Positions 1 to 64,000 of a stretch of 64,000 nucleotides of DNA are shown here, in pieces. Under the pieces are notes generated by a model. That model had not been told where the DNA came from. It worked only from the letters and a program-made list of their open reading frames with translations, and ran no database searches. Origin of the DNA: Nonomuraea sp. SBT364 (GTDB lineage: Bacteria; Actinomycetota; Actinomycetes; Streptosporangiales; Streptosporangiaceae). A program made the position numbers and the translations under genes. The stretch is from assembly GCF_001083785.1 (NCBI RefSeq), contig NZ_LAVL01000039.1, positions 1 through 64,000 on the forward strand. The letters run 5' to 3'. How positions within the stretch are numbered: the stretch's first letter is position 1; every line of letters starts with the position of its first letter.

Positions 1-60
1 ACCCACAGCCCGCCCGCGCGCCACCTCCGGCCCGCGGCCCCGAGGTGAGGCGCGGGCAGG

Positions 61-2328
61 TCAGTGGCGGTCGCGGTGGCGGCGGGTGTGCGGCCGGAAG
101 TCGGCGTCACGGCCCCGGCCCTCGTGCGGGCGGCCCTCGTGCGGGCGGGCGCCGTGGCCGAAGAGCCAGCGGACGATCTGGCGGTGGCGTCTGGCGTACG
201 CGCGGTGCCGGCCGCGCCGGCCGCGCTCCTCACCGGCCTCCTCCTCGCCCTCTTCCAGGCCCGGCGTGTTGCCGCCGCCGAAGCGGCCCATGTCGGGCCC
301 GGGAAAGCCCCTGGGCTCCGTGCCGCGCAACGCGCCCCGCATGGAGTCCACCCAGATCGGCCCAGGCAGCGAGGCCCCCTGGACGGAGCCGTAGTACTGG
401 TCCCCGATCCGCACGTCGGTGAGGGGATGCTTGTAGGAGCCGCGGATGTCGCCGACGCTGACGGCGGCCGCCAGGTGCGGCGTGTAGCCGGCGAACCAGG
501 CGGAGGTGTAGCCGTTGTTGGTGCCCGTCTTGCCCGCCGCCGGCCGGTCCAGGTCCTGGCCCTTCATCGTGCCCTTGTCGAACACGCCGGTCAGCACCCA
601 GTTGACCGCGTCGGCGACCTGCCGGTCGATCACCTGGTCGCAGGCGGGTGAGACGTGCGTGCGCCGCCCGTCCCTGCCGACGAGCTCGGTGATCGCCAGC
701 GGCTCGCAGTAGCGCCCCCGGGCGGCGAACGCGGCGAACGACGCCGCCACCGTCAGCGGGTCCATCTCGTTGACGCCGAGCGTGAACGTCGGCACCTCGC
801 GCAGCGGGGTCCCGTCGGCGCGCACCACGCCGAGCGCCTTGGCGGTCTTGACCACGTTGCAGAGCCCGACCTTGCGCTCCAGCATCATGTAGAAGATGTT
901 GACCGACTTCCAGGTGCCGGTCGACAGGCTGTGCGGCCCGCCCTTGCCCTCGCCGCTGGCGTTGTGGATCTCGGTGCCGGGGTCGTTGACCGGCCGTCCG
1001 GAGCAGTCGCGATACCCCTGCGCCGGCGTCATCGAGCCCGGCGTGTCGAAGCCGTCGTCGAACCGCCAGCCCTGCTGCAGCGCCGTCGCCAGCGTGAACA
1101 CCTTGAACGTGGAGCCCGCCTGCAGCCCCTGGCCGCCGCCGTGCCGCACGTCGGCGACCAGGTTGAAGGTGGTCCTGGGGCCGTTCTTCTTGTTGCCCGG
1201 GTTGCGGCCGAACCGCTTGCTGGCCGCCATCGCCCTGATCCAGCCGGTGCCGGGCTCGACCATGGCCTCGGCCGCCACCTCGGTGTCGTCGGGCGCGACC
1301 CGCTGCCGGATGGCCTGCTCGGCCGCCCGCTGCGCCCGCGGGTCCAGGCTCGTCCTGACGACCAGGCCGCCTTTGGCCAGCCGGGCCCGGCGCACCGCCG
1401 CCGTCGCGCCGAACACCTCGTTCGTCATCAGCTCGCGGTGCACGTACAGGCAGTAGTAGGGGTAGTCGCTCTGCGCGCAGCCGCCCGGCTCGGGGCGCAG
1501 CCTGATGTCGAGCTCGCTCGCCTTGGCCTCGGCCGCCTGCGCCTGGGTGATCAGCTTCAGCCCGGCCATCCGGTCGAGGACGAGGTCGCGCCGCATCTTC
1601 AGGCGCGCCCGGTGCTCCTGGCCGATGGACGGGTCGGTCGAGTACGGGGCGCGGACGGCGCCGGCCAGCGTGGCCGCCTGGGTCAGCGTCAGCTCGGCGG
1701 CCGTGGTGGAGAAGAACCGCCTGGCCGCCGCCTCGACGCCGTGGGCGCCGGCACCGAAGTAGGCGATGTTGAGGTACTTCTCCAGGATCTCGTCCTTGCG
1801 GTACTTGCGCTCCAGCGCGAGCGCCAGCCGCAGCTCGGTGATCTTGCGAGCCAGGTTGGGGGCGCGGGCCCGGTCCCGTTCCTCGTCGGTACGGGCGCTC
1901 TCGACCAGGATGTTCTTCACCAGCTGCTGGGTGAGCGAGGAGCCGCCCTGCTTGATGCCGCCCGCCTGGGTGTTGGTGATCAGCGCCCGGAGCGTGCCGA
2001 TGACGTCGAGGCCGCCGTGCTCGTAGAAGCGGGCGTCCTCGATGGCGACGATGGCCCGGCGCATCACCGCCGACACCTTCTCCAGCGGCACGACGGTCCG
2101 GTTGGCCTCGTAGAACTGGGCGAACGTCCTGCCGGTGCGGTCGACCAGCCGGGTGACCTGCGACAGCGGCTCTTCCCGGGGCGCGGGCGGCAGGTTGTTG
2201 AAGGTGTCGGCGACGCTCTGGGCGCCTATCCCGGCTCCGCCCACGACGGGCGCGGCCAGTGCCGCGACCAGCACCCCGCTGAGCGCCCCCGCCGCCCCGA
2301 GCCTGGTGATGGATTTGAGCACAGTCAC
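61..2328 (-). CDS. Class A penicillin-binding protein (bifunctional transglycosylase/transpeptidase)
   Basis: A 755-residue bifunctional peptidoglycan synthase that polymerises lipid II glycan strands and cross-links stem peptides outside the membrane. An N-terminal signal anchor (about residues 8-31) is followed by a GT51 transglycosylase domain with EDARFYEHGG (97-106) and GGSSLTQQLVKN (128-139). The transpeptidase domain has SxxK as STFK (406-409), SxN as SVN (475-477) and KTG (600-602), so all catalytic motifs are present. There is no PASTA domain. Instead the last 55 or so residues are strikingly His/Arg-rich, after an acidic EEGEEEAGEE stretch. Translation starts at GTG 2328 (GTG 2322 is an alternative). 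No clear Shine-Dalgarno is seen, so the message may be leaderless. The gene lies 52 bp downstream of a MurA-like gene on the same strand, suggesting a small wall-synthesis unit outside the main division cluster. Confidence 0.93.
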   Translation of the reverse strand: MTVLKSITRLGAAGALSGVLVAALAAPVVGGAGIGAQSVADTFNNLPPAPREEPLSQVTRLVDRTGRTFAQFYEANRTVVPLEKVSAVMRRAIVAIEDARFYEHGGLDVIGTLRALITNTQAGGIKQGGSSLTQQLVKNILVESARTDEERDRARAPNLARKITELRLALALERKYRKDEILEKYLNIAYFGAGAHGVEAAARRFFSTTAAELTLTQAATLAGAVRAPYSTDPSIGQEHRARLKMRRDLVLDRMAGLKLITQAQAAEAKASELDIRLRPEPGGCAQSDYPYYCLYVHRELMTNEVFGATAAVRRARLAKGGLVVRTSLDPRAQRAAEQAIRQRVAPDDTEVAAEAMVEPGTGWIRAMAASKRFGRNPGNKKNGPRTTFNLVADVRHGGGQGLQAGSTFKVFTLATALQQGWRFDDGFDTPGSMTPAQGYRDCSGRPVNDPGTEIHNASGEGKGGPHSLSTGTWKSVNIFYMMLERKVGLCNVVKTAKALGVVRADGTPLREVPTFTLGVNEMDPLTVAASFAAFAARGRYCEPLAITELVGRDGRRTHVSPACDQVIDRQVADAVNWVLTGVFDKGTMKGQDLDRPAAGKTGTNNGYTSAWFAGYTPHLAAAVSVGDIRGSYKHPLTDVRIGDQYYGSVQGASLPGPIWVDSMRGALRGTEPRGFPGPDMGRFGGGNTPGLEEGEEEAGEERGRRGRHRAYARRHRQIVRWLFGHGARPHEGRPHEGRGRDADFRPHTRRHRDRH

Positions 2329-2380
2329 GCAGATGATCTGCTACCGCCCGATCACCGGCAAACGACCCGCTCTTAACTCT

Positions 2381-3691
2381 TTACTCTCCTCTGCGGATGT
2401 TCAGACCAAGCGACTCGAACTGCTCGAACGGGTGATGATAGCCGCGCTCGATGTGGTGCACGCCGCGCAGGGTGGACGTCCCGTCGGCCACCGCCGCCGC
2501 CAGCACGGCCGAGAACCCGGCCCGGATGTCGGGCAGCACCACGTCGGCGCCCTTGAGCTGCGACACGCCGCGCACCACGGCCGAGTGCCTGGCGTTGGTG
2601 TCGTGGTAGCGGCAGGCGGGGCCGCCCAGGCACTGGTCGAACACCTCGATCTCGCAGCCCATGCTCTGCAGCGCGGGCACGTACACGAGCCTGTTCTCGA
2701 AGACCGTCTCGTGCAGCACCGACATGCCCTGGCTCTGCGTGAACAGCACCATGAGCGGGGTCTGCCAGTCGGTCATGAACCCGGGATGGGTGTCGGTCTG
2801 CACCGCGGCGGCGCGCAGCCCCTCCGGCGGGGCGGTCGCGCAGACGTACTCGTCGTTGATGTCGAACTGGGCGCCCATCCTGGCCAGCGTGGTGATCGCG
2901 GTGACCAGCCGGTCCTGCGGGCAGCCGTGCACCCGCACCTCGCCGCCCGTGATCAGCCCCGCCGCCAGGTACGAGAACGCCTCGATCCGATCGCCGGCCA
3001 GCCAGGTGGAGGCGCCGCGCAGCCGCTCCACGCCCTCGATGACGATCCTGCGGTCCGGCGACAGCTCGATCCTGGCGCCCATCCGCTGCAGGAACAGCGC
3101 CAGCTCCACCACCTCGGGCTCCATCGCGGCGTTCTTCACCACGGTCTTGCCCTCGGCCAGCACCGCCGACATGAGGATCGTCTCGGTCGCGCCCACGCTC
3201 GGGTAGGGCAGCTCCAGCCGGGTGCCGTTGAGCCGTTTGGCCTTGGCGTAGATGCCGGTGTCGCCCACCTCCACCTCGGCGCCCATCGCGCGCAGCGCCT
3301 CCACGTGGAAGTTGACCGGCCGCCTCCCGATCGGGTCGCCGCCCACCAGCGGCACGAACGCCTCACCCGCCAGGTGCAGCAGCGGCCCGAGCATGAGGAT
3401 CGGGATGCGGTTCAGCCCGGTGAACGCGTCGGGCACGCGCGGCATGATCTCCGGGCCGCGCGCGATGCGGATCTCCGTCCGGCCGATCTCCACGTTGATG
3501 CCCAGCGCGCGCAGCATGTCGGCGGTGATGCCGACCTCGCCCACCTCGGGGGCGTTGTGGATGCTGCTCTCGCCGCTGCCCAGCATGGCGGCCACCATGT
3601 GCTTGGACACGCCGTTCTTGGACCCGCGCACGACGACGTCGCCCCGGAGCGGGCCGGAGGGTTCGATGAGCCAGACCTTCTCTTCAATCAC
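2381..3691 (-). CDS. murA: MurA-family UDP-N-acetylglucosamine 1-carboxyvinyltransferase, Cys-to-Asp variant
   Basis: A 436-residue EPSP-synthase/MurA-fold enzyme, predicted to transfer enolpyruvate from PEP to UDP-GlcNAc, the first committed step of peptidoglycan synthesis in the cytoplasm. The substrate-binding Lys-Asn pair is at 25-26 (GSKNG). The flexible-loop motif reads GGDPIGRRP (117-125), so the catalytic Cys of E. coli MurA (Cys115) is replaced by Asp119. The conserved Asp (Asp308 in GFMTDWQ) and Arg (Arg416 in HIERGY) remain. Asp at the loop position is known from mycobacterial MurA and gives fosfomycin insensitivity. Several other segments diverge from standard MurA, so a paralogue with altered substrate cannot be excluded. 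It starts with GTG six bases after a TAGGCT -10 box, so it is probably leaderless. Confidence 0.85.
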   Translation of the reverse strand: MIEEKVWLIEPSGPLRGDVVVRGSKNGVSKHMVAAMLGSGESSIHNAPEVGEVGITADMLRALGINVEIGRTEIRIARGPEIMPRVPDAFTGLNRIPILMLGPLLHLAGEAFVPLVGGDPIGRRPVNFHVEALRAMGAEVEVGDTGIYAKAKRLNGTRLELPYPSVGATETILMSAVLAEGKTVVKNAAMEPEVVELALFLQRMGARIELSPDRRIVIEGVERLRGASTWLAGDRIEAFSYLAAGLITGGEVRVHGCPQDRLVTAITTLARMGAQFDINDEYVCATAPPEGLRAAAVQTDTHPGFMTDWQTPLMVLFTQSQGMSVLHETVFENRLVYVPALQSMGCEIEVFDQCLGGPACRYHDTNARHSAVVRGVSQLKGADVVLPDIRAGFSAVLAAAVADGTSTLRGVHHIERGYHHPFEQFESLGLNIRRGE

Positions 3692-3697
3692 GAAGTG

Positions 3698-3703
3698 AGC
3701 CTA
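3698..3703 (-). promoter_or_regulatory. -10 box of murA-like gene, leaderless start
   Basis: On the minus strand TAGGCT is followed by six bases and then the GTG start of the MurA-like gene. This places the likely transcription start at or next to the start codon. No convincing -35 hexamer is visible. Confidence 0.5.
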
Positions 3704-3755
3704 ACCGGGAGATACCATCGGTCTGGCAGAGACGCAGAACGCGAAGGGGAGTGGC

Positions 3756-4295
3756 GTGGCGAGGGAAGTACGCGTTTTCGCGGTCACTGTCCTCTCTCTC
3801 GCCGCACTGGGGGTGGTCGCCGGGCTGGCGTGGTCCGCCCTGTCGCCCCGGCCGCCCTATCTGGTCACCGCCGAGGCGACGGTGCTCGCCGACCCGTCCA
3901 CGCAGGCACTGATCGCCGCCGACGGCTGGTTCGCCACCGTGACCGGCGGGCTCGGGCTGGCGTGCGGGGCGCTCGCCTGGTTCCTGAGCCGCCGGCGGCA
4001 GCTCGGCGCGCTGCTCGGGCTCTGCGCGGGCGGCGCGCTGGGCGCGTACGTGACGCTCTGGGTGGGGTCGGCGGTCACGATCGGCGTGGTCACGGTGGAG
4101 GCCGCGGCGGCGCCCGGCGCGGAGCTGACGCCGGGGCCGCTCCAGCTGACGGCCAAGGGCGTGCTGGTGTTCTGGCCGCTGCTGTCGGTGGGGCTGTTCG
4201 GGCTGCTGGAGGGCATGCACGGCTACCGCGAGTCGCCGCTGCGCCGGCCGTACGGGCTGGCCCCGCCGCTGCCCCCGCCCCCGGCCGACCGCTAG
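3756..4295 (+). CDS. DUF2567-like integral membrane protein
   Basis: A 179-residue membrane protein with about four hydrophobic segments (roughly 7-29, 57-76, 83-107 and 130-151) and a proline-rich cytoplasmic tail ending PPLPPPPADR. Between the first two helices is a short extracytoplasmic loop. The architecture resembles the DUF2567 family of actinobacterial membrane proteins, whose function is unknown. It starts with GTG preceded by GGGGAG. It is divergent from the MurA-like gene, sharing a 64-bp intergenic region, and its stop lies four bases from the convergent amidase stop. I can offer no functional prediction beyond membrane location. Confidence 0.75.
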   Translation: MAREVRVFAVTVLSLAALGVVAGLAWSALSPRPPYLVTAEATVLADPSTQALIAADGWFATVTGGLGLACGALAWFLSRRRQLGALLGLCAGGALGAYVTLWVGSAVTIGVVTVEAAAAPGAELTPGPLQLTAKGVLVFWPLLSVGLFGLLEGMHGYRESPLRRPYGLAPPLPPPPADR

Positions 4296-4299
4296 CGCC

Positions 4300-5670
4300 T
4301 CAGAACGGCGGGCGGCGCAGGCCGTGGCCGGTGGCCTGCTCGAACGCCTTGGCCACGCGCAGCACCCGGGCGTCCTCGAACGGCCGTCCCACGATCTGCA
4401 CCCCGACGGGCAGCCCGTCCGGCGTGAACCCGGCCGGCACGGAGGCGGCCGGCGCGTGCAGCACGCTCACCCAGTACGCCGACCGCATCCAGGTCAGGTA
4501 GTCGGGCAGCTCGACCCCGTTGATCTCGCGCACGTACGGCTGCTCGGCGGGGAACGGCGGCACCTGGCTGACGGGCGCGATGAGCACGTCGTAGTCGTCG
4601 AAGAAGGCGGCCATCCGCTGGTAGAGGCGGCTGCGCGCGCGCTCGGCCGTGGCCAGGTCGGCGCCGGTGACCCGGCGGCCCTGCTCGACGTTCCACGCGG
4701 TGTTGGCGCCCAGCCCGTCGAGGTCCCCGTAGGCCAGCGCGTAGAACCACGCCCGGTAGGTGCGGAAGGCGACGTCGGCGTCCGTCAGGTCCAGCTCCAC
4801 CTGCTCCACGCGGGCCCCGAGCCGCTCGAACACCGCGGGCGCGGTCGCCGTGACCGCCGCCGTCGCGGCGTCCACCGGCAGCCCGCCGAGGTCCGGGCTC
4901 CACGCCACCCGCAGCCCGGCGACCCCCTCCTCGGGCTCCGCCCCGAAGGGCTCCCTGATCGCGTACGGCGACCGCGGATCGAATCCTGAGATGACCGACA
5001 TCATCAGCGTGAGGTCGTCGACCGTCCTGGCCATCGGCCCCTGCACGGACAGCGTGTACCAGGCGGCGATCTCGGACCGGTTCGGCACCCGCCCCGGCGT
5101 CGGCCGCAGGCCCGCCACGTTGCAGAACGACGCCGGGTTCCGCAGCGACCCGCCCATGTCGGAGCCGTCGGCCAGCGGCGTCATCCCGCAGGCGAGCGCC
5201 ACGGCCGCGCCCCCGCTGCTCCCCCCGGCGGACTTGGTGAGATCGTACGGGTTGCGGGTGACCCCGAAGACCTCGTTGACCGTGTGGGAGCCGGTGCCGA
5301 ACTCGGGCGTGTTGGTCTTGCCGAGCGAGATGGCGCCGGCGTCCTTGAGCCGCCGGACGATGAGGTCGTCCTCGTCCGGGACGTGCCCGGCGAACAGCGG
5401 CGAGCCGTAGGTCGTGCGGATCCCGGCGGTGTCGGCCAGGTCCTTGTGCGCGACCGGCACCCCGTGCAGCGGCCCCCGGGGCTCCCCCGCGTCGGCGGCC
5501 TTGGCCGCGTCCAGCGCCTGCTCGGCGGCCAGCGTGACGATGGCGTTGACCGCCGGGTTCACCTGCTCGATGCGGTCCAGGTGCGCCTGCAGCAGTTCGA
5601 CGGCGCTCACCTGGCGGGTCCTGACGAGGCGGGCCATCTCGGTCGCGGTCAGGTAGTACAGCTCGCTCAT
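4300..5670 (-). CDS. Amidase-signature family amidase
   Basis: A 456-residue amidase of the amidase-signature family (GatA/fatty-acid-amide-hydrolase fold), hydrolysing a carboxamide to acid plus ammonia. The Ser-cisSer-Lys triad is visible: Lys76 in VAHKDLAD, the GGSSGG motif at 149-154, and the nucleophile Ser175 in DMGGSLRNPA. There is no signal peptide, so it is cytosolic. GatB and GatC are not nearby and the length suits a stand-alone catabolic amidase rather than GatA. The start is ATG 5670 because GGGAGG lies eight bases upstream. An in-frame ATG at 5721 would add 17 residues without a better ribosome site. The substrate is not predictable. It is divergent from the methyltransferase at 5738. 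Confidence 0.88.
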   Translation of the reverse strand: MSELYYLTATEMARLVRTRQVSAVELLQAHLDRIEQVNPAVNAIVTLAAEQALDAAKAADAGEPRGPLHGVPVAHKDLADTAGIRTTYGSPLFAGHVPDEDDLIVRRLKDAGAISLGKTNTPEFGTGSHTVNEVFGVTRNPYDLTKSAGGSSGGAAVALACGMTPLADGSDMGGSLRNPASFCNVAGLRPTPGRVPNRSEIAAWYTLSVQGPMARTVDDLTLMMSVISGFDPRSPYAIREPFGAEPEEGVAGLRVAWSPDLGGLPVDAATAAVTATAPAVFERLGARVEQVELDLTDADVAFRTYRAWFYALAYGDLDGLGANTAWNVEQGRRVTGADLATAERARSRLYQRMAAFFDDYDVLIAPVSQVPPFPAEQPYVREINGVELPDYLTWMRSAYWVSVLHAPAASVPAGFTPDGLPVGVQIVGRPFEDARVLRVAKAFEQATGHGLRRPPF

Positions 5671-5725
5671 CCTGCGATCCTCCCGCACCGCGCCGGCCGC
5701 GACGACGGCAAGGGTTGCCATCTCC

Positions 5726-5731
5726 TAGGAT
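5726..5731 (+). promoter_or_regulatory. -10 box of methyltransferase gene, leaderless start
   Basis: TAGGAT is followed by six bases and then the ATG of the methyltransferase gene, the same geometry as at the MurA-like gene. No ribosome-binding site fits between them, so a leaderless message is likely. Confidence 0.5.
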
Positions 5732-5737
5732 GCCGGA

Positions 5738-6436
5738 ATGTCCGCCCCGTCCCAGCCCACGCCCCAGGTCCCGCTCCGGTCCACGCCCCAGGTCCCGCTC
5801 CGGTCCCGCCCCGGTGACGCCGCCGACGTCGCCCGGGTATGGGACGCCCGCGCCGACCGCTACCTTGAGCTCTTCCGCCACGAGCTGGCCGGCAAGCCCT
5901 TCGACCGGGAGGTCCTGGCGGCGTTCGCCGGGCGGGTCGGCGCGGGCGGCCGGGTGCGCGACGCCGGCTGCGGGCCGTGCGGGCACGTGACGGCGCTGCT
6001 CGCCGGGCACGGACTCGACGTGCTGGGCGTCGACCTGTCGCCGCGCTGCGTGGAACTGGCCCGGCGTGAGCATCCCGGCTGCCGGTTCGAGGTGATGGAC
6101 CAGCGGGCCGGCGGGGACCGGCTCGACGGGCTGGTCTCGTACTACTCGCTGCACGACCAGCCGAAGAGCGAGCTGGCCGGCACGTTCGCGGCGTGGGCCC
6201 GGCTCCTCCGGCCGGGCGGCGAGCTGCTCGTCGTGGCGAAGGAGGGCACCGGCGACGGCGTCGTCGACGACCCGCTGGGCACCGGGCTCCGGGTCTACTG
6301 GGCGGAGTTCGCGGCGTCCGAGCTGGAGGCCGCGGCGCGGGCGGCCGGGTTCGTGATCGGCGAGATCACCACCCGTGAGGCGTACGACGACGAGATCCCG
6401 ACGCGGCGGATCTACCTGCCGGCCACCCGCCCCTGA
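5738..6436 (+). CDS. Class I SAM-dependent methyltransferase
   Basis: A 232-residue cytosolic methyltransferase with the SAM-binding motif I DAGCGPCG (75-82), followed by VLGVDLSP, where the acidic residue binds the ribose. The region after motif IV (LDGLVSYYSLHDQPK) and the LLRPGGELLVV strand are typical of the UbiE/MenG-like small-molecule methyltransferases. The first 25 residues contain a direct repeat (TPQVPLRS twice) encoded by a 24-bp DNA duplication and look disordered. An internal start is possible, but the -10 box at 5726 supports ATG 5738. The methyl acceptor is unknown. It converges on dnaE with a 31-bp gap. Confidence 0.83.
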   Translation: MSAPSQPTPQVPLRSTPQVPLRSRPGDAADVARVWDARADRYLELFRHELAGKPFDREVLAAFAGRVGAGGRVRDAGCGPCGHVTALLAGHGLDVLGVDLSPRCVELARREHPGCRFEVMDQRAGGDRLDGLVSYYSLHDQPKSELAGTFAAWARLLRPGGELLVVAKEGTGDGVVDDPLGTGLRVYWAEFAASELEAAARAAGFVIGEITTREAYDDEIPTRRIYLPATRP

Positions 6437-6467
6437 GAGCTCAGGGCCACAGGCGGGGCGGTGCGGG

Positions 6468-9400
6468 TCAGGCGCCCAGGCAGGCCGGGCCCAGCAGCTC
6501 CTTCAGGTCGCCCATCAAGGCCGGCGAAGGCGCCACCCGGAGCCGGTCGTCCACCCGCATGACGGTGGTCTTCGGCCCGTTGTGCACCTGCAGATGCACC
6601 TCGGAGGTCCCCGGGTGCGTCGTCAGGATCTCCTTCAGCCGGCTCACCACCGGCGGGGTGCACCGGGTCAGCGGCAGGCTCACCAGCAGCGGCCCGCCCG
6701 CCTCCTGGGTCAGGTCGGGAGCCGTCACCTCCATGGCGATGATCTTGGCGACGTCCTCCCGCTTGTCGATGCGCCCCTTGACGAAGACGATCGCGTCCTC
6801 GGCCAGGATCGTCGAGCACAGCTGGTAGGCCGACGGGAAGATCATCACCTCGATGGCGCCTTCGAGGTCCTCCAGCTGGGTCAGGACCCAGGTGTCGCCC
6901 TTCTTGGTGACCTTGCGCTGGACGCCGCTGAGGATGCCGCCCACGGTGACGACCTGGCCGTCGGAGCGGCTCTCGTCCTGGACGGCGGCGATCGAGCAGT
7001 CGGCGCCCGAGGCGAGGATGTGCTCGACGCCGAACAGCGGGTGGTCCGACACGTACAGGCCGAGCATCTCCCGCTCGAACTGCAGCAGCGTGTTCTTGTC
7101 CCATTCGCCGGCCGGGATCTGCACGTCGAAGGTCTGGTCCTCGCCGCCGTCGATGGCGCCGAACAGTGAGTCCTGGCCGATGGCCTCGTTCTTCTTGATG
7201 TCGATGATGGCGTCGACGGCCTGCTCGTGCACCATGACCAGGCCCTTGCGGACGTGGCCGAGCGAGTCGAAGGCACCCGCCTTGATCAGCGACTCGATGA
7301 CGCGCTTGTTGCAGACGATCGCCGGGACCTTGCGCAGGAACTCCTTGAAGTCGGCGAAACGGCCCTTCTCCTTGCGGGCGGAGATGATGCCGTCGACGAC
7401 GTTGCCGCCCACGTTGCGCACGGCCGACAGGCCGAAGCGGATGTCGGTGCCGCGCGGGGTGAAGTCGAAGTCGGAGTCGTTGACGTCCGGCGGGAACACC
7501 TTGATGCCCATGCGGCGGCACTCGTTGAGGTAGAGGGCCGACTTGTCCTTGTCGTCCTTGACCGACGACAGCAGCGCGGCCATGTAGGCGGCCGGGTGGT
7601 TGGCCTTGAGGTAGGCCGTCCAGTAGGACACCAGGCCGTAGGCGGCCGAGTGGGCCTTGTTGAAGGCGTAGTCGGAGAACGGCAGCAGGATGTCCCACAG
7701 CGTCTTGACCGCCGAGTCGGAGTAGCCGTTGGCCTTCATGCCGGCCTCGAAGGACTCGAACTGCTTGTCCAGCTCGGCCTTCTTCTTCTTGCCCATGGCG
7801 CGGCGCAGCAGGTCGGCCTTGCCGAGCGAGAACCCGGCGACCTTCTGCGCGATGGCCATGACCTGCTCCTGATAGACGATCAGGCCGTAGGTCGTGTCGA
7901 GGATCTCGGCGAGCGAGTCGCGGAACTCCTCGTGGATGGGCGTGATCTCCTGCTGGCCGTTCTTGCGCAGGGCGTAGTTGGTGTGGGAGTTGGCGCCCAT
8001 CGGGCCGGGCCGGTAGAGGGCGCCGACGGCCGAGATGTCCTCGAAGTTGTCGGGCTTCATCAGCCGCAGCAGCGAGCGCATGCCGCCGCCGTCGAGCTGG
8101 AAGACGCCCAGCGTGTCGCCCCGGCCCAGCAGCTCGTAGGTCTTGCGGTCGTCGAGCGGGAGCTTGAGCAGCTCGATCCACTCGCCGGTGTTGGACTGGA
8201 TCATCTTCAGGCAGTCGTCGATGATCGTGAGGTTGCGCAGGCCCAGGAAGTCCATCTTCAGCAGGCCGAGCGTCTCGCAGGTCGGGTAGTCGAACTGCGT
8301 GATGATCGCGCCGTCGGAGTCGCGGCGCATGATCGGGATGTGGTCGGTGATCACCTCGGCCGACATGATCACGCCCGCGGCGTGCACGCCGGTCTGCCGG
8401 ATCAGGCCCTCCAGGCCCTTGCCGAGGTCCATCGTCGCCTTGACGTCGACGTCCTCCTCGTAGAGCCTGCGCAGCTCGCCCGCCTCGTTGTAGCGCGGGT
8501 GGTCCTTGTCGAAGATGCCCGCCAGCGGGATGTCCTTGCCCATGACGGCGGGCGGGAACGCCTTGGACACCTTGTCGCCGAGCGCGTAGGGGTAGCCCAG
8601 GACGCGACCGGCGTCCTTGATGGCGGCCTTCGCCTTGATGGTGCCGAACGTGGCGATCATGGCGACCTTGTCGGCGCCCCACTTCTCCGTCACGTAACGG
8701 ATGACGTCGCCGCGCCTGCGCTCGTCGAAGTCGATGTCGACGTCGGGCATGGAGACGCGGTCGGGGTTGAGGAACCGCTCGAAGATCAGGCCGTGCGGCA
8801 GCGGGTCGAGGTCGGTGATGCCCATCGCGTACGCCACCAGCGACCCGGCGGCCGAGCCTCGGCCGGGGCCGACCGGGATGCCGTTCTCCTTGGCCCACAT
8901 GATGAAGTCGGCCACCACGAGGAAGTAGCTCGGGAAGCCCATCTGCTCGATGATGCCGATCTCGTACTCGGCCTGCCTGCGGTGCTCGTCGTCGTAGCCG
9001 TCGGGCCAGCGGCGGTCCATGCCCTCCCAGACGGTCTTGCGGAAGAACTCGGTCTCCGTCATGCCGTCGGGGATGGGATAGGTGGGCATCAGGTTCTTGA
9101 ACTCGAAGAACCCGGTGGGGTCGACCTTCTCGGCCACCAGCAGCGTGTTGCGGCAGCCCTCGGCCCACAGGTCGGAGGAGTCGACGGCGCGCATCTCGTC
9201 GGCGGTCTTGATGTAGTAGCCGCTGCCGTCGAAGCGGAACCGGTCGGGGTCGGACAGCTGCTTGCCGGTCTGGATGCACAGCAGGGCGTCGTGCGAGGCG
9301 GCGTCGGACTCGTAGGTGTAGTGGGAGTCGTTGGTGACCAGCGGCGGGATGGCGAGCTCTTTGCTGATGCGGGTCAGCCCGTCGCGGACGCGGCGCTCGA

Positions 9401-9995
9401 TGTCGAGGCCGTGGTCCATGATCTCCAGGTAGAAGTTGTCCTTGCCGAAGATGTCCTGGAACTTGGCGGCCGCCTTGAGCGCCTCGTCGTACTGGCCGAG
9501 CCGCAGCCGGGTCTGCACCTCGCCGGAGGGGCAGCCGGTGGTGGCCATCAGGCCCTTGGAGTGCTCGGCCAGGATCTCGGCGTCCATCCGCGCCCACTTG
9601 CGCACGAAGCCCTCGGTGTAGGCGCGCGAGGACAGCTTCATCAGGTTGTGCAGGCCGGTCTTGTCACGCGCCCAGATCGTCATGTGGGTGTAGTAGCCAC
9701 CCGCCGAGACGTCGTCCCTCTTCTGGTGCGGCTCGCCCCACAGCACCGGCTTCTTGTTGTGGCGCAGCTCCGGCGCCACGTAGGCCTCGATGCCGATGAC
9801 CGGCTTGATGCCGGCGCCGGTGGCCTGCCGGTAGAAGTCGTAGGCGCCGTGCATGTTGCCGTGGTCGGTGATCGCGATCGCCGGCATGCCCAGGTCGCCG
9901 ACCTGTTTGAACATCTGCTTGAGGCGCGCGGCACCGTCGAGCATGGAGTATTCGGTGTGCACATGCAGATGGACGAACGAGTCGCTGGACGACAT
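6468..9995 (-). CDS. dnaE: DNA polymerase III alpha subunit
   Basis: The replicative polymerase catalytic subunit, 1175 residues, close to DnaE1 of other actinobacteria. The N-terminal PHP domain begins with HLHVHTEYS (9-17). Its metal-binding histidines are intact, so proofreading by the PHP domain, as shown for mycobacterial DnaE1, is plausible. The polymerase active site PDVDIDFDE starts at about residue 417. The tandem helix-hairpin-helix/OB region and C-terminal tau-binding region follow. Start ATG 9995 has GGGAGG nine bases upstream, and a TAGAGT -10 candidate lies at 10035-10040. The gene stands alone. It is divergent from an amino-acid permease. Confidence 0.97.
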   Translation of the reverse strand: MSSSDSFVHLHVHTEYSMLDGAARLKQMFKQVGDLGMPAIAITDHGNMHGAYDFYRQATGAGIKPVIGIEAYVAPELRHNKKPVLWGEPHQKRDDVSAGGYYTHMTIWARDKTGLHNLMKLSSRAYTEGFVRKWARMDAEILAEHSKGLMATTGCPSGEVQTRLRLGQYDEALKAAAKFQDIFGKDNFYLEIMDHGLDIERRVRDGLTRISKELAIPPLVTNDSHYTYESDAASHDALLCIQTGKQLSDPDRFRFDGSGYYIKTADEMRAVDSSDLWAEGCRNTLLVAEKVDPTGFFEFKNLMPTYPIPDGMTETEFFRKTVWEGMDRRWPDGYDDEHRRQAEYEIGIIEQMGFPSYFLVVADFIMWAKENGIPVGPGRGSAAGSLVAYAMGITDLDPLPHGLIFERFLNPDRVSMPDVDIDFDERRRGDVIRYVTEKWGADKVAMIATFGTIKAKAAIKDAGRVLGYPYALGDKVSKAFPPAVMGKDIPLAGIFDKDHPRYNEAGELRRLYEEDVDVKATMDLGKGLEGLIRQTGVHAAGVIMSAEVITDHIPIMRRDSDGAIITQFDYPTCETLGLLKMDFLGLRNLTIIDDCLKMIQSNTGEWIELLKLPLDDRKTYELLGRGDTLGVFQLDGGGMRSLLRLMKPDNFEDISAVGALYRPGPMGANSHTNYALRKNGQQEITPIHEEFRDSLAEILDTTYGLIVYQEQVMAIAQKVAGFSLGKADLLRRAMGKKKKAELDKQFESFEAGMKANGYSDSAVKTLWDILLPFSDYAFNKAHSAAYGLVSYWTAYLKANHPAAYMAALLSSVKDDKDKSALYLNECRRMGIKVFPPDVNDSDFDFTPRGTDIRFGLSAVRNVGGNVVDGIISARKEKGRFADFKEFLRKVPAIVCNKRVIESLIKAGAFDSLGHVRKGLVMVHEQAVDAIIDIKKNEAIGQDSLFGAIDGGEDQTFDVQIPAGEWDKNTLLQFEREMLGLYVSDHPLFGVEHILASGADCSIAAVQDESRSDGQVVTVGGILSGVQRKVTKKGDTWVLTQLEDLEGAIEVMIFPSAYQLCSTILAEDAIVFVKGRIDKREDVAKIIAMEVTAPDLTQEAGGPLLVSLPLTRCTPPVVSRLKEILTTHPGTSEVHLQVHNGPKTTVMRVDDRLRVAPSPALMGDLKELLGPACLGA

Positions 9996-10034
9996 GGAGC
10001 GGCGCCTCCCGGTCTGATGTGATTGTGCGCTCCG

Positions 10035-10040
10035 ACTCTA
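10035..10040 (-). promoter_or_regulatory. Candidate -10 box of dnaE
   Basis: TAGAGT on the minus strand lies about 40 bases before the dnaE ATG, leaving room for a short untranslated leader that carries the GGGAGG ribosome site. The -35 region is not recognisable. Confidence 0.35.
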
Positions 10041-10096
10041 GTGGTCCCCGCCGACACTCCGGGCGCGGCGTGCCGGACGCCGCCGCCGCCCCGCGC

Positions 10097-10111
10097 GCCG
10101 ATATCGTCGGC
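10097..10111 (+). promoter_or_regulatory. Inverted repeat overlapping candidate -10 of permease gene
   Basis: GCCGA and TCGGC arms flank TATCG, and the core contains TATCGT, a possible -10 box 29-34 bases before the permease GTG. The overlap of a dyad with the promoter suggests an operator, but the arms are only five bases in a GC-rich region. Confidence 0.3.
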
Positions 10112-10140
10112 ATCACGGAACGTGACGAAGGAGACACCGG

Positions 10141-11508
10141 GTGCGTACGGAGACGGACGAGGGATACAAGCCCGCTCTGGGCAACCGGCAGGTGCAGATG
10201 ATCGCCATCGGCGGGGCGATCGGCGTGGGGCTGTTCCTCGGCGCCGGCGGCCGGATGGCGGCCGCCGGCCCCGCGCTCGTGCTGTCGTACGCCGCCGCCG
10301 GCCTGGCCGCGTTCTTCGTCATGCGGGCCCTGGGCGAGCTGGTGCTCCACCGGCCGACGTCGGGCGCGTTCGTGGAGTACGCGGGCGAGTTCGTGGGGCC
10401 GTGGGCGGCCTTCGCCAGCGGCTGGATGTACTGGCTGAACTGGGCGTTCACCGGCATCGCCGAGCTGACCGCGATCGCCACGTACGTCCACTACTGGGCG
10501 CCGGCGTTCCCCCAGTGGCTGACCGCGCTGCTGGCCCTGGCCTTCGTGCTCGTGGTGAACCTGCTGTCGGTCAAGCTCTTCGGCGAGCTGGAGTTCTGGT
10601 TCGCGCTGCTGAAGGTGCTGGCCATCGTCACGTTCCTGGTCGTCGGGCTGGTCCTGGTGGTGTTCACCGTGGGACAGGCCGGGCCGCAGAACCTGGTCGC
10701 GCACGGCGGCTTCCTGCCCACCGGGTTCCCCATGGTGCTGATGAGCCTTCAGTCGGTGGTCTTCGCGTACGCCTCCATCGAGCTGGTCGGCATCGCCGCG
10801 GGCGAGACGGCCAAGCCGCACGAGGTCATGCCGAAGGCCATCAACGGCGTCGTGTGGCGCATCGCGATCTTCTACGTGGGGTCGGTGCTGCTGCTGGCCA
10901 TGGTGCTGCCGTGGACCGCGTACGAGGCCGGCACCTCGCCGTTCGTCACCGTCTTCGCCGGGCTCGGGGTGCCGTGGGCCGCCGACGCGATGAACCTCGT
11001 GGTGATCACCGCGGCGCTGTCGTCGTGCAACTCCGGCCTGTACGCGACGGGCCGCATCCTGCGGTCGATGGCCCGCAAGCGGGAGGCTCCCGGGTTCGCC
11101 GCGGCGCTCAGCTCCCGGCGGGTGCCGATCGGCGGCATCGTGTTCACCGCCTCGATGTTCCTGGGGGGCGTGGCGCTGTTCTACTTCCTGCCGACGCGGG
11201 CGTTCAACATCGCCACCGCCGTCGCCTCGCTGGGCGTGATCACCACGTGGGGCACGCTGGTCTACTGCCAGCTCCGGCTGCGCGCGACCGGGCACCGCTC
11301 GGCGTTCCCGATGCCCGGCAGCCCGTACACCAACTGGATCACGCTGGCCTTCCTCGCGCTGGTCGTGCTGCTGATGCCGTTCGCGGACGAGGACCAGCGG
11401 GTCGCGTTCTACCTGCTGCCGGTCGTCGCGGGGGCGATCGCGCTGGGCTGGGCGGCGCTCAGGAGGCGGCGCACCGCGGCCATCGCCGATCCCGCCGTGG
11501 CCGAATGA
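10141..11508 (+). CDS. Amino acid permease (APC superfamily, GABA/D-Ser/D-Ala permease type)
   Basis: A 455-residue inner-membrane amino acid:proton symporter of the APC superfamily. The first helix carries the family signature IGGAIGVGLFLGAGG near residues 22-36, and about twelve hydrophobic segments are evident. The N-terminal and helix-1 pattern resembles the AAT subfamily (CycA, GabP, AnsP). The exact substrate cannot be read from the sequence. It starts with GTG 10141 behind AAGGAGA. It is a single gene, divergent from dnaE, with a dyad overlapping its likely -10 region. Confidence 0.88.
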   Translation: MRTETDEGYKPALGNRQVQMIAIGGAIGVGLFLGAGGRMAAAGPALVLSYAAAGLAAFFVMRALGELVLHRPTSGAFVEYAGEFVGPWAAFASGWMYWLNWAFTGIAELTAIATYVHYWAPAFPQWLTALLALAFVLVVNLLSVKLFGELEFWFALLKVLAIVTFLVVGLVLVVFTVGQAGPQNLVAHGGFLPTGFPMVLMSLQSVVFAYASIELVGIAAGETAKPHEVMPKAINGVVWRIAIFYVGSVLLLAMVLPWTAYEAGTSPFVTVFAGLGVPWAADAMNLVVITAALSSCNSGLYATGRILRSMARKREAPGFAAALSSRRVPIGGIVFTASMFLGGVALFYFLPTRAFNIATAVASLGVITTWGTLVYCQLRLRATGHRSAFPMPGSPYTNWITLAFLALVVLLMPFADEDQRVAFYLLPVVAGAIALGWAALRRRRTAAIADPAVAE

Positions 11509-11535
11509 GCGCCCGCGCCTGATCATCCGGTGTTC

Positions 11536-11577
11536 TAGGCTCGATGGCGCAATGGCCGTCACCGGGGGGAGGCAGCG
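11536..11577 (+). promoter_or_regulatory. Promoter and strong ribosome site of SGNH hydrolase gene
   Basis: TAGGCT at 11536-11541 is a good -10 box. About 25 bases downstream is GGGGGAGG (ending 11572), a strong ribosome site that stands five bases before an in-frame CTG at 11578. No ATG, GTG or TTG in the hydrolase frame lies at the proper distance from it. Confidence 0.45.
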
Positions 11578-11673
11578 CTGGACGAGGCGGACGCGCGCAC
11601 GCGACCACGGGCGGGACTCGGCGCGAGACTGAAGGCCGCGGCGCACCGGCTCACCGGGATCGCCCGGGATGCC

Positions 11674-12729
11674 GTGATCACTCCGGTCACCCAGGGCGCC
11701 GGGATCGCGCGGATCGTACGGATCGGGGTGGCGGTCGCGATCGGCGGCGCGCTGGCGCTGTCCGTGGTGCCGCTCGGGCTGCACACACTGGCCGGCTGCG
11801 CCGTGCTCGACCTGGGCTGTCCCCCGCGGGAGCCACGCGGGCGGCTCCCGGAGCTGACCCGGCTGACGCCCGTGGAGGTGGCGCTGAGCGGCGGTTACGT
11901 GGCGCTCGGCGACTCCTACTCCTCCGGCGAGGGCGTCTACGAGAGCGAGCAGGCGCCGGCCGGCGAGGGCGCGGCGCGCTGCCACCGCTCCCAGGGCTCC
12001 TACGCGCCGCAGGTGGCGGGCGCGCACGCCTTCGGCGGCGGCGCCGGCTTCTGGGCCTGCAGCGGCGCCACCACCGGCCAGCTCCTGCGCGGACAGTACG
12101 GGCACGCGCCGCAGGTCAGCCGGGTGACGGCGGAGACGACCCTGGTGACGCTGAGCATCGGCGGCAACGACGCCGGTTTCGCCCCGGTGCTGACCGAGTG
12201 CATCGCCAAGCTGCCGTGGTCATCGGCATGCGTCGACCAGGACGCCGAGGTACGGCGGCGGATCGAGGAGCTGCGGCCCCGGCTGCGCGAGGTGCTCGCC
12301 CAGATCCGGGCGCGGGCGCCGCGGGCGCGGGTGATCGTGCTCGGCTACCCCCGGCCGTTCCCCGCCGAGCCGTCGAAGGGCGTCACCAACCTCTCGGTCA
12401 CCGACCAGCGCTGGCTCAACGGCGTGACCCGGCGGCTCAACGACGTGGTGGGAGCGGTGGCGCGGGAGTTCGAGCAGCTGATCACCGCGTTCGGCGCGCC
12501 GGGGAGCGTGGAGTACGTGGACGCCTACGACGCCTTCGACGGGCACGAGGTGGGCCGGCCGCGCCCGTACCTGAACGGGCTGGTCGTGGACCTGGACGAG
12601 CTGACCGTCAACGCGCGCAGCTTCCACCCCACCGCCGACGGCTACCGGCGGTTCGCCGGCCTGGTCAACGAGCGCATCGTCGCCGGGCCCGGCCGCCCGA
12701 TGAACGACTTCCGCCTCACACCGCCCTGA
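11674..12729 (+). CDS. Membrane-anchored SGNH/GDSL hydrolase
   Basis: An extracytoplasmic SGNH-fold esterase/lipase. From GTG 11674 it has 351 residues: a hydrophobic signal anchor (about 15-38), then block I GDSYSSGEG (79-87, nucleophile Ser81), block III GGND in SIGGNDAGF, and block V SFHPTADGY with the catalytic His. The catalytic residues are therefore complete. Two cysteines in the anchor-proximal segment and later pairs may form disulfides, as in the Streptomyces secreted SGNH enzymes. The frame stays open upstream to 11539, and a CTG at 11578 has the best ribosome site, which would add 32 basic residues before the anchor. The GTG start is the conservative choice. The substrate is unknown. 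Confidence 0.85.
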   Translation: MITPVTQGAGIARIVRIGVAVAIGGALALSVVPLGLHTLAGCAVLDLGCPPREPRGRLPELTRLTPVEVALSGGYVALGDSYSSGEGVYESEQAPAGEGAARCHRSQGSYAPQVAGAHAFGGGAGFWACSGATTGQLLRGQYGHAPQVSRVTAETTLVTLSIGGNDAGFAPVLTECIAKLPWSSACVDQDAEVRRRIEELRPRLREVLAQIRARAPRARVIVLGYPRPFPAEPSKGVTNLSVTDQRWLNGVTRRLNDVVGAVAREFEQLITAFGAPGSVEYVDAYDAFDGHEVGRPRPYLNGLVVDLDELTVNARSFHPTADGYRRFAGLVNERIVAGPGRPMNDFRLTPP

Positions 12730-12831
12730 CCCGCCCGCCCGCGGCTGCGGGGCCGCTTCTCAGGATCGCCGGCGCACCACCCGGCCGCGCGCCCACCAGC
12801 GAGGCGGGTGGCCTCACGGCCGGAAGGCCGC

Positions 12832-13692
12832 CTACTGGCGGGCGCGTTCCTCGGCGAGGTGGAGGCCGGCCTCGATGATCGCGTTCATGACGGGGGCCAG
12901 GCGGGCCTCGCCGAGCTCGGGGGCGCGCTGGGCCATCCGGGTCACCAGGGCGCGCTCGCGGGCCAGGTCGCGGCCCGCGAAGCCGCCCACCGGCTTGAGG
13001 CGCTGCACGATGCCGGCCAGCGCGGCACGGCGTTCCAGCAGGGTGGCCAGGGCGGCGTCGACCCGGTCGATCGCCTGCCGGCAGTCGGCCAGCGTGCCCG
13101 GCGCCTCGGGACGCAGCAGCGCGCCGACCAGCGTCACGGCCTCCTCGGCCTGCCTCCGGTCATCCGGGGCGTCGTCCACGATCAGCCCGTCGGCCCCCGC
13201 GGCCACGGCCGCCGCACCCAACCCCGCGTCGAGGGCGCCGGCATCTCCGGACAGATCGGCGAGGACGGGCAGGCCGGACGCCTCCCTGGCGGCCCGCATC
13301 AGCCCCAGGTCGGCGCTCTCGCAGAGGATGACCTGGTCGTTGCCCTCGGCGGCGACGTAGCCGGCCACCCCCAGCCACTCCTCCAGCGACGCCGACGGGC
13401 GGCGCTCCACCACCACGGGCAGGCCCAGCGCGGCCACCGCGCGCACCAGCGGGATGTCACGCGTCCACGCCGACCCGACCACCACGCCACGGGCCAGCGA
13501 CGCGATCGCGGGCAGGTCGCCGGCGCCGGCGGGCTCGACGAGGGTGACCCCGTCCCGCAGCCGCTCGAAGGCGTCCCCGTCACGCCCGCCGCGCTCACGC
13601 AGGCTCACCCGGTCGCTGATCACCACGGCGGGGCCCTCGCCCACGCGCAGCCCGCCCAGCGCGACCACGTGCCGTTCCAAGGTCGATGACAT
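12832..13692 (-). CDS. Degenerate DAHP-synthase-like barrel fused to chorismate mutase (AroQ type)
   Basis: A 286-residue cytosolic protein in two parts. Residues about 15-193 align by eye with the C-terminal two-thirds of type I-beta DAHP synthases: LPVVVERR (91-98) sits where PVLLKRG is expected, followed by EEWL, AEGNDQVILCES and GADGLIVDD. The catalytic Lys, the PCSVE metal-Cys motif, the KPRTSP loop and the DPSH metal-His are all missing or changed (DLSGD at 146-150), so the barrel should not make DAHP. Residues 200-286 are an AroQ chorismate mutase with Arg205, Arg221 or Arg222, Lys233, Asp242 and Arg245-Glu246. The position of E. coli Gln88 appears to be Ala or Glu. The predicted reaction is chorismate to prephenate, the branch to Phe and Tyr. 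The start is ATG 13692, with GGGGAG upstream. It is preceded by a leader peptide and terminator. Confidence 0.75.
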   Translation of the reverse strand: MSSTLERHVVALGGLRVGEGPAVVISDRVSLRERGGRDGDAFERLRDGVTLVEPAGAGDLPAIASLARGVVVGSAWTRDIPLVRAVAALGLPVVVERRPSASLEEWLGVAGYVAAEGNDQVILCESADLGLMRAAREASGLPVLADLSGDAGALDAGLGAAAVAAGADGLIVDDAPDDRRQAEEAVTLVGALLRPEAPGTLADCRQAIDRVDAALATLLERRAALAGIVQRLKPVGGFAGRDLARERALVTRMAQRAPELGEARLAPVMNAIIEAGLHLAEERARQ

Positions 13693-13740
13693 CTCGGCTC
13701 CCCAATCGGCCGGCTCTTCTGGAACCGGCGGAAAAACCAA

Positions 13741-13768
13741 AAAGGCAGAGACCAGGCGTCTCTGCCTT
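13741..13768 (-). terminator. Intrinsic terminator in the leader of the chorismate mutase fusion (attenuator)
   Basis: On the minus strand AAGGCAGAGA (13768-13759) pairs perfectly with TCTCTGCCTT (13751-13742) around a seven-base loop. TTT, GG and TTTTT follow, a classic U-rich release tract that is rare in this GC-rich DNA. No gene on this strand ends upstream, because the neighbour is a divergent kinase. The only transcript it can stop is the leader of the chorismate mutase fusion, which marks it as an attenuator. Confidence 0.72.
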
Positions 13769-13789
13769 CGTGCCGACTCCAGGTGGTCG

Positions 13790-13846
13790 CTAGCTGACGA
13801 CCGGCCCTCCCGGAGCCGGCTCGGTAAACGCGTAGCGACAAGTCAT
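13790..13846 (-). CDS. Putative 18-residue leader peptide MTCRYAFTEPAPGGPVVS
   Basis: An 18-codon reading frame from ATG 13846 to TAG 13790, 22 bases before the terminator stem of the chorismate mutase fusion gene. It contains one Tyr (TAC) and one Phe (TTT) codon close together, with low-GC codons ACT, TGT and TTT that are unusual here. The bases GTCGCTA over the Cys-Arg-Tyr codons are complementary to TAGCGAC at the stop codon. A ribosome stalled at Tyr or Phe would block that pairing. No Shine-Dalgarno is seen. A TAAAGT -10 box six bases upstream suggests leaderless translation. Single Tyr and Phe codons are weaker than the runs in classical leader peptides, so this is a candidate only. 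Confidence 0.45.
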   Translation of the reverse strand: MTCRYAFTEPAPGGPVVS

Positions 13847-13852
13847 GTAGGA

Positions 13853-13858
13853 ACTTTA
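13853..13858 (-). promoter_or_regulatory. -10 box for the leader of the chorismate mutase fusion
   Basis: TAAAGT on the minus strand followed by six bases and the leader-peptide ATG. The -35 region is weak. The geometry equals that of the other leaderless candidates in this window. Confidence 0.4.
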
Positions 13859-13980
13859 CACCCGTCCTTCCACCTGCCGGGACATCGTTCCCGAATGGTG
13901 GACTGGCCTTCCGGCGAGTCGCCGTTGATCCGCGCCTATGGGAGTATTTCTTGGCCGAGAGGGAGGGTTTGAGGCCGTTG

Positions 13981-16092
13981 ATGTCGGATCGCAAGCAGGA
14001 CGGACGCCGCATCGCCGGTCGTTACCACCTGCAGGAACCCATCGGCAAGGGCGGGATGGGCATTGTCTGGCGTGCTCATGACGAACTCCTTGACCGCACC
14101 GTCGCTGTCAAGGAAGTCAGGTACGCCGCCGCCCTGGGTGACGAGGTGCAGCTGCTCAACCGGCGCACGATGCGTGAGGCGCGGGCGGCGGCCAGGTTCG
14201 AGCACCCGAACGTGATCGTCGTGCACGACGTGATCGAGGAGGACGACCGCCCCTGGATCGTCATGCAGCTCGTCCCGTCGCGCTCGCTCGGCGCGGTGAT
14301 CAAGCAGGACGGGCCGCTGCCCCCCGAGAGGGTGGCGGAGATCGGCCTGGCGGTCCTCGACGCGCTGCACCGCGCGCACGAGTCCGGCGTGCTGCACCGC
14401 GACGTCAAGCCCGAGAACGTGCTGCTGGCCGACGACGGCCGGGTGGTGCTGACCGACTTCGGCATCGCCACGCTGGAGACCGAGACGCAGCTCACCGTGA
14501 CGGGGCTGGCGGGCACGCCGGCGTTCATCGCGCCGGAGCGGCTCAAGGGGCTGCCCGCGCGGCGCGAGTCGGACCTGTGGTCGCTCGGCGCCACGCTCTA
14601 CACCGCCGTGGAGGGCCGCTCGCCGCATGAGCGCGGGATGGCGCTGGCCACCATGCACGCGGTGCTGACCGACGAGCCCGACCCGGCTCCGCACGCGGGG
14701 CCGCTCGCGCCGGTGATCGACGGCCTGCTGGCCAAGGAGCCGGTCCAGCGGCTCACGTACGAGGAGACGACGCGGCTGCTGCGCCGGATCAGCCAGTCCG
14801 GCGGCCGGCCGGCGCCGGTCCCCCGCGCCGACCCGCCGACGCGGGTGCAGCCGGCGGTCGAGGACGACATGCCGACGGACCCGAACCTGGCGCCCGTCCG
14901 GCCGGCCCAGCCCGCCCACCCCGCGCGGCCGTCGCGGCCGTCGCGGCCCGCGTCGTTCGCCGAGACCGGCGCGCGCTTCCCCGAGCCGGGCGCGCGCCGT
15001 CCGCGGAGCGACGCCCGCACCCCGGAGACCCGCGCCCGCGACGAGGAGCGCGACGCCCGCTACCCCCGCGACCGCTCCCGCCAGGAGAGCGACGCCCGCT
15101 ACGCCGAGGGCCGCTCCCGCCAGGAGGGCGACGCCCGCTACCCGGACAGCCGCTCCCGCCAGGAAGGCGACTCACGCTACGCCGAGGGCCGCTCCCGCCA
15201 GGAGGGTGAGTCGCGGTACGCGGAGGGCCGTGCTCGTCCGGAGGGGGAGTCGCGGTATCCGGAGACCCGCGCCCGCCGCTCGGAGGCCGACTCGCTCTTC
15301 GGGGAGGCCGCCGACCGGTTCGGGCAGGCGACCGCCGACCCGGCGACCGGCGACCCGACGCGGGAGGGCGGCTCCGACAGGCGGCAGGCCGTGCCCGTGG
15401 TCGTCGCCGTCGTCGCCGTCGTGCTGATCGCGGCCGTCGGCGGCTATCTCGGCCTGCGCTCCACGGCCGACGACGAGGCTCCGCAGAAGCAGCGGACCGC
15501 CGCCACGGACACCACCGCCTCCACCGGCGCCTCCGAGTCACCCTCGGAGCCGTCGGGGCCGTCGCCCGAGTCGCCGGCCGCCACCCCGGCCGGCCGCCCC
15601 TCCCCCACCCCCACCGAGACGGAGGAGAAGGCGGAGTCCGCGGCCCTGCCCGACGGCTGGAAGCTGTACAAGGACAAGAAGCTCGACTTCACCATGGGGC
15701 TGCCCAAGGGCTGGAAGGAGTACAAGCGCGAGGGCAGCCAGGTCTTCTTCCGCGGCCCCGGCGCCGCGTCCAACGCCTTCGTGTCGGTCGACCGGGCGTC
15801 CAACCCGGGCTCGGACCCGTACAAGGACTGGAAGAAGCAGGAGAAGAGCGCCCGCTACGGCTTCGGCGGCTACGAGCTCCTCGGCATCAAGAAGGTCGAC
15901 TTCCAGAAGGCCGCCGCCGACTGGGACTTCACCTGGCGCACCAACACGGGCGTGACGCGGGTGCGCAACCGCGGGTTCGTCACCGAGAACGGCCGCGGCT
16001 ACGCGATCTACTGGCACAACCTCAACAGCCGCTGGAAGAAGGACTACCACTTCTTCGAGACGTTCTGCGCGACCTTCAAACCCGACCAGTAG
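13981..16092 (+). CDS. Transmembrane Ser/Thr protein kinase with extracytoplasmic sensor domain
   Basis: A 703-residue PknB-like receptor kinase. The cytoplasmic kinase domain has the glycine loop GKGGMG (22-27), Lys44, the catalytic HRDVKPEN from about residue 139, DFG, and SDLWSLGATLY. A proline- and arginine-rich juxtamembrane region follows, including five 13-residue repeats (RSRQEGDARYAEG type). One membrane helix lies at about 471-492, and then a Ser/Thr/Pro-rich stalk. From about 556 to the end is a roughly 150-residue domain (GWKLYKDKKLDFTMGLPKGW...) shared with the next kinase. It has no PASTA repeats. ATG 13981 has GAGG six bases upstream. A TTG at 13951, with GGGAG upstream, is an alternative adding ten residues. 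Partners and ligand are unknown. Confidence 0.88.
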   Translation: MSDRKQDGRRIAGRYHLQEPIGKGGMGIVWRAHDELLDRTVAVKEVRYAAALGDEVQLLNRRTMREARAAARFEHPNVIVVHDVIEEDDRPWIVMQLVPSRSLGAVIKQDGPLPPERVAEIGLAVLDALHRAHESGVLHRDVKPENVLLADDGRVVLTDFGIATLETETQLTVTGLAGTPAFIAPERLKGLPARRESDLWSLGATLYTAVEGRSPHERGMALATMHAVLTDEPDPAPHAGPLAPVIDGLLAKEPVQRLTYEETTRLLRRISQSGGRPAPVPRADPPTRVQPAVEDDMPTDPNLAPVRPAQPAHPARPSRPSRPASFAETGARFPEPGARRPRSDARTPETRARDEERDARYPRDRSRQESDARYAEGRSRQEGDARYPDSRSRQEGDSRYAEGRSRQEGESRYAEGRARPEGESRYPETRARRSEADSLFGEAADRFGQATADPATGDPTREGGSDRRQAVPVVVAVVAVVLIAAVGGYLGLRSTADDEAPQKQRTAATDTTASTGASESPSEPSGPSPESPAATPAGRPSPTPTETEEKAESAALPDGWKLYKDKKLDFTMGLPKGWKEYKREGSQVFFRGPGAASNAFVSVDRASNPGSDPYKDWKKQEKSARYGFGGYELLGIKKVDFQKAAADWDFTWRTNTGVTRVRNRGFVTENGRGYAIYWHNLNSRWKKDYHFFETFCATFKPDQ
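15073..15267 (+). repeat. Five tandem 39-bp repeats inside the first kinase gene
   Basis: Units begin at 15073, 15112, 15151, 15190 and 15229. The last two are diverged. Each encodes 13 residues of the type RSRQEGDARYAEG, just on the cytoplasmic side of the membrane helix. In-frame unit length means copy-number change would not break the gene. Confidence 0.85.
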
Positions 16093-16095
16093 GCT
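16090..16095 (+). promoter_or_regulatory. -10 box of second kinase, overlapping stop codon of the first
   Basis: TAGGCT uses the TAG stop of the upstream kinase and is followed by exactly six bases and the ATG of the second kinase. No ribosome site is present, so a separate leaderless message is possible in addition to read-through. Confidence 0.42.
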
Positions 16096-16101
16096 GCGGC
16101 G

Positions 16102-17952
16102 ATGGACAGGCAGGTCGGCAACCGCTACCGCCTCATCGAGCCCCTCGGCGAGGGCGGCATGGGCGTGGTCTGGCGCGCTCACGACCAGTTGCTCGACCGC
16201 ACGGTGGCGATCAAGGAGGTCCGCTACACCGGCGTCGGCGAAGCCCAGCGTGCCGCGCTCAACCGGCGCACCATCCGGGAGGCGCGGGCGGCGGGGCGGC
16301 TCGACCACCCCTCGGTCGTGGTCGTCCACGACGTCGTCGAGGAGGACGGGCGGCCGTGGATCGTCATGCAGCTCGTGCGCTCCCACTCGCTCGCCGAGAC
16401 GATCCGCGCCGAGGGGCCGCTGCCGGTGACGCGGGTGGCGGCGATCGGCGCCCGGGTCCTCGACGCGCTGCGCGCCGCGCACGCCACCGGGGTGCTGCAC
16501 CGCGACGTCAAGCCCGAGAACGTGCTGCTGGCCGACGACGGCCGGGTGGTGCTGACCGACTTCGGCATCGCCACCGTGGAGACCGACGCCGGTCTGACGG
16601 CGACCGGCGGACTGGTGGGCACGCCCGCGTACATGCCGCCGGAGCGCCTCAACGGCGAGGCCGCGCGGCCCGAGTCGGACCTGTGGTCGCTGGGGGCCAC
16701 CCTGTACGCGGCGGTGGAGGGCGCGCCGCCGTACCGGCGCGACTCCTGGGCGGCCACGGTGGCGGCGATCCTGCGCGATCCGCCGGCGCCGCCGTCGCAC
16801 GCCGGCCCCCTCGCCCCGGTCATCACCGGCCTGCTGTCCCGCGACCCGGGCGCCCGTATCCCCGCCGCCGAGGCGGCCCGCCTCCTGGCGGCCATCGCCG
16901 CGCCGCTCCCGGGGATGTCGCACTTCGGCGACGCGCCCTTCCCCGGAGGTTCGCAGGAGAAGGCGCCGCCCGCCTACCGCCGGGAGACGCCCCCCGCCGG
17001 AGTCGCCACACGCCCCGGCGCCATGCCCTCCCCCGGCGAATGGGGCCCTCCAGCGGGGGCACCGGGCTACGGCGCGGCGATGGACGGGGCTCGTACCGAC
17101 GTCCCCGCGGGAGCGAGCGGGGCCGTCCGGGCTGGTGACACGGTGGGTGTGCCGGGGAGGCGGCGGTGGGCCGGGGTCGGACTCGCCGTGCTCGTGGCGG
17201 CGGCCGTGGGCGCGGGCGGCGTGCTGGTGGTCATGAACCTGGCGTCGCCGGGGACGGACGTCGCCGCCCCCGGCCCGTCGGCCGACGCGTCCGCCGCCGG
17301 CCGGCCCGGCGGCACCCCGACGGGACGAACCGGCGAGCCGACCAGTGGCCCGACCAGTGGCCCGACCAGTGGCCCGGCCAGTGGCCCGGCCAGTGGCCCG
17401 ACCGGCGACCCCACGGCGACCGACGGAGGCCCGAGCACCGGCCCGGCGACCACCCCCAGTGGTCCCGCGCGGTCGCCCGGGAGCGCGCGCCCGCCCGCCG
17501 GGTGGCGGACGTATCGTGACGCCGCCGGCGGGTTCTCCATCGCCATGCCGAAGGGCTGGCGGGCGGTCAAGCACGCGACGAGGGACAGCGTGACCCTGTC
17601 GGGTCCCGGCACCGCCGGAACGATGATCGTGGAGTGGACCGTTCCCCGGACGCGGCATGCCACCCCCGAAGCCCACTGGCGAGCCCTGGAGCGGGAGATC
17701 CGGGACAAGGGCGAGTTCCCCGGCTACCGGCGGGTCGGCATCCGCCCGCTCACCTACCTGGGCGTCCCGGCGGCCGACTGGGAGTTCACCCGGCCGCGCG
17801 AGGGCACGCTGATCCACGTGGTGAACCGGGGCTTCCGCACCGCCGACGGCCGCCCGTTCGCCCTCTACTGGGAGACCGACCACGCCCGCTGGACGCGGGA
17901 CCGGCACTACGCCGACGCGTTCCTGCGCACGTTCCGCCCGGTGGCCCGGTGA
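16102..17952 (+). CDS. Transmembrane Ser/Thr protein kinase, paralogue of the upstream kinase
   Basis: 616 residues with the same plan as the kinase directly upstream: glycine loop GEGGMGVVW near the N-terminus, HRDVKPEN from about residue 133, DFG, SDLWSLGATLY, a proline-rich linker, and one membrane helix at about 356-380. A TSGP/ASGP repeat stalk (about 414-433) leads to an extracytoplasmic domain from about residue 466 (PAGWRTYRDAAGGFSIAMPKGW). The terminal domain matches the upstream kinase in the order of conserved tryptophans, the AADW motif and the NRGF motif, so both may sense related ligands. The fold may resemble PsbP/LpqN-type domains, judging from the GFSIAMPKGW start, but that is inference. 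Its TGA overlaps the GTG of the AraC-type gene by three bases (GTGA). Confidence 0.88.
   Translation: MDRQVGNRYRLIEPLGEGGMGVVWRAHDQLLDRTVAIKEVRYTGVGEAQRAALNRRTIREARAAGRLDHPSVVVVHDVVEEDGRPWIVMQLVRSHSLAETIRAEGPLPVTRVAAIGARVLDALRAAHATGVLHRDVKPENVLLADDGRVVLTDFGIATVETDAGLTATGGLVGTPAYMPPERLNGEAARPESDLWSLGATLYAAVEGAPPYRRDSWAATVAAILRDPPAPPSHAGPLAPVITGLLSRDPGARIPAAEAARLLAAIAAPLPGMSHFGDAPFPGGSQEKAPPAYRRETPPAGVATRPGAMPSPGEWGPPAGAPGYGAAMDGARTDVPAGASGAVRAGDTVGVPGRRRWAGVGLAVLVAAAVGAGGVLVVMNLASPGTDVAAPGPSADASAAGRPGGTPTGRTGEPTSGPTSGPTSGPASGPASGPTGDPTATDGGPSTGPATTPSGPARSPGSARPPAGWRTYRDAAGGFSIAMPKGWRAVKHATRDSVTLSGPGTAGTMIVEWTVPRTRHATPEAHWRALEREIRDKGEFPGYRRVGIRPLTYLGVPAADWEFTRPREGTLIHVVNRGFRTADGRPFALYWETDHARWTRDRHYADAFLRTFRPVAR
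17341..17400 (+). repeat. Five tandem 12-bp repeats inside the second kinase gene
   Basis: Three copies of ACCAGTGGCCCG and two of GCCAGTGGCCCG in direct tandem encode TSGP/ASGP repeats. These form a flexible Ser/Thr/Pro stalk between the membrane helix and the sensor domain. Confidence 0.9.
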
Positions 17953-18779
17953 GGGAGCAGGCGCGGTTCTGGCGGCATCCGGGGGTCCCGGAGGTCGACC
18001 TGCTCAAGGCCCGGTACGTCACCCACCGCTTCTCCCGGCACGTGCACGACGGTTACGCGATCGGCGTCATCACCGACGGCGTCGAGGAGTTCGACTACCG
18101 GGGCACGCTGCACCGGGCGGCCGCCGGCGAGGTGGTGCTGGTCAACCCCGACTCGATGCACACCGGTCAGGCGGGCGTGGCGGACGGCTGGGCGTACCGG
18201 ATGATCTATCCGTCGGTCGAGGCCGTCGCGGAGGTGGCGGCGGAGCTGGGCCTGACGCGCGGCACCCCGTACTTCCCCGAGCAGGTGGTGGGCGACCGGG
18301 AGGTGGCGGCGGTGCTGGCGGCGGCGCACCGGGCCGCCGAGGTGGGCGACCGGCTGGCCGCCTCGACGCTGACGCGGACGCTGTTCGCGCGGCTGCTGAG
18401 CCGGCACGCGGCCGGGCGGCCGGCGGTGGCGCTCGCGCCGGAGGGTCGGCGGGCGGTGGAGGAGGCGATGGGCCTGCTGCGCGAGCGGCTGGTCGACCCG
18501 CCGTCGCTGGACGATCTGGCGCAGGCCGTCGGCGCCAGGCCGTTCCCGCTGCTGCGCGCGTTCAAGGCGGTGACGGGGCTGCCTCCGCACGCCTACCTGA
18601 CGTCGCTGCGGGTGCGGCACGCGCGCCGGCTGCTGCGCTCGGGGGTGCCGGCCGCGCGGGTGGCCGCCGACGTGGGCTTCACCGACCAGGCGCACCTCAC
18701 CCGGCACTTCAAACGGATCGTCGGCGTGCCACCGGCCGCCTACCAGCGGGCCGCAGGAACGTACAAGAACCACGACTGA
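17949..18779 (+). CDS. AraC-family transcriptional regulator with cupin-like effector domain
   Basis: A 276-residue cytosolic regulator. The N-terminal half (about 1-160) has the AraC arabinose-binding/cupin pattern: HRFSRHVHDGYAIGVITDG and the GEVVLVNPDSMHTGQ barrel. The C-terminal 100 residues hold two helix-turn-helix motifs, with LDDLAQAVGARPFPLLRAFKAVTGLPPHAYL and the family signature VAADVGFTDQAHLTRHFKRIVGVPPAAY split between them. The start is GTG 17949 overlapping the kinase stop. It lies directly upstream of azlCD and closely resembles AraC regulators that commonly precede azlC, so it probably controls branched-chain amino acid or related export. Confidence 0.88.
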   Translation: MREQARFWRHPGVPEVDLLKARYVTHRFSRHVHDGYAIGVITDGVEEFDYRGTLHRAAAGEVVLVNPDSMHTGQAGVADGWAYRMIYPSVEAVAEVAAELGLTRGTPYFPEQVVGDREVAAVLAAAHRAAEVGDRLAASTLTRTLFARLLSRHAAGRPAVALAPEGRRAVEEAMGLLRERLVDPPSLDDLAQAVGARPFPLLRAFKAVTGLPPHAYLTSLRVRHARRLLRSGVPAARVAADVGFTDQAHLTRHFKRIVGVPPAAYQRAAGTYKNHD

Positions 18780-18787
18780 CCTGCCCA

Positions 18788-18793
18788 TACCCT
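18788..18793 (+). promoter_or_regulatory. Candidate -10 box of azlCD
   Basis: TACCCT followed by eight bases and the ATG of azlC. No ribosome site is visible in those bases, so transcription may start within a base or two of the start codon. Confidence 0.35.
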
Positions 18794-18801
18794 CATATGA
18801 C

Positions 18802-19464
18802 ATGGAAAGAACGACTTACCGTTCCGCCGCGATCCGGGACGGGCTGGGGGTGGGCCTGGCCGTGGGGCTGTCCGGCGTCGCCTTCGGGGCGGCGGCGGTC
18901 ACCGCGGGGCTGAGCGTGCCGCAGGCGTGCGTGCTGAGCCTGCTCGCCTTCACCGGCGCCTCGCAGTTCGCGCTCACGGGCGCCGTCGGCGCGGGCGGCG
19001 ACCTGGTCTCCGCCGCGTCGGGCGCGCTGCTGCTCGGCGGCCGCAACACGCTGTACGGCCTGCGCCTGGCGGATCTGCTCCAGGTACGGGGGGCGCGCAG
19101 ACTCGCGGCGGCGCACGGCGTCATCGACGAGACGACGGCCGTGGCGCTCGCCCAGCCGTCACCGGAGGCGGCCCGCACCGGCTTCCTGACCACCTTCGCC
19201 ACCCTGTACGTGACGTGGAACCTCACCACGCTGGCCGGCGCGCTCGGCACGTCCTCCCTGGGGGATCCGGGGATGCTGGGGCTGGACGTGGTGGGTCCGG
19301 CGACGTTCCTGGCGATCCTGTGGCCGCGCCTGGCCGGGAGCGGTGAGCTGCGGCTGCTGGCGGCGGCCGGGGCGGCGGTCGCGCTGCTGGCGACGCCGTT
19401 CCTGCCGCCGGGGGTGCCGGTGCTGCTGTCGGCGTTCGCGGTGCTCGTGGTGATGGCGCGATGA
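18802..19464 (+). CDS. azlC: AzlC-family branched-chain amino acid exporter, large subunit
   Basis: A 220-residue polytopic membrane protein with the AzlC hallmarks: the early SLLAFTGASQFALTGA segment near residues 47-62, the NTLYGLRLADLL segment with Arg and Tyr near 75-88, and about five to six hydrophobic helices. AzlC and the small AzlD form a two-component transporter exporting branched-chain amino acids or analogues such as 4-azaleucine in Bacillus. AzlC overlaps azlD by four bases (ATGA), so the two are translationally coupled. The AraC regulator upstream is the likely controller. The substrate here is inferred from the family only. Confidence 0.9.
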   Translation: MERTTYRSAAIRDGLGVGLAVGLSGVAFGAAAVTAGLSVPQACVLSLLAFTGASQFALTGAVGAGGDLVSAASGALLLGGRNTLYGLRLADLLQVRGARRLAAAHGVIDETTAVALAQPSPEAARTGFLTTFATLYVTWNLTTLAGALGTSSLGDPGMLGLDVVGPATFLAILWPRLAGSGELRLLAAAGAAVALLATPFLPPGVPVLLSAFAVLVVMAR

Positions 19465-19772
19465 CGCTGTGGTGGGCGATCGCGGCGGTGTGCCTGGGCT
19501 GTTACGCGCTCAAGCTGGCCGGGCTGGCCGCGCCGCGCCAGGTGCTCGACCATCCGATGGTGCGGCGGTTCGCCGAGCTGGTGCCGGTGGCGCTGCTGTC
19601 GGCGCTGATCGCCGTGCAGATGTTCACCGCTGACGGGGCGCTCGCCTTCGACCTGGCCCGGACGGCGGGGCTGGCCGCGGCGGTGGTGGCGCTGGTGCTG
19701 CGCGCCCCGTTCCTCGTCGTGCTGATCGCGGCGGCCGCCACGACAGGGGTTGTCCGGCTCTTTCTCGGGTAG
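19461..19772 (+). CDS. azlD: AzlD-family branched-chain amino acid exporter, small subunit
   Basis: A 103-residue membrane protein with three to four hydrophobic helices. Its segment HPMVRRFAELVPVALLSALI is typical of AzlD. It is the obligate partner of AzlC, whose last codons it overlaps by four bases. It ends nine bases before the third kinase gene, so the kinase may be co-transcribed with the exporter. Confidence 0.9.
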   Translation: MTLWWAIAAVCLGCYALKLAGLAAPRQVLDHPMVRRFAELVPVALLSALIAVQMFTADGALAFDLARTAGLAAAVVALVLRAPFLVVLIAAAATTGVVRLFLG

Positions 19773-19781
19773 GCGCCCCAC

Positions 19782-21170
19782 ATGTCCGATTCTGCGGGGA
19801 TTGTTGGGGGCCGCTACCGGCTGGTGCGGACGATCGGCCGTGGCGGCATGGGCACCGTGTGGCAGGCTCACGACGAGGTGCTCGGCAGGGACGTGGCCCT
19901 GAAGGAGGTCCTCCCGCCCCCCGATCTCACGGGACCGGAACGCGAGATCTTCACCACCCGGACGTTCCGCGAGGCGCGGGCGGCCGGGCGGGTGGCCCAT
20001 CCGTGCGTGGCGGCGGTCTACGACGTGCTGGAGGAGCACGGTCACCCGTGGATCGTGATGCAGCTCGTCCGCTCGCGCACGCTGGGCGAGCTGGTGCGCG
20101 ACGACGGGCCCATGACCCCCGCGGAAACCGCGCACCTGGGCCTGCAACTGCTGGAGGCGCTGCGCGCGGCGCACGGCGCCGGGGTGCTGCACCGCGACGT
20201 CAAGCCCGACAACGTGCTGCTGGCCGAGGACGGCCGGGCGGTGCTGACGGACTTCGGCATCGCGACCACGGAGGACGAGGCGCCGGTCACCCGCACCGGG
20301 ATGCTGATCGGCACGCCGGCGTTCATGGCACCGGAGCGGGCGGCCGGCGGGCAGGCGCGGCCGGCGTCCGACCTGTGGTCGCTGGGCGTGACGATGTACA
20401 TCGCGGTGGAGGGCCACTCCCCCTTCCACCGCTCGAACGCGCTGGCCACGCTGGGCGCGGTCATGCACGCCGAGCCGGCCCCGCTGGCCCGCGCGGGCGT
20501 GCTGGCGCCGGTCCTGCTCGGGCTGCTGCGCAAGGACCCGGCGGAGCGGATGTCGCTGGAGGAGGCCGAGGGGCGGCTGACGGCGATCATCGCGGGCAGC
20601 GCGCCGGAGCCGACCGGGCCGGTGCCTGTCCCGGTGGCCGAGCCGCCGCCCGTCCGCCGCCGGCCGCGGCTGCTCGCGCTGGGCGTCGGGTCGCTGCTGG
20701 TGGCCCTGGTGACGGGCGGGTGGGCGTGGTGGTCGCACCGCCCGGCGGAGACGGCCAGGCCGCCCACCGTGCCGGCGGTGGTGAACACTCCCGGCCCGGC
20801 CGCGCCCGCCGAGTCGTCGCGGCCGGCCGACCCGCCGCCCTCGTCGGCAACGGCCGACCCGTCGCCACGATCCGGCCTGCCGCCCTCCGGCTCCGATCCC
20901 ACGTACGCGCCGCCGCGCGACCGGGACACCGGCGAGCCCGACACCCCGTCGGACCGCGCGACCGAGCGCAAGCCCGACCCCAAGCCCACGAAGTCCCCCA
21001 AGGCCCCCAAGTCTTCCGAGTCCACCGAATCCTCAGCCCCGGCGGAGCCGGAGGATCCGGACCCGGGCAAGCCCGGCCAGGTGGAGCCGGACGGCGGCGA
21101 CCAGGCTCAGGGCCCGCAGGACAAGCCGGGGAAGAAGCCGAAGAACCCGAAGAACCAGAAGAAGCTCTGA
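19782..21170 (+). CDS. Transmembrane Ser/Thr protein kinase with basic Pro/Ser/Lys extracytoplasmic tail
   Basis: A 462-residue receptor-type kinase, the third in the cluster. The glycine loop is GRGGMGTVW, with the catalytic HRDVKPDN from about residue 137, DFG and SDLWSLGVTMY. One membrane helix lies at about 297-318. The outer part of about 140 residues is low-complexity, rich in Pro, Ser, Asp and Lys, ending KKPKNPKNQKKL. Unlike the two upstream kinases it lacks the folded sensor domain. A strongly basic tail could bind anionic wall polymers, which is a guess. There is no ribosome site before ATG 19782. Its stop is four bases from the convergent rluD stop. Confidence 0.87.
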   Translation: MSDSAGIVGGRYRLVRTIGRGGMGTVWQAHDEVLGRDVALKEVLPPPDLTGPEREIFTTRTFREARAAGRVAHPCVAAVYDVLEEHGHPWIVMQLVRSRTLGELVRDDGPMTPAETAHLGLQLLEALRAAHGAGVLHRDVKPDNVLLAEDGRAVLTDFGIATTEDEAPVTRTGMLIGTPAFMAPERAAGGQARPASDLWSLGVTMYIAVEGHSPFHRSNALATLGAVMHAEPAPLARAGVLAPVLLGLLRKDPAERMSLEEAEGRLTAIIAGSAPEPTGPVPVPVAEPPPVRRRPRLLALGVGSLLVALVTGGWAWWSHRPAETARPPTVPAVVNTPGPAAPAESSRPADPPPSSATADPSPRSGLPPSGSDPTYAPPRDRDTGEPDTPSDRATERKPDPKPTKSPKAPKSSESTESSAPAEPEDPDPGKPGQVEPDGGDQAQGPQDKPGKKPKNPKNQKKL

Positions 21171-21174
21171 CCGG

Positions 21175-22104
21175 CTACGATTCGGCGCGCACGGCGTCGA
21201 GCGCCCCGCGCAGGTCGTCCGGGTAGTCGGTGGTGAACGACATCCACTCACCGGTCGCCGGATGCTCGAACCCGAGCGAGACCGCGTGCAGCCACTGCCG
21301 GGTGACGCCCAGCCGGGCGGCGATCGTCGGGTCCGCGCCGTACATCAGGTCGCCGACGCACGGGTGGCGCAGCGCCGACATGTGCACCCTGATCTGGTGG
21401 GTACGGCCGGTCTCCAGCTTGATGTCGAGCAGCGAGGCCGCCCGGAACGCCTCGATCGTGTCGTAGTGGGTGATGGACGGCTTGCCGCCGGCGACCACCG
21501 CGAACCTGCCGTCACCCGAGGGGTGCCGGTCGATCGGCGCGTCGACCGTGCCGCGGAACGGGTCGGGATGCCCCTGGACCAGCGCGTGGTAGCGCTTGTC
21601 GACGGTGCGTTCCTTGAAGGCGCGCTTGAGGAAGGAGTAGGCGTGCTCGCTCTTGGCCACGGCCATCGCGCCGGTGGTGTTGGCGTCGAGGCGGTGCACG
21701 ATGCCCTGCCGCTCGGCCGCGCCGCTGGTGGCGATCGTGTGACCGGCGCCGAGCAGGCCGCCGATCACGGTCGCGCCGGTCCAGCCGACGGTCGGGTGCG
21801 CGGCCACGCCGATCGGCTTGTTGACCACGACGATGTCGTCGTCCTCGTACACGATCGTCATGCCGGGGACCGGCTCGGCCACCGGCATCGGGGTGGCCAC
21901 CGGCGGCGGCAGCGTCACCTCGAGCCAGGCTCCGGCGTGCACGCGGTCGGACTTGGCCGGCTCGCGGCCGTCGACCACGACCTCGCCCGCGCCGATCAGC
22001 TCGGCCGCGCGGGTGCGCGAGAATCCGAACAGCCGCGAGAGCGCGGCGTCGAGCCGCTCGCCCTCCAGCCCGTCGGGCACGGGCAGACTACGCTGCTCGG
22101 CCAC
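21175..22104 (-). CDS. rluD: RluD-family 23S rRNA pseudouridine synthase
   Basis: A 309-residue pseudouridine synthase of the RluA/RluD family. The N-terminal S4 RNA-binding domain (about 14-62, [18 protein letters not shown]) precedes the catalytic domain with HRLDANTTG from residue 137, where Asp140 is the nucleophile. The expected role is pseudouridylation of helix 69 of 23S rRNA, inferred from the family and from its place after lspA, as in Streptomyces. It starts with GTG 22104 behind GAGGGAGGG and overlaps the end of lspA by 17 bases. It is the last gene of the traR-lspA-rluD operon. Confidence 0.93.
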
Positions 22105-22675
22105 TCTTGCCCTCCCTCGTTCCGTCGATCTGGTAGCCGCGCCAGGCCAGGATGACCGCCAGGATGCCGCCGCACACGATCGCCGAGTCGGCGACGTTGA
22201 ACACCGGGAAGTAGTCGATCACCGGGAAGTTGCCGGGCAGCACCTCGACGAAGTCGACCACGTGCCCCTGGAACTGGGTGGACCTGCCGAAACCGGAAGG
22301 GTAGCGCAACAGCCGGTCGGTGAGGTTGCCGAGCGCGCCGCCCAGCAGCAGCCCGAGCGTGATCGCCCAGGGCATGCTGCGGAGCTTGCGCGCCGTGCGG
22401 ATGATCGCGATGACCACGCCGGCGGCGATGAAGGTGAAGATGAACGTCATCCCGGTCCCGATGCTGAACGCGGCACCGGAGTTGAAGATCACCCGGAACT
22501 GCAGCACGCCCGGGATGACGACCAGCGGCGGCTCGCCCTCCAGCGTCCGCAGCACCACCGTCTTGGTGACGAGGTCGGACACGTAGAGGACGGCCGCCAA
22601 TGACGCCAGGACCGCGACGAGGCGGCCCCGCCGCCCGCCTACCGGCGCTCCTCCTTCTGCTTGCAGGCCACGCAC
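22088..22675 (-). CDS. lspA: Lipoprotein signal peptidase (signal peptidase II)
   Basis: An aspartyl protease of the inner membrane that removes signal peptides from prolipoproteins after diacylglyceryl modification. From GTG 22675 it has 195 residues with four membrane helices. The conserved sites are SDLVTK in helix 1 (about 33-38), FNSGAAFS (about 64-71), GNLTDR (catalytic Asp120) and FNVADSAI (catalytic Asp163). Helix 1 must start upstream of the traR stop codon, so the gene overlaps traR by 37 bases. The only start codon in frame that preserves helix 1 is GTG 22675, with GAGGG seven bases upstream. A strong AAGGAGGAG nearer the junction faces GTA, which is not a normal start. Confidence 0.92.
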
Positions 22676-23031
22676 AGCGTCGCCCTCGGGAACGCCTGAA
22701 GGCGTTCCTTGCCGATCGGCTTGTGGCACGATTCGCACACTCCATAGGTCCCTGAGTCGATCCTGGCGATCGCACGTTCGTTCTGCGCGACCAGGTCGCG
22801 TGCATTCAGGGTAAGGGCGATCTCGCGTTCGCGCTCGTAGGTCTTCGCGCCGGCGTCCGCCTGGTCGTCGCCCGCCCCCTGGGTGACGTCGCCCGAGGCG
22901 ATCTCCGACTCGTGACGGAGGATGTCGGCGTTGAGCTCGTCGATCTCCGTCTGCAGCCTGCCGCGTACCTCGGCCAGCTCCTGTTTCGACCACGTCGACG
23001 GTGTTGCGGTGGTCTGTGTGACTGCCACCAT
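22639..23031 (-). CDS. TraR/DksA-type C4 zinc-finger protein
   Basis: A 130-residue protein with an N-terminal coiled-coil segment (about 15-95) and a C-terminal C4 zinc finger using Cys99, Cys102, Cys120 and Cys123 (CESCHKPIGKERL...CVACKQ). This is the DksA/TraR architecture that inserts into the RNA polymerase secondary channel. Whether it replaces DksA function is not known. The start is ATG 23031 because GGAGG lies five bases upstream. The ATG at 23043 lacks one. It is the first gene of the traR-lspA-rluD operon and is divergent from ileS, as in Streptomyces. Confidence 0.9.
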   Translation of the reverse strand: MVAVTQTTATPSTWSKQELAEVRGRLQTEIDELNADILRHESEIASGDVTQGAGDDQADAGAKTYEREREIALTLNARDLVAQNERAIARIDSGTYGVCESCHKPIGKERLQAFPRATLCVACKQKEERR

Positions 23032-23071
23032 GGCTGCCTCCATGCTGATCAAGGCCGTGAATGGTGCGGGC

Positions 23072-23100
23072 AGCTTAGGTCTCCGATAACGGAACGGCAA
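23072..23100 (-). promoter_or_regulatory. Promoter of the traR-lspA-rluD operon
   Basis: On the minus strand TTGCCG (-35) and TAAGCT (-10) are separated by 17 bases. They are followed by a 5' leader of about 35 bases to ATG 23031, carrying GGAGG. This is a good vegetative promoter match. Confidence 0.6.
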
Positions 23101-23237
23101 ACGACCCGCCGGACGGTTTACCTCTGCCGTACTATCCCGCCCCGCTGCTCTCACTCCTGCTCAGCGGACTCCATTCCCACAACTTTGTCGGTTCCAGGCA
23201 CAGGGAAACCCGGAAGCATCCGCCCCCCGCTCTGCGT

Positions 23238-23243
23238 TATGGT
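23238..23243 (+). promoter_or_regulatory. -10 box of the ileS transcript
   Basis: TATGGT lies just before the T-box leader, and transcription would start near 23250. The -35 is not clear. Confidence 0.4.
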
Positions 23244-23249
23244 GTGAAG

Positions 23250-23450
23250 CTGCAAGGCGTTGATGGGGCCCGCTTGTGAGGGATATCACCCCGGAGCCGC
23301 CGGAAGAACGGCTCACCAGAGCTCACTAGACCCGGCAGCAGCCCAACGAAGAGGGCCCCGAGCCATGGGGCCAAGAAGGGTGGTACCGCGGAGCCCCCGG
23401 CTTCGTCCCTTCACGCCGGTCTGTCCCATGACGCGTGGAGGTCCCGCCCG
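23250..23450 (+). ncRNA. Isoleucine T-box riboswitch (translational type) upstream of ileS
   Basis: The leader contains the diagnostic T-box sequence AGGGTGGTACCGCG at 23377-23390, which pairs with the NCCA end of uncharged tRNA. Upstream, an ATC isoleucine codon at 23285-23287 in the GGGATATCACC segment is placed as the specifier. After the T-box there is no U-rich terminator. Instead the CCTTCACGCC segment can pair around the GCGTGGAGG ribosome-binding region, so uncharged tRNA-Ile would expose the ribosome site. This translational class is known upstream of ileS in actinobacteria. The exact 5' end is estimated from the -10 box. Confidence 0.88.
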
Positions 23451-23452
23451 AA

Positions 23453-26400
23453 ATGTCTTCGCCATCATTCCGCTCTCTTCCCGCGCAGGTCGACCTGCCC
23501 GCGCTCGAGCGCGAGGTCCTGGACCGCTGGCGGGACGGGAAGATCTTCGAGCGGTCCGTCCAGCAGAACGAGGGCAACCCCTCCTGGGTCTTCTACGAGG
23601 GCCCGCCCACCGCCAACGGCCTGCCCGGCGTGCACCACGTCGAGGCGCGCGTCTTCAAGGACCTGTTCCCGCGCTACAAGTCGATGCGCGGCTTCAGCGT
23701 CCCGCGCAAGGCCGGCTGGGACTGCCACGGCCTGCCCGTCGAGGTCGGCATCGAGAAAGAGCTCGGCCTGTCCGGCAAGCGTGACATCGAGGCGTACGGC
23801 ATCGCCGAGTTCAACGCCAAGTGCCGCGAGTCCGTGCTGCGTCACGTCGACGCGTTCGAGCAGCTCACCGAGCGGATGGGCTACTGGATCGACCTGTCGA
23901 CGGCCTACCGGACCATGGACCCGGCCTACGTCGAGGCCGTGTGGTGGTCGCTCAAGGTCGTCTTCGACAAGGGGCTGCTGTTCCGCGACTTCCGCATCAC
24001 GCCCTACTGCCCGCGCTGCGGCACCGGCCTGTCCGACCACGAGCTGGGCCAGCCGGGCGGCTACGAGACCGTCACCAGCCCGTCGGTCTACGTCCGCATG
24101 CCCGCGACCTCCGGCCCGCTGGCCGAGCTGGGCGCCTCGCTGCTGATCTGGACGACCACGCCGTGGACCCTGGTGTCCAACACCGCCGTCGCCGTGCACC
24201 CCGACGTCACGTACGTGGCCGCGCGCACGGCCGGCGGCGAGGTGCTGGTGGTGGCCGAGCCGCTGAAGGCCGCCGTGCTGGGCGACGACGCCACCGAGGT
24301 GGCCCGCTTCACCGGCCGCGAGCTGGAGCGCACCACCTACGAGCGGCCGTTCGAGCTGGTCGACATCCCCGACGCGCACTACGTGGTGCTCGGCGACTAC
24401 GTCACCGTCGAGGACGGCACCGGCCTGGTCCACCAGGCGCCCGCGTTCGGCGCCGACGACATGGCCGTCATCAAGCGCTACGACATGCCGGTGGTCAACC
24501 CGATCGGCCCCGACGGGCGCTTCCTGGACGACGTGCCGATGGTGGGCGGGGTGTTCTTCAAGGACGCCGACGAGCGGCTCACCGACGACCTGCGCGGGCG
24601 CGGGCTGCTGTTCCGCGGCGGCCACTTCGACCACAGCTACCCGCACTGCTGGCGCTGCCACACGCCGCTGCTCTACTACGCGCTCCCGTCGTGGTACATC
24701 CGCACCACCGCGGTCAAGGACCAGATGCTGGCCGAGAACGCCGGCACCAACTGGTACCCCGACACGGTCAAGTGGGGCCGCTTCGGCGAGTGGCTGCGCA
24801 ACAACGTCGACTGGGCGCTGTCGCGCTCGCGCTACTGGGGCACGCCGCTGCCGCTGTGGGTGTGCTCCGCGGACGAGAGCCACGTGACCTGCGTCGGCTC
24901 CCTGGCCGAGCTGGGCGAGCTGGCCGGCCAGAACCTGTCGGCCCTCGACCCGCACCGCCCCTTCGTCGACGACGTGGCCTTCCCCTGCCCGGCGTGCTCG
25001 GCCGAGGCGCGCCGGGTGCCCGACGTCATCGACGCCTGGTACGACTCCGGGTCGATGCCGTTCGCCCAGTGGGGGCGCCCCGGCAAGCCGGAGGGCGTCT
25101 ACCCGGCGCAGTTCATCTGCGAGGCGACCGACCAGACCCGCGGCTGGTTCTACTCGCTGATGGCCGTGGGCACGCTGGTGTTCGGGCAGTCCTCCTACGA
25201 GAACGTGCTGTGCCTCGGGCTCATCCTGGCCGAGGACGGGCGCAAGATGAGCAAGCACCTGGGCAACATCCTGGAGCCGATGCCGCTGATGGACCAGCAC
25301 GGCGCCGACGCGCTGCGCTGGTTCATGGCCTGCTCCGGCTCGCCGTGGGCGGCCCGCCGGGTCGGTCACAACGCGCTGGAGGAGATCGTCCGCAAGGTCC
25401 TGCTGACCTACTGGAACACCACGTCGTTCTTCACCCTCTACGCCAACGCCGAGTCGTGGTCGCCCGCGATGCTCGCCGAGGCCCCGCCGGCCGCCGAGCG
25501 GCCGCTGCTCGACCGGTGGGCGCTGGCCGAGCTGCACCGCACGGTTGCCGAGGTCACCGCGGCGCTGGACGAGTACGACACCCAGCGGGCCGGGCGCAGG
25601 CTGGCCGACTTCCTCGACGACCTGTCCAACTGGTACGTGCGCCGCTCGCGCCGCCGGTTCTGGCAGGGGTCGCGCGAGGCGTTCGCCACCCTGTACGAGT
25701 GCCTGGAGACGGTCACGCGGCTCATGGCGCCGATGACGCCGTTCGTCACCGACTACCTGTGGGACGTGCTGCGGAGCGAGGAGGCGCCCTCGTCGGTGCA
25801 CCTGACCTCCTGGCCCGCCGTACGGGAGGACCTGCTCGACCCGGCGCTGTCGGAGCGGATGGCGCTGGTGCGGCGGCTGGTCGAGCTGGGCCGCTCGGCC
25901 CGTGCCTCCTCGGGCGTCAAGACCCGCCAGCCGCTCGGCCGCGCCCTCGTCGGCGCGCAGGGGTGGCCGTCGCTGCCTGGCGAGCTGCGTGACCTCGTCG
26001 CCGACGAGCTGAACGTCCAGGCGCTCGAGGACATGTCCGGTTTCAGCGCCGACCTGGTCTCGTACACGGTCAAGCCGAACTTCCGGGCGCTCGGCAAGCG
26101 GTTCGGCTCGCAGACGAAGCTCGTGGCCGCCGCCGTGGGCGCCGCCGACGCCACCGCGCTGGCTCGCGGCCTGCGCTCCGGCGCCACGGTGAGCGTGGAG
26201 GCGGGCGAGCTCGGCCGGGTCGAGCTCGGGCCGGACGACGTGATCGTCACCGAGCAGCCGCGCTCCGGCTGGGCGGTGGAGACCGGCGCCGTCGACACCG
26301 GCACCGGCGAGACGGTGGCGCTCGACCTGGAGCTGACCGACGAGCTGCGCCGGGCCGGGCTGCTGCGCGAGGTCATCCGCCTGGTGCAGGAGGCGCGCAA

Positions 26401-26602
26401 GTCGAGCGGCCTGTCCATCACCGACCGCATCGACCTGTGGTGGTCGGCCTCCGGCCCGGACCTGGCGCAGGCGCTGCGCGCGGGCGGCGGCCTGGTGGCC
26501 GACGAGGTGCTGGCCACCTCGGTCACCGAGGGCGCCGAGCCGGGCCTGCCCGCGCACACCGACGCCGACCTGGGGCTCTCCTTCCAGCTCCGCCGCGCCT
26601 GA
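23453..26602 (+). CDS. ileS: Isoleucyl-tRNA synthetase, IleRS2-like with GxHH signature
   Basis: A 1049-residue class Ia synthetase that charges tRNA-Ile. The HIGH motif region reads PTANGLPGVHH, so the usual HxGH is GVHH (59-62). KMSKH is at 598-602. The editing CP1 domain (WTTTPWTL) is present. The sequence closely resembles Streptomyces IleRS. IleRS2 enzymes with GxHH are reported to be extremely mupirocin resistant. The start is ATG 23453, six codons after a GTG at 23435 that overlaps the GGAGG ribosome site. It is controlled by the T-box directly upstream and ended by the terminator at 26612-26647. Confidence 0.95.
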   Translation: MSSPSFRSLPAQVDLPALEREVLDRWRDGKIFERSVQQNEGNPSWVFYEGPPTANGLPGVHHVEARVFKDLFPRYKSMRGFSVPRKAGWDCHGLPVEVGIEKELGLSGKRDIEAYGIAEFNAKCRESVLRHVDAFEQLTERMGYWIDLSTAYRTMDPAYVEAVWWSLKVVFDKGLLFRDFRITPYCPRCGTGLSDHELGQPGGYETVTSPSVYVRMPATSGPLAELGASLLIWTTTPWTLVSNTAVAVHPDVTYVAARTAGGEVLVVAEPLKAAVLGDDATEVARFTGRELERTTYERPFELVDIPDAHYVVLGDYVTVEDGTGLVHQAPAFGADDMAVIKRYDMPVVNPIGPDGRFLDDVPMVGGVFFKDADERLTDDLRGRGLLFRGGHFDHSYPHCWRCHTPLLYYALPSWYIRTTAVKDQMLAENAGTNWYPDTVKWGRFGEWLRNNVDWALSRSRYWGTPLPLWVCSADESHVTCVGSLAELGELAGQNLSALDPHRPFVDDVAFPCPACSAEARRVPDVIDAWYDSGSMPFAQWGRPGKPEGVYPAQFICEATDQTRGWFYSLMAVGTLVFGQSSYENVLCLGLILAEDGRKMSKHLGNILEPMPLMDQHGADALRWFMACSGSPWAARRVGHNALEEIVRKVLLTYWNTTSFFTLYANAESWSPAMLAEAPPAAERPLLDRWALAELHRTVAEVTAALDEYDTQRAGRRLADFLDDLSNWYVRRSRRRFWQGSREAFATLYECLETVTRLMAPMTPFVTDYLWDVLRSEEAPSSVHLTSWPAVREDLLDPALSERMALVRRLVELGRSARASSGVKTRQPLGRALVGAQGWPSLPGELRDLVADELNVQALEDMSGFSADLVSYTVKPNFRALGKRFGSQTKLVAAAVGAADATALARGLRSGATVSVEAGELGRVELGPDDVIVTEQPRSGWAVETGAVDTGTGETVALDLELTDELRRAGLLREVIRLVQEARKSSGLSITDRIDLWWSASGPDLAQALRAGGGLVADEVLATSVTEGAEPGLPAHTDADLGLSFQLRRA

Positions 26603-26611
26603 GACACTCCT

Positions 26612-26647
26612 CCGGACGGCGGTAGGGCCCGCCCTACCACCGTCCGG
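26612..26647 (+). terminator. Strong hairpin terminator after ileS
   Basis: CCGGACGG, a mismatch, and GGTAGGGC pair with GCCCTACC, a mismatch, and CCGTCCGG across a two-base CC loop. This 16-pair stem lies ten bases after the ileS stop codon. A short T-containing tail follows. Confidence 0.8.
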
Positions 26648-26726
26648 GGGTGCGCCTTCCTTGTCCGGCCACCGGGCTGTCGCGAAACTTGGCCAAGCGC
26701 CCATTTGTTTCGAAGGAGCTCATCCC

Positions 26727-27569
26727 ATGCGGGTCCCGGTGAACGGCACCACCCTGTACGTCGACGTCGAAGGAACCGGGCTGGAGCCCGACGGCTACAC
26801 GATGCGGGAGAAGCCGACCCTGGTGCTGCTGCACGGCGGCCCCGGCCACGACCACACGATCTTCAAGCCCGCCTACGGGCGGCTCGCGGACGTGGCCCAG
26901 ATCGTCTACGTCGACCAGCGCGGCAACGGCCGCAGCCAGGACTCCGACCCGGCGACCTGGAACCTCGGCCAGTGGGGCGACGACGTACGCGCCCTCTGCG
27001 ACACCCTCGGCATCGTCAAGCCGATCGTCCTGGGCTGGTCCTGGGGCGGAGCCGTGGCCATGAGCTACGCCTCCCGCCACCCCGGCCATCCGGGCAAGCT
27101 GATCCTGCAGAGCACCGTCGCCCGCTGGGACGTGGACCGGATCGTCGAAGGCTTCCGCGCCGAGGCGGGCGAGGAGGCGGCGCTGGCCGCCAAGGCGTTC
27201 CTCACCGAGGGCACGCCGGAGACCTTCGCCGCCTTCGGGCGGCTCTGCGCCCCCGCCTACAGTCCCGACCCGGCCTTCCCGTCGGAGTCCGACATCCAGG
27301 CCATGGCCCGCATGGTGCCCAACCCGGAGCTGACCATGAGCTTCATGTCCGGCGCCCGGTTCGACCTGCGCGAGCGGCTCGCCGCGATCCACTGCCCGAC
27401 GCTCGTCGTGGCCGGCTCCCGTGACCCGATCACGCCCCTGGCCACGGCCGAGGAGATCGCCGCGGGCGTGCCAGGGGCGCGCCTGGAGGTGTTCGAGCGC
27501 TCGGGCCACTTCGTGCCCGACACCGAGGGCGAGCGCTTCTTCTCCCTGCTGCGCTCCTTCATCGGATGA
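26727..27569 (+). CDS. Alpha/beta hydrolase, proline-iminopeptidase-like
   Basis: A 280-residue cytosolic alpha/beta hydrolase. It has the oxyanion motif HGGPG (36-40) typical of prolyl iminopeptidases, the nucleophile elbow GWSWGG with Ser105, and a C-terminal Asp in GSRDPITP and His in SGHFVPD, so the triad is complete. GNGRSQ after the VDQRG strand also fits the family. The start is ATG 26727 behind AAGGAG. It overlaps the downstream TetR gene by four bases (ATGA), so the regulator probably controls this hydrolase. The substrate could be a short peptide, ester or lactone. Confidence 0.86.
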   Translation: MRVPVNGTTLYVDVEGTGLEPDGYTMREKPTLVLLHGGPGHDHTIFKPAYGRLADVAQIVYVDQRGNGRSQDSDPATWNLGQWGDDVRALCDTLGIVKPIVLGWSWGGAVAMSYASRHPGHPGKLILQSTVARWDVDRIVEGFRAEAGEEAALAAKAFLTEGTPETFAAFGRLCAPAYSPDPAFPSESDIQAMARMVPNPELTMSFMSGARFDLRERLAAIHCPTLVVAGSRDPITPLATAEEIAAGVPGARLEVFERSGHFVPDTEGERFFSLLRSFIG

Positions 27570-28174
27570 CCTACCTGCCGGCCGGCGAGCGGCGCCGGCT
27601 CATCGTCGACGCCGCCATCGAGGTGATCGCGACGGAGGGGCTCGCGCAGGCCACCACCCGGCGCATCGCCGAGCGCGCCGGTACGCCGCGCGGCACCATC
27701 CACTACTGCTTCCGCGACAAGGACGAGCTGATCATGGTCGTCCTCGGGCGGGCCGGGGCCACGATGCGCACCGCCTTCGAGGGGCTCGACCCGGCCGCCG
27801 GCCTGGAGGCGACCCTCCGCGCCGTCGTCGCCACCTACTGGCAGTGGATCCGCGACCACCTCGGCCTGCACCTGGCGCTCATGGAGCTGACCATGTGGGT
27901 GATCCGCAACAAGGACAGCGTGCTGCCGGCCTCGCGGGACGTGTGGGCGGCGGTCAACGGCCCGCTCGGCGGCGACCTCATCCGGTCCGCCCTGGAGTCC
28001 GCCGCCGACGCGGACGGCGTCCGGCCCGCCGTCGCGGTCGCCGACCTCACCCGCTTCCTCATCCACCGGATGGACGGGCTGGTCTTCGAGTACGCCGAGA
28101 CGAGCGACCCGGCCGGCTGCTCCCGCCAGGCCGGCCTCCTCGCCGACGCCCTCATCGCCCTCGCCCGCCCATGA
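27566..28174 (+). CDS. TetR-family transcriptional regulator
   Basis: A 202-residue TetR-type regulator with an N-terminal helix-turn-helix (about 12-55: VIATEGLAQATTRRIAERAG followed by TIHYCFRDKDEL) and a helical ligand-binding domain. ATGA overlap with the alpha/beta hydrolase indicates one operon. Its C-terminal half resembles TetR_C_6-type domains, though the ligand is unknown. The stop is ten bases from the convergent MBL-hydrolase stop. Confidence 0.87.
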   Translation: MTYLPAGERRRLIVDAAIEVIATEGLAQATTRRIAERAGTPRGTIHYCFRDKDELIMVVLGRAGATMRTAFEGLDPAAGLEATLRAVVATYWQWIRDHLGLHLALMELTMWVIRNKDSVLPASRDVWAAVNGPLGGDLIRSALESAADADGVRPAVAVADLTRFLIHRMDGLVFEYAETSDPAGCSRQAGLLADALIALARP

Positions 28175-28184
28175 GCGCTCGTGC

Positions 28185-28820
28185 TCAGAGTTCGGCGGCG
28201 GCTCCCACGGGCAGCCGCCGGATGTCGGCGCCGAGCCGCTCGCGCTCGCTCTCCAGCACGCCGTCGAGCACCTTGAGCCCCCACTCGTTGAGCAACCCGT
28301 CATGCACGGCGAAGGCCCTGCGCGGCCGCACCGCGCGCAGATAGCCGATCAGGTCGGGCACCGTCATCCACGGCGCCTGCCCGGGCACCAGCAGCGTGGG
28401 CGCGTCCACCACGGTGAGCGCGTCACCCGGATGGAACACCTCCCCGTCGACCAGGAACCCGACGTTGCCCACCGGCGCCACATCGGGATGGCTCACGTGG
28501 TGCCGCTCGCCGACGACCGCCACCTCGAACCCGGCGGCCTTCACCACGTCCCCGTCACGCACCACCCGCACCCGGTCGCCGAACTCCGCCAGCCCGCGCG
28601 CCACTCCCTCGCAGGTGTAGACGACGAGCTCCGGATCGCTCTCGGCCGCCGCCCGCAACCGGCCGGCGTCGAGGTGATCCCAGTGCTCGTGCGTGACCAG
28701 CACCGCCTCGGCGCCGGCCAGCGCGGCGGCATCGGGCATGATCATCCCGGGGTCGATGACCAGTGCCCGCGAGTCCTTCTCCAGCCGCACGCAGGCATGC
28801 CCGTACTTGATGAGCCTCAT
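28185..28820 (-). CDS. Metallo-beta-lactamase fold hydrolase (UlaG/YtkL-like)
   Basis: A 211-residue metal-dependent hydrolase. The HxHxDH motif is THEHWDH (His44, His46, Asp48, His49), with VIDPG before it and a later GERHHVSHPD, so two metal sites are likely. The length and KYGHACVRLE start are typical of the UlaG/YtkL L-ascorbate-6-phosphate-lactonase-like group, whose actinobacterial members are mostly uncharacterised. The start is ATG 28820 with GGGAGG eight bases upstream. It is convergent with the TetR gene. Confidence 0.84.
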   Translation of the reverse strand: MRLIKYGHACVRLEKDSRALVIDPGMIMPDAAALAGAEAVLVTHEHWDHLDAGRLRAAAESDPELVVYTCEGVARGLAEFGDRVRVVRDGDVVKAAGFEVAVVGERHHVSHPDVAPVGNVGFLVDGEVFHPGDALTVVDAPTLLVPGQAPWMTVPDLIGYLRAVRPRRAFAVHDGLLNEWGLKVLDGVLESERERLGADIRRLPVGAAAEL

Positions 28821-28971
28821 GAGCCCATCCTCCCGCCCCGCGTCCCCGCGCACGCCGCGCTTCGCGTACGGCTCAACCGGCTCGACCGGCTTGACCGCCG
28901 GTCACTGCCGTACGCTCGCGGGAGCCGGAGCGACGCCGCAGGGGCTTGCCTTCGTAGGGGATAGCGAGGGG

Positions 28972-31233
28972 TCAGCTGACGGTCTCGCGGTCGTGCTGGC
29001 AGACCGAGCAGCTCGTCAGGCCCGCCGCCTCGGCTTCGGCCTGCGTCATGGTCTCCACACCGGTGTCTCCCGCGCCCTGGATGAGGGGGCAGGCGGTGCT
29101 GTGGTAGCGGCGGGTGCCCACGATGACCTTCACCGAACCGCCGCCCTTGGCGCCACCGCCGTTCTTGCCCTGGGGCGTGGCCGTTTCGGAAGTCTTGCGC
29201 TCCTTGGGCGACGCACCGGCCGTTCCCTTGACGGACGCGGACGAGGGAGCCGGACGCTCCGGAGCGGCGGCCTCACCCTCCGGCCCGGCCGCGCTCTCCC
29301 GCCTGGCCGCACTTTCCGGCCTGGCCGTGCCCTCCGGCCTGGCCGGGCTCTCGCGCTTCGCCGGTCCGGCCTGCGGCCTGCCCTTGCCGCCGCTGCCCGA
29401 CGCGGCCCCCGCCGGGGCGGCGCCGCTCGCGGTGGGCGCTGCGGCAGCTCCTGCCGACGCGGGGCCTGTGGGGGCCGTACCGGCCGAAGGACCGCCCGTC
29501 GCGGCCCTGTCCGCGGCCGCGCCCGTTGAGGCGGCGTCCGTGGAGGTGGCGGTTCTGGACGTGGCGTTCTTGGCGGAGGTGTCCTCGGCCCCGGCGCCGG
29601 TCGGCAGCGGGCCGCTGGATCGGGCCGATTCGGTCGACGACGCCGGGCGCTCCGGGTCCCCGGCGGCCGGCGAGCCTGCTCGGGAGGCGCCGGGTGCGGG
29701 ACGGCGTACGCCTGAGGGGGGCGTCATCTCGGAGGCCGCCTCGTCCCTCCGGGGGCGGGGCGGACCGGAAGGTGACCCCCCGGACCGCTCGGGACGGCCC
29801 TGGCCGGCAGAGCTTGGCTGGGGCACCGGTGTCCCGTCGGCGGTGACACGCGGCTGCGGCTGGGTGTCGGGATCGCGGTCCGCGGCGTCGGCGTCCGGAG
29901 CAGCGGCGCTCTTCCCGGACGGGCGCCGCTCGGGCCCCTCCGGCTTGGCACCGGAAGGCCGCTGCCCGGCGCCGGGCAGCGGCAGGGAAGTCTTGGTCTC
30001 CGTCTCGTCCTCGTCACCCTCGACAGAGGCGGAGGTGGACGACTTGCCGCCCCCCGCGGAGCCGGAGGGCTTACGCCCAGCCGCATCGCTGGAGGTGGAA
30101 GGCTTACCACCCTCCGCAGAGGCCGGAGGCCTACCACCGGCCGCAGGGCCGGAGGTGGACGGCTTAGGCTTACCACCCTCCGCGGAGCCGGAGGGCTTAC
30201 CACCGGCCGCAGGGCCGGCCGCAGGGCCGGCCGCAGGGCTGGAGGTGGAGCTGCCGCCGGGCGGGGAAGCCGGGCGGGCCTGGCCGGGCCTGGGGGCTGA
30301 GGTGCTGTCACTCGGCTTGGCGCCCGAGGCGTCGTCAGGTCCGGACGGGGTGGAGCCGCCGGTCTTGGGAGCCGCCTTGGCGTCGCCGGGACGGGAGGCG
30401 GTCGGCCCGCCGCCGGTCGAGGTGGCGGGGGCGAACCAGCCGGACGCGCTCTCGGCGGGCGAGGCGGCGGGATCTCCGGCGGACGGCCCCTCGGCAGGCG
30501 AGGCGGCCTTGCTCCCGGCGGCCGGGGCCGGGGAGGTGGTGTCCGAGCCGGGGGTGGAAGCCTGGGGACCGGACTTCGGCGGGGCGACCGGCGAACGCAG
30601 GTCGCGCGTGGACTCGGCGGGCTCCGTCAGGTGTGCTGCGGGGGCCGCGGGCTCGGGGTCGGCGGCAGGCGGCAGCTGCCGTCCGCCGAGCGCGGCGTCG
30701 GGGAGGCAGGCGGTGCAGGGCGTGAAGCCCTCCTCGCGCGCCTCTTCGTACGTGAGCTCCTCATGATCCCGGCCGGCCAGCTGGCGGCATCCCGGCACGT
30801 GGTAACGCCTGCGTCCGGGAATGACCAGCACGATCGCGTCCGGGGAGATCCCTCTCGCCGTCGCCGGGCGGGGAGCCGCCGGCGCCGGTGCGGGCCTGGT
30901 CGCGGGCCCGGGTGTGGGCACGGGTGCCGGCATCGCAGGCGTCCGCTGGTAGGGATGCGGACCTGACGGCTGCTGCGCTCCCATGGGGCCGGGCCGGGTG
31001 TGCGGCGCCCCTGGGGGCGCGAGCCCTGCCGGAGGGGGGGTGGCCGGGGTAGCGGCCTGCCCACCGCCGGGGAACAGCTCGTGACGCCGCAGCATCGCTC
31101 CGATCACCAGGAACAGCGCCGACAGCACGCTGACCACGATGGACCACATGATCAGGAACGGCTTGGCCAGTACGAAGCCCGCGATCAGCAGCACGACCGC
31201 CGCGAGCACCAAACCAGCACTGATAAGGATCAC
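28972..31233 (-). CDS. Membrane-anchored low-complexity protein with two Cys-His modules
   Basis: A 753-residue protein of unknown function. Two membrane helices (about 3-24 and 27-47) are followed by a Pro/Ala-rich linker. Module A is at about 133-175 (RRYHVPGCRQLAG ... EEGFTPCTACLP). Then come about 500 residues of Ser/Pro/Ala/Gly/Lys low complexity with GGKPSGSAE and AAGP repeats. Module B closes the protein at about 710-753 (RRYHSTACPLIQG ... AAGLTSCSVCQHD). Each module has the pattern YHxxxC followed about 30 residues later by CxxC, suggesting a small metal-binding fold. It starts with GTG 31233. It sits downstream of divIVA on the same strand, with a 41-bp gap, and may be co-transcribed. 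It is not part of the usual conserved cluster. Confidence 0.7.
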   Translation of the reverse strand: MILISAGLVLAAVVLLIAGFVLAKPFLIMWSIVVSVLSALFLVIGAMLRRHELFPGGGQAATPATPPPAGLAPPGAPHTRPGPMGAQQPSGPHPYQRTPAMPAPVPTPGPATRPAPAPAAPRPATARGISPDAIVLVIPGRRRYHVPGCRQLAGRDHEELTYEEAREEGFTPCTACLPDAALGGRQLPPAADPEPAAPAAHLTEPAESTRDLRSPVAPPKSGPQASTPGSDTTSPAPAAGSKAASPAEGPSAGDPAASPAESASGWFAPATSTGGGPTASRPGDAKAAPKTGGSTPSGPDDASGAKPSDSTSAPRPGQARPASPPGGSSTSSPAAGPAAGPAAGGKPSGSAEGGKPKPSTSGPAAGGRPPASAEGGKPSTSSDAAGRKPSGSAGGGKSSTSASVEGDEDETETKTSLPLPGAGQRPSGAKPEGPERRPSGKSAAAPDADAADRDPDTQPQPRVTADGTPVPQPSSAGQGRPERSGGSPSGPPRPRRDEAASEMTPPSGVRRPAPGASRAGSPAAGDPERPASSTESARSSGPLPTGAGAEDTSAKNATSRTATSTDAASTGAAADRAATGGPSAGTAPTGPASAGAAAAPTASGAAPAGAASGSGGKGRPQAGPAKRESPARPEGTARPESAARRESAAGPEGEAAAPERPAPSSASVKGTAGASPKERKTSETATPQGKNGGGAKGGGSVKVIVGTRRYHSTACPLIQGAGDTGVETMTQAEAEAAGLTSCSVCQHDRETVS

Positions 31234-31274
31234 TAGGGGCTCTTTCGAGTGACGGGTCCAGTTGACCCGTTACT

Positions 31275-32141
31275 TTACCGGCGGTCGTTGTGGGGACCGT
31301 CACCGCCGGGGAAGGCGCCCTGCGGAGCCTCGCCGCCGAACGGGTTCGGGCCACCGGGCAGAGGCTGCTGACCACCCTGCGGCACGGAGTGCGACATGGC
31401 GGGAGCGCCGGGACCACCCGACATGACCGGGAACCCGCCGCTGCCCTCGGCGGAGACGTTCAGCTCGGCGAGCTGGTTCTCCAGGTAGAGCTTGAGGCGG
31501 CTGCGGTATTCGCGTTCGAAGCTGCGCAGCTCCTCGACCTTGCGCTCGAGCTCGTCGCGGGTCTGGACGAGGGAGCCCATGGCCTGACGGTGGCGCTCCT
31601 GGGCGTCGCGCTCGAGCGTCTCGGCGCGGGCGCGGGCGTCGCCGATGACCTGCTCGGCCTGGCGGCGGGCCTTGGTGAGGATCTCGTCGGCCTCGCGGCG
31701 GGCGCGGGTGACGGTCTCGTCCGCCTCGCGGCGGGCGTCGGCGATCGCCTGGTCGGCGGTCTGCTGGGCGAGGGCCAGGACGCGAGCCGCGGTGTCCATG
31801 TTGTCCTCGGCGGGAGGCATGTTCATGGCCACGGGAACCGGCTGGGGCTGCGGCTGCGGCTCGGGGGCCCGCATGGGCTCCGGCTGCGGCGGCTGCATCA
31901 TCTCCGGCTTGGGCTGCTCCTGCACCGGCGCGGAGGCCATGGGCATGTTCATGCCACCGGGCACCTTGCCACGCAGGCACTCGGCCAGCTTGGCGCGCAG
32001 CTCCTCGTTCTCCTGGATGAGTCGGTCTAGCTCGGCCTCGACCTCGTCGAGGAACGCGTCGACCTCTTCCTCGTCGTAGCCCGGCCGCAACCGGGTCGTG
32101 CTGAACTGCTTGTTCCGCACATCAGCGGGCGTAAGCGGCAT
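31275..32141 (-). CDS. divIVA: DivIVA/Wag31 polar-growth scaffold protein
   Basis: A 288-residue coiled-coil protein that binds curved membrane at poles and septa and directs polar wall synthesis in actinobacteria. The N-terminal lipid-binding domain is clear (MPLTPADVRNKQFSTTRLRP, then YDEEEVDAFLDEV). A first coiled coil runs to about residue 55, a Met/Pro/Gln-rich linker to about 105, and a long Arg/Glu-rich coiled coil from about 110 to 235. A Gly/Pro-rich tail follows. AAGGAG stands nine bases before ATG. It follows sepF and yggT in the conserved order. In other actinobacteria it is phosphorylated by Ser/Thr kinases. A link to the kinases here is not shown. Confidence 0.96.
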   Translation of the reverse strand: MPLTPADVRNKQFSTTRLRPGYDEEEVDAFLDEVEAELDRLIQENEELRAKLAECLRGKVPGGMNMPMASAPVQEQPKPEMMQPPQPEPMRAPEPQPQPQPVPVAMNMPPAEDNMDTAARVLALAQQTADQAIADARREADETVTRARREADEILTKARRQAEQVIGDARARAETLERDAQERHRQAMGSLVQTRDELERKVEELRSFEREYRSRLKLYLENQLAELNVSAEGSGGFPVMSGGPGAPAMSHSVPQGGQQPLPGGPNPFGGEAPQGAFPGGDGPHNDRR

Positions 32142-32247
32142 CTTTTGGTCTCCTTGGCGCGCTTTGGAGTCTGTCCGGAGGGACGGTAACCCGAATCACT
32201 TCAGCGCGGACACGAGTTGGATCACGACCTGTGCCCCGCGGCCCCCT

Positions 32248-32541
32248 TCACCGGCCGCCGAACGATCCTACGATGTTGATCAGCAGCAGGACGATGATGA
32301 AGAGGACTGTGAAGCTTAGGTCAAAGGCCACCGTACCCAACCGGAGCGGGGGAATGAAACGGCGGAGGAACTTGAGGGGCGGGTCGGTTGCGGTGTATGT
32401 GGCTTCGGCGAGCACGAGAACGACCCCGGAAGGCCGCCACTGCCGGGCGAACGCCTGCACTGTCTCGAAGATCATCCGGCCGATGAGCAGCACCAGATAG
32501 AGAGACAGGACGACGACCAAGATCTGGCTTACGATCCCCAC
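32248..32541 (-). CDS. YggT family membrane protein
   Basis: A 97-residue membrane protein with two hydrophobic regions (about 5-25 and 72-94) and the YggT signature region YTATDPPLKFLRRFIPPLRLG between them. The family is widely placed between sepF and divIVA in Gram-positive division clusters. Its biochemical role is unknown. It starts with GTG 32541, with GGAGG rather far upstream, so translation may be weak or the start may be slightly different. Confidence 0.88.
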   Translation of the reverse strand: MGIVSQILVVVLSLYLVLLIGRMIFETVQAFARQWRPSGVVLVLAEATYTATDPPLKFLRRFIPPLRLGTVAFDLSFTVLFIIVLLLINIVGSFGGR

Positions 32542-32621
32542 GGTCTGGCCGCGCCTCCACTTCTGATGTGTCCGCCCGGTCTCGGGGAGACCTGGTTGGA
32601 TCCGATAGGCATACAGAGACT

Positions 32622-33122
32622 CTAACTCTGGTTGAAGAACCCGCGTTCCGCGATTCGAGCCTTGTCCTCGGCGGTCACCTCGACATTGGCAGGGGACAAC
32701 AGGAACACCTTGTTGGTAACACGTTCAATGCTGCCATGTAGGCCGAAGACCAGACCTGCCGCGAAATCGACCAGCCGTTTTGCGTCGCTGTCAACCATCT
32801 CAGTCAGGTTCATGATGACCGGGGTGCCGTCGCGGAAGTGCTCGCCGATGGTCCGGGCCTCGTTGTACGTGCGGGGGTGGAGGGTCGTGATGCGGGCCAG
32901 ATCGGTCGTACGGCGCTCCAGGACCGTCGTGGCGGGCCGCGGCGCGGGGACCCCGGGCTCGGCCTCCTCTTCGCGGTCCTGGACCGTTACGGGACGTTCC
33001 TCGCCGGTTCGCGGCCCGTCGTCCTCGTAGGTGTACTCATCCGTGTAGGGCTCGTACCTCTCGTAGCGGTCGTCCTCCACGAGACCGAGGTAGACCGCCA
33101 TCTTGCGCATCGCGCCGGCCAT
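32622..33122 (-). CDS. sepF: Cell division protein SepF
   Basis: A 166-residue FtsZ membrane tether. The amphipathic N-terminal helix ([14 protein letters not shown]) binds membrane, an acidic and Tyr-rich linker follows, and the C-terminal SepF domain (about 75-160, [25 protein letters not shown]) binds the FtsZ tail. Actinobacteria lack FtsA, so SepF is the main anchor of the Z ring. The gene lies between yggS and yggT, as expected, with GGAGG upstream of ATG 33122. Two later Met codons at the N-terminus are also possible starts. Confidence 0.95.
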
Positions 33123-33260
33123 CGCTACGTCGTCCTCCTGCTCATGGTCTCACTCGCTCGGGCCAGTCGCCGGGCCCGAGGCGGTAGCCGTACCCCCTTG
33201 AAGCTCACCGCTGCTCGACCTCTACGGGATCGCGGGCCTGAAGACCCACTTGACGGGACA

Positions 33261-33953
33261 TTACCTGACGAAGAGCTTCCGGCGGCCGAGCAACGCCGTA
33301 CCGACCCGCACATGTGTGGCGCCGTGCGCGACAGCCTCGGCCAGATCGTCGCTCATCCCCGCCGAAATCATCGTGGCACGTGGATGCCGGTCCTGCACGG
33401 CCAGCGCCACATCGCGCAGCCGCGAGAACGCCGCGCCGGGATCGCCCCCCAGCGGCGCCACCGCCATCACCCCGCCGAGCCACAGGCCCGGCGCGGCGGC
33501 GATCTCCGTGGCGAGCTCCGGCACCTCGGCGGGACGGGCGCCGCCCCTGGCCGGATCGTCGTCCAGAGCCACCTGGACCAGGCAGCCGACCTCCCGGCCC
33601 TGCCGGACGGCCTCGCGGCTGATCGCCTCGACCAGCCGGAGCCGGTCGACTGAGTGGATCACGTCGGCGTAGCCGACGACGGAACGGACCTTGTTGGTCT
33701 GCAGCTGCCCGACGAAGTGCCAGGTCAGCGGGAGCCCGGCGCACTCGCGCGCCTTGCCCGCCGCCTCCTGGTCACGGTTCTCCGCCACGTCGCGCAGGCC
33801 GAGCTCGGACAGGACGCGCACGTCGGCGGCCGGGTAGGTCTTGGTGACGGCGATCAACGTCACTTCGCCCCGGTCGCGCCGCGCCGCCCGGCACGCTTCG
33901 CCGATGCGCCCTTCGACCTCGGCGAGGCCCGAGGCGATCTCTTCCCTTCGCAC
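33261..33953 (-). CDS. YggS/PLPBP family pyridoxal phosphate homeostasis protein
   Basis: A 230-residue alanine-racemase-fold PLP-binding protein. The PLP lysine lies in LIAVTKTYPAADV (Lys37 or nearby), and the C-terminal SAGMSDDLAEAVAHGATHVRVGTALLG motif binds the phosphate. It controls free PLP and has no known catalytic activity. It starts with GTG 33953 behind AAGGAGAGG. In most actinobacteria a pgeF/yfiH gene separates ftsZ from yggS. Here only 157 bp with a terminator hairpin intervene. Confidence 0.93.
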   Translation of the reverse strand: MRREEIASGLAEVEGRIGEACRAARRDRGEVTLIAVTKTYPAADVRVLSELGLRDVAENRDQEAAGKARECAGLPLTWHFVGQLQTNKVRSVVGYADVIHSVDRLRLVEAISREAVRQGREVGCLVQVALDDDPARGGARPAEVPELATEIAAAPGLWLGGVMAVAPLGGDPGAAFSRLRDVALAVQDRHPRATMISAGMSDDLAEAVAHGATHVRVGTALLGRRKLFVR

Positions 33954-34064
33954 GCCTCTCCTTCCTGTGCGCCCCCATCTTCCCGCACCCCGTCCTCCGG
34001 TACGGCCCCGCCCCCGGAGGAGACGGGCGCCGTCGCGTACGGGAAGAGGGCCCCGGCACAGCGG

Positions 34065-34097
34065 CGCCGCTCCCCTGGGACGGACGAGGGAGCGGCG
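34065..34097 (-). terminator. Hairpin terminator after ftsZ
   Basis: On the minus strand CGCCGCTCCC pairs with GGGAGCGGCG around a 13-base loop, 13 bases after the ftsZ stop. Adjacent GGCCCCC and GGGGCC segments could extend the stem. It should reduce read-through from ftsZ into yggS. Confidence 0.6.
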
Positions 34098-34110
34098 GGG
34101 GCCTGTCGGG

Positions 34111-35619
34111 CTATTTCAGGAAGTCGGGGACGTCCAGTTCCTCCTCCTGCTCCTCGAAGACCACCGGGCGACGTTTGGCGGGCTCCGACATGCGGGAGGT
34201 GATGGGCGTGGGCGGGTTGGCGGGCTCCGGAGTGGGCCGCGGGATGGAGACGGGGCCGGGCTGGTCGTCCTGGTCGGCGGCCGGCTCCTGGGCGCTCTCG
34301 GCGGGCCGGACCGGCTCCGGACGGGGCTCGGGCCGAGGCTCCGGCCTGAACTCCGTACGGGACGGCTCGGGCCGCGACTCCGGACGGAAGTCAGAGCGCT
34401 GCTCGGGCCGCGACTCGGCGCGGAACTCCGGCCGCGACTCCGGGCGGAAGTCGGAGCGCTGCTCGGGCCTCGACTCCGGGCGGAAGTCCGTACGGGCCTC
34501 CGGACGCGGCTCGGGCCTGAACTCGGCGCGCGGCTCCGGGCGGAGCTCGGGCCTCGGCTCGGGCTTGACGGCGGCCGTGGGCGCGCTCGCGCGCGCAGGC
34601 GGCACCGGCGGCGCGGCGGGCGCCTGGGTGGCGGGACGGGCCTGCGGGCGCGGCATCGGCTTCTCGGCCGGCGGCAGGTCGTCGAACCCGGCGGCGATCA
34701 CGGTGACCCGCACCTCGTCGCCGAGCGCGTCGTCGATGACCGTGCCGAAGATGATGTTGGCGTCGGGCGCGGCCGCCATGGAGACGAGCTGGGCGGCCTC
34801 GTTGATCTCGAACAGGCCGAGGTCGGAGCCGCCCGCGATCGACAGCAGCACGCCGTGCGCGCCGTCGATGCTGGCCTCCAGCAGCGGGCTGGATACCGCC
34901 ATCTCGGCCGCCGCGACCGAGCGGTCGTCGCCACGCGCGTGGCCGATGCCCATCAGCGCCGAGCCGGCGCCCGACATGACCGACTTGACGTCGGCGAAGT
35001 CGAGGTTGATCAGGCCGGGCGTGGTGATCAGGTCGGTGATGCCCTGCACACCGGAGAGCAGCACCTGGTCGGCCGCCTTGAACGCGTCGAGCACGCTCAC
35101 CTGCCGGTCGGAGATCGACAGCAGCCGGTCGTTGGGGATGACGATGAGGGTGTCGACCTCGTCGCGCAGCGTCTCGATGCCCGCCTCGGCCTGCATGGCG
35201 CGCCTGCGGCCCTCGAAGCTGAACGGGCGGGTGACGACTCCTATCGTCAAAGCGCCCAGCGATCTGGCGATGTTCGCCACCACGGGCGCGCCACCGGTGC
35301 CGGTGCCACCACCCTCGCCCGCCGTGACGAAGACCATGTCGGCCCCCTTGAGGACCTCCTCGATCTCCTCCCGGTGGTCCTCTGCGGCCTTGCGGCCGAC
35401 ATCGGGGTTGGCCCCCGCGCCGAGGCCGCGCGTGAGCTCGCGGCCCACGTCCAGTTTGACGTCGGCGTCACTCATCAGCAGCGCCTGGGCGTCGGTGTTT
35501 ATCGCGATGAACTCGACGCCCTTGAGTCCCTCTTCGATCATCCGGTTGACGGCGTTCACTCCGCCGCCGCCGATGCCGACGACCTTGATGACCGCGAGGT
35601 AGTTCTGCGGTGCTGCCAC
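34111..35619 (-). CDS. ftsZ: Cell division GTPase FtsZ with extended linker
   Basis: The tubulin-like GTPase that forms the Z ring, 502 residues from GTG 35619 ([13 protein letters not shown]). The GTP-binding motif GGGTGTG is at 103-109 and the T7 region [11 protein letters not shown] follows at about residues 200-210. After the globular domain (about 1-315) comes an unusually long linker of about 165 residues built of Arg-Pro-Glu repeats ([12 protein letters not shown] type). The conserved tail ends [10 protein letters not shown] and binds SepF. Streptomyces FtsZ is about 400 residues. An in-frame ATG at 35652 would add 11 residues, but the family N-terminus and AAAGG site favour GTG 35619. 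It has its own promoter upstream. Confidence 0.97.
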
Positions 35620-35693
35620 GACGAGGGGCCTTTCCGCTCGTTGACTTGCCATTTCGGTGCGGATTTCTCCGCGTCTTGTCAGTTCGGGTAACT

Positions 35694-35710
35694 CTCAACC
35701 TCAAGTTGAG
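35694..35710. promoter_or_regulatory. AT-rich overlapping palindromes upstream of ftsZ
   Basis: The 17-base segment contains CTCAAC and GTTGAG arms, and within it CTCAA and TTGAG arms around one base. Similar half sites (CAGGTTGACA, CTCAACTTGAGG) repeat just upstream. This AT-rich island lies between the ftsZ promoter and the start codon and looks like an operator or a second promoter region. Confidence 0.5.
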
Positions 35711-35743
35711 ATTTAGATTTATGTCAACCTGAGATTGATACGG

Positions 35744-35773
35744 ACAGTAGGAGTTACGCTCCGCGCGGGTCAA
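35744..35773 (-). promoter_or_regulatory. ftsZ promoter
   Basis: TTGACC (35773-35768) and TACTGT (35749-35744) are separated by 18 bases on the minus strand, giving a start near 35736. A second perfect -35-like TTGACA (35727-35722) has no good -10 at 17-18 bases. Dedicated ftsZ promoters between ftsQ and ftsZ are known from Streptomyces. Confidence 0.6.
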
Positions 35774-35843
35774 CTAACCGCGCCGCAAGCACGTCCGGCG
35801 TGTCGCGGGCTGTCCGTTTCGCTCCGTGGTCACGCCTGGTCGG

Positions 35844-35893
35844 GGGCCTCCACCGCCGCTACCCGGTGTACAGGCTCTCATGGCGGGAGGCCC
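35844..35893 (-). terminator. Hairpin between ftsQ and ftsZ
   Basis: GGGCCTC and GAGGCCC arms plus a second CCGCC/GGCGG pairing, separated by a small bulge, form a 12-pair stem with a loop of about 24 bases. It stands about 70 bases after the ftsQ stop. It could partly terminate the upstream cluster before the ftsZ promoter. No U-tract is present. Confidence 0.35.
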
Positions 35894-35964
35894 GCAACGG
35901 ACAGGCTCGGCGGTGCTCCGGCGCCGAGTTTGCCGGGCGTGCGCCCGCGGATCGGCGCGCGGCC

Positions 35965-36627
35965 TCATTTGAGCGTCACCACGTCGGGCGAGCTCACGTC
36001 GTAGACCTCGGCGTCCTGCCGCAGCATGCTCGTCAGGATGCGCGCCTTGGCCTCGGGCCGGTCCACGCCGCCCCAGATGACGGTCCGGCCGTCGGAGAGC
36101 GTCAGCGTGACGTCCTCGGCCGTCGTGGCGGCCACCTGGCGCACCCGCCCGCCCAGTTCGCCGGGCAGCCCCACGACGACCTTGAGCGCCGCCATGGTGG
36201 CCGGGTCGCCCGCCGCCGGCGCGGCCACCCGCAGCACGGGCAGCAGCGGCGGCGCGACGTCGCGCACCTCGATCACCACGCCGAGCTTGTCGATCAGCGC
36301 CGCCCGGTTTCCGGCGGGCACCTGGGCGACCGGCTCCCGCTCCACGACCTCGATCCTGAGGGTCCCGGGCCAGACGCGGTCGACCTTGGCGCCGGCCACC
36401 TGTCTGATGGCCTGCACCCGCGCCTGCACGCCGGCGAGGTTGACGGTGGCCAGGGGGTGCAGGTCGGGGACCTGCGCCGCCTGTCTGATCCGGTCGGCGG
36501 GCACTGTGACATTTCCCACGATCTCCACAGATCGCACGCCCAGCACCGGCGAGAAGAAGATCAACCACGCGGCCGTCCCCACCACTCCGGCGGTGAGCAG
36601 CACCAGGAACACCCTCCGCGCCTTCAT
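35965..36627 (-). CDS. ftsQ: Cell division protein FtsQ (DivIB family)
   Basis: A 220-residue bitopic division protein that scaffolds FtsL/DivIC and the FtsW-FtsI synthase. It has a very short cytoplasmic N-terminus, one membrane helix (about 5-25) and a POTRA domain beginning VLGVRSVEIVGNVTVPADRI (about 29-95), then the FtsQ domain with RVWPGTLRIEVVEREPVA and a C-terminal beta region. GGGAGGG stands just before ATG 36627. It lies between murC and ftsZ, the normal actinobacterial order. Confidence 0.94.
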   Translation of the reverse strand: MKARRVFLVLLTAGVVGTAAWLIFFSPVLGVRSVEIVGNVTVPADRIRQAAQVPDLHPLATVNLAGVQARVQAIRQVAGAKVDRVWPGTLRIEVVEREPVAQVPAGNRAALIDKLGVVIEVRDVAPPLLPVLRVAAPAAGDPATMAALKVVVGLPGELGGRVRQVAATTAEDVTLTLSDGRTVIWGGVDRPEAKARILTSMLRQDAEVYDVSSPDVVTLK

Positions 36628-36704
36628 CGCCCTCCCAGCGTCGCCGTGTGCCCCCCGAACCTACGCCGCCGGCCCTGGTGGCACCGTGCCGCCACGCCCG
36701 CGCG

Positions 36705-38114
36705 TCAGCCCGACAGCCGGGCGACGATCTGCGGGCCGAGCTCGGTCACGTCGCCCGCGCCCATCGTGAGGACGACGTCGCCGGCCCGCGCCCGCGCGGC
36801 CACCAGCCCGGGCACCGACGCCCGGTCGGGCGCGTAGGCGACCCGGTCGGCGGGCAGCGGCACCCGGCCGGCCACGAGCGCGCCCGACACGCCCGGCTCG
36901 GGGTCTTCACGCGCCCCGTAGACGTCGAGCACGATCGCCTCGTCGGCCAGGCCGAGCGCGGCGCCGAACTCGTCGGCGAAGAAGCGGGTGCGCGAGTAGA
37001 GGTGCGGCTGGAAGATCGCGATGACCCGCCCGTCGCCGGAGTAGGAGGCCACCACGTCGCGCGCGGCCCGCAGGTCGGCCGCCAGCTCGGTCGGGTGGTG
37101 GGCGTAGCTGTCGAACACCGCCACGCCGCCCGCCTCGCCCTTGGCCTCGAAGCGCCGCTTGGCCCCGGTGAAGGCCGCCAGCCCGTCTCTGATCTCCTCG
37201 AAGGGCAGGCCCAGCTCGTCGGCCACGGCGATGACCGCGGTGGCGTTGAGCGCGTTGTGGGCGCCGGGGACGGCCAGCCGCACCTCGCCGCCGCCCCCGC
37301 CGGGCCCCTCGACGCTGAACAGGGTGCCGAACCCGTCGGGCCGCACCTCGCTGACCCGGTAGTCGCCCCGCTCGCCGTAGGTCACCACGCGCAGCCCGAG
37401 CGCCCGCGCCTGGTCCGCCAGGTCGGCCGCGCCCGGGTCGTCGGCGCAGGCGACCAGCAGCGATCCGATCCGCTCGGCGAACCGGGTGAAGCTGTCGTGC
37501 ACGGCGCGCGGGTCGCCGTAGTTGTCCAGATGGTCGGCCTCGACGTTGGTCACCACGGCGATGTCGGGCGCCAGCATGAGGAACGAGCCGTCGCTCTCGT
37601 CGGCCTCGGCCACGAACACCTGCCCGGAGCCCTCGTCGGCGCCGAGCCCGGTGGTGACGAGCTGACCGCCGACGCAGTAGGACGGGTCGGCCCCGCACTT
37701 CTGCAGGGCGACGGTGAGCATCGAGGTGGTGGTGGTCTTGCCGTGGGTGCCGGCGATGGCCACGGCGGTGCGCCCGGCCATCACGGCGGCCAGGGCGGCG
37801 GCCCGCGGGATGACCCGCAGCCGCTGCTTGAGCGCCTCGCCCAGCTCCGGGTTGGAGTCGCGGATGGCGGTGGAGACGACGACGGTGTCGACGTCGCGGA
37901 TGTGCGAGGCGGCATGGCCGATGTGCACGGTGGCGCCCAGCTCGCGCAGCTCGGTGACCTGCTCGCCGCTGCGGGCGTCGCTGCCGGACACCCGCACGCC
38001 GCGCTTGAGCAGGATGCGCGCGATGCCCGACATGCCCGCGCCACCGATGCCGATGAAGTGCACCCGTCCCAGTTCTTCTGCGGCTACGGGATCGACCAGC
38101 TTGACGAGACTCAT
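36705..38114 (-). CDS. murC: UDP-N-acetylmuramate--L-alanine ligase
   Basis: A 469-residue cytosolic Mur ligase that adds L-Ala to UDP-MurNAc. The N-terminal nucleotide-fold motif [15 protein letters not shown] is followed by the ATP loop [10 protein letters not shown] near residue 120 and the C-terminal ligase domain with SYAHHPTE. The start is ATG 38114, which overlaps the murG TGA by three bases (ATGA), with GGAGA upstream. It is coupled to murG and followed by ftsQ. Confidence 0.97.
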
Positions 38115-39187
38115 CGGGCTATCTCCAACACTTTCCTGGCGAGTATGAGGTCGGCGTCCTTCCTCCCCAGTCTGGAGGCGGCCTCCGACATGGCGGCGAC
38201 CCGCTCGGGGTCGTGGAGGATGGGCAGCACGTGGTGAACGATCCATTCGGCGGTCAGTTCGGCGTCGTCGACCAGCAGGCCGCCGCCGCCCGCTGCGACG
38301 CGCCCGGCGTTGAGCCGCTGCTCCCCGTTGCCGTGCGGCAGCGGCACGTACGCGGCGGGCAGCCCGACGGCGGTCAGCTCGGCGCAGGTGAGCGCGCCGC
38401 TGCGGCACAGCGCCAGGTCGGCGGCGGCGTAGGCGAGGTCCATGCGGTCGACGTACGGGAGCAGGACGTATTGCGGGTCGCCGGGCGGCGGCTCGTGCTC
38501 GACGGTGTTCTTGGGGCCGATGACGTGCAGCACCTGGACGCCGGCGCGGCGCAGCGCGGGGGCGGCGGCCAGCGCGGCCTCGTTGATCGACCTGGCCCCC
38601 TGGGAGCCGCCGAACACCAGCAGCGTCGGCCGGTCGGTCTGCAGCCCGAACCAGGAGCGCGCCTTGTCGCCGGTGGACAGCCGGTCGAGCTCGACGATCT
38701 CGCGGCGCAACGGGGTGCCGATGAACTCGGCCTTGCCCAGCGCCCCGTCGGGGAAGCCGGTGAAGACGTGCTCGGTGAGCCGGGCGCCGAGCCGGTTGGC
38801 CAGGCCGGGGCGCGGGTTGGCCTCGTGCACGACGATCGGCACGCCGCGCCGCTTGGCGGCCAGGTAGGCCGGGGTGGCCACGTAGCCACCGAAGCCGACC
38901 AGGACGTCGGCCCGGACCCGGTCGAGGACGGCGGCCATGGCGTTGACCGCGCCGGCGAGCCTGCCGGGGACGGTGAGCAACTGCGGGGTGATCGCCCGGG
39001 GCAGCGGCACGGCGGGGACCAGCTCCAGCTCGTAGCCGCGGGCCGGGACCAGCCTCGTCTCCAGGCCGCGCTCGGTGCCCACGCAGGTGACTCCGACGCC
39101 CGGATCGAGGCGGCGTAGCGCGTCGGCCAGGGCGAGAGCCGGCTCGATGTGCCCGGCCGTCCCGCCACCGGCGAGGACCACCCTCAT
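38111..39187 (-). CDS. murG: UDP-GlcNAc:undecaprenyl-PP-MurNAc-pentapeptide GlcNAc transferase
   Basis: A 358-residue membrane-associated GT28 glycosyltransferase that converts lipid I to lipid II. The N-terminal glycine loop is [10 protein letters not shown]. The C-terminal nucleotide-sugar domain has [10 protein letters not shown] and the donor-site stretch [20 protein letters not shown]. The start is ATG 39187 because GGGAG lies eight bases upstream. The GTG at 39196 is too close to that site. It lies between ftsW and murC and overlaps murC. Confidence 0.97.
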
Positions 39188-39199
39188 GTCGGTCACTCC

Positions 39200-40501
39200 C
39201 TAACGTCTGTCTCGGCGTCTGGTCGTACGCCCCAGGCCAAGCCAGCTTAGGCCCCGGGCGGCCGGTCCGGGGCCACGTGCGGCCAGAGCCTCACGCGCTC
39301 CGGGCTCCCGCTTGGCGAACGACAGCAGCATGCCCAGTGCGGCGAGCGTCGGCAGCAGCGCGGAGCCGCCGTAGGAGACCAGCGGCAGCGGGATGCCGGT
39401 GATGGGCAGGACGCTGAGCACGGCTCCCATGTTGACGAGGCCCTGCCCGACGATCCAGGCGACCACGGCGACCGAGACGAGGCGGACGAAGGCGTCGTTG
39501 ACGCGGGAGGCGACCCGCAGCCCGGCGTAGCCGAGCAGGCCGAACAGCGCCACGACCAGCAGCGTGCCCATCAGCCCGAGCTCCTCGCCGAGTACGGCGA
39601 AGATGAAGTCGCTCTCGCCGTGCGGCAGCCACGACCACTTCTGCCGGCTGCTGCCCAGCCCGAGGCCGAACCAGCCGCCGGAGCCCATCGCGATCTGCCC
39701 CTGGACCGCCTGGTAGCCGGCGCCCTGCGCGTCGGCCCACGGGTCGAGGAAGGAGCTGACGCGGGCCATCCGGTACGGCTCGACCCGGATCATGATGATC
39801 GCGGCCAGCACGGCCAGCGACAGGATGCCGCCGAACAGCTTGACCGGCGCCCCCACCACCCACAGCAGCGCCAGGAAGATCATGAAGAGCACGATCGTGG
39901 TGCCCAGGTCGCTGCCCAGCATGACCATGGTGGCCAGGATCACGGTGCCGGGCATGAGCGGGATGAGCATGTGCCGCCACTCGATGCGCCCGGCGCGGGC
40001 CCGGCGCGCCAGCAGGTCGGCGCCCCACAGCGCCAGGCCGAGCTTGGCCGGCTCCGACGGCTGCAGGAAGATCGGGCCGAGGTCGAGCCAGCGCTGCGCG
40101 CCCAGCTCCGACCGGCCGAAGGCGAGCACCAGGATCAGCGCGACGATCGACAGCGCCATCAGCGGGTAGCCCGCCCACCGGAAGAACTTGTACGGCAGCC
40201 GCGTGCACACCCACATGACCACCACGCCCAGCGCGGCCGACAGCGACTGCCTGATGAACCAGGAGAACGGGCTGCCGGTCTTGTGCATCGCCTCGATGCT
40301 GGAGGCCGACAGCACCATCATCAGCCCGAGCGCGAGCAGCAGCGTGACGCACCCGATGATCAGGTAGTAGGTGGTGAGCGGCTTGTCCAGCAGCTCCCGC
40401 AGCGCGCCGAGCCGTTCGCGGGCCCAGCCCGACGGCTCCTGGGTGGCGCGCGGGCGCGGCTCCTCGGGCGCGGGCGGCTGCTCGGAGGTGGTGGTGCTCA
40501 C
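39200..40501 (-). CDS. ftsW: SEDS glycan polymerase FtsW
   Basis: A 433-residue polytopic protein of the SEDS family that polymerises lipid II at the septum together with FtsI. A cytoplasmic N-tail of about 45 residues is followed by about ten membrane helices. The conserved loop LGSSRQKWSWLPHGESDFIFAVLGEE contains the essential Asp. The C-terminal tail is Arg/Gly-rich. The start is GTG 40501 overlapping the murD stop (GTGA). It precedes murG. Confidence 0.96.
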   Translation of the reverse strand: MSTTTSEQPPAPEEPRPRATQEPSGWARERLGALRELLDKPLTTYYLIIGCVTLLLALGLMMVLSASSIEAMHKTGSPFSWFIRQSLSAALGVVVMWVCTRLPYKFFRWAGYPLMALSIVALILVLAFGRSELGAQRWLDLGPIFLQPSEPAKLGLALWGADLLARRARAGRIEWRHMLIPLMPGTVILATMVMLGSDLGTTIVLFMIFLALLWVVGAPVKLFGGILSLAVLAAIIMIRVEPYRMARVSSFLDPWADAQGAGYQAVQGQIAMGSGGWFGLGLGSSRQKWSWLPHGESDFIFAVLGEELGLMGTLLVVALFGLLGYAGLRVASRVNDAFVRLVSVAVVAWIVGQGLVNMGAVLSVLPITGIPLPLVSYGGSALLPTLAALGMLLSFAKREPGAREALAARGPGPAARGLSWLGLGRTTRRRDRR

Positions 40502-41862
40502 GTGGCCGCCTCTAGCCCGCGTACGGCACGCGCGAAGGCCTCCCCTCGCGCAGGGTAGTTGGCGAACATGTCCAGCGACGCGCCCGCCGGGGACAGCAGC
40601 ACGGTGTCTCCGGGGGAGGCCAGCCGGGAGGCTTCGGTGACGACTCGGTCCATCACACCAGTGTCTTGGCCGGAGATGTCCACCACGGGGACATTCGGCG
40701 CGTGTCGCGCGAGAGCTTCGGCGATCCGGGCGCGGTCGGCGCCGAGCAGCACCGCGCCACGCAGTCTCGGCGCCGCGTCCCGTACCAGGTCGTCCACGTC
40801 GGCGCCCTTGAGCTGGCCGCCGGCCACCCACACGATCGACGGGTAGGAGGAGAGCGCGGCCGAGGCGGCGTGCGGGTTGGTGGCCTTGGAGTCGTCGACG
40901 TAGTCGACCTCGCCGACGCGGGCCACGTGGGACAGGCGGTGCGGGTCGGGCGTGAAGTCGCGCAGGCCCTGCCGCACGGCCTCGGAGGAGACGCCGAGCG
41001 TGCGGGCCAGCGCGGCGGCGGCCAGCGCGTTGGCGACGTTGTGCGGCGCGAGCGGGCGCACGTCGGCCAGCGTGGCGAGCTCCTCGGCCGACTCGGCGGG
41101 GTCGGCCACGAAGGCCCGGTCGACCAGCAGGTCCTCGACCACGCCGAGCTGGCCGGGCCTGGGCACGCGCAGCGTGAAGCCGACCGCGCCGGGGTAGGGG
41201 GCGGCCAGCCGGGCGACCTCGGGGTCGTCGGCGTTGTAGATCACGGTGCCGGCCCGCTCGTAGAGGCGGCCCTTGTCGGCCGCGTACGCCTCCATCGACC
41301 CGTGCCAGTCGAGGTGGTCGGGTGCGAGGTTGAGGATCGCGGCGGCGTGCGGGGCCAGCGTGGCGGACCAGTGGAGCTGGAAGCTCGACAGCTCGACCGC
41401 GAGCGCGTCGTACGGCTCGCGCACGGCCTCCACGACGGGCACGCCCACGTTGCCGACGGCGGCCGCCTTGCGACCGGCGGCGAGCAGGATCGAGGTGAGC
41501 ATCCGCACGGCGGTCGTCTTGCCGTTGGTGCCGGTCAGCGCCAGCCAGGGGGCGGCGTGCGCGGGCCGCAGCCGCCAGGCCAGCTCCACCTCGCCGACCA
41601 CCTCGACGCCTGCGTCGAGGGCGGCGGCGATGAGCGGGTGGTGCGGCGCCCAGCCGGTGGTGACCAGGCGGGTGGCGCCCTCGGGCAGCTCCAGCGGCCC
41701 GAAGCGGACCTCGACGCCGCGCCCGGACAGCTCGGCCGCGGCGGCGAGCTGCCGCTCCCCCTCGGCCGACTCCACCACGACGACCCGCTCGCCGTGCGCG
41801 GCCAGCACGCGGGCGGCGGCGGTGCCGGACACGCCGAGCCCGGCGACGCAGGTGAGGCTCAT
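40498..41862 (-). CDS. murD: UDP-N-acetylmuramoyl-L-alanine--D-glutamate ligase
   Basis: A 454-residue cytosolic Mur ligase that adds D-Glu. It starts [13 protein letters not shown], and the ATP-binding loop is LTGTNGKTTAVRML (about residues 112-125). YVDDSKATNPHA marks the C-terminal domain. ATG 41862 touches the mraY stop. An in-frame ATG at 41877 is possible. It overlaps ftsW by four bases, so murD and ftsW are coupled. Confidence 0.97.
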   Translation of the reverse strand: MSLTCVAGLGVSGTAAARVLAAHGERVVVVESAEGERQLAAAAELSGRGVEVRFGPLELPEGATRLVTTGWAPHHPLIAAALDAGVEVVGEVELAWRLRPAHAAPWLALTGTNGKTTAVRMLTSILLAAGRKAAAVGNVGVPVVEAVREPYDALAVELSSFQLHWSATLAPHAAAILNLAPDHLDWHGSMEAYAADKGRLYERAGTVIYNADDPEVARLAAPYPGAVGFTLRVPRPGQLGVVEDLLVDRAFVADPAESAEELATLADVRPLAPHNVANALAAAALARTLGVSSEAVRQGLRDFTPDPHRLSHVARVGEVDYVDDSKATNPHAASAALSSYPSIVWVAGGQLKGADVDDLVRDAAPRLRGAVLLGADRARIAEALARHAPNVPVVDISGQDTGVMDRVVTEASRLASPGDTVLLSPAGASLDMFANYPARGEAFARAVRGLEAAT

Positions 41863-42917
41863 CAGCGGGGCATCCATTCGAAGTAGAACAGCCCGAGCCC
41901 GAGCGCCGCGCACAACCCGGCGACCAGCCAGAAGCGGACCACGATCGTGGTCTCGGCCCAGCCCTTGAGCTCGAAGTGGTGCTGCAGCGGCGCCATCCGG
42001 AACACCCGTTTGCCGGTCATCTTGAAGAAGCCCACCTGGATGATCACCGACATCGTGATGATCACGCACAGCCCGGCCAGGATGATCAGCAGGAGCTGGG
42101 TACGGGTGGCGATCGCCAGGCCGGCCAGCACGCCGCCGAGCGCGAGCGACCCGGTGTCGCCCATGAAGATCTTGGCGGGCGGCGCGTTCCACCACAGGAA
42201 CCCGACCAGCGCGCCGAGCACGGCGGCGGCCACCACGGCCAGGTCGAGCGGGTCGCGCACCCAGTAGCAGTTGGGGCCGAGCTGGTCGATGCAGTTGTTG
42301 CGCAGCTGCCAGTTGCCGATCAGCACGTACGCGCCGAGGACCACGCCGGTGGCGCCGCTGGCCAGGCCGTCGAGGCCGTCGGTGAGGTTCACCGCGTTGG
42401 AGAACCCGACGATCATGATCAGGACCCAGACGGTGAACGCCACGATGCCGATCGACGGGCCGAAGTCACGCAGGAACGACAGCCGGGGCTCGGCGGGCGT
42501 GATGTCGTAGATGTTGGGGTTCTGCGTCACCATCACCGCGAAGATCGCGCCGATGATGAGCTGGCCGAGCGCCTTGGCGCCGCTGCGCAGGCCCAGGCTT
42601 CGCTGCTTGTAGATCTTGATGAAGTCGTCGAGGAAGCCGACCGCGCCGAGCCCGGTCATCAGGAACAGCACGAGCAGCCCCGAGATCGTCGGCTTCGACA
42701 GCATGGCCAGGTGTGAAGCGCCGTAGGCCAGCAGCGAGGCCAGCACGATGACGGTGCCGCCCATGGTGGGGGTGCCACGCTTGCCGTGGTGGCCGGACGG
42801 GCCCTCCTCGCGGATCTCCTGGCCGTAGCCGCGTCTGGAGAACAGCCGGATGGCCAGGGGGGTGCCGAGCATGGAGAGGATCAGCCCCACCGCGCCGGCG
42901 ATGATGATGTCGGTCAC
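41862..42917 (-). CDS. mraY: Phospho-MurNAc-pentapeptide transferase (lipid I synthase)
   Basis: A 351-residue integral membrane enzyme that transfers phospho-MurNAc-pentapeptide to undecaprenyl phosphate. About ten helices are evident. Family motifs include [19 protein letters not shown] (catalytic Asp pair) and [13 protein letters not shown]. The His/Asp-rich [15 protein letters not shown] segment near the C-terminus matches the conserved HHH-type loop. The start is GTG 42917, overlapping the murF stop (GTGA). Confidence 0.97.
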
Positions 42918-44338
42918 TGGGCGGCACCCCCGAGCAGCAGCTCGGCCGTGCGTTCGAGACCCATCGCCCGGGGGCCCTTGACCAGCACGACGTCACCGGG
43001 CCGCAGCCACCGGCCCAGCTCGGCGGCCGCCGCCTGCGCGTCGGGCACGTGCGTGATCAGCGGCGGCCCGCCCGCTCCCGGCGGCCCGCCGGCCGCGGCC
43101 AGCCGCCTGGCCTCCTCGTGCGCCCCTTCGAGTACGGGGGCCGCGTCGGAACCGGCCACGACGAGGCCCGCCAGGCCGCTGGTGGCCGCCAGCCGGCCGA
43201 CCTCGGTGTTGAGCGCCTGGCTGTCCTCGCCCAGCTCGCGCAGGGCGGCGATGACGGCGAAGCGGCGGCGTCCCCGGCCGAGCGTGCCGAGCGCCTCGAA
43301 CGCGGCCCGCATCGAGTCGGGGTTGGCGTTGTAGGCGTCGTTGACGATCGTGACACCGTCGGGCCGGTCGGTGACCTCCATCCGCCACCGGCTGCGCGGC
43401 TCGGCCTGCGACAGCTCCTCGGCGATGGTGGCGACCGGCAGGCCCAGCTCGTAGCCGGCCGCGGCCGCGGCCAGCGCGTTGTCGACCGCGTGCGCCCCGT
43501 ACAGCCTGAGCCGGACGGGGGCCGCGCCCGAGGGGGTGCGCAGCGTGAACGCGGCGCGCCCGCGCTCGTCCACGGTGATCTCCTCGGCCCGGATGGCGGC
43601 GTCCTCGCCCCGGCCGAACAGGGTGACGCGGGCCGAGGTGCGCGAGGCCATCGCGCGCACCAGCGGGTCGTCGGCGTTGAGCACCGCGACGCCGTCGCCC
43701 GGCAGCGCCTCGACGAGCTCGCCCTTGGCCTTGGCGATGGCCTCCTTGCCGCCGAACACGCCGATGTGCGCGGTGCCGACGTTGAGCACCACGCCGATCC
43801 GCGGGGGCGCGATGCGCGCCAGGTCGGCGATGTTGCCGATGGTGCGGGCACTCAGCTCCAGCACCAGGTAGCGGGTGGCGGCGTCGGCCTTGAGGACGGT
43901 GAGCGGGTGGCCGATCTCGTTGTTGTGGTTGCCGGCCGGCGCGATCGTGGGGCCGATCCTGGCGGTGAGCCTGGCCAGCAGGTCCTTGGTGGTGGTCTTG
44001 CCGGCCGAGCCCGTCACGCCGATCACGGTCGCCGCCGTCAGCGCGGCGGCCTGCGCGGTCGCCAGCTCGGCGAGCGCGGCCGTGGCGTCGGGCACGATGA
44101 TCGCGGGGCCCTCGACCGGCCGGCTGGCGAGCACCGCGACGGCACCGGCCCGCAGCGCCTGCGCGGCGAAGTCGTGGCCGTCGACCCGGGCGCCCGTGTA
44201 GGCGACGAACAGCGATCCCGGCGCGGCTTCCCTCGAGTCGATGACCACGGGGCCCCGCACCACCGCGCGGGGGTCGGCCATGCCCGACAGGGCGCCCGAG
44301 GTGATCTCGGCGATCCTGGCCAGAGGCAACGGGATCAT
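42914..44338 (-). CDS. murF: UDP-MurNAc-tripeptide--D-alanyl-D-alanine ligase
   Basis: A 474-residue cytosolic Mur ligase that adds the D-Ala-D-Ala dipeptide. The ATP-binding loop is [13 protein letters not shown], and [11 protein letters not shown] and VKGPRAMG mark the central and C-terminal domains. ATG 44338 overlaps the murE stop (ATGA) and the gene overlaps mraY (GTGA). It is one of the tightly coupled series ftsI-murE-murF-mraY-murD-ftsW-murG-murC. Confidence 0.97.
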
Positions 44339-45867
44339 GCGTGCTTCCTGCTTTCCTTGCGTGCGTCGATCGCGGCGGCGACCACCTCCCTGTCGTCGAA
44401 GGGGATCACCTCGCCTGAAACGTACTGGCCCTGCTCGTGGCCCTTGCCGGCCACGACTATCACGTCACCGCGCCCGGCCCGGCCGACCGCCAGGTCGATG
44501 GCCGCGGCACGGTCGGGCTCAATGATCACATGGGCGCGCTCGTGCCGGGGAACGCGCAGCGCCCCCTCCATCATGGCGGCCAGGATGTCCAGAGGGTCCT
44601 CGGAGCGCGGATTGTCGCTCGTGAAGACCGCCACATCGGCCAGCCGGGCCGCGGCCTCGCCCATGAGCGGCCGCTTGCCCGCGTCGCGGTCACCGCCGCA
44701 GCCGAGCACGACGGTGAGCGTGCCGTCGGTGACCTCGCGCAGCGAGCGCAGCACCGACTCGACGGCGGCGGGCTTGTGCGAGTAGTCGACGACGGCCTGG
44801 AACTCGTCGCCGGAGGCGGTGACCCGCTCCATGCGGCCCGGCACCCCGGTCAGCGTGCCGACGCCGCGCACGGCGTCCTGCAGCGGCACCCCGGCCTCGA
44901 CGAGCGTGACGATCGCGCCGAGCGCGTTGGCCACGTTGAACGGGCCGGGCAGCGAGATCCGCGCCCCGGCCTCCACGCCGCCGGGACCGGTCACCCGGAA
45001 CGCGCTGCCGTCGGCGCCCAGCCGGACGTCCAGCGCCCGCCACTCGGCGGCCGGGTCGCCCAGCGCCGAGAACGTCGTCATCGGCACCTTCGCCACGCGC
45101 AGCAGCTCGCGGCCGTAGGCGTCGTCGAGGTTGGTGACGCCGCAGCGGCTCAGCTCCGGCTGGAACAGTCTGGCCTTGGTCGCGAAGTAGTCGTCGAAGT
45201 CCTTGTGGAAGTCGAGGTGGTCCTGCGACAGGTTGGTGAACAGCGCCACGTCGTAGAAGACGCCGTCGACCCGGCCGAGCGCCAGCGCGTGGCTGGAGAC
45301 CTCCATGGCGGCCGCGGTGACGCCCTGCTCCCGCATGAGCGCGAACAGGCCGTGCAGCTCCGACGCCTCCGGCGTGGTCAGCCTGGCCTCGAAGCGCAGC
45401 TCGCCGGCGTGGATCTCGACGCCGCCGACCAGCCCGGCGGTGTGCCCGGCCGCGCGCAGCCCGGCCTCCAGCAGGAACGTGGTGGTCGACTTGCCGCTGG
45501 TGCCGGTCACGCCGAGGACGGTGATGCCGCCGGCGGGCCTGCCGTAGACCCAGGCGGAGATCTGGCCGAGCAGCGCGCGCGGATCGGGCACGATGAGCAC
45601 CGGCAGGCCGGTGGCGACGGCCGCGTCGCGGCCGCCCGGATCGGTCAGCACCGCCACGGCGCCGCGGGCCAGCGCCTCGGCGGCGAAGTCCGCGCCGTGG
45701 GCGCTGGCGCCCGGCAGGGCGACGTAGAGATCTCCGCGCCGGACCTGGCGGGAGTCGATGGTGACGCCGGTCAGCGCGGCACGCGGCGAGCGCGTGGTGC
45801 CTGAATCGGCGTCGAGCATGGTGGCCAGCCCGGTGAGCGGGCGGGGCGGACTGCTCGTTGGACGCAT
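44335..45867 (-). CDS. murE: UDP-MurNAc-dipeptide--meso-diaminopimelate ligase
   Basis: A 510-residue cytosolic Mur ligase. It carries the ATP loop GVTGTSGKSTTT and the motif TSDNPRSEDP. DNPR is the established marker for meso-diaminopimelate as the added amino acid, so the wall is predicted to be the A1-gamma type. I place the start at ATG 45867. An in-frame GTG at 45885 is equally possible, since neither has a clear ribosome site. It follows ftsI by 40 bases and overlaps murF by four. Confidence 0.96.
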   Translation of the reverse strand: MRPTSSPPRPLTGLATMLDADSGTTRSPRAALTGVTIDSRQVRRGDLYVALPGASAHGADFAAEALARGAVAVLTDPGGRDAAVATGLPVLIVPDPRALLGQISAWVYGRPAGGITVLGVTGTSGKSTTTFLLEAGLRAAGHTAGLVGGVEIHAGELRFEARLTTPEASELHGLFALMREQGVTAAAMEVSSHALALGRVDGVFYDVALFTNLSQDHLDFHKDFDDYFATKARLFQPELSRCGVTNLDDAYGRELLRVAKVPMTTFSALGDPAAEWRALDVRLGADGSAFRVTGPGGVEAGARISLPGPFNVANALGAIVTLVEAGVPLQDAVRGVGTLTGVPGRMERVTASGDEFQAVVDYSHKPAAVESVLRSLREVTDGTLTVVLGCGGDRDAGKRPLMGEAAARLADVAVFTSDNPRSEDPLDILAAMMEGALRVPRHERAHVIIEPDRAAAIDLAVGRAGRGDVIVVAGKGHEQGQYVSGEVIPFDDREVVAAAIDARKESRKHA

Positions 45868-45907
45868 AGACGACGGGGGACGCACGGCGGCAGCGTACCT
45901 TTCCCGG

Positions 45908-48841
45908 TCACTGTCCCGCGCGTGTCCGCACCGGGGAGGCGGCGGAGCCTGTGGGAGGAATCTTCCTGCTCTTGATGGCGAACGTCATCACATCCTTGAA
46001 CACCGGCGCGGCCAGTTGCCCGCCGAAGTGGCCGTTCTTGGGGTTCTGCAGCACCGACAGCACCACCAGCCGGGGCGCGTCAGCGGGCGTGAAGCCGACG
46101 AACGAGGCGGTGTAGCCGTCGTAGCGGCCGAGTTCGGCATCGTAGCGGTTGGCCGTGCCGGTCTTGCCCGCCACCCGGTAGCCCGGGATGGCGGCGAGCT
46201 CGCCGGTGCCCTCCGCGCTCACCGCGGACTCGAGCATCGTGGTGATCTCCTTGGCGGTTTCCTCGCTGGTCACCCTGGTCTGCTTACCGGGAGGAGCGGG
46301 GACGAACCTGCCGGCCTCGTCGGTCGCGCCCGCGACGATCTGCGGCTCGATCTTGACGCCGCCGTTGGCGATCGTCTGGTAGACGCTGGCCATCTGCAGC
46401 GCCGTGACCGACACGCCCTGCCCGTAGGCGACCGTGCAGCTCTGGCTGCCGGACCAGGTCTTGTAGTCGGGCAGCAGCCCGGCCTCCGCGCCCGGCACGC
46501 CGCCGCCCGGCCGCGAGCCGAACCCGAACGCCTTGAGCATCTCGTACAGGCCCTGGCTGCCGACCTTGCGCGCGGCCATGACGGTGGCGACGTTGCTGGA
46601 CTCGGCCACCGCCTGCTGGAAGGTCATGTCCTCGGGCGGGTGCGGGTGCGCGTCGCGCAGCACCCGGTCGGCGCACTGGATGTGGTCCTTCACGTGGAAC
46701 ACCGTGCCCGGGTCGACCACGCCCGCCTCCAGCGCGGCCGCGGCGGTGATGACCTTGTTGGTGCTGCCCGGCTCGAAGACCTCGGCTGCCGCGCGGTTGA
46801 CGTACTGGGACTCGGGGGCCTTGCGCCAGTTGTTCAGGTCGAGCTCGGGGGCGTTGGCCATGGCGATGATCTGCGCCGTCCGGACGTCCATGACGATCAC
46901 GGTGCCGCTGCTCGCGCCCGACTTCCTGGTCTGCTCGGCGATGGCCTTCTGGGCCGCCCACTGGATGTCGCGGTCGACGGTCAGCCGCACGTCGCGGCCG
47001 TCGACCGGGGGCGTGCGCTGGCTGCTGGTCATCGGGATGCGCAGGCCGTCGCGGCCCGTCTCCATCCGCACCTCGCCGTCGCGGCCGGCCAGCACCGAGT
47101 CGCGGGCCTGCTCCATGCCCGCCAGGCCGCTCTTCTCGTCGCCGACGAACCCGATCAGGCTGCCGGCCAGGTCACCGCCCGGGTAGACGCGGCGGTACGT
47201 CTCCGTCGCGGTCAGCGACGGGATCGGCTCCTTGAGCAGGCTGGTGGCCACCACCGGCTCCACGTCCCTGGCCAGCAACTGGTAGCGGGTGTCGACGCGG
47301 GCCAGCTTGGCGGCCATCTCGCGCTCGTCCTTGCCCAGGTGGCGGGCCAGCAGGGCGGCCACCTTCGCCCGCACCGCCTCGGGGACCTTGGTCGGGTCGA
47401 TGGCGATCTCCCGGGCCTCGACGGTCACGGCCAGGGCGTGGCCGTTCGCGTCGGTGATGGAGCCGCGCTTGGCCTGGATCTCCTCCGTCTGCTGCCGCTG
47501 GTCGACCGCGGCCGCCTCGTACACCTTCGAGTCGAGGCCCTGCATCTGGATCAGGCGGCCGGCGAAGATCGACAGCACGAAGGTCATGACGATGAGGCCG
47601 ATGTTGATCCGCCGGCGCGGGTTGCCCAGCCGCAGCACCAGCGGCGGCCTCGGCGGCATCGGCGGCCTCCCGCCCCCCGGCCGCGTCCCCCTGGGCGGAG
47701 GCCGCCGGCCGCCGTCCTCGCGCCCGCTGCGGAAGCCCTCGCCGCCGTCGCGGCCCCGGTGCCCGTCGGAGCCGTCCCTGGTACGTCCCCGCGCCCCCTG
47801 CGACACGTCCCGCGACGACCGCCCGGCGGCCCCGCCATACGCATCCCGCCCCCGCTCGGCCCGACGCTCATCCGCACCTGACCGCCGCCCGGTTCCGTCG
47901 GAATGGCGGTCGTCGGCACCGGAGCGCCGCCCGGTTCCGTCGGTGCGGCGGTCGTCCGCACCGGAGCGCCGGCCGGTTCCGTCGGTGCGGCGGTCGTCCG
48001 GGCCGGAGCGGCGGCCGCCGGCGCTGGGGCGCCTGCCCGGCGCGTCCTGCCTGTCGCCACGGCCGCGCGGCCGGTCGTCACCCTGAGGGCTGCGGCTCCT
48101 CGGCCGCTCGCCCCCGTCGCCTGCCCGCCCGCGGGCCACATCGCCACCATCCTGCCGGGAGCGCCCACGCGCCCCCGGCCCCTCGTCCTGCCGGAACCTG
48201 CCGCCCGGCCCGTCTTCGCCACCGTCCCGGGAGCGTCCCCCCGGCGGGTCCCCGTCCCGGCGGGACCGCCCGCGCGGGCCCTCGTCGTCATCGCGGCGCG
48301 ACCGCCCGCCATCAGCGGGCCTGTCCCCCGCGCCACGACGCGACCGGCCCCCCGGAGCGTCCTCGTCACCCGGCGACCGCCCGTACGGCTCATCGCCACC
48401 GCGACGCGAACGACCGCTCGCACCGGATCGCCCGGACGCGCCGTCACCGTCACGACGCGAACGACCGCTATCTCCCGCACGCCCGGACGCGCCGTCACCA
48501 TCTCGACGCGAGCGACCGCCCTGCCCCGCACGCCCGGACGAGCCGTCGCCGTCGCGGCGCGGGCGGGCTCCGGGGGCCGGGCGCCTGTGCGGGAGATCGT
48601 CGTCGCCGGGGCGCTCGTCCGGGGCGTCGTCGTGGGTGAAGGGCAGGTCGAAGGGGTCGGGGTGTTTGCGGGAGTCGTCCGGGGGCGCGGGGCGGCCCGT
48701 GCCGTCCGGACGGCCCGAGGTGTTGCGTCCCGCCCGTCCGGGGCCGCCCGGCGTACGACGGGCGGCGCCGGGCCCTCCTTGAGAGCCGGCGCCGCCCGCG
48801 CCGCGACCGGGACCTTGACCCCTGCCGCTGGTGCCGCTCAC
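45908..48841 (-). CDS. ftsI: Septal class B penicillin-binding protein FtsI with very long cytoplasmic N-terminus
   Basis: A 977-residue septal transpeptidase (PBP2/3-like). The membrane helix INIGLIVMTFVLSIFAGRLI lies at about 410-430, and the pedestal and transpeptidase domains follow. These have GSTNK (SxxK), SSN (SxN) and KTG in VAGKTGTANRY, all intact. The roughly 410 residues before the helix are low-complexity Arg/Gly/Asp/Pro, with 14- and 17-residue repeats. Most actinobacterial FtsI have a much shorter N-terminus. The start is GTG 48841, overlapping the ftsL stop (GTGA). This is the division partner of FtsW. Confidence 0.94.
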   Translation of the reverse strand: MSGTSGRGQGPGRGAGGAGSQGGPGAARRTPGGPGRAGRNTSGRPDGTGRPAPPDDSRKHPDPFDLPFTHDDAPDERPGDDDLPHRRPAPGARPRRDGDGSSGRAGQGGRSRRDGDGASGRAGDSGRSRRDGDGASGRSGASGRSRRGGDEPYGRSPGDEDAPGGRSRRGAGDRPADGGRSRRDDDEGPRGRSRRDGDPPGGRSRDGGEDGPGGRFRQDEGPGARGRSRQDGGDVARGRAGDGGERPRSRSPQGDDRPRGRGDRQDAPGRRPSAGGRRSGPDDRRTDGTGRRSGADDRRTDGTGRRSGADDRHSDGTGRRSGADERRAERGRDAYGGAAGRSSRDVSQGARGRTRDGSDGHRGRDGGEGFRSGREDGGRRPPPRGTRPGGGRPPMPPRPPLVLRLGNPRRRINIGLIVMTFVLSIFAGRLIQMQGLDSKVYEAAAVDQRQQTEEIQAKRGSITDANGHALAVTVEAREIAIDPTKVPEAVRAKVAALLARHLGKDEREMAAKLARVDTRYQLLARDVEPVVATSLLKEPIPSLTATETYRRVYPGGDLAGSLIGFVGDEKSGLAGMEQARDSVLAGRDGEVRMETGRDGLRIPMTSSQRTPPVDGRDVRLTVDRDIQWAAQKAIAEQTRKSGASSGTVIVMDVRTAQIIAMANAPELDLNNWRKAPESQYVNRAAAEVFEPGSTNKVITAAAALEAGVVDPGTVFHVKDHIQCADRVLRDAHPHPPEDMTFQQAVAESSNVATVMAARKVGSQGLYEMLKAFGFGSRPGGGVPGAEAGLLPDYKTWSGSQSCTVAYGQGVSVTALQMASVYQTIANGGVKIEPQIVAGATDEAGRFVPAPPGKQTRVTSEETAKEITTMLESAVSAEGTGELAAIPGYRVAGKTGTANRYDAELGRYDGYTASFVGFTPADAPRLVVLSVLQNPKNGHFGGQLAAPVFKDVMTFAIKSRKIPPTGSAASPVRTRAGQ
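47891..48017 (-). repeat. 42-bp tandem repeats in the FtsI N-terminal region
   Basis: Copies start at 47891, 47933 and 47975, and each codes for 14 residues of the type RRSGADDRRTDGTG. Units differ by few substitutions, mostly silent or conservative. They are in frame and give the FtsI tail a regular charge pattern. Confidence 0.8.
48402..48554 (-). repeat. 51-bp tandem repeats in the FtsI N-terminal region
   Basis: Units begin at 48402, 48453 and 48504, with a fourth partial unit from 48555. Each codes for 17 residues of the type SRRDGDGASGRAGDSGR. A second, independent repeat family in the same gene. Confidence 0.78.
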
Positions 48842-49656
48842 CGCCCCTGGACCGCCTGGCCGGACTCGGCGGTGTAGGGGTTGACCTTGTCCCACGCCGG
48901 GCGCATGCCGAGCTCCTCGGCCCGCCTGGCGATCTCCGTGGGCAGCTTGCCGGCCTCGTTCTTGCGCTTGAGGTCCTCGTTCTGCTGACGCTCGGCAGCG
49001 ATCTCGTCCACCAGCGTCGAGGCGGTGATGGAGTCCTGGGCCAGCACGGTGTTGAGCAGCAGCAGGCTCACCAGGCCGCCGCAGAGCAGCCCGACGACGA
49101 GCAGCACGAACGGGGCGCGCTGCCGCCGCGCCGGGCGCCGCCGGACGGTCGCGCCCCCGCCGGCCACACCGCGCCCGCGGTCGGTCCGGGGACGGCGCGT
49201 GGGCGTGCCGACGCCGGGACGGGTGCCGGTGCGCGCCTCCTCGGCGGGACGCGTACGTCCCTTCGGGGAGAGGCGGGCCTCGGACGAGGAATCCGCGGGC
49301 GCGCCGCTCCGGGTACGCGTCGCGCCGGCCGGACGGCGCGTCGCGCCCTCCGCCGCACCGCGCACGCCCCCGTCCGCGCGCTCCGCACCCGTACGTGACG
49401 GACGCTCCGCACCTGTGCGGGACGGACGCTCCGCAGCCGGGCGGGCCTTGGGGTCCGGGGTGGGGCGGGCGCGGGCGGGGCGCGGCTCGGTCTCGGGGAC
49501 GGGCTTGGCCGGGTGCGGGACGTCGGACCGGCGGCGGCCGGTCTTCGGCCCGGCCGCGGGCCCGGGCGTGCCCCCGGTCGCGGGCCCAGTCGTGGGCACA
49601 GTGCCGCGGGCGGGCGCGCCCCGCCGGGTCTCCTGCTCAGTCCTGGTCGTCAACAC
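48838..49656 (-). CDS. ftsL: Cell division protein FtsL with long basic cytoplasmic domain
   Basis: A 272-residue bitopic protein. Residues 1-180 are disordered, rich in Pro, Arg, Ala, Gly and Thr, including two copies of ERPSRTGA. One membrane helix (about 184-206, [21 protein letters not shown]) and a short coiled coil (about 212-240) follow, ending with the [14 protein letters not shown] segment typical of actinobacterial FtsL. It starts with GTG 49656 behind AGAGG and overlaps the end of rsmH by 20 bases. It links FtsQ/DivIC with FtsW-FtsI. The cytoplasmic domain is longer than usual. Confidence 0.9.
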
Positions 49657-50608
49657 GGATCCTCTCTGCGGCCCTGAGCCGGGCCGAAGCCGCCCGCGGG
49701 TTGCGGGTCAGCTCTTCTTCGCTCGGGAGCTCGGCTCCCCTCGTCAGGAGGCGGAACCGCGGCTGGTGAGCCGGCAGCGGGACGGGCAGCCCGGGCGGGC
49801 TGGTGTCCCTGGTTCGCGCCGTGAGGACCTGCTTGGTGAGCCGGTCCTCCAAGGAGTGGTAGGAGAGCACGACGACTCTCCCGCCGAGCGCCAGCGCGTC
49901 GAGCGACGCGGGCAGGGCCGCCTCCAGGGCGGCCAGCTCCGCGTTCACCTCGATGCGCAGCGCCTGGAACGTTCGTTTGGCGGGGTTGCCCCCGGTGCGC
50001 CGGGTAGCGGCCGGAATCGCCTCGCGGACGATGTCGGCGAGCCGCTTAGTCGACGTTATGGGGTCTTTGGCCCGTTCCTTGATGATCAGGCCCGCGACAC
50101 GCGGGGCGAACCTCTCCTCGCCGTAGACGCGCAGGATGCGGGTCAGCTCGGCGGCGGGGTAGGTGTTGACCACGACCTCGGCCGTGAGCTCCTGGTCGGT
50201 GTCCATGCGCATGTCGAGCGGGGCGTCGTAGGAATAGGCGAACCCGCGCCCCGCCTCGTCGAGCTGGGGCGAGGAGACGCCCAGGTCGAACAGCACCCCG
50301 TCGATCGTGCGGCGGCCCGCGCGGGCCAGCACGTCGCCCAGTTCGTCGGACGAGGCGTGGACCAGCGTGGTCCGGTCCGCGTAGGGCGCGAGCCTGCGCG
50401 TGGCGTAGCCGATCGCGAACGGGTCACGGTCGATGCCGATCAGGTGCAGCGCCGGGTGCGCGGCCAGCAGCGCCTCCGAGTGGCCGCCGAGGCCGAGGTT
50501 GGCGTCGACGACGACGGGCGCCGGGCCGGTGAGCGCCGGAGCGAGCAGCTCCAGTACGCGCTCGAGCATGACCGGAACGTGACCGGTCGTGCCTGCGTTG
50601 TCGTGCAT
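49637..50608 (-). CDS. rsmH: 16S rRNA (cytosine1402-N4)-methyltransferase
   Basis: A 323-residue SAM methyltransferase of the MraW/RsmH family. The first motif is [13 protein letters not shown], and the SAM-binding motif [15 protein letters not shown] is near residue 35. [20 protein letters not shown] and [16 protein letters not shown] are family signatures. It modifies C1402 in the decoding centre of the small ribosomal subunit. The start is ATG 50608, since homologues begin near HVPVM. An upstream in-frame start at 50716 would add 36 residues. It lies between mraZ and ftsL. Confidence 0.95.
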
Positions 50609-50828
50609 CTCCAACCCCCCTCTCGCGTCCTGGCTCGCGGATGACGCGGCCGGTCGATGTGTCCGTCTCTCAAGGGTCCCCACCCCGGTGCCGTCCGGCC
50701 AGGTCCCCATCCGCACCCTCTTCGTGGACGCCTGCCATCTGACACCGGGGAAGGTGCATCAGCTGGCGGGCAGTGGTTGCGGGTGGAGACCTCGCCGAAC
50801 GACATCTCCGACGGCTCGACCGTGACTT

Positions 50829-51260
50829 CTACAGGATCCCTGGCAGCACCTCCTCCGACAGGTCGGCGAACGCCTGCTCCTGCGCGTTGAGATAGGTGTC
50901 CCAGGCCTGCGCGTCCCAGATCTCCAGCCGGGTGTTGGCCCCGATGACGACGCACTCACGCTGCAGACCGGCGTAGTGCCGCAGACCCTGCGGGATCGTG
51001 ATGCGCCCTTGCTTGTCTGGTTTCTCGTCGGACGCGCTGGCGAAGAAGACGCGGCTGTAGTCGCGCACCGCCTTGGCGGTGACCGGGGCGGTGCTGAGAG
51101 CCTCGGTTATGCGCTGGAACTCCTCCACGGGAAAGACGTAGAGGCATCGCTCCTGGCCTTTGGTGATCACAAGACCCTCCGCCAGCTCCTCACGGTACTT
51201 AGCCGGCAGGAACAGCCGTCCCTTGTCGTCCAGACGCGGTTGATGGGTGCCGAGGAACAT
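50829..51260 (-). CDS. mraZ: Transcriptional regulator MraZ
   Basis: A 143-residue DNA-binding protein with two MraZ/AbrB-type domains. Each has the D-x-K-G-R signature: [15 protein letters not shown] near residue 10, and [15 protein letters not shown] near residue 85. It forms a ring that binds GTGG-type direct repeats and represses or activates the division cluster. The start is ATG 51260 with GGGAGG eight bases upstream. The four MraZ boxes at 51308-51347 are directly upstream, so autoregulation is expected. Confidence 0.97.
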
Positions 51261-51307
51261 CGGCCCCACCTCCCGTGCCTCGTGAAGCGCTCGGCGCTGG
51301 TGCACCG

Positions 51308-51347
51308 GGCCCTCCACTGCGCACCACCATACTCCACTTCTCCCCAC
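51308..51347 (-). promoter_or_regulatory. Four MraZ boxes with exact 10-bp period
   Basis: On the minus strand, GTGGGGAGAA, GTGGAGTATG, GTGGTGCGCA and GTGGAGGGCC follow one another without gaps. MraZ is known to bind several TGGG- or GTGG-type repeats spaced by ten bases upstream of mraZ. The four units overlap the -10 box and spacer of the mraZ promoter, so MraZ binding should block RNA polymerase. Confidence 0.82.
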
Positions 51348-51353
51348 CGTCAA
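51326..51353 (-). promoter_or_regulatory. mraZ promoter (division and wall cluster)
   Basis: TTGACG (51353-51348) and TATGGT (51331-51326) are separated by 16 bases on the minus strand and lie inside or next to the MraZ boxes. The start would be near 51319, giving a 5' leader of about 60 bases. Confidence 0.65.
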
Positions 51354-51512
51354 CTGATTCGAACCCGGTTCATACGCCGTTTTCCACGCGTTATCGCAGG
51401 TCAGGGCGATGGGCTCCGGTGGGGGGCGGTGGCGGCCCCACGGCGGCCCGTGGGCGTGTCGAACCGGGAAAAGCCCGGCGAATAACGGGCGGAGCCGCTA
51501 GAGGGGGCGGCG

Positions 51513-51532
51513 GTGGGGGAAAGTGGTGCGCC
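51513..51532 (+). promoter_or_regulatory. Candidate second MraZ-type site facing the moxR operon
   Basis: GTGGGGGAAA and GTGGTGCGCC stand in direct 10-bp register on the plus strand. Nine bases of the second unit are identical to a unit of the mraZ boxes. Only two units are seen, and GTGG is common in this DNA. Confidence 0.3.
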
Positions 51533-51640
51533 GCGCGGCGGAGCGTGTCACGGCATTCGCACCGCAATGCGACATGAACATGAACAAGCTCTGGCTTCTC
51601 TGGAATATCCGCAAAAGTCGCTCCGGAACCCACAGAGTCG

Positions 51641-51646
51641 TAGGGT
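51641..51646 (+). promoter_or_regulatory. Candidate -10 box of the moxR operon
   Basis: TAGGGT lies ten bases before ATG 51657, so the message would have almost no leader. The -35 is unclear. Confidence 0.35.
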
Positions 51647-51656
51647 CGTACAGATA

Positions 51657-52705
<1,049 letters not shown>

Positions 52706-52709
<4 letters not shown>

Positions 52710-53962
52710 GAGCCGGACTGCGAGCGCTCACCTCCAGGGGGCGCTCGTTCCTGGCCTCGGGGATCGCCGCGCTGGTGATGGCGTTCCTGCTGGGCGAGAA
52801 CGACCTGTTCAGGATCGGCGTGCTGGTGACGGCGCTGCCGCTGCTGGCGGCCCTGGTGGTGGCGCGCACCCGCTACCGGCTGAGCTGCGCCCGGCGGCTG
52901 GACCCGTCCCGCGCGGAGGCCGGCGGCGAGGCCACCGTGACCCTGCGCCTGGAGAACGTGACCAGGCTGCCGACCGGGCTGCTGCTGATCGAGGACACCG
53001 TCCCGTACGCGCTGGGCGTGCGGCCCAGGTTCGTGCTGGACCGGGTGGAGGCGCGCGGCATCCGGGAGATCGACTACAAGGTCCGCTCGGATCTGCGCGG
53101 CCGCTACCCGATCGGGCCGCTGTCGGTGCGCATCGCCGACCCGTTCGGGCTGGTGGAGCTGACCAGGGCGTTCACGATCACCGACACGCTGGTGGTCACG
53201 CCGCAGGTGGTGGCGCTGCCGCACGTGCGCCTGTCTGGCGAGTGGACCGGTGGCGGCGACAGCCGCACCCGCAGCGTGGCGGCGGCGGGCGACGACGACG
53301 TCGCCCCGCGCGAGTACCGGCAGGGCGACGACCTGCGGCGGGTGCACTGGCGCTCGACCGCCCGCCACGGCGAGCTGATGGTGCGGCGTGAGGAGCAGCA
53401 GTGGCAGAGCCGAGGCGCGCTCCTGCTCGACACCCGGCGCTTCGCCCACCGCGGCGAGGGCCCGCGCTCCTCCTTCGAGGTGGCCGCGGCGGCGGCGGCC
53501 TCGATCGGCGTGCACCTGGCCCGTGAGGGGCTCGGCCTGCGGCTGGTCACCGACCAGGGTGCCGAGCACCTGACGGACACCGGGCTGAGCTGGTCGCTGC
53601 TGGACACGCTGGCGATGGTGCGCGGCAGCTCCGCCAGGTCGCTGGAGATGGGCGTCTCGGCGCTGCGTCAGGGCGGCGGTGACGGGCTGATCGTGGCCGT
53701 GCTCGGCGCGCTCGACGCCGACGAGGCCCGCGAGCTGGCCAGACTGCGGCACAGCGGCATCACCGGAGTGGCGGTGCTGCTCGACGTGGGCACGTGGGAC
53801 GGCGGCGACCCCGGCTCGACGGAGAACTACGACGCCGTGCAGACCGTGCTGGCCGGCTACGGCTGGCGGATCGTCCGGCTGCCCGCGGGCGTCTCGATCG
53901 CCTCGGTCTGGCAGGACGCCGCCAGCCGCGGCAGGTACGTGCTCAGCGGAGGTTCGGCATGA
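52706..53962 (+). CDS. DUF58 domain protein (von Willebrand A-like, MoxR-associated)
   Basis: A 418-residue membrane-anchored protein. Two hydrophobic segments near the N-terminus (about 17-52) are followed by a beta-rich region and the DUF58 signature PREYRQGDDLRRVHWRSTARHGELMVRREEQ at about 207-238. A von Willebrand-A-like half follows. The family always travels with MoxR and transglutaminase-like proteins, probably as a metal-dependent assembly or sensing module, but its function is not established. It starts with GTG 52706, overlapping the moxR stop, and overlaps the next gene by four bases (ATGA). Confidence 0.88.
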
Positions 53963-56379
53963 GGCTTTCTGTGGCGTCCGCCGTGGCGACGTTCGCCGCG
54001 GCGATTCTGCTCTATCCGCTCTTCGAGGGCGGCTACTGGTTCTGGGCGTCGCTGGGCGCGGTGCTGGCCGTGATGGCGGCCAGCCTGCTGAGCGGGCGGC
54101 TGTCGCTGCCCGCGTGGGCGGCGCCGCTGGTGAGCCTGGCCGGGCTCGGCGTCTACCTCACGGTGTCCTTCTCCGCCGAGGAGGCGTGGGCGCTGGTCGT
54201 GCCCACCAAGGCGTCGCTGCTGGAGCTGGCCGATCTGCTGACCACCGGGTGGGCCGACATCCAGCGGTTCGCCGCGCCGGTGCCGGCCAACGAGGCCATC
54301 TCCCTGCTGACCGCCGGTGGCGTGGGCCTGATCGCGGTCATCGTCGACCTGTTCGCCACCCGGCTGCGGCGCGCGGCGCTGTCGGGGCTGCCGCTGCTGG
54401 CCCTGGCCACGGTGCCGGCCACGATCCTGGCCGACCCGATCAGCTGGCCCGCCTTCATCGTCGCGGCGCTCGGCTTCACCGCCCTGCTGATCGCCGACGG
54501 CCGCGAGCGGGTGGGCCACTGGGGCCGGGCGGTGCTGGTGCGCCGGACCCGCGCGGCCCAGCAGGCGCCGCGGGCCGGCCAGGCCGACACGAGCGGGCTG
54601 CGCCTGTCGGGCAAGCGCATCGGCTTCGCGGCGATCGCGCTGGCGGTGGTGCTGCCCGCGGCGCTGCCGGCGATGGAACCGGTCTCCTTCTTCACCTTCG
54701 GCGTGGGCGGCAGCGGCTCCGGGCGGGGCAACTCGATCAGCATCCCGGACCCGATCGCGGACCTGAAGGGCCGGTTGGAGCTGCCGGAGCGGCGCACCGT
54801 CCTGACCTACACCAACAACGACAGCAAACCGCGCTACCTGCGCATCTACGCGCTCGACACGTTCGACGGCGAGCAGTTCGGGATGACCCAGCCGCAGGGC
54901 TCGCCCGACAACCGGACGGACAACGGCCCGCTGCCCCCGCCCCCCGGCCTCGGGCAGAACGTGAAGGTGACGGACGTCAGCACCAGGATCGCGATGAGCG
55001 AGGAGATCTCCAAGCTGGCCTTCCTGCCGTTGCCGTACCCGCCGAAGGCGATCGAGGTGGACGGCGACTGGCGGGCGGACGTCAGCACGCTGATGGTCTT
55101 CTCCACCCGCGAGGAGGCGGCCGGGCTCGAGTACCAGGTCGTGTCGAGCGAGCCGCAGGTCACCTCGGAGCTGCTCGACTCGCTCCCGTCCAGCCGCGAG
55201 GGGGCCGACCCCCGCTACCTGCGGCTGCCGGAGAACCTGCCGCTGGAGATCAGGGAGCTGGCCTTCCGGGAGACGCGGGACGCCGAGACGAGCTATCAGG
55301 CGGCGGCGAAGCTCCAGGAGTTCTTCACCAGGACCGGCGGGTTCGTCTACAGCCTCAGGACGCAGGGGCACAGCAACTCGGCGCTGCAGGACTTCCTGCT
55401 GGCCAGCCGGGCGGGCTACTGCGAGCAGTTCGCGGCCTCGATGGCGCTGCTGGCCAGGATCGTCGGCATCCCGTCGCGGGTGGCGATCGGCTACACGGGC
55501 GGCACGCAGATCGGCGGCCAGTGGACGGTGGCGACGAACGACTCCCACGCCTGGCCCGAGCTGTACTTCGAGGGCGTGGGCTGGCTGCCGTTCGAGCCGA
55601 CGCCGTCGGGCTCGGCCGGGCAGGGCAGCGCCCGGGTGCCCGCGTACACGATCCCGCAGACGCCGTCGAGCAGCAGCGCCGAGGAGCCGACGCCGGGCTC
55701 GACCGGCAGCGCCGACAGCGAGGCGCTGGGCCCGCAGAACCGCCAGAACCCGCGCCAGCTCGACCGTGAGGCGGAGCTGCTGGCCAACGGCGGGCTGCCC
55801 GCCGAGGAGTCGACCCCGCTGATCGCGCAGATCGGCCTCGGCGCGGGCCTGCTCCTGCTGGTGCTGCTCATCCCGGCCGCGGTGCGGCTGTTCACCCGCA
55901 GCAGGCGGGTGCGCGCGCTGGGCTGGAAGGTGACGCGGCCTGCGGACGAGGTGACGGCCAGGGTCGCGGCGGGCCGCCATCCCGCGGTCGCGGCCGTCTG
56001 GGCGGAGCTGGACGACGCGCTGTGCGACTACGGGATGGCGCGCCTGCCCAGCGAGACGCCGCGCGCGCTGGCACGGCGGCTGACGGAGCAGTACGAGTTC
56101 GACTCCGAGGCGGCGGCGTCGATCGCGGCGATCGCCTCGACGGTGGAGCGGGTGCTGTACGCCAGGGATCCGGGCGAGATCGCGCCGATGGGCAAGGACC
56201 TGCGGCGGGTGCGTCAGGCGCTGGCGGCGACCGTGTCGCGGGCCAGGCGGGTGCGGGCGGTGCTGCTGCCCCCGTCGACGATGCGCCGGCTACGGGCCGT
56301 GGGCGAGGGACTGCTCGACGGGTTCGACCGGCTGGAGAACATCAGGCTGCGCAGGACGGCATCGCAGAAGGGCACGTGA
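53959..56379 (+). CDS. TgpA-like transglutaminase-fold membrane protein (DUF3488)
   Basis: An 806-residue protein with about six to seven N-terminal helices (to about residue 235, the DUF3488/TgpA_N region) and a large extracytoplasmic part with a transglutaminase core. The Cys is in RAGYCEQFA (Cys488), the His in NDSHAWPE (His530), and the third position is Glu546 in PFEPTP, where TgpA of Pseudomonas has Asp. A late membrane helix (about 628-648) and a cytoplasmic C-terminal DUF4129-like segment complete it. It is the last gene of the moxR-DUF58-tgpA operon and ends at the bidirectional terminator. It may cross-link or cut wall-associated peptides, which is an inference. Confidence 0.87.
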   Translation: MRLSVASAVATFAAAILLYPLFEGGYWFWASLGAVLAVMAASLLSGRLSLPAWAAPLVSLAGLGVYLTVSFSAEEAWALVVPTKASLLELADLLTTGWADIQRFAAPVPANEAISLLTAGGVGLIAVIVDLFATRLRRAALSGLPLLALATVPATILADPISWPAFIVAALGFTALLIADGRERVGHWGRAVLVRRTRAAQQAPRAGQADTSGLRLSGKRIGFAAIALAVVLPAALPAMEPVSFFTFGVGGSGSGRGNSISIPDPIADLKGRLELPERRTVLTYTNNDSKPRYLRIYALDTFDGEQFGMTQPQGSPDNRTDNGPLPPPPGLGQNVKVTDVSTRIAMSEEISKLAFLPLPYPPKAIEVDGDWRADVSTLMVFSTREEAAGLEYQVVSSEPQVTSELLDSLPSSREGADPRYLRLPENLPLEIRELAFRETRDAETSYQAAAKLQEFFTRTGGFVYSLRTQGHSNSALQDFLLASRAGYCEQFAASMALLARIVGIPSRVAIGYTGGTQIGGQWTVATNDSHAWPELYFEGVGWLPFEPTPSGSAGQGSARVPAYTIPQTPSSSSAEEPTPGSTGSADSEALGPQNRQNPRQLDREAELLANGGLPAEESTPLIAQIGLGAGLLLLVLLIPAAVRLFTRSRRVRALGWKVTRPADEVTARVAAGRHPAVAAVWAELDDALCDYGMARLPSETPRALARRLTEQYEFDSEAAASIAAIASTVERVLYARDPGEIAPMGKDLRRVRQALAATVSRARRVRAVLLPPSTMRRLRAVGEGLLDGFDRLENIRLRRTASQKGT

Positions 56380-56387
56380 CGAAACGG

Positions 56388-56432
56388 CCGGACGTGCGGC
56401 CGCTCCCCGGAAGGGGGCGGCCGCACGTCCGG
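56388..56432. terminator. Bidirectional terminator between tgpA-like and DUF3040 genes
   Basis: CCGGACGTGCGGCCGC pairs perfectly with GCGGCCGCACGTCCGG, a 16-pair stem around a 13-base loop, placed between convergent genes. It is the strongest perfect stem in the window. Confidence 0.85.
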
Positions 56433-56450
56433 TTCACGGGCAGGTGAGGC

Positions 56451-56849
56451 TCAGCGCTCGTCGTGACGGCGGCGCCAGCGCTCCTCCATGCGTTCCATGA
56501 AGGTCCCCCGGTTTCCCCGGCGGGCCTGTTTGCCCGGAGCGGGGGCGCCGGGCGCGGGGGCGGAATCGCCGCCGAACCCGTTCATGCGTTTCCAACTGGA
56601 CAGACCCCACAGACACGCGGCGAGCATGACCACGAAACCGCCGACGCCGAGCGGGATCAAGTTGATCACCACGCCGACCATCAGCAGGACGACACCGAGA
56701 GCAAAGCCGACGGAGGCTTTGATCAGGCGACGCCTGTAATGGCTGCGCGGGTCACTGATCCTTACGGTGTTGGCCCACTTCGGGTCCTCGGCGTAGAGGG
56801 CCTGCTCGATCTGGTCGAGCAAGCGCTGCTCGTGCTCAGAGAGCGGCAC
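56451..56849 (-). CDS. DUF3040 membrane protein
   Basis: A 132-residue protein. The start MPLSEHEQRLLDQIEQAL matches the DUF3040 family of actinobacteria. A cytoplasmic N-terminal helix and YRRRLIKAS segment are followed by two membrane helices (about 51-69 and 73-92) and an Arg/Gly/Pro tail ending RRRHDER. Function is unknown. It starts with GTG 56849 behind GGGAGG. Upstream in-frame codons would add an unrelated N-terminus. Streptomyces also carries DUF3040 genes near dinB and the division cluster. Confidence 0.86.
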   Translation of the reverse strand: MPLSEHEQRLLDQIEQALYAEDPKWANTVRISDPRSHYRRRLIKASVGFALGVVLLMVGVVINLIPLGVGGFVVMLAACLWGLSSWKRMNGFGGDSAPAPGAPAPGKQARRGNRGTFMERMEERWRRRHDER

Positions 56850-57051
56850 GGCGCCTCCCAAGGACGGCCCCTGGACGGGGAAGACGGCAACGGACGACAC
56901 GGGGTGTCCGAACCTCGCGGTCGGTTATCCCCAGAATACGAGGCTGTAGACGTAGGCGAAAGCAAACGTCCAACGCAGACCAAACCGGAGGTGACGTCAT
57001 GGCTTCATTCTGCGCCATATCGCACTCCTCCCCCGAAGTCGTGACATCTCC

Positions 57052-58293
57052 TCACGCCTCCATTTCATCAAGTCTGCCCCGAACAAGCGAAGCGGGGAGC
57101 ACCGCATCGGGGCCGAATCTCCGCGTGGCCCGGTCCATGGCCTGTTCGGCCTCGCGCCAGCCGGTCTCCCGCTCCCCCAGGCTGAGCTGGCGCGTTGCCG
57201 AATCCGCCGGACGCAGGCCCTCCATCCGGACCCCGACGAGGCGCAGCCGCACCCGCTCCAGACCTGCCGCCCGGAACAGCTCGCACGCTGTGGCGTAAAT
57301 CTCCTGGGCGACGTCGGTCGGCTCCTTGAGAGTCCGGGACCGGCTGATCGTGGAGAAGTCGGCTCGGCGCAGCTTCACACTTACAGTCCTGCCCACGTGT
57401 CCCGCCTTACGCATCCTGGCGGCGACGCGTTCGGACAGTCGTAGCAGCTCACGCCTGATCACCTCGGGGTCGTCGACGTCGGCGGCGAAGGTCTCCTCGT
57501 TGCCGATGCTCTTGTCGGGGACGTGCGCGGTCACCGGCCGCTCGTCGCGGCCCCACGCCAGCGCCGCCAGGTGCCCGCCGGACGCCTGGCCGAGCTCGCG
57601 CTGGAGCGTGGCCGCCGGCACCCTGGCCAGGTCGCCGACGGTGCGGATGCCGAGGCGGACCAGCGACTGCTCGGTGCGCTCGCCCACGCCCCACAGCGCC
57701 GAGACGGGCAGCGGGTGCAGGAAGGCCACGACGTCGTCGGGCGGCACCACCAGCATGCCGTCCGGCTTGCACTGCTTTGAGGCGAGTTTGGCGATGAATT
57801 TGCTGGCGGCGACGCCCACGGAGCACGTGATGCCGTAGCGCTCCAGGACCTCGGCCCTGATCCCGGCGGCGATCACGGCGGGCGAGCCCAGCCTGCGCCG
57901 GGCGCCGGCCACGTCGAGGAACGCCTCGTCGGAGGCGATCGGCTCGACCAGCGGCGTGATCGCGTGGAAGATCTCCATCACCCCCTTGGAGACCTCGGAG
58001 TATTTGCCGTGGCTGGGCGGGATGATCGTGGCCTGCGGGCACAGCCGGCGCGCCCGGCTCATCGGCATCGCCGAGTGCACGCCCTGCGCCCTGGCCTCGT
58101 AGGTGGCGCTCAGCACCACGCCCCGGCCGGCGGGCGAGCCCACGATCACCGGCCGGCCCCGCAGCTCCGGCCGCTCCAGAAGCTCGACGCTGGCGAAGAA
58201 GGCGTCCATGTCGACGTGCAGGATCGGGCAGCCGCTGTCGTCGCCCCCGGTCTGTGGAGCGGGGCCGATGCCGGTGATCTGCTTGCGAGACAC
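57052..58293 (-). CDS. dinB: DNA polymerase IV (Y family)
   Basis: A 413-residue translesion polymerase. The first 20 residues are extra. The catalytic palm has Asp28 in HVDMDAFFASVE and Asp122-Glu123 in SDEAFLDV. The fingers (GSPAGRGVVLSATYEARAQGVHSAMPM) and the helix-hairpin-helix thumb (GIRTVGDLARVPAATLQREL) are complete. The little-finger domain runs from about residue 250 to 360. A short C-terminal tail follows. Start GTG 58293. No LexA box is evident upstream in the 27-bp gap. Confidence 0.93.
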   Translation of the reverse strand: MSRKQITGIGPAPQTGGDDSGCPILHVDMDAFFASVELLERPELRGRPVIVGSPAGRGVVLSATYEARAQGVHSAMPMSRARRLCPQATIIPPSHGKYSEVSKGVMEIFHAITPLVEPIASDEAFLDVAGARRRLGSPAVIAAGIRAEVLERYGITCSVGVAASKFIAKLASKQCKPDGMLVVPPDDVVAFLHPLPVSALWGVGERTEQSLVRLGIRTVGDLARVPAATLQRELGQASGGHLAALAWGRDERPVTAHVPDKSIGNEETFAADVDDPEVIRRELLRLSERVAARMRKAGHVGRTVSVKLRRADFSTISRSRTLKEPTDVAQEIYATACELFRAAGLERVRLRLVGVRMEGLRPADSATRQLSLGERETGWREAEQAMDRATRRFGPDAVLPASLVRGRLDEMEA

Positions 58294-58320
58294 GCCGCCG
58301 AGTCTATCCGAACACGCGTT

Positions 58321-59079
58321 CTACGCCGATGCCTTGTGGCCCAGCACGTGGACCTGCGTCGCGATGTCGCGCAGCACCGGATGGGCGGAGGCGGCCTGCT
58401 CCAGCGCCACCAGGGCCTCGGCGGCCCCCGGCTCGCCGTCGACCAGCCGGCTGGGCACCAGGTCGGCGAAGACCCGCACCCCGTGCACCGCCCCGGGCCG
58501 GAACCCGGCCGCGGCCAGCAGCCCGGTGAGGGTCTCACCGGTGAAGCGGCGCGGCGTGGGGTCGCGGTCGCCCCAGCTCCCTCTCGGGTCGCTCAACGCC
58601 GCCCTGGCCTCGTCGAACTGCCCGGCCAGCGCCCGGTGGATGGCACTGGCGACCGGGTTGGCGGCCAGCACGCTCACCGCGCCGCCCCCGCGCAGCAGCC
58701 CGGCCATCGCGGCCAGCGCGCCGACGGGGTCGTCCACGTATTCGAGCACGCTGTGGCACAGCACCAGGTCGGCGCTGTCACGGCTGAGCAGGTCGCCCAG
58801 GTCGGCGGCGTCGCCCTGCAGCCCGCGCACGCCCACGCCGCGCTCCTTCGCCCGGCGCTCCAGCGCGGCCAGCGAGTCGGGGCTGGGATCGACGACGGTC
58901 ACGGTGTGGCCCAGCGCGGCCAGCGGCACGGCGAAACCTCCGGTGCCGCCCCCGGCGTCGACGATGTCGAGCGCCTCGCGCCCGGTGGCGGCTGCCAGCT
59001 CGGCCAGCACCGCCCGTAGCGCGTCCCAGACGACGGCGGTCCGCACCGCCGGGGCCTTCGTGACGCCTTCAGCACGCAA
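58321..59079 (-). CDS. Class I SAM-dependent methyltransferase
   Basis: A 252-residue methyltransferase with motif I IVDAGGGTGGFAVPLA (about 36-51), the acidic strand VTVVDPSPDSL and the post-I region DLVLCHSVLEYV. It resembles CmoM/SmtA-like tRNA methyltransferases and many small-molecule enzymes. The target is unknown. The start is TTG 59079, because GGAGG lies seven bases upstream and homologues usually start nearby. In-frame sequence further upstream is repeat-coded and unlikely to be translated. It follows dinB on the same strand and is divergent from the tetR/mfs unit. Confidence 0.8.
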   Translation of the reverse strand: MRAEGVTKAPAVRTAVVWDALRAVLAELAAATGREALDIVDAGGGTGGFAVPLAALGHTVTVVDPSPDSLAALERRAKERGVGVRGLQGDAADLGDLLSRDSADLVLCHSVLEYVDDPVGALAAMAGLLRGGGAVSVLAANPVASAIHRALAGQFDEARAALSDPRGSWGDRDPTPRRFTGETLTGLLAAAGFRPGAVHGVRVFADLVPSRLVDGEPGAAEALVALEQAASAHPVLRDIATQVHVLGHKASA

Positions 59080-59152
59080 CGTCGAGCCTCCCTCTTTCCG
59101 CCGACCCGCCCAGCCTACGCCGTACGGACCACGTTCCGCTCCCCCGCTTTCC

Positions 59153-59228
59153 CGTACGGCACACGCCCGGCGCCCCGGTCCTTCGCGTACGGCACACGCC
59201 CGGCGCCCCGGTCCTTCGCGTACGGCAC
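59153..59228. repeat. 33-bp tandem repeat in a divergent intergenic region
   Basis: Two identical 33-base units (59153-59185 and 59186-59218) and a 10-base partial unit share CGTACGGCAC. The repeats lie about 75 bases upstream of the methyltransferase start and about 70 bases before the -35 of the tetR promoter. A related CGTACGG occurs at 59121. Confidence 0.88.
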
Positions 59229-59294
59229 TCTTACTCCTCCCCAGCCCTGTTGTACGGCATGGGTGTGATTTGGCGTACTTCGCATCATGAAAGA

Positions 59295-59324
59295 TTGCAG
59301 ATCCTGAAATTTCTTCCCTACCCT
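59295..59324 (+). promoter_or_regulatory. Promoter of tetR (leaderless)
   Basis: TTGCAG (-35) and TACCCT (-10) are 18 bases apart, and seven bases after TACCCT is GTG 59332. Transcription should start on or next to the start codon. The promoter is in an unusually AT-rich stretch. Confidence 0.6.
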
Positions 59325-59331
59325 GTTCGTT

Positions 59332-59934
59332 GTGACCACCGTGGACAGCAACGAAGAGCTCGGGCGGAGGGACCGCAAGAAGCTCGAGACCCGCGCGGCG
59401 CTGGAGCGCGCCGCTCTGACGCTGGTCGCCGAGCGCGGCCTCGCCGGGGTCACGGTGGAGGACATCGCGGAGGCGGTGGACGTCTCCTCGCGCACGTTCT
59501 TCAACTACTTCCCCTCCAAGGAAGACGCCCTCATCGGCCGGAACCGGATGGTCGGCGCCGAGCTCAAGGAAAGGCTGGCCGGCGTCCCCTCCGGGGTGCC
59601 CGCGCTCGACGCGCTGCGCCTGGTGCTGCGCGAGCAGGCCGTGCAGGTGCAGGACCAGCGCGAATGGTGGATGCTGCGGCTGAAGGTGCTCGAACAGAAC
59701 CCCTCGCTCCTGCCGCACCTCATCTCCGGCGGCGTCGAGACCGAGCTCTTGCTGACCGGCCTGATCGCCGAACGGGTCGGCGACGACGGCTACGCCCACC
59801 TCGTGACGGCCGTCTCCCTGGCGGCCTTCCGGGCCACGATGATGCGCTGGAGCTCCGGTGACGGCGTCCCCAAGCTGGTCGTGCTGCTCGACGAGGCCTT
59901 CGCCCGGCTGGCCGACGGCCTGTCCACTCCCTGA
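59332..59934 (+). CDS. TetR-family transcriptional regulator of the adjacent MFS exporter
   Basis: A 200-residue TetR regulator. Residues about 22-68 hold the helix-turn-helix (TLVAERGLAGVTVEDIAEAV, then VSSRTFFNYFPSKEDAL). The rest is helical. It starts with GTG 59332 directly after a promoter, so it is probably leaderless. It lies 65 bases before the exporter gene on the same strand. The pair matches the common layout in which a TetR repressor controls a drug efflux pump. Confidence 0.88.
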   Translation: MTTVDSNEELGRRDRKKLETRAALERAALTLVAERGLAGVTVEDIAEAVDVSSRTFFNYFPSKEDALIGRNRMVGAELKERLAGVPSGVPALDALRLVLREQAVQVQDQREWWMLRLKVLEQNPSLLPHLISGGVETELLLTGLIAERVGDDGYAHLVTAVSLAAFRATMMRWSSGDGVPKLVVLLDEAFARLADGLSTP

Positions 59935-59999
59935 CCCCCGCCCGTTGACACCGCGCGACGCCCGACCCGGGTGCCGCGCGTCCCTGCCTGAGAGGAAAC

Positions 60000-61583
60000 A
60001 TGACAACGACCAGCGCGCAGCCCGGTCCTGAGGCCGCGCCCGCCGAGCGCACTTCCCGGCGCAAGGTCCTGCAGGCGCTATCCGGGCTGATGGTGGGCAT
60101 GTTCGTGTCCATCCTGGCCTCGACCGTCGTGGCCAACGCCCTGCCACGCATCATCACCGACCTGAACGGCTCCCAGACCGTCTACACCTGGATCGTCACC
60201 TCCGAGCTGCTGGCCATGACGGCCACGGTGCCGCTCTGGGGGAAGATGGCCGACCTTTACAGCAAGAAGCTGCTCATCCAGCTCTCCCTGGGACTGTTCG
60301 TCGCGGGCTCGCTGATCGCGGGCCTGACGCCGAACGTGGAGATCCTCATCGTCAGCCGTGTCGTCCAGGGCATCGGCGCGGGCGGCATGACCGCGCTGTC
60401 CATGGTCGTGATGGCGGCCATGATCCCGCCGCGCGAGCTGGGCCGCTACGCCGGCATCTTCGGCGCCGTGTTCGGCATCGGCACGGTCGCCGGGCCGCTG
60501 ATCGGCGGCGTGCTCGTGGACACCTCCTGGCTCGGCTGGCGCTGGTGCTTCCTGTTCGGGGTGCCGTTCACGATCGTGGCCATCATCCTGCTGCAGCGCA
60601 CGCTCAACCTGCCGGTCGTGCGCAAGGACGTGAAGGTCGACTACCTGGGCGCGCTGCTCATCACCGTGGGCGTCTCCACGCTGCTCATCTGGTCGTCGCT
60701 GGCGGGCCACCAGTTCGCCTGGGGCTCCTGGTGGACGGTGGGCCTCGTGGGCGGCGGCGTGATCGTCCTGGCGCTGGCCGTCTGGGTGGAGTCGCGGGCG
60801 TCGGAGCCGATCATCCCGCTGTACCTCTTCCGCAACCGGACCGTCGCCCTGGCCACGGTGGCCAGCGTGCTGGTGGGTGTGGCGATGTTCGGCGGCACGG
60901 TGTTCCTGTCGCAGTACTTCCAGGTGGCGCTCGGCAAGTCGCCGACCGTCGCCGGCCTGATGAGCCTGCCGATGGTGTTCGGCCTGCTGATCTCCTCGAC
61001 CGTCGCGGGCCAGCTCATCACCAAGTGGGGCCGCTGGAAGGGCTTCCTGGTGGCCGGCGGCGTCACCATGCTCGCCGGCATGGGCCTGCTCAGCACCATC
61101 GACGGGCAGACCAGCACGGTGCTGCTCGGCGTCTACATGGCGGTGCTCGGCATCGGCGTCGGCATGCTCATGCAGAACCTGGTCCTGGCGGCCCAGAACG
61201 ACGTCGACGCGCACGACCTGGGCGTCACCACCTCGGCGCTGTCGTTCTTCCGCAGCATGGGCGGCACGATCGGCGTCAGCGCGCTGGGCGCGGTGCTCGC
61301 CAACCAGGTCACCTCGCAGCTGACCGAGCGGCTCGGCCCGCTCGCAGCGGGCGGCGGTGGCGGTGGCGAGGCGGCCGTCCCGGACATCTCCACGCTGCCG
61401 GCGCCGGTGGTGCGGATCATCCAGGACGTGTACGCGACGGCCACCGCCGACCTGTTCCTCATCGGGGTGCCGCTGACGGCGCTGGCCCTGGTGGCGGTGC
61501 TGTTCATCAAGGAGAAGCCGCTGAACGACCTGTCGGGCGAGGAGCGCCTGGCGCAGGAGCGGGCGGTGGCCTCCAGCCACTGA
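60000..61583 (+). CDS. MFS multidrug efflux transporter (DHA2/EmrB-QacA type)
   Basis: A 527-residue, 14-helix major facilitator exporter. The family A motif GKMADLYSKK (helix 2-3 loop) and motif C in the GIGTVAGPLIGGVL helix are clear. A Gly-rich loop (AAGGGGGGEA, about residue 447) precedes the last helix. It uses proton motive force to expel drugs or metabolites. GAGAGG stands five bases before ATG. It is controlled, by inference, by the TetR protein upstream. The substrate is unknown. Confidence 0.92.
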   Translation: MTTTSAQPGPEAAPAERTSRRKVLQALSGLMVGMFVSILASTVVANALPRIITDLNGSQTVYTWIVTSELLAMTATVPLWGKMADLYSKKLLIQLSLGLFVAGSLIAGLTPNVEILIVSRVVQGIGAGGMTALSMVVMAAMIPPRELGRYAGIFGAVFGIGTVAGPLIGGVLVDTSWLGWRWCFLFGVPFTIVAIILLQRTLNLPVVRKDVKVDYLGALLITVGVSTLLIWSSLAGHQFAWGSWWTVGLVGGGVIVLALAVWVESRASEPIIPLYLFRNRTVALATVASVLVGVAMFGGTVFLSQYFQVALGKSPTVAGLMSLPMVFGLLISSTVAGQLITKWGRWKGFLVAGGVTMLAGMGLLSTIDGQTSTVLLGVYMAVLGIGVGMLMQNLVLAAQNDVDAHDLGVTTSALSFFRSMGGTIGVSALGAVLANQVTSQLTERLGPLAAGGGGGGEAAVPDISTLPAPVVRIIQDVYATATADLFLIGVPLTALALVAVLFIKEKPLNDLSGEERLAQERAVASSH

Positions 61584-61631
61584 CCGGCCACTCCGAACCG
61601 CCGCTGAACGGCGACCGATCCTCAGGTCGCG

Positions 61632-61663
61632 GGCCGCGTCCAGCCTTCGGGCCGGACGCGGCC
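61632..61663. terminator. Bidirectional terminator between the exporter and nusB
   Basis: GGCCGCGTCC pairs with GGACGCGGCC around a 12-base loop, between the convergent exporter and nusB genes. Confidence 0.7.
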
Positions 61664-61692
61664 TTCGCCGTCTTGACGGGGGGACGCTCCCG

Positions 61693-62103
61693 CTAGAGCG
61701 TCAGGCTGGGCTTGAGCTGCTTGAAGCGGGCCAGCAGCCCGTTGATGAACTGCGGGGACTCGTCCGTCGACAGCTCACCGGCCAGGTGCACCCACTCGCT
61801 GATGACGACGCCCTCGGGGACGTCGGGCATCCACAGGAGCTCGTAGGTGCCGCCGCGCAGCAGGTTGCGGTCGACGGCGGGCATGCGGTCGAGGGTCCAG
61901 CCCTCGGAGTAGGTGGTGATGAGCTCGTCGATGCGGGCGCGGTGCCGCGCCACGCCTTCGACGATGGCCGAGGTGTACTCGTTCACCGGGGGGTCGCGCC
62001 GCTCGACCCGCTCGGCGAGGATCTTGAGCGGGTCCTCGGTGCGCAGCTCGGCCTCGAACAGGATGTCGAGGGCGCGCCGGCGTGCTTTGCCTCGTGCCGA
62101 CAC
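61693..62103 (-). CDS. nusB: Transcription antitermination factor NusB
   Basis: A 136-residue all-helical protein. It has the family patterns ARRRALDILFEAELR at the start, then ITTYSEGWTLDRMPAVDRNLLRGGTYELL, PEGVVISEWVHLAGELSTDESPQFINGLL. With NusE (S10) it binds boxA RNA of rRNA leaders and prevents early termination. It starts with GTG 62103, one base after the efp stop, so the two are coupled. Confidence 0.95.
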   Translation of the reverse strand: MSARGKARRRALDILFEAELRTEDPLKILAERVERRDPPVNEYTSAIVEGVARHRARIDELITTYSEGWTLDRMPAVDRNLLRGGTYELLWMPDVPEGVVISEWVHLAGELSTDESPQFINGLLARFKQLKPSLTL

Positions 62104-62104
62104 C

Positions 62105-62665
62105 TCAGGCCCGGCCGAGGTACTCGCCGCTGCGGGTGTCGACCTTGACCCGCTCGCCGGTGGTGATGAACAGCGGCACCTTGATCTCGGCGCCGGTCTC
62201 CAGGGTGGCGGGCTTGGTGCCGCCGGTGGAGCGGTCGCCCTGCAGGCCGGGCTCGGTCTCGGCGACGGTCAGCTCGGCCGCCGCGGGCAGGTCCACGTAG
62301 AGCGCGGAGCCCTCGTTGAAGGCCACCGTGGCCAGGGTGTTCTCCAGCATGTAGTTGGCGGCGTCGCCGACGGTGCGGCTGGGCACGTTGACCATGTCGT
62401 AGGTCTCGGTGTCCATGAACACGAAGTCGTCGCCGTCACGGTAGGAATACTGCATCTCGCGCTTGTCGACGTTGGCCACGTCGACCTTCACCCCGGCGTT
62501 GAAGGTCTTGTCGACGACCTTGCCGGAGAGCACGTTCTTGAGCTTGGTGCGCACGAACGCGCCGCCCTTGCCCGGCTTGACGTGCTGGAATTCCACGACG
62601 GCCCACAGCTCACCACCGTCGAGCTTCAGCACCATGCCGTTCTTGAGGTCGTTGGTCGTCGCCAC
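62105..62665 (-). CDS. efp: Elongation factor P
   Basis: A 186-residue, three-domain tRNA-mimicking factor that relieves ribosome stalling at proline runs. The loop that reaches the peptidyl-transferase centre is [16 protein letters not shown], with Lys33 at the tip. Actinobacterial EF-Ps usually carry PGKGP and act unmodified. Here the last residue of the loop is Gly, a variant. The start is GTG 62665 with GGGAGAG upstream. It is the middle gene of pepQ-efp-nusB. Confidence 0.96.
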
Positions 62666-62690
62666 TCGTTCTCTCCCGCGTGTGGCCGCT

Positions 62691-63740
62691 CTAAAGGACG
62701 AGCAGCTCCTTGGTCGTCTTGGTGAAAAGTTCCGCGCCGCCCCCGCGTGTCACGACTGTGTCCTCGATGCGAACGCCGCCCCGGCCCGGGAGGTAGACCC
62801 CCGGCTCGACGGTGATCGGAACTCGGTCCTCAAGTCTACCGGTACGCGACGGGCCGAGGAACGGCTCCTCGTGGATCTCCAGGCCGACCCCGTGCCCGAG
62901 GCCGTGACGGAAGTGGTCACCGTGGCCCGCGGCCTCGATGATGTCGCGTGAGGCGGCGTCCACCTGCTTGGCCTCGGCGCCGGGGGTGACCGCCCGGCTG
63001 CCGGCCCGCTGCGCCTCGGCCACCAGCTCGTAGATCTCGCGCTGCCAGTCGGCGGGCTCGCCGAGGCTGACCGTACGGGTCATGTCGGCGTGGTAGCCCT
63101 GGTAGAGGGCGCCGAAGTCCATCGTGACGAGGTCGCCGGAGCGCAGTTCCCTGTCGGTGGGGGCGTGGTGCGGGACGGCGCCGTTCTCGCCGGCGGCGAC
63201 GATGGTCTCGAAGGCGGGCTTGTCGGCGCCCAGCTCGATCATCCGCGCGTCGAGCAGCCTGGCCAGGTCGCGCTCGGTGACGCCGGGCCCGATGGTCCGG
63301 GAGATGTCGGCGAACGCCTGGTCGGTGATGGCGCAGGCGGTGCGCAGGAGCTCCAGCTCGTCGTCGTCCTTGACCGCCCGGAGCCGCTCGACCAGGGGCT
63401 CCAGCGGCACGAGCCGGTCGCCCAGCCGGTCGCCGAGCCGGTTGTAGGTGGCGACGCTCATGCTCGCGGCCTCGATGCCCACGCCGGGGGCGGCCAGCTC
63501 GCCCGCCACGTCCGATGCCTCCATGGCCTCGACGTCGAGGCCATGGGTCTTGTCGATGTAGCGGTTGTCGGTGACGAGCAGCGCCGAGCCGTCCCCTCTG
63601 ATGAGGACGGCGGCGTTGGAGCTGGTCAGCCCCGTGAGATAGCGGACGTTGACGCCTGAGGTGACCAGCATCGCCTCGACCTCGTGCGCGGGCAGCATCG
63701 CCGCGAGCCGGGCCCGCCGCTCCTGGTAATTGACCGTCAT
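62691..63740 (-). CDS. pepQ: Xaa-Pro aminopeptidase/dipeptidase (M24 family)
   Basis: A 349-residue metalloprotease of the pita-bread fold. The metal ligands are Asp in [18 protein letters not shown] (two Asp), His in [15 protein letters not shown], and Glu in [11 protein letters not shown] and [10 protein letters not shown]. The N-terminal creatinase-like domain covers residues 1-125. The enzyme removes residues before proline, or cuts X-Pro dipeptides. The gene often precedes efp in actinobacteria. No ribosome site is visible upstream of ATG 63740, so the start is less certain. Confidence 0.92.
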
Positions 63741-63777
63741 TTCGCCAATGTACGCGTATCGAATGTCAAATCGGTCC

Positions 63778-64000
63778 CTACTCTAGGCGCCATTCGCTCA
63801 GCCACTCCGGCAGCGGGCCCTCGTTCGCGATCTCGCCCTTCTCCTGGGCCCTCAGGAGGTCGCGCAGGACGCCCCGGACATGGTCGCGCCCGGACTCCTC
63901 GTGGCCCTCGGCGAACTTGCGCGCGGCCTTGGCGAGCTTGTCCCTGGCCTTTCTCGCGACCGGGGGATTGATGCCGTTCAGGCGCATCTGGGCGGTCAGC
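63778..64000 (-). CDS. Small hypothetical protein, may be cut by window edge
   Basis: The reading frame is open to the right edge of the window. From ATG 63987 it gives 69 residues: a helical, Lys/Arg/Glu-rich segment (ARKARDKLAKAARKFAEG) and a Trp-containing end LPEWLSEWRLE. The frame continues at least four codons upstream of ATG 63987 to the edge, so the true start may lie outside. I do not recognise the family. The gene ends 37 bases before pepQ on the same strand. Confidence 0.55.
   Translation of the reverse strand, partial: LTAQMRLNGINPPVARKARDKLAKAARKFAEGHEESGRDHVRGVLRDLLRAQEKGEIANEGPLPEWLSEWRLE

Follow-up and report, generated by a model that had tools for sequence, protein, structure and literature searches.

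The window, the whole 64,000-nucleotide stretch of Nonomuraea sp. SBT364 DNA analyzed here, carries a gene for a 286-residue protein in which a degenerate type I-beta DAHP synthase (DAHPS) barrel is followed by an AroQ chorismate mutase (CM) domain (Table 1). DAHPS stands at the entrance of the shikimate pathway, and chorismate mutase at its fork to phenylalanine and tyrosine. The open reading frame starts with an ATG at 13692 and ends with the stop codon 12834-12832; it appears to stand alone. A structured leader RNA precedes it. The neighboring Ser/Thr kinase gene is itself adjoined by a second Ser/Thr kinase gene (16102-17952, plus strand).

Table 1. The fusion gene, its leader and its neighbors, in window positions
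Feature	Positions	Strand	Basis or remark
Fusion gene, 286 aa	12832..13692 (incl. stop codon)	minus	translation and aligned relatives
Degenerate type I-beta DAHPS barrel	13108..13692	minus	residues 1-195
AroQ chorismate mutase domain	12835..13095	minus	residues 200-286; Pfam CM_2 and three predicted helices
GDSL hydrolase gene	11674-12729		convergent with fusion gene
Ser/Thr kinase gene	13951-16092	plus	divergent from fusion gene
Structured leader RNA, attenuator-like, 134 bases	13720..13853	minus	sole match of model R1 in the window genome
Leader mini-ORF MTCRYAFTEPAPGGPVVS, then stop	13790..13846	minus	sequence and leader peptides of 84 loci
Helix P1 (13820-13809 with 13783-13772)	13772..13820	minus	excludes a local hairpin sharing its 5' strand
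Terminator-like hairpin 13767-13742, then T-rich run	13732..13767	minus	9 pairs, 6 changed on both sides

Two domains and their kinship

The C-terminal domain has both the CM_2 match and the three-helix layout of an AroQ mutase: Pfam CM_2 matched residues 204-277 (E 2.9e-10; 40.6 bits against a cut-off of 27), and helices were predicted at residues 201-236, 243-256 and 261-285. In the front half, Pfam DAHP_synth_1 matched residues 62-181 with 25.6 bits, barely above its cut-off of 25.5. Comparison with PDB sequences by phmmer placed type I-beta DAHPS at the top (3nvt, 8.1e-13; 1rzm, 4.3e-11). KDO8P synthase came below DAHPS in the same search, at E 0.01 and weaker; it ties with DAHPS on fold, while the sequence favors DAHPS. 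The type I-beta layout that a preliminary description had read in residues 91-125 is present (LPVVV at 91-95, EEW at 104-106, AEGN at 115-118 and ILCE at 122-125).

That description had named a structure prediction without a TIM barrel as grounds for its own rejection. A barrel was predicted in two structure models, one of them built from an alignment without any DAHPS row. Foldseek found both models nearest to T. maritima DAHPS, and VIA-align likewise for the better one; the models are of monomers, and the fold search scarcely covered the mutase part. Helix alpha1 is missing from the modeled barrel, in which strand residues 23-25 and 28-30, read as beta1 and beta2, are directly consecutive. 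Apart from this helix, the front half combines the (beta/alpha)8 barrel with sequence kinship to type I-beta DAHPS, and the protein follows the barrel-CM order of bifunctional DAH7PS-CM enzymes.

Relatives also speak to the origin of the barrel. Two loci from another taxonomic family (L148, L150) have QRG in place of the KRG of DAHPS, and three (L238, L244, L250) still have the AGP motif at beta1, which supports descent from DAHPS. In a midpoint-rooted tree, thirteen barrels (12 of the 85 fusions scored below, and L296) formed one clade against 65 other rows with a support of 100. Beside this clade, at a point where the tree program warns that long branches meet, branches L006, a protein from a Dormibacterota MAG in which an intact-looking DAHPS is followed by a CM. 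The barrel-CM order thus has an example that looks live.

Active-site residues of barrel and mutase

We scored 85 of 113 loci, the window's included, as fusions; the 28 set aside were 24 mutase-only loci, one whose front lies in another frame (L107) and three repeats. The controls were 65 of 76 ordinary DAHPS, after removal of 11 in which no GPC start was detected. The metal-binding Cys was found at its aligned column in 0/85 fusions and 65/65 controls, and the same division held for the Lys of KPRTSP, the Arg of GAR and the Lys of KRG (replaced in the fusions by Gln in 39, Glu in 35, Arg in 10 and Ala in one). The row of L253 starts at a contig end, and its first three sites lie outside the data. 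We take these KPRTSP, GAR and KRG residues to be PEP/E4P ligands. The His of DPSH persists in 5/85 fusions as against 63/65 controls, the Asp of DGxQ in 2/85 and the Arg of KPRTSP in 1/85; at the column of the metal-ligand Glu, Glu is outside the six commonest letters displayed for the fusions, which cover 80 of the 85 rows.

These data extend to a wide family what had been noticed in the single sequence, namely the loss of the PCSVE motif, the KPRTSP loop, the catalytic Lys and the DPSH His. A profile search for homologues with the same losses had been suggested as a check, and intact metal ligands in their proper fold positions as a refutation; no intact set of them was recovered in the 85 fusions. 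Because the ligands for metal, PEP and E4P that define a type I-beta DAHPS were looked for and found wanting, we do not class the family as a DAHP synthase, nor does it have the two intact active sites of a bifunctional DAH7PS-CM; in our reading it behaves as a mutase joined to a partner domain, in the manner of the P. gingivalis DAH7PS-CM. From its sequences, the barrel looks dead as a DAHP synthase across the family.

Four residues of the old site are kept more often: the Arg of KRG (85/85), the Glu of CER (84/85), the Asp of DPSH (55/85) and the Arg of GIR (54/85). The near-universal persistence of the first two, while other counted ligands are largely or wholly gone, could mean that the old pocket has acquired a new function, in catalysis or in binding. 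We consider this very improbable, since the two persisting residues may have no more than a structural part, the first strand is wholly absent in some members, and a Trp (W76) adjoins the position of the lost GAR Arg in all 35 aligned fusions, though not in the wider members L247 and L251.

On the mutase side, R11, R28, K39, D48, R51 and E52 (E. coli numbering) are each kept in 85/85 fusions; the 25 other rows, comprising the 24 mutase-only loci and L107, keep them all save for one D48 to N change. The position of Ser84 is Gly in 85/85 fusions, and that of Gln88 is Ala in 73, Ser in 11 and Pro in one, so that neither the Gln nor the Glu specified there for AroQ is found. The earlier statement that the AroQ domain keeps most active-site residues thus holds for the first six and fails at Ser84 and Gln88. 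L006 likewise has Ala in place of Gln88, whereas L008 and L014, which also carry a CM behind a DAHPS, have Gln there. Its loss could mean weak or different chemistry.

The best evidence in this analysis that the mutase works comes from gene content in two genomes, G060 (100% complete, 4% contaminated) and G061 (97%, 4%). There the fusion is the sole AroQ (CM_2) match, the AroH (CM_1) mutase is absent and prephenate dehydratase is present; the fusion should therefore be their chorismate mutase. In the genus of the window, AroH is present in 53/54 genomes, the window's included, so at home the fusion is not the sole mutase.

The leader RNA

Upstream of the fusion gene, nhmmer found the leader in 88 of the 113 upstream regions, of which 84 were aligned after removing L092 and three repeats. 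The alignment revealed several features: firstly, many relatives have a mini-ORF with RYF.F near its start and PAPG.PV behind; secondly, Tyr, Phe or both occur early in most leader peptides, although such codons are few (one Tyr and one Phe in the window's peptide); thirdly, across 44 sequences the leader structure has 98.0% standard pairs, with 12 of 25 pairs changed on both sides, which exceeds all 500 shuffles, a test that, as the tool warns, relatedness alone can beat. The conservation of helix 1 is shared with the peptide, since the two overlap. As expected of an attenuator, the terminator is conserved and the helices upstream of it exclude each other; by-eye inspection of the leader revealed no antiterminator competing with the terminator stem. 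Rfam gave no match for the leader at gathering score.

A search model of the leader, R1, comprises 44 rows, the window's own leader among them. Among 15 chosen genomes, some of which supplied rows of R1 (G060, G061, G030, G197 and G217 did not), ten had one copy each, that of the window genome being the fusion-gene leader; no R1 match was found in G003, G033, G135, G360 or G098. Scanned across the class, R1 matched at 1e-4 in 51/296 genomes, with two or three matches in some genomes of family f21. In five genomes (G505, G487, G478, G521, G496) one match lies a few hundred bases upstream of a partial-barrel mutase match. In G030, which has no fusion, the leader of locus L264 (1501-1642, mini-ORF MSLISRFWRYGTAPGGAEVHMR) precedes a gene with a GPCSVHDP motif, and in f21 the leader stood ahead of such genes in 6/6 loci inspected (L280-L285). 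We take the GPCSVHDP-motif gene to encode a type I-alpha DAHPS.

The placement before type I-alpha-like DAHPS genes ties the fusion gene to aromatic control. A leader that senses Tyr/Phe probably governs expression of the fusion, by way of attenuation. These data suggest an aromatic attenuator class in actinomycetes that extends beyond the fusion gene and, in other families, serves type I-alpha-like DAHPS genes. Actinobacterial tryptophan and branched-chain leaders likewise place a short leader peptide before a terminator; unlike them, the leader described here precedes a mutase gene or, elsewhere, a type I-alpha-like DAHPS gene. For the Phe and Tyr operons of the actinobacteria that it studied, PMC1262725 reports no conserved upstream RNA structures.

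Stages of barrel loss and possible reasons for keeping the barrel

We surveyed the family at two taxonomic depths. In an order-level search of 345 genomes, a match better than 1e-56 was found in 50 of 54 Nonomuraea genomes, the window's included, among the matches listed. In G019 and G002 the back part alone was matched, near a contig start. No fusion was found in G003, G008, G030 or G033 among the matches listed; these genomes have another AroQ match and AroH. In one genome (G015, L107) the fusion is split over two frames, as residues 1-73 and 75-284, by a frameshift or a sequencing error. Counting as fusions matches that start at or before position 60 or come in pieces, and leaving partial forms uncounted, we found fusions in at least 27 of the 70 genera among the matches listed, one of them (g8) in another family.

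In a class-level search, 49 of 394 genomes had a match with an E value of at most 1e-27. By query range, these comprised 18 full or near-full fusions (among them G137, starting at 43, G429, starting at 60, and G011 and G160, in two pieces each), 12 partial barrels (match start 121-140) and 19 mutase-only forms (start at 177 or later). We guess that the genera labeled g90, g72 and g105 are Actinomadura, Nocardiopsis and Micromonospora. Many actinobacteria carry a chorismate mutase with an apparently dead DAHPS front half, at different stages of loss.

The barrel might be a pure relic, eroding without function while the mutase alone matters. Its erosion is indeed stepwise: the first strand is absent in L105/L106 and the front strands in L188; by eye, a remnant of the last two or three strand-helix units is left in L300-L305 and L307; and the mutase stands alone in L190-L213. 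L306 has a longer, poorly matching front, and L296, from the same family as these partial forms, has a full barrel. Genus g42 contains both fusions (G104, G105, G107, G108, G109) and near-barrel-less mutases (G106, G110; L190, L191), whose N-terminal helix resembles the last barrel helix. Mapped on a mutase tree, the fusion and mutase-only labels need 5 changes, of which the starred branches force 2. Barrel loops also carry variable insertions. Several lineages have reduced the barrel or lack it, so it cannot be a universal requirement, and since barrel-less relatives keep the same mutase residues, the mutase can do without it there.

Set against a pure relic are the persistence of fusion-level matches in the 50 Nonomuraea genomes and the 26 barrel positions up to residue 184 that are invariant across 35 aligned fusions (e.g., E53, P54, W76, D79, E105, W106). 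So are the substitution ratios: in the 40 closest pairs displayed, which are not independent of each other and 5 of which involve L107, barrel omega ranges over 0.08-0.44 (all below 0.5) and mutase omega over 0.05-0.33, the barrel having the higher value in 36 of 40. Over all 3576 pairs, many of them distant, the medians are 0.49 and 0.27. The barrel is therefore constrained, though less than the mutase, and we regard a pure relic as somewhat unlikely.

Comparison with known DAHPS-CM systems suggests what the barrel might still do. The Bacillus/Listeria AroA type (CM-DAHPS, e.g., 3nvt, 5j6f), which gives the best PDB sequence match, likewise joins DAHPS and AroQ covalently; its mutase is N-terminal, whereas that of the fusion family is C-terminal, and its DAHPS part is live. 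The DAH7PS-CM of P. gingivalis and Prevotella nigrescens has the same order as the fusions, with a barrel at 17-253 followed by CM at 265-356; its domains are interdependent, and when the P. gingivalis enzyme is split, the Km of the mutase goes up from 19.1 to 207 uM (PMC12202928). Unlike that type, the fusions tallied all lack the DAHPS site, with a variably eroded barrel, and the models of the window protein lack helix alpha1. The AroQ-delta mutase of M. tuberculosis also lacks a Gln88 counterpart and depends on a type II DAHPS for full activity (PMC7762937). There the complex is non-covalent with a separate DAHPS, and Arg46 stands where the fusion family keeps Lys. No description of a DAHPS-derived dead barrel fused to CM was found in the literature searched, in which subscription journals are thinly covered.

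Such mutual effects, in covalent pairs and in complexes (PMC12202928 and PMC7762937), together with the conserved structural core of the barrel, would fit a docking or regulatory module. Such a module would join the live I-beta DAHPS of its own cell, or bind an aromatic amino acid, and thereby couple the mutase to the state of the pathway. The window genome does have an ordinary I-beta DAHPS, besides a type II DAHPS. At match level, however, mutase-only genomes also have a DAHPS-like match, which unties the presence of a partner from that of the barrel, and we think a docking module unlikely.

With a probability of roughly 55%, we infer a working, aromatic-regulated mutase under attenuation, descended from a bifunctional DAHPS-CM and retaining its dead barrel as a scaffold. 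The ancestor would have had a DAHPS barrel in front and the mutase behind. Other DAHP synthases in the genome would have made the chemistry of the barrel redundant, and the ligands for metal, PEP and E4P would then have disappeared from it, together with one helix. Because the mutase by then depended on contacts with the barrel for its affinity to the substrate and for the geometry of its dimer, the barrel would have stayed as a built-in scaffold, until later lineages trimmed it to a remnant or dropped it. On balance, we favor retention through such dependence over a mere relic. The preliminary description had envisaged a degenerate barrel kept as a regulatory or structural partner: a DAHPS-derived, ligand-less barrel fused to AroQ is borne out, while for the partner role the evidence is divided, the barrel being constrained in close pairs yet reduced or absent in several lineages.

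More tentatively, the dead barrel could be a covalent, built-in activator, taking the part that a live DAHPS plays for the mutase of M. tuberculosis and offsetting the missing Gln88. If so, the lineages would show a passage from live fusion to dead scaffold, trimmed remnant and independent mutase. The family bears on why DAHPS and chorismate mutase so often bind or fuse. With a barrel kept in the absence of DAHPS chemistry, the scaffold effect becomes separable from the catalytic effect. Relatives that have the whole barrel, part of it or none offer ready-made constructs for testing why the dead half is kept.
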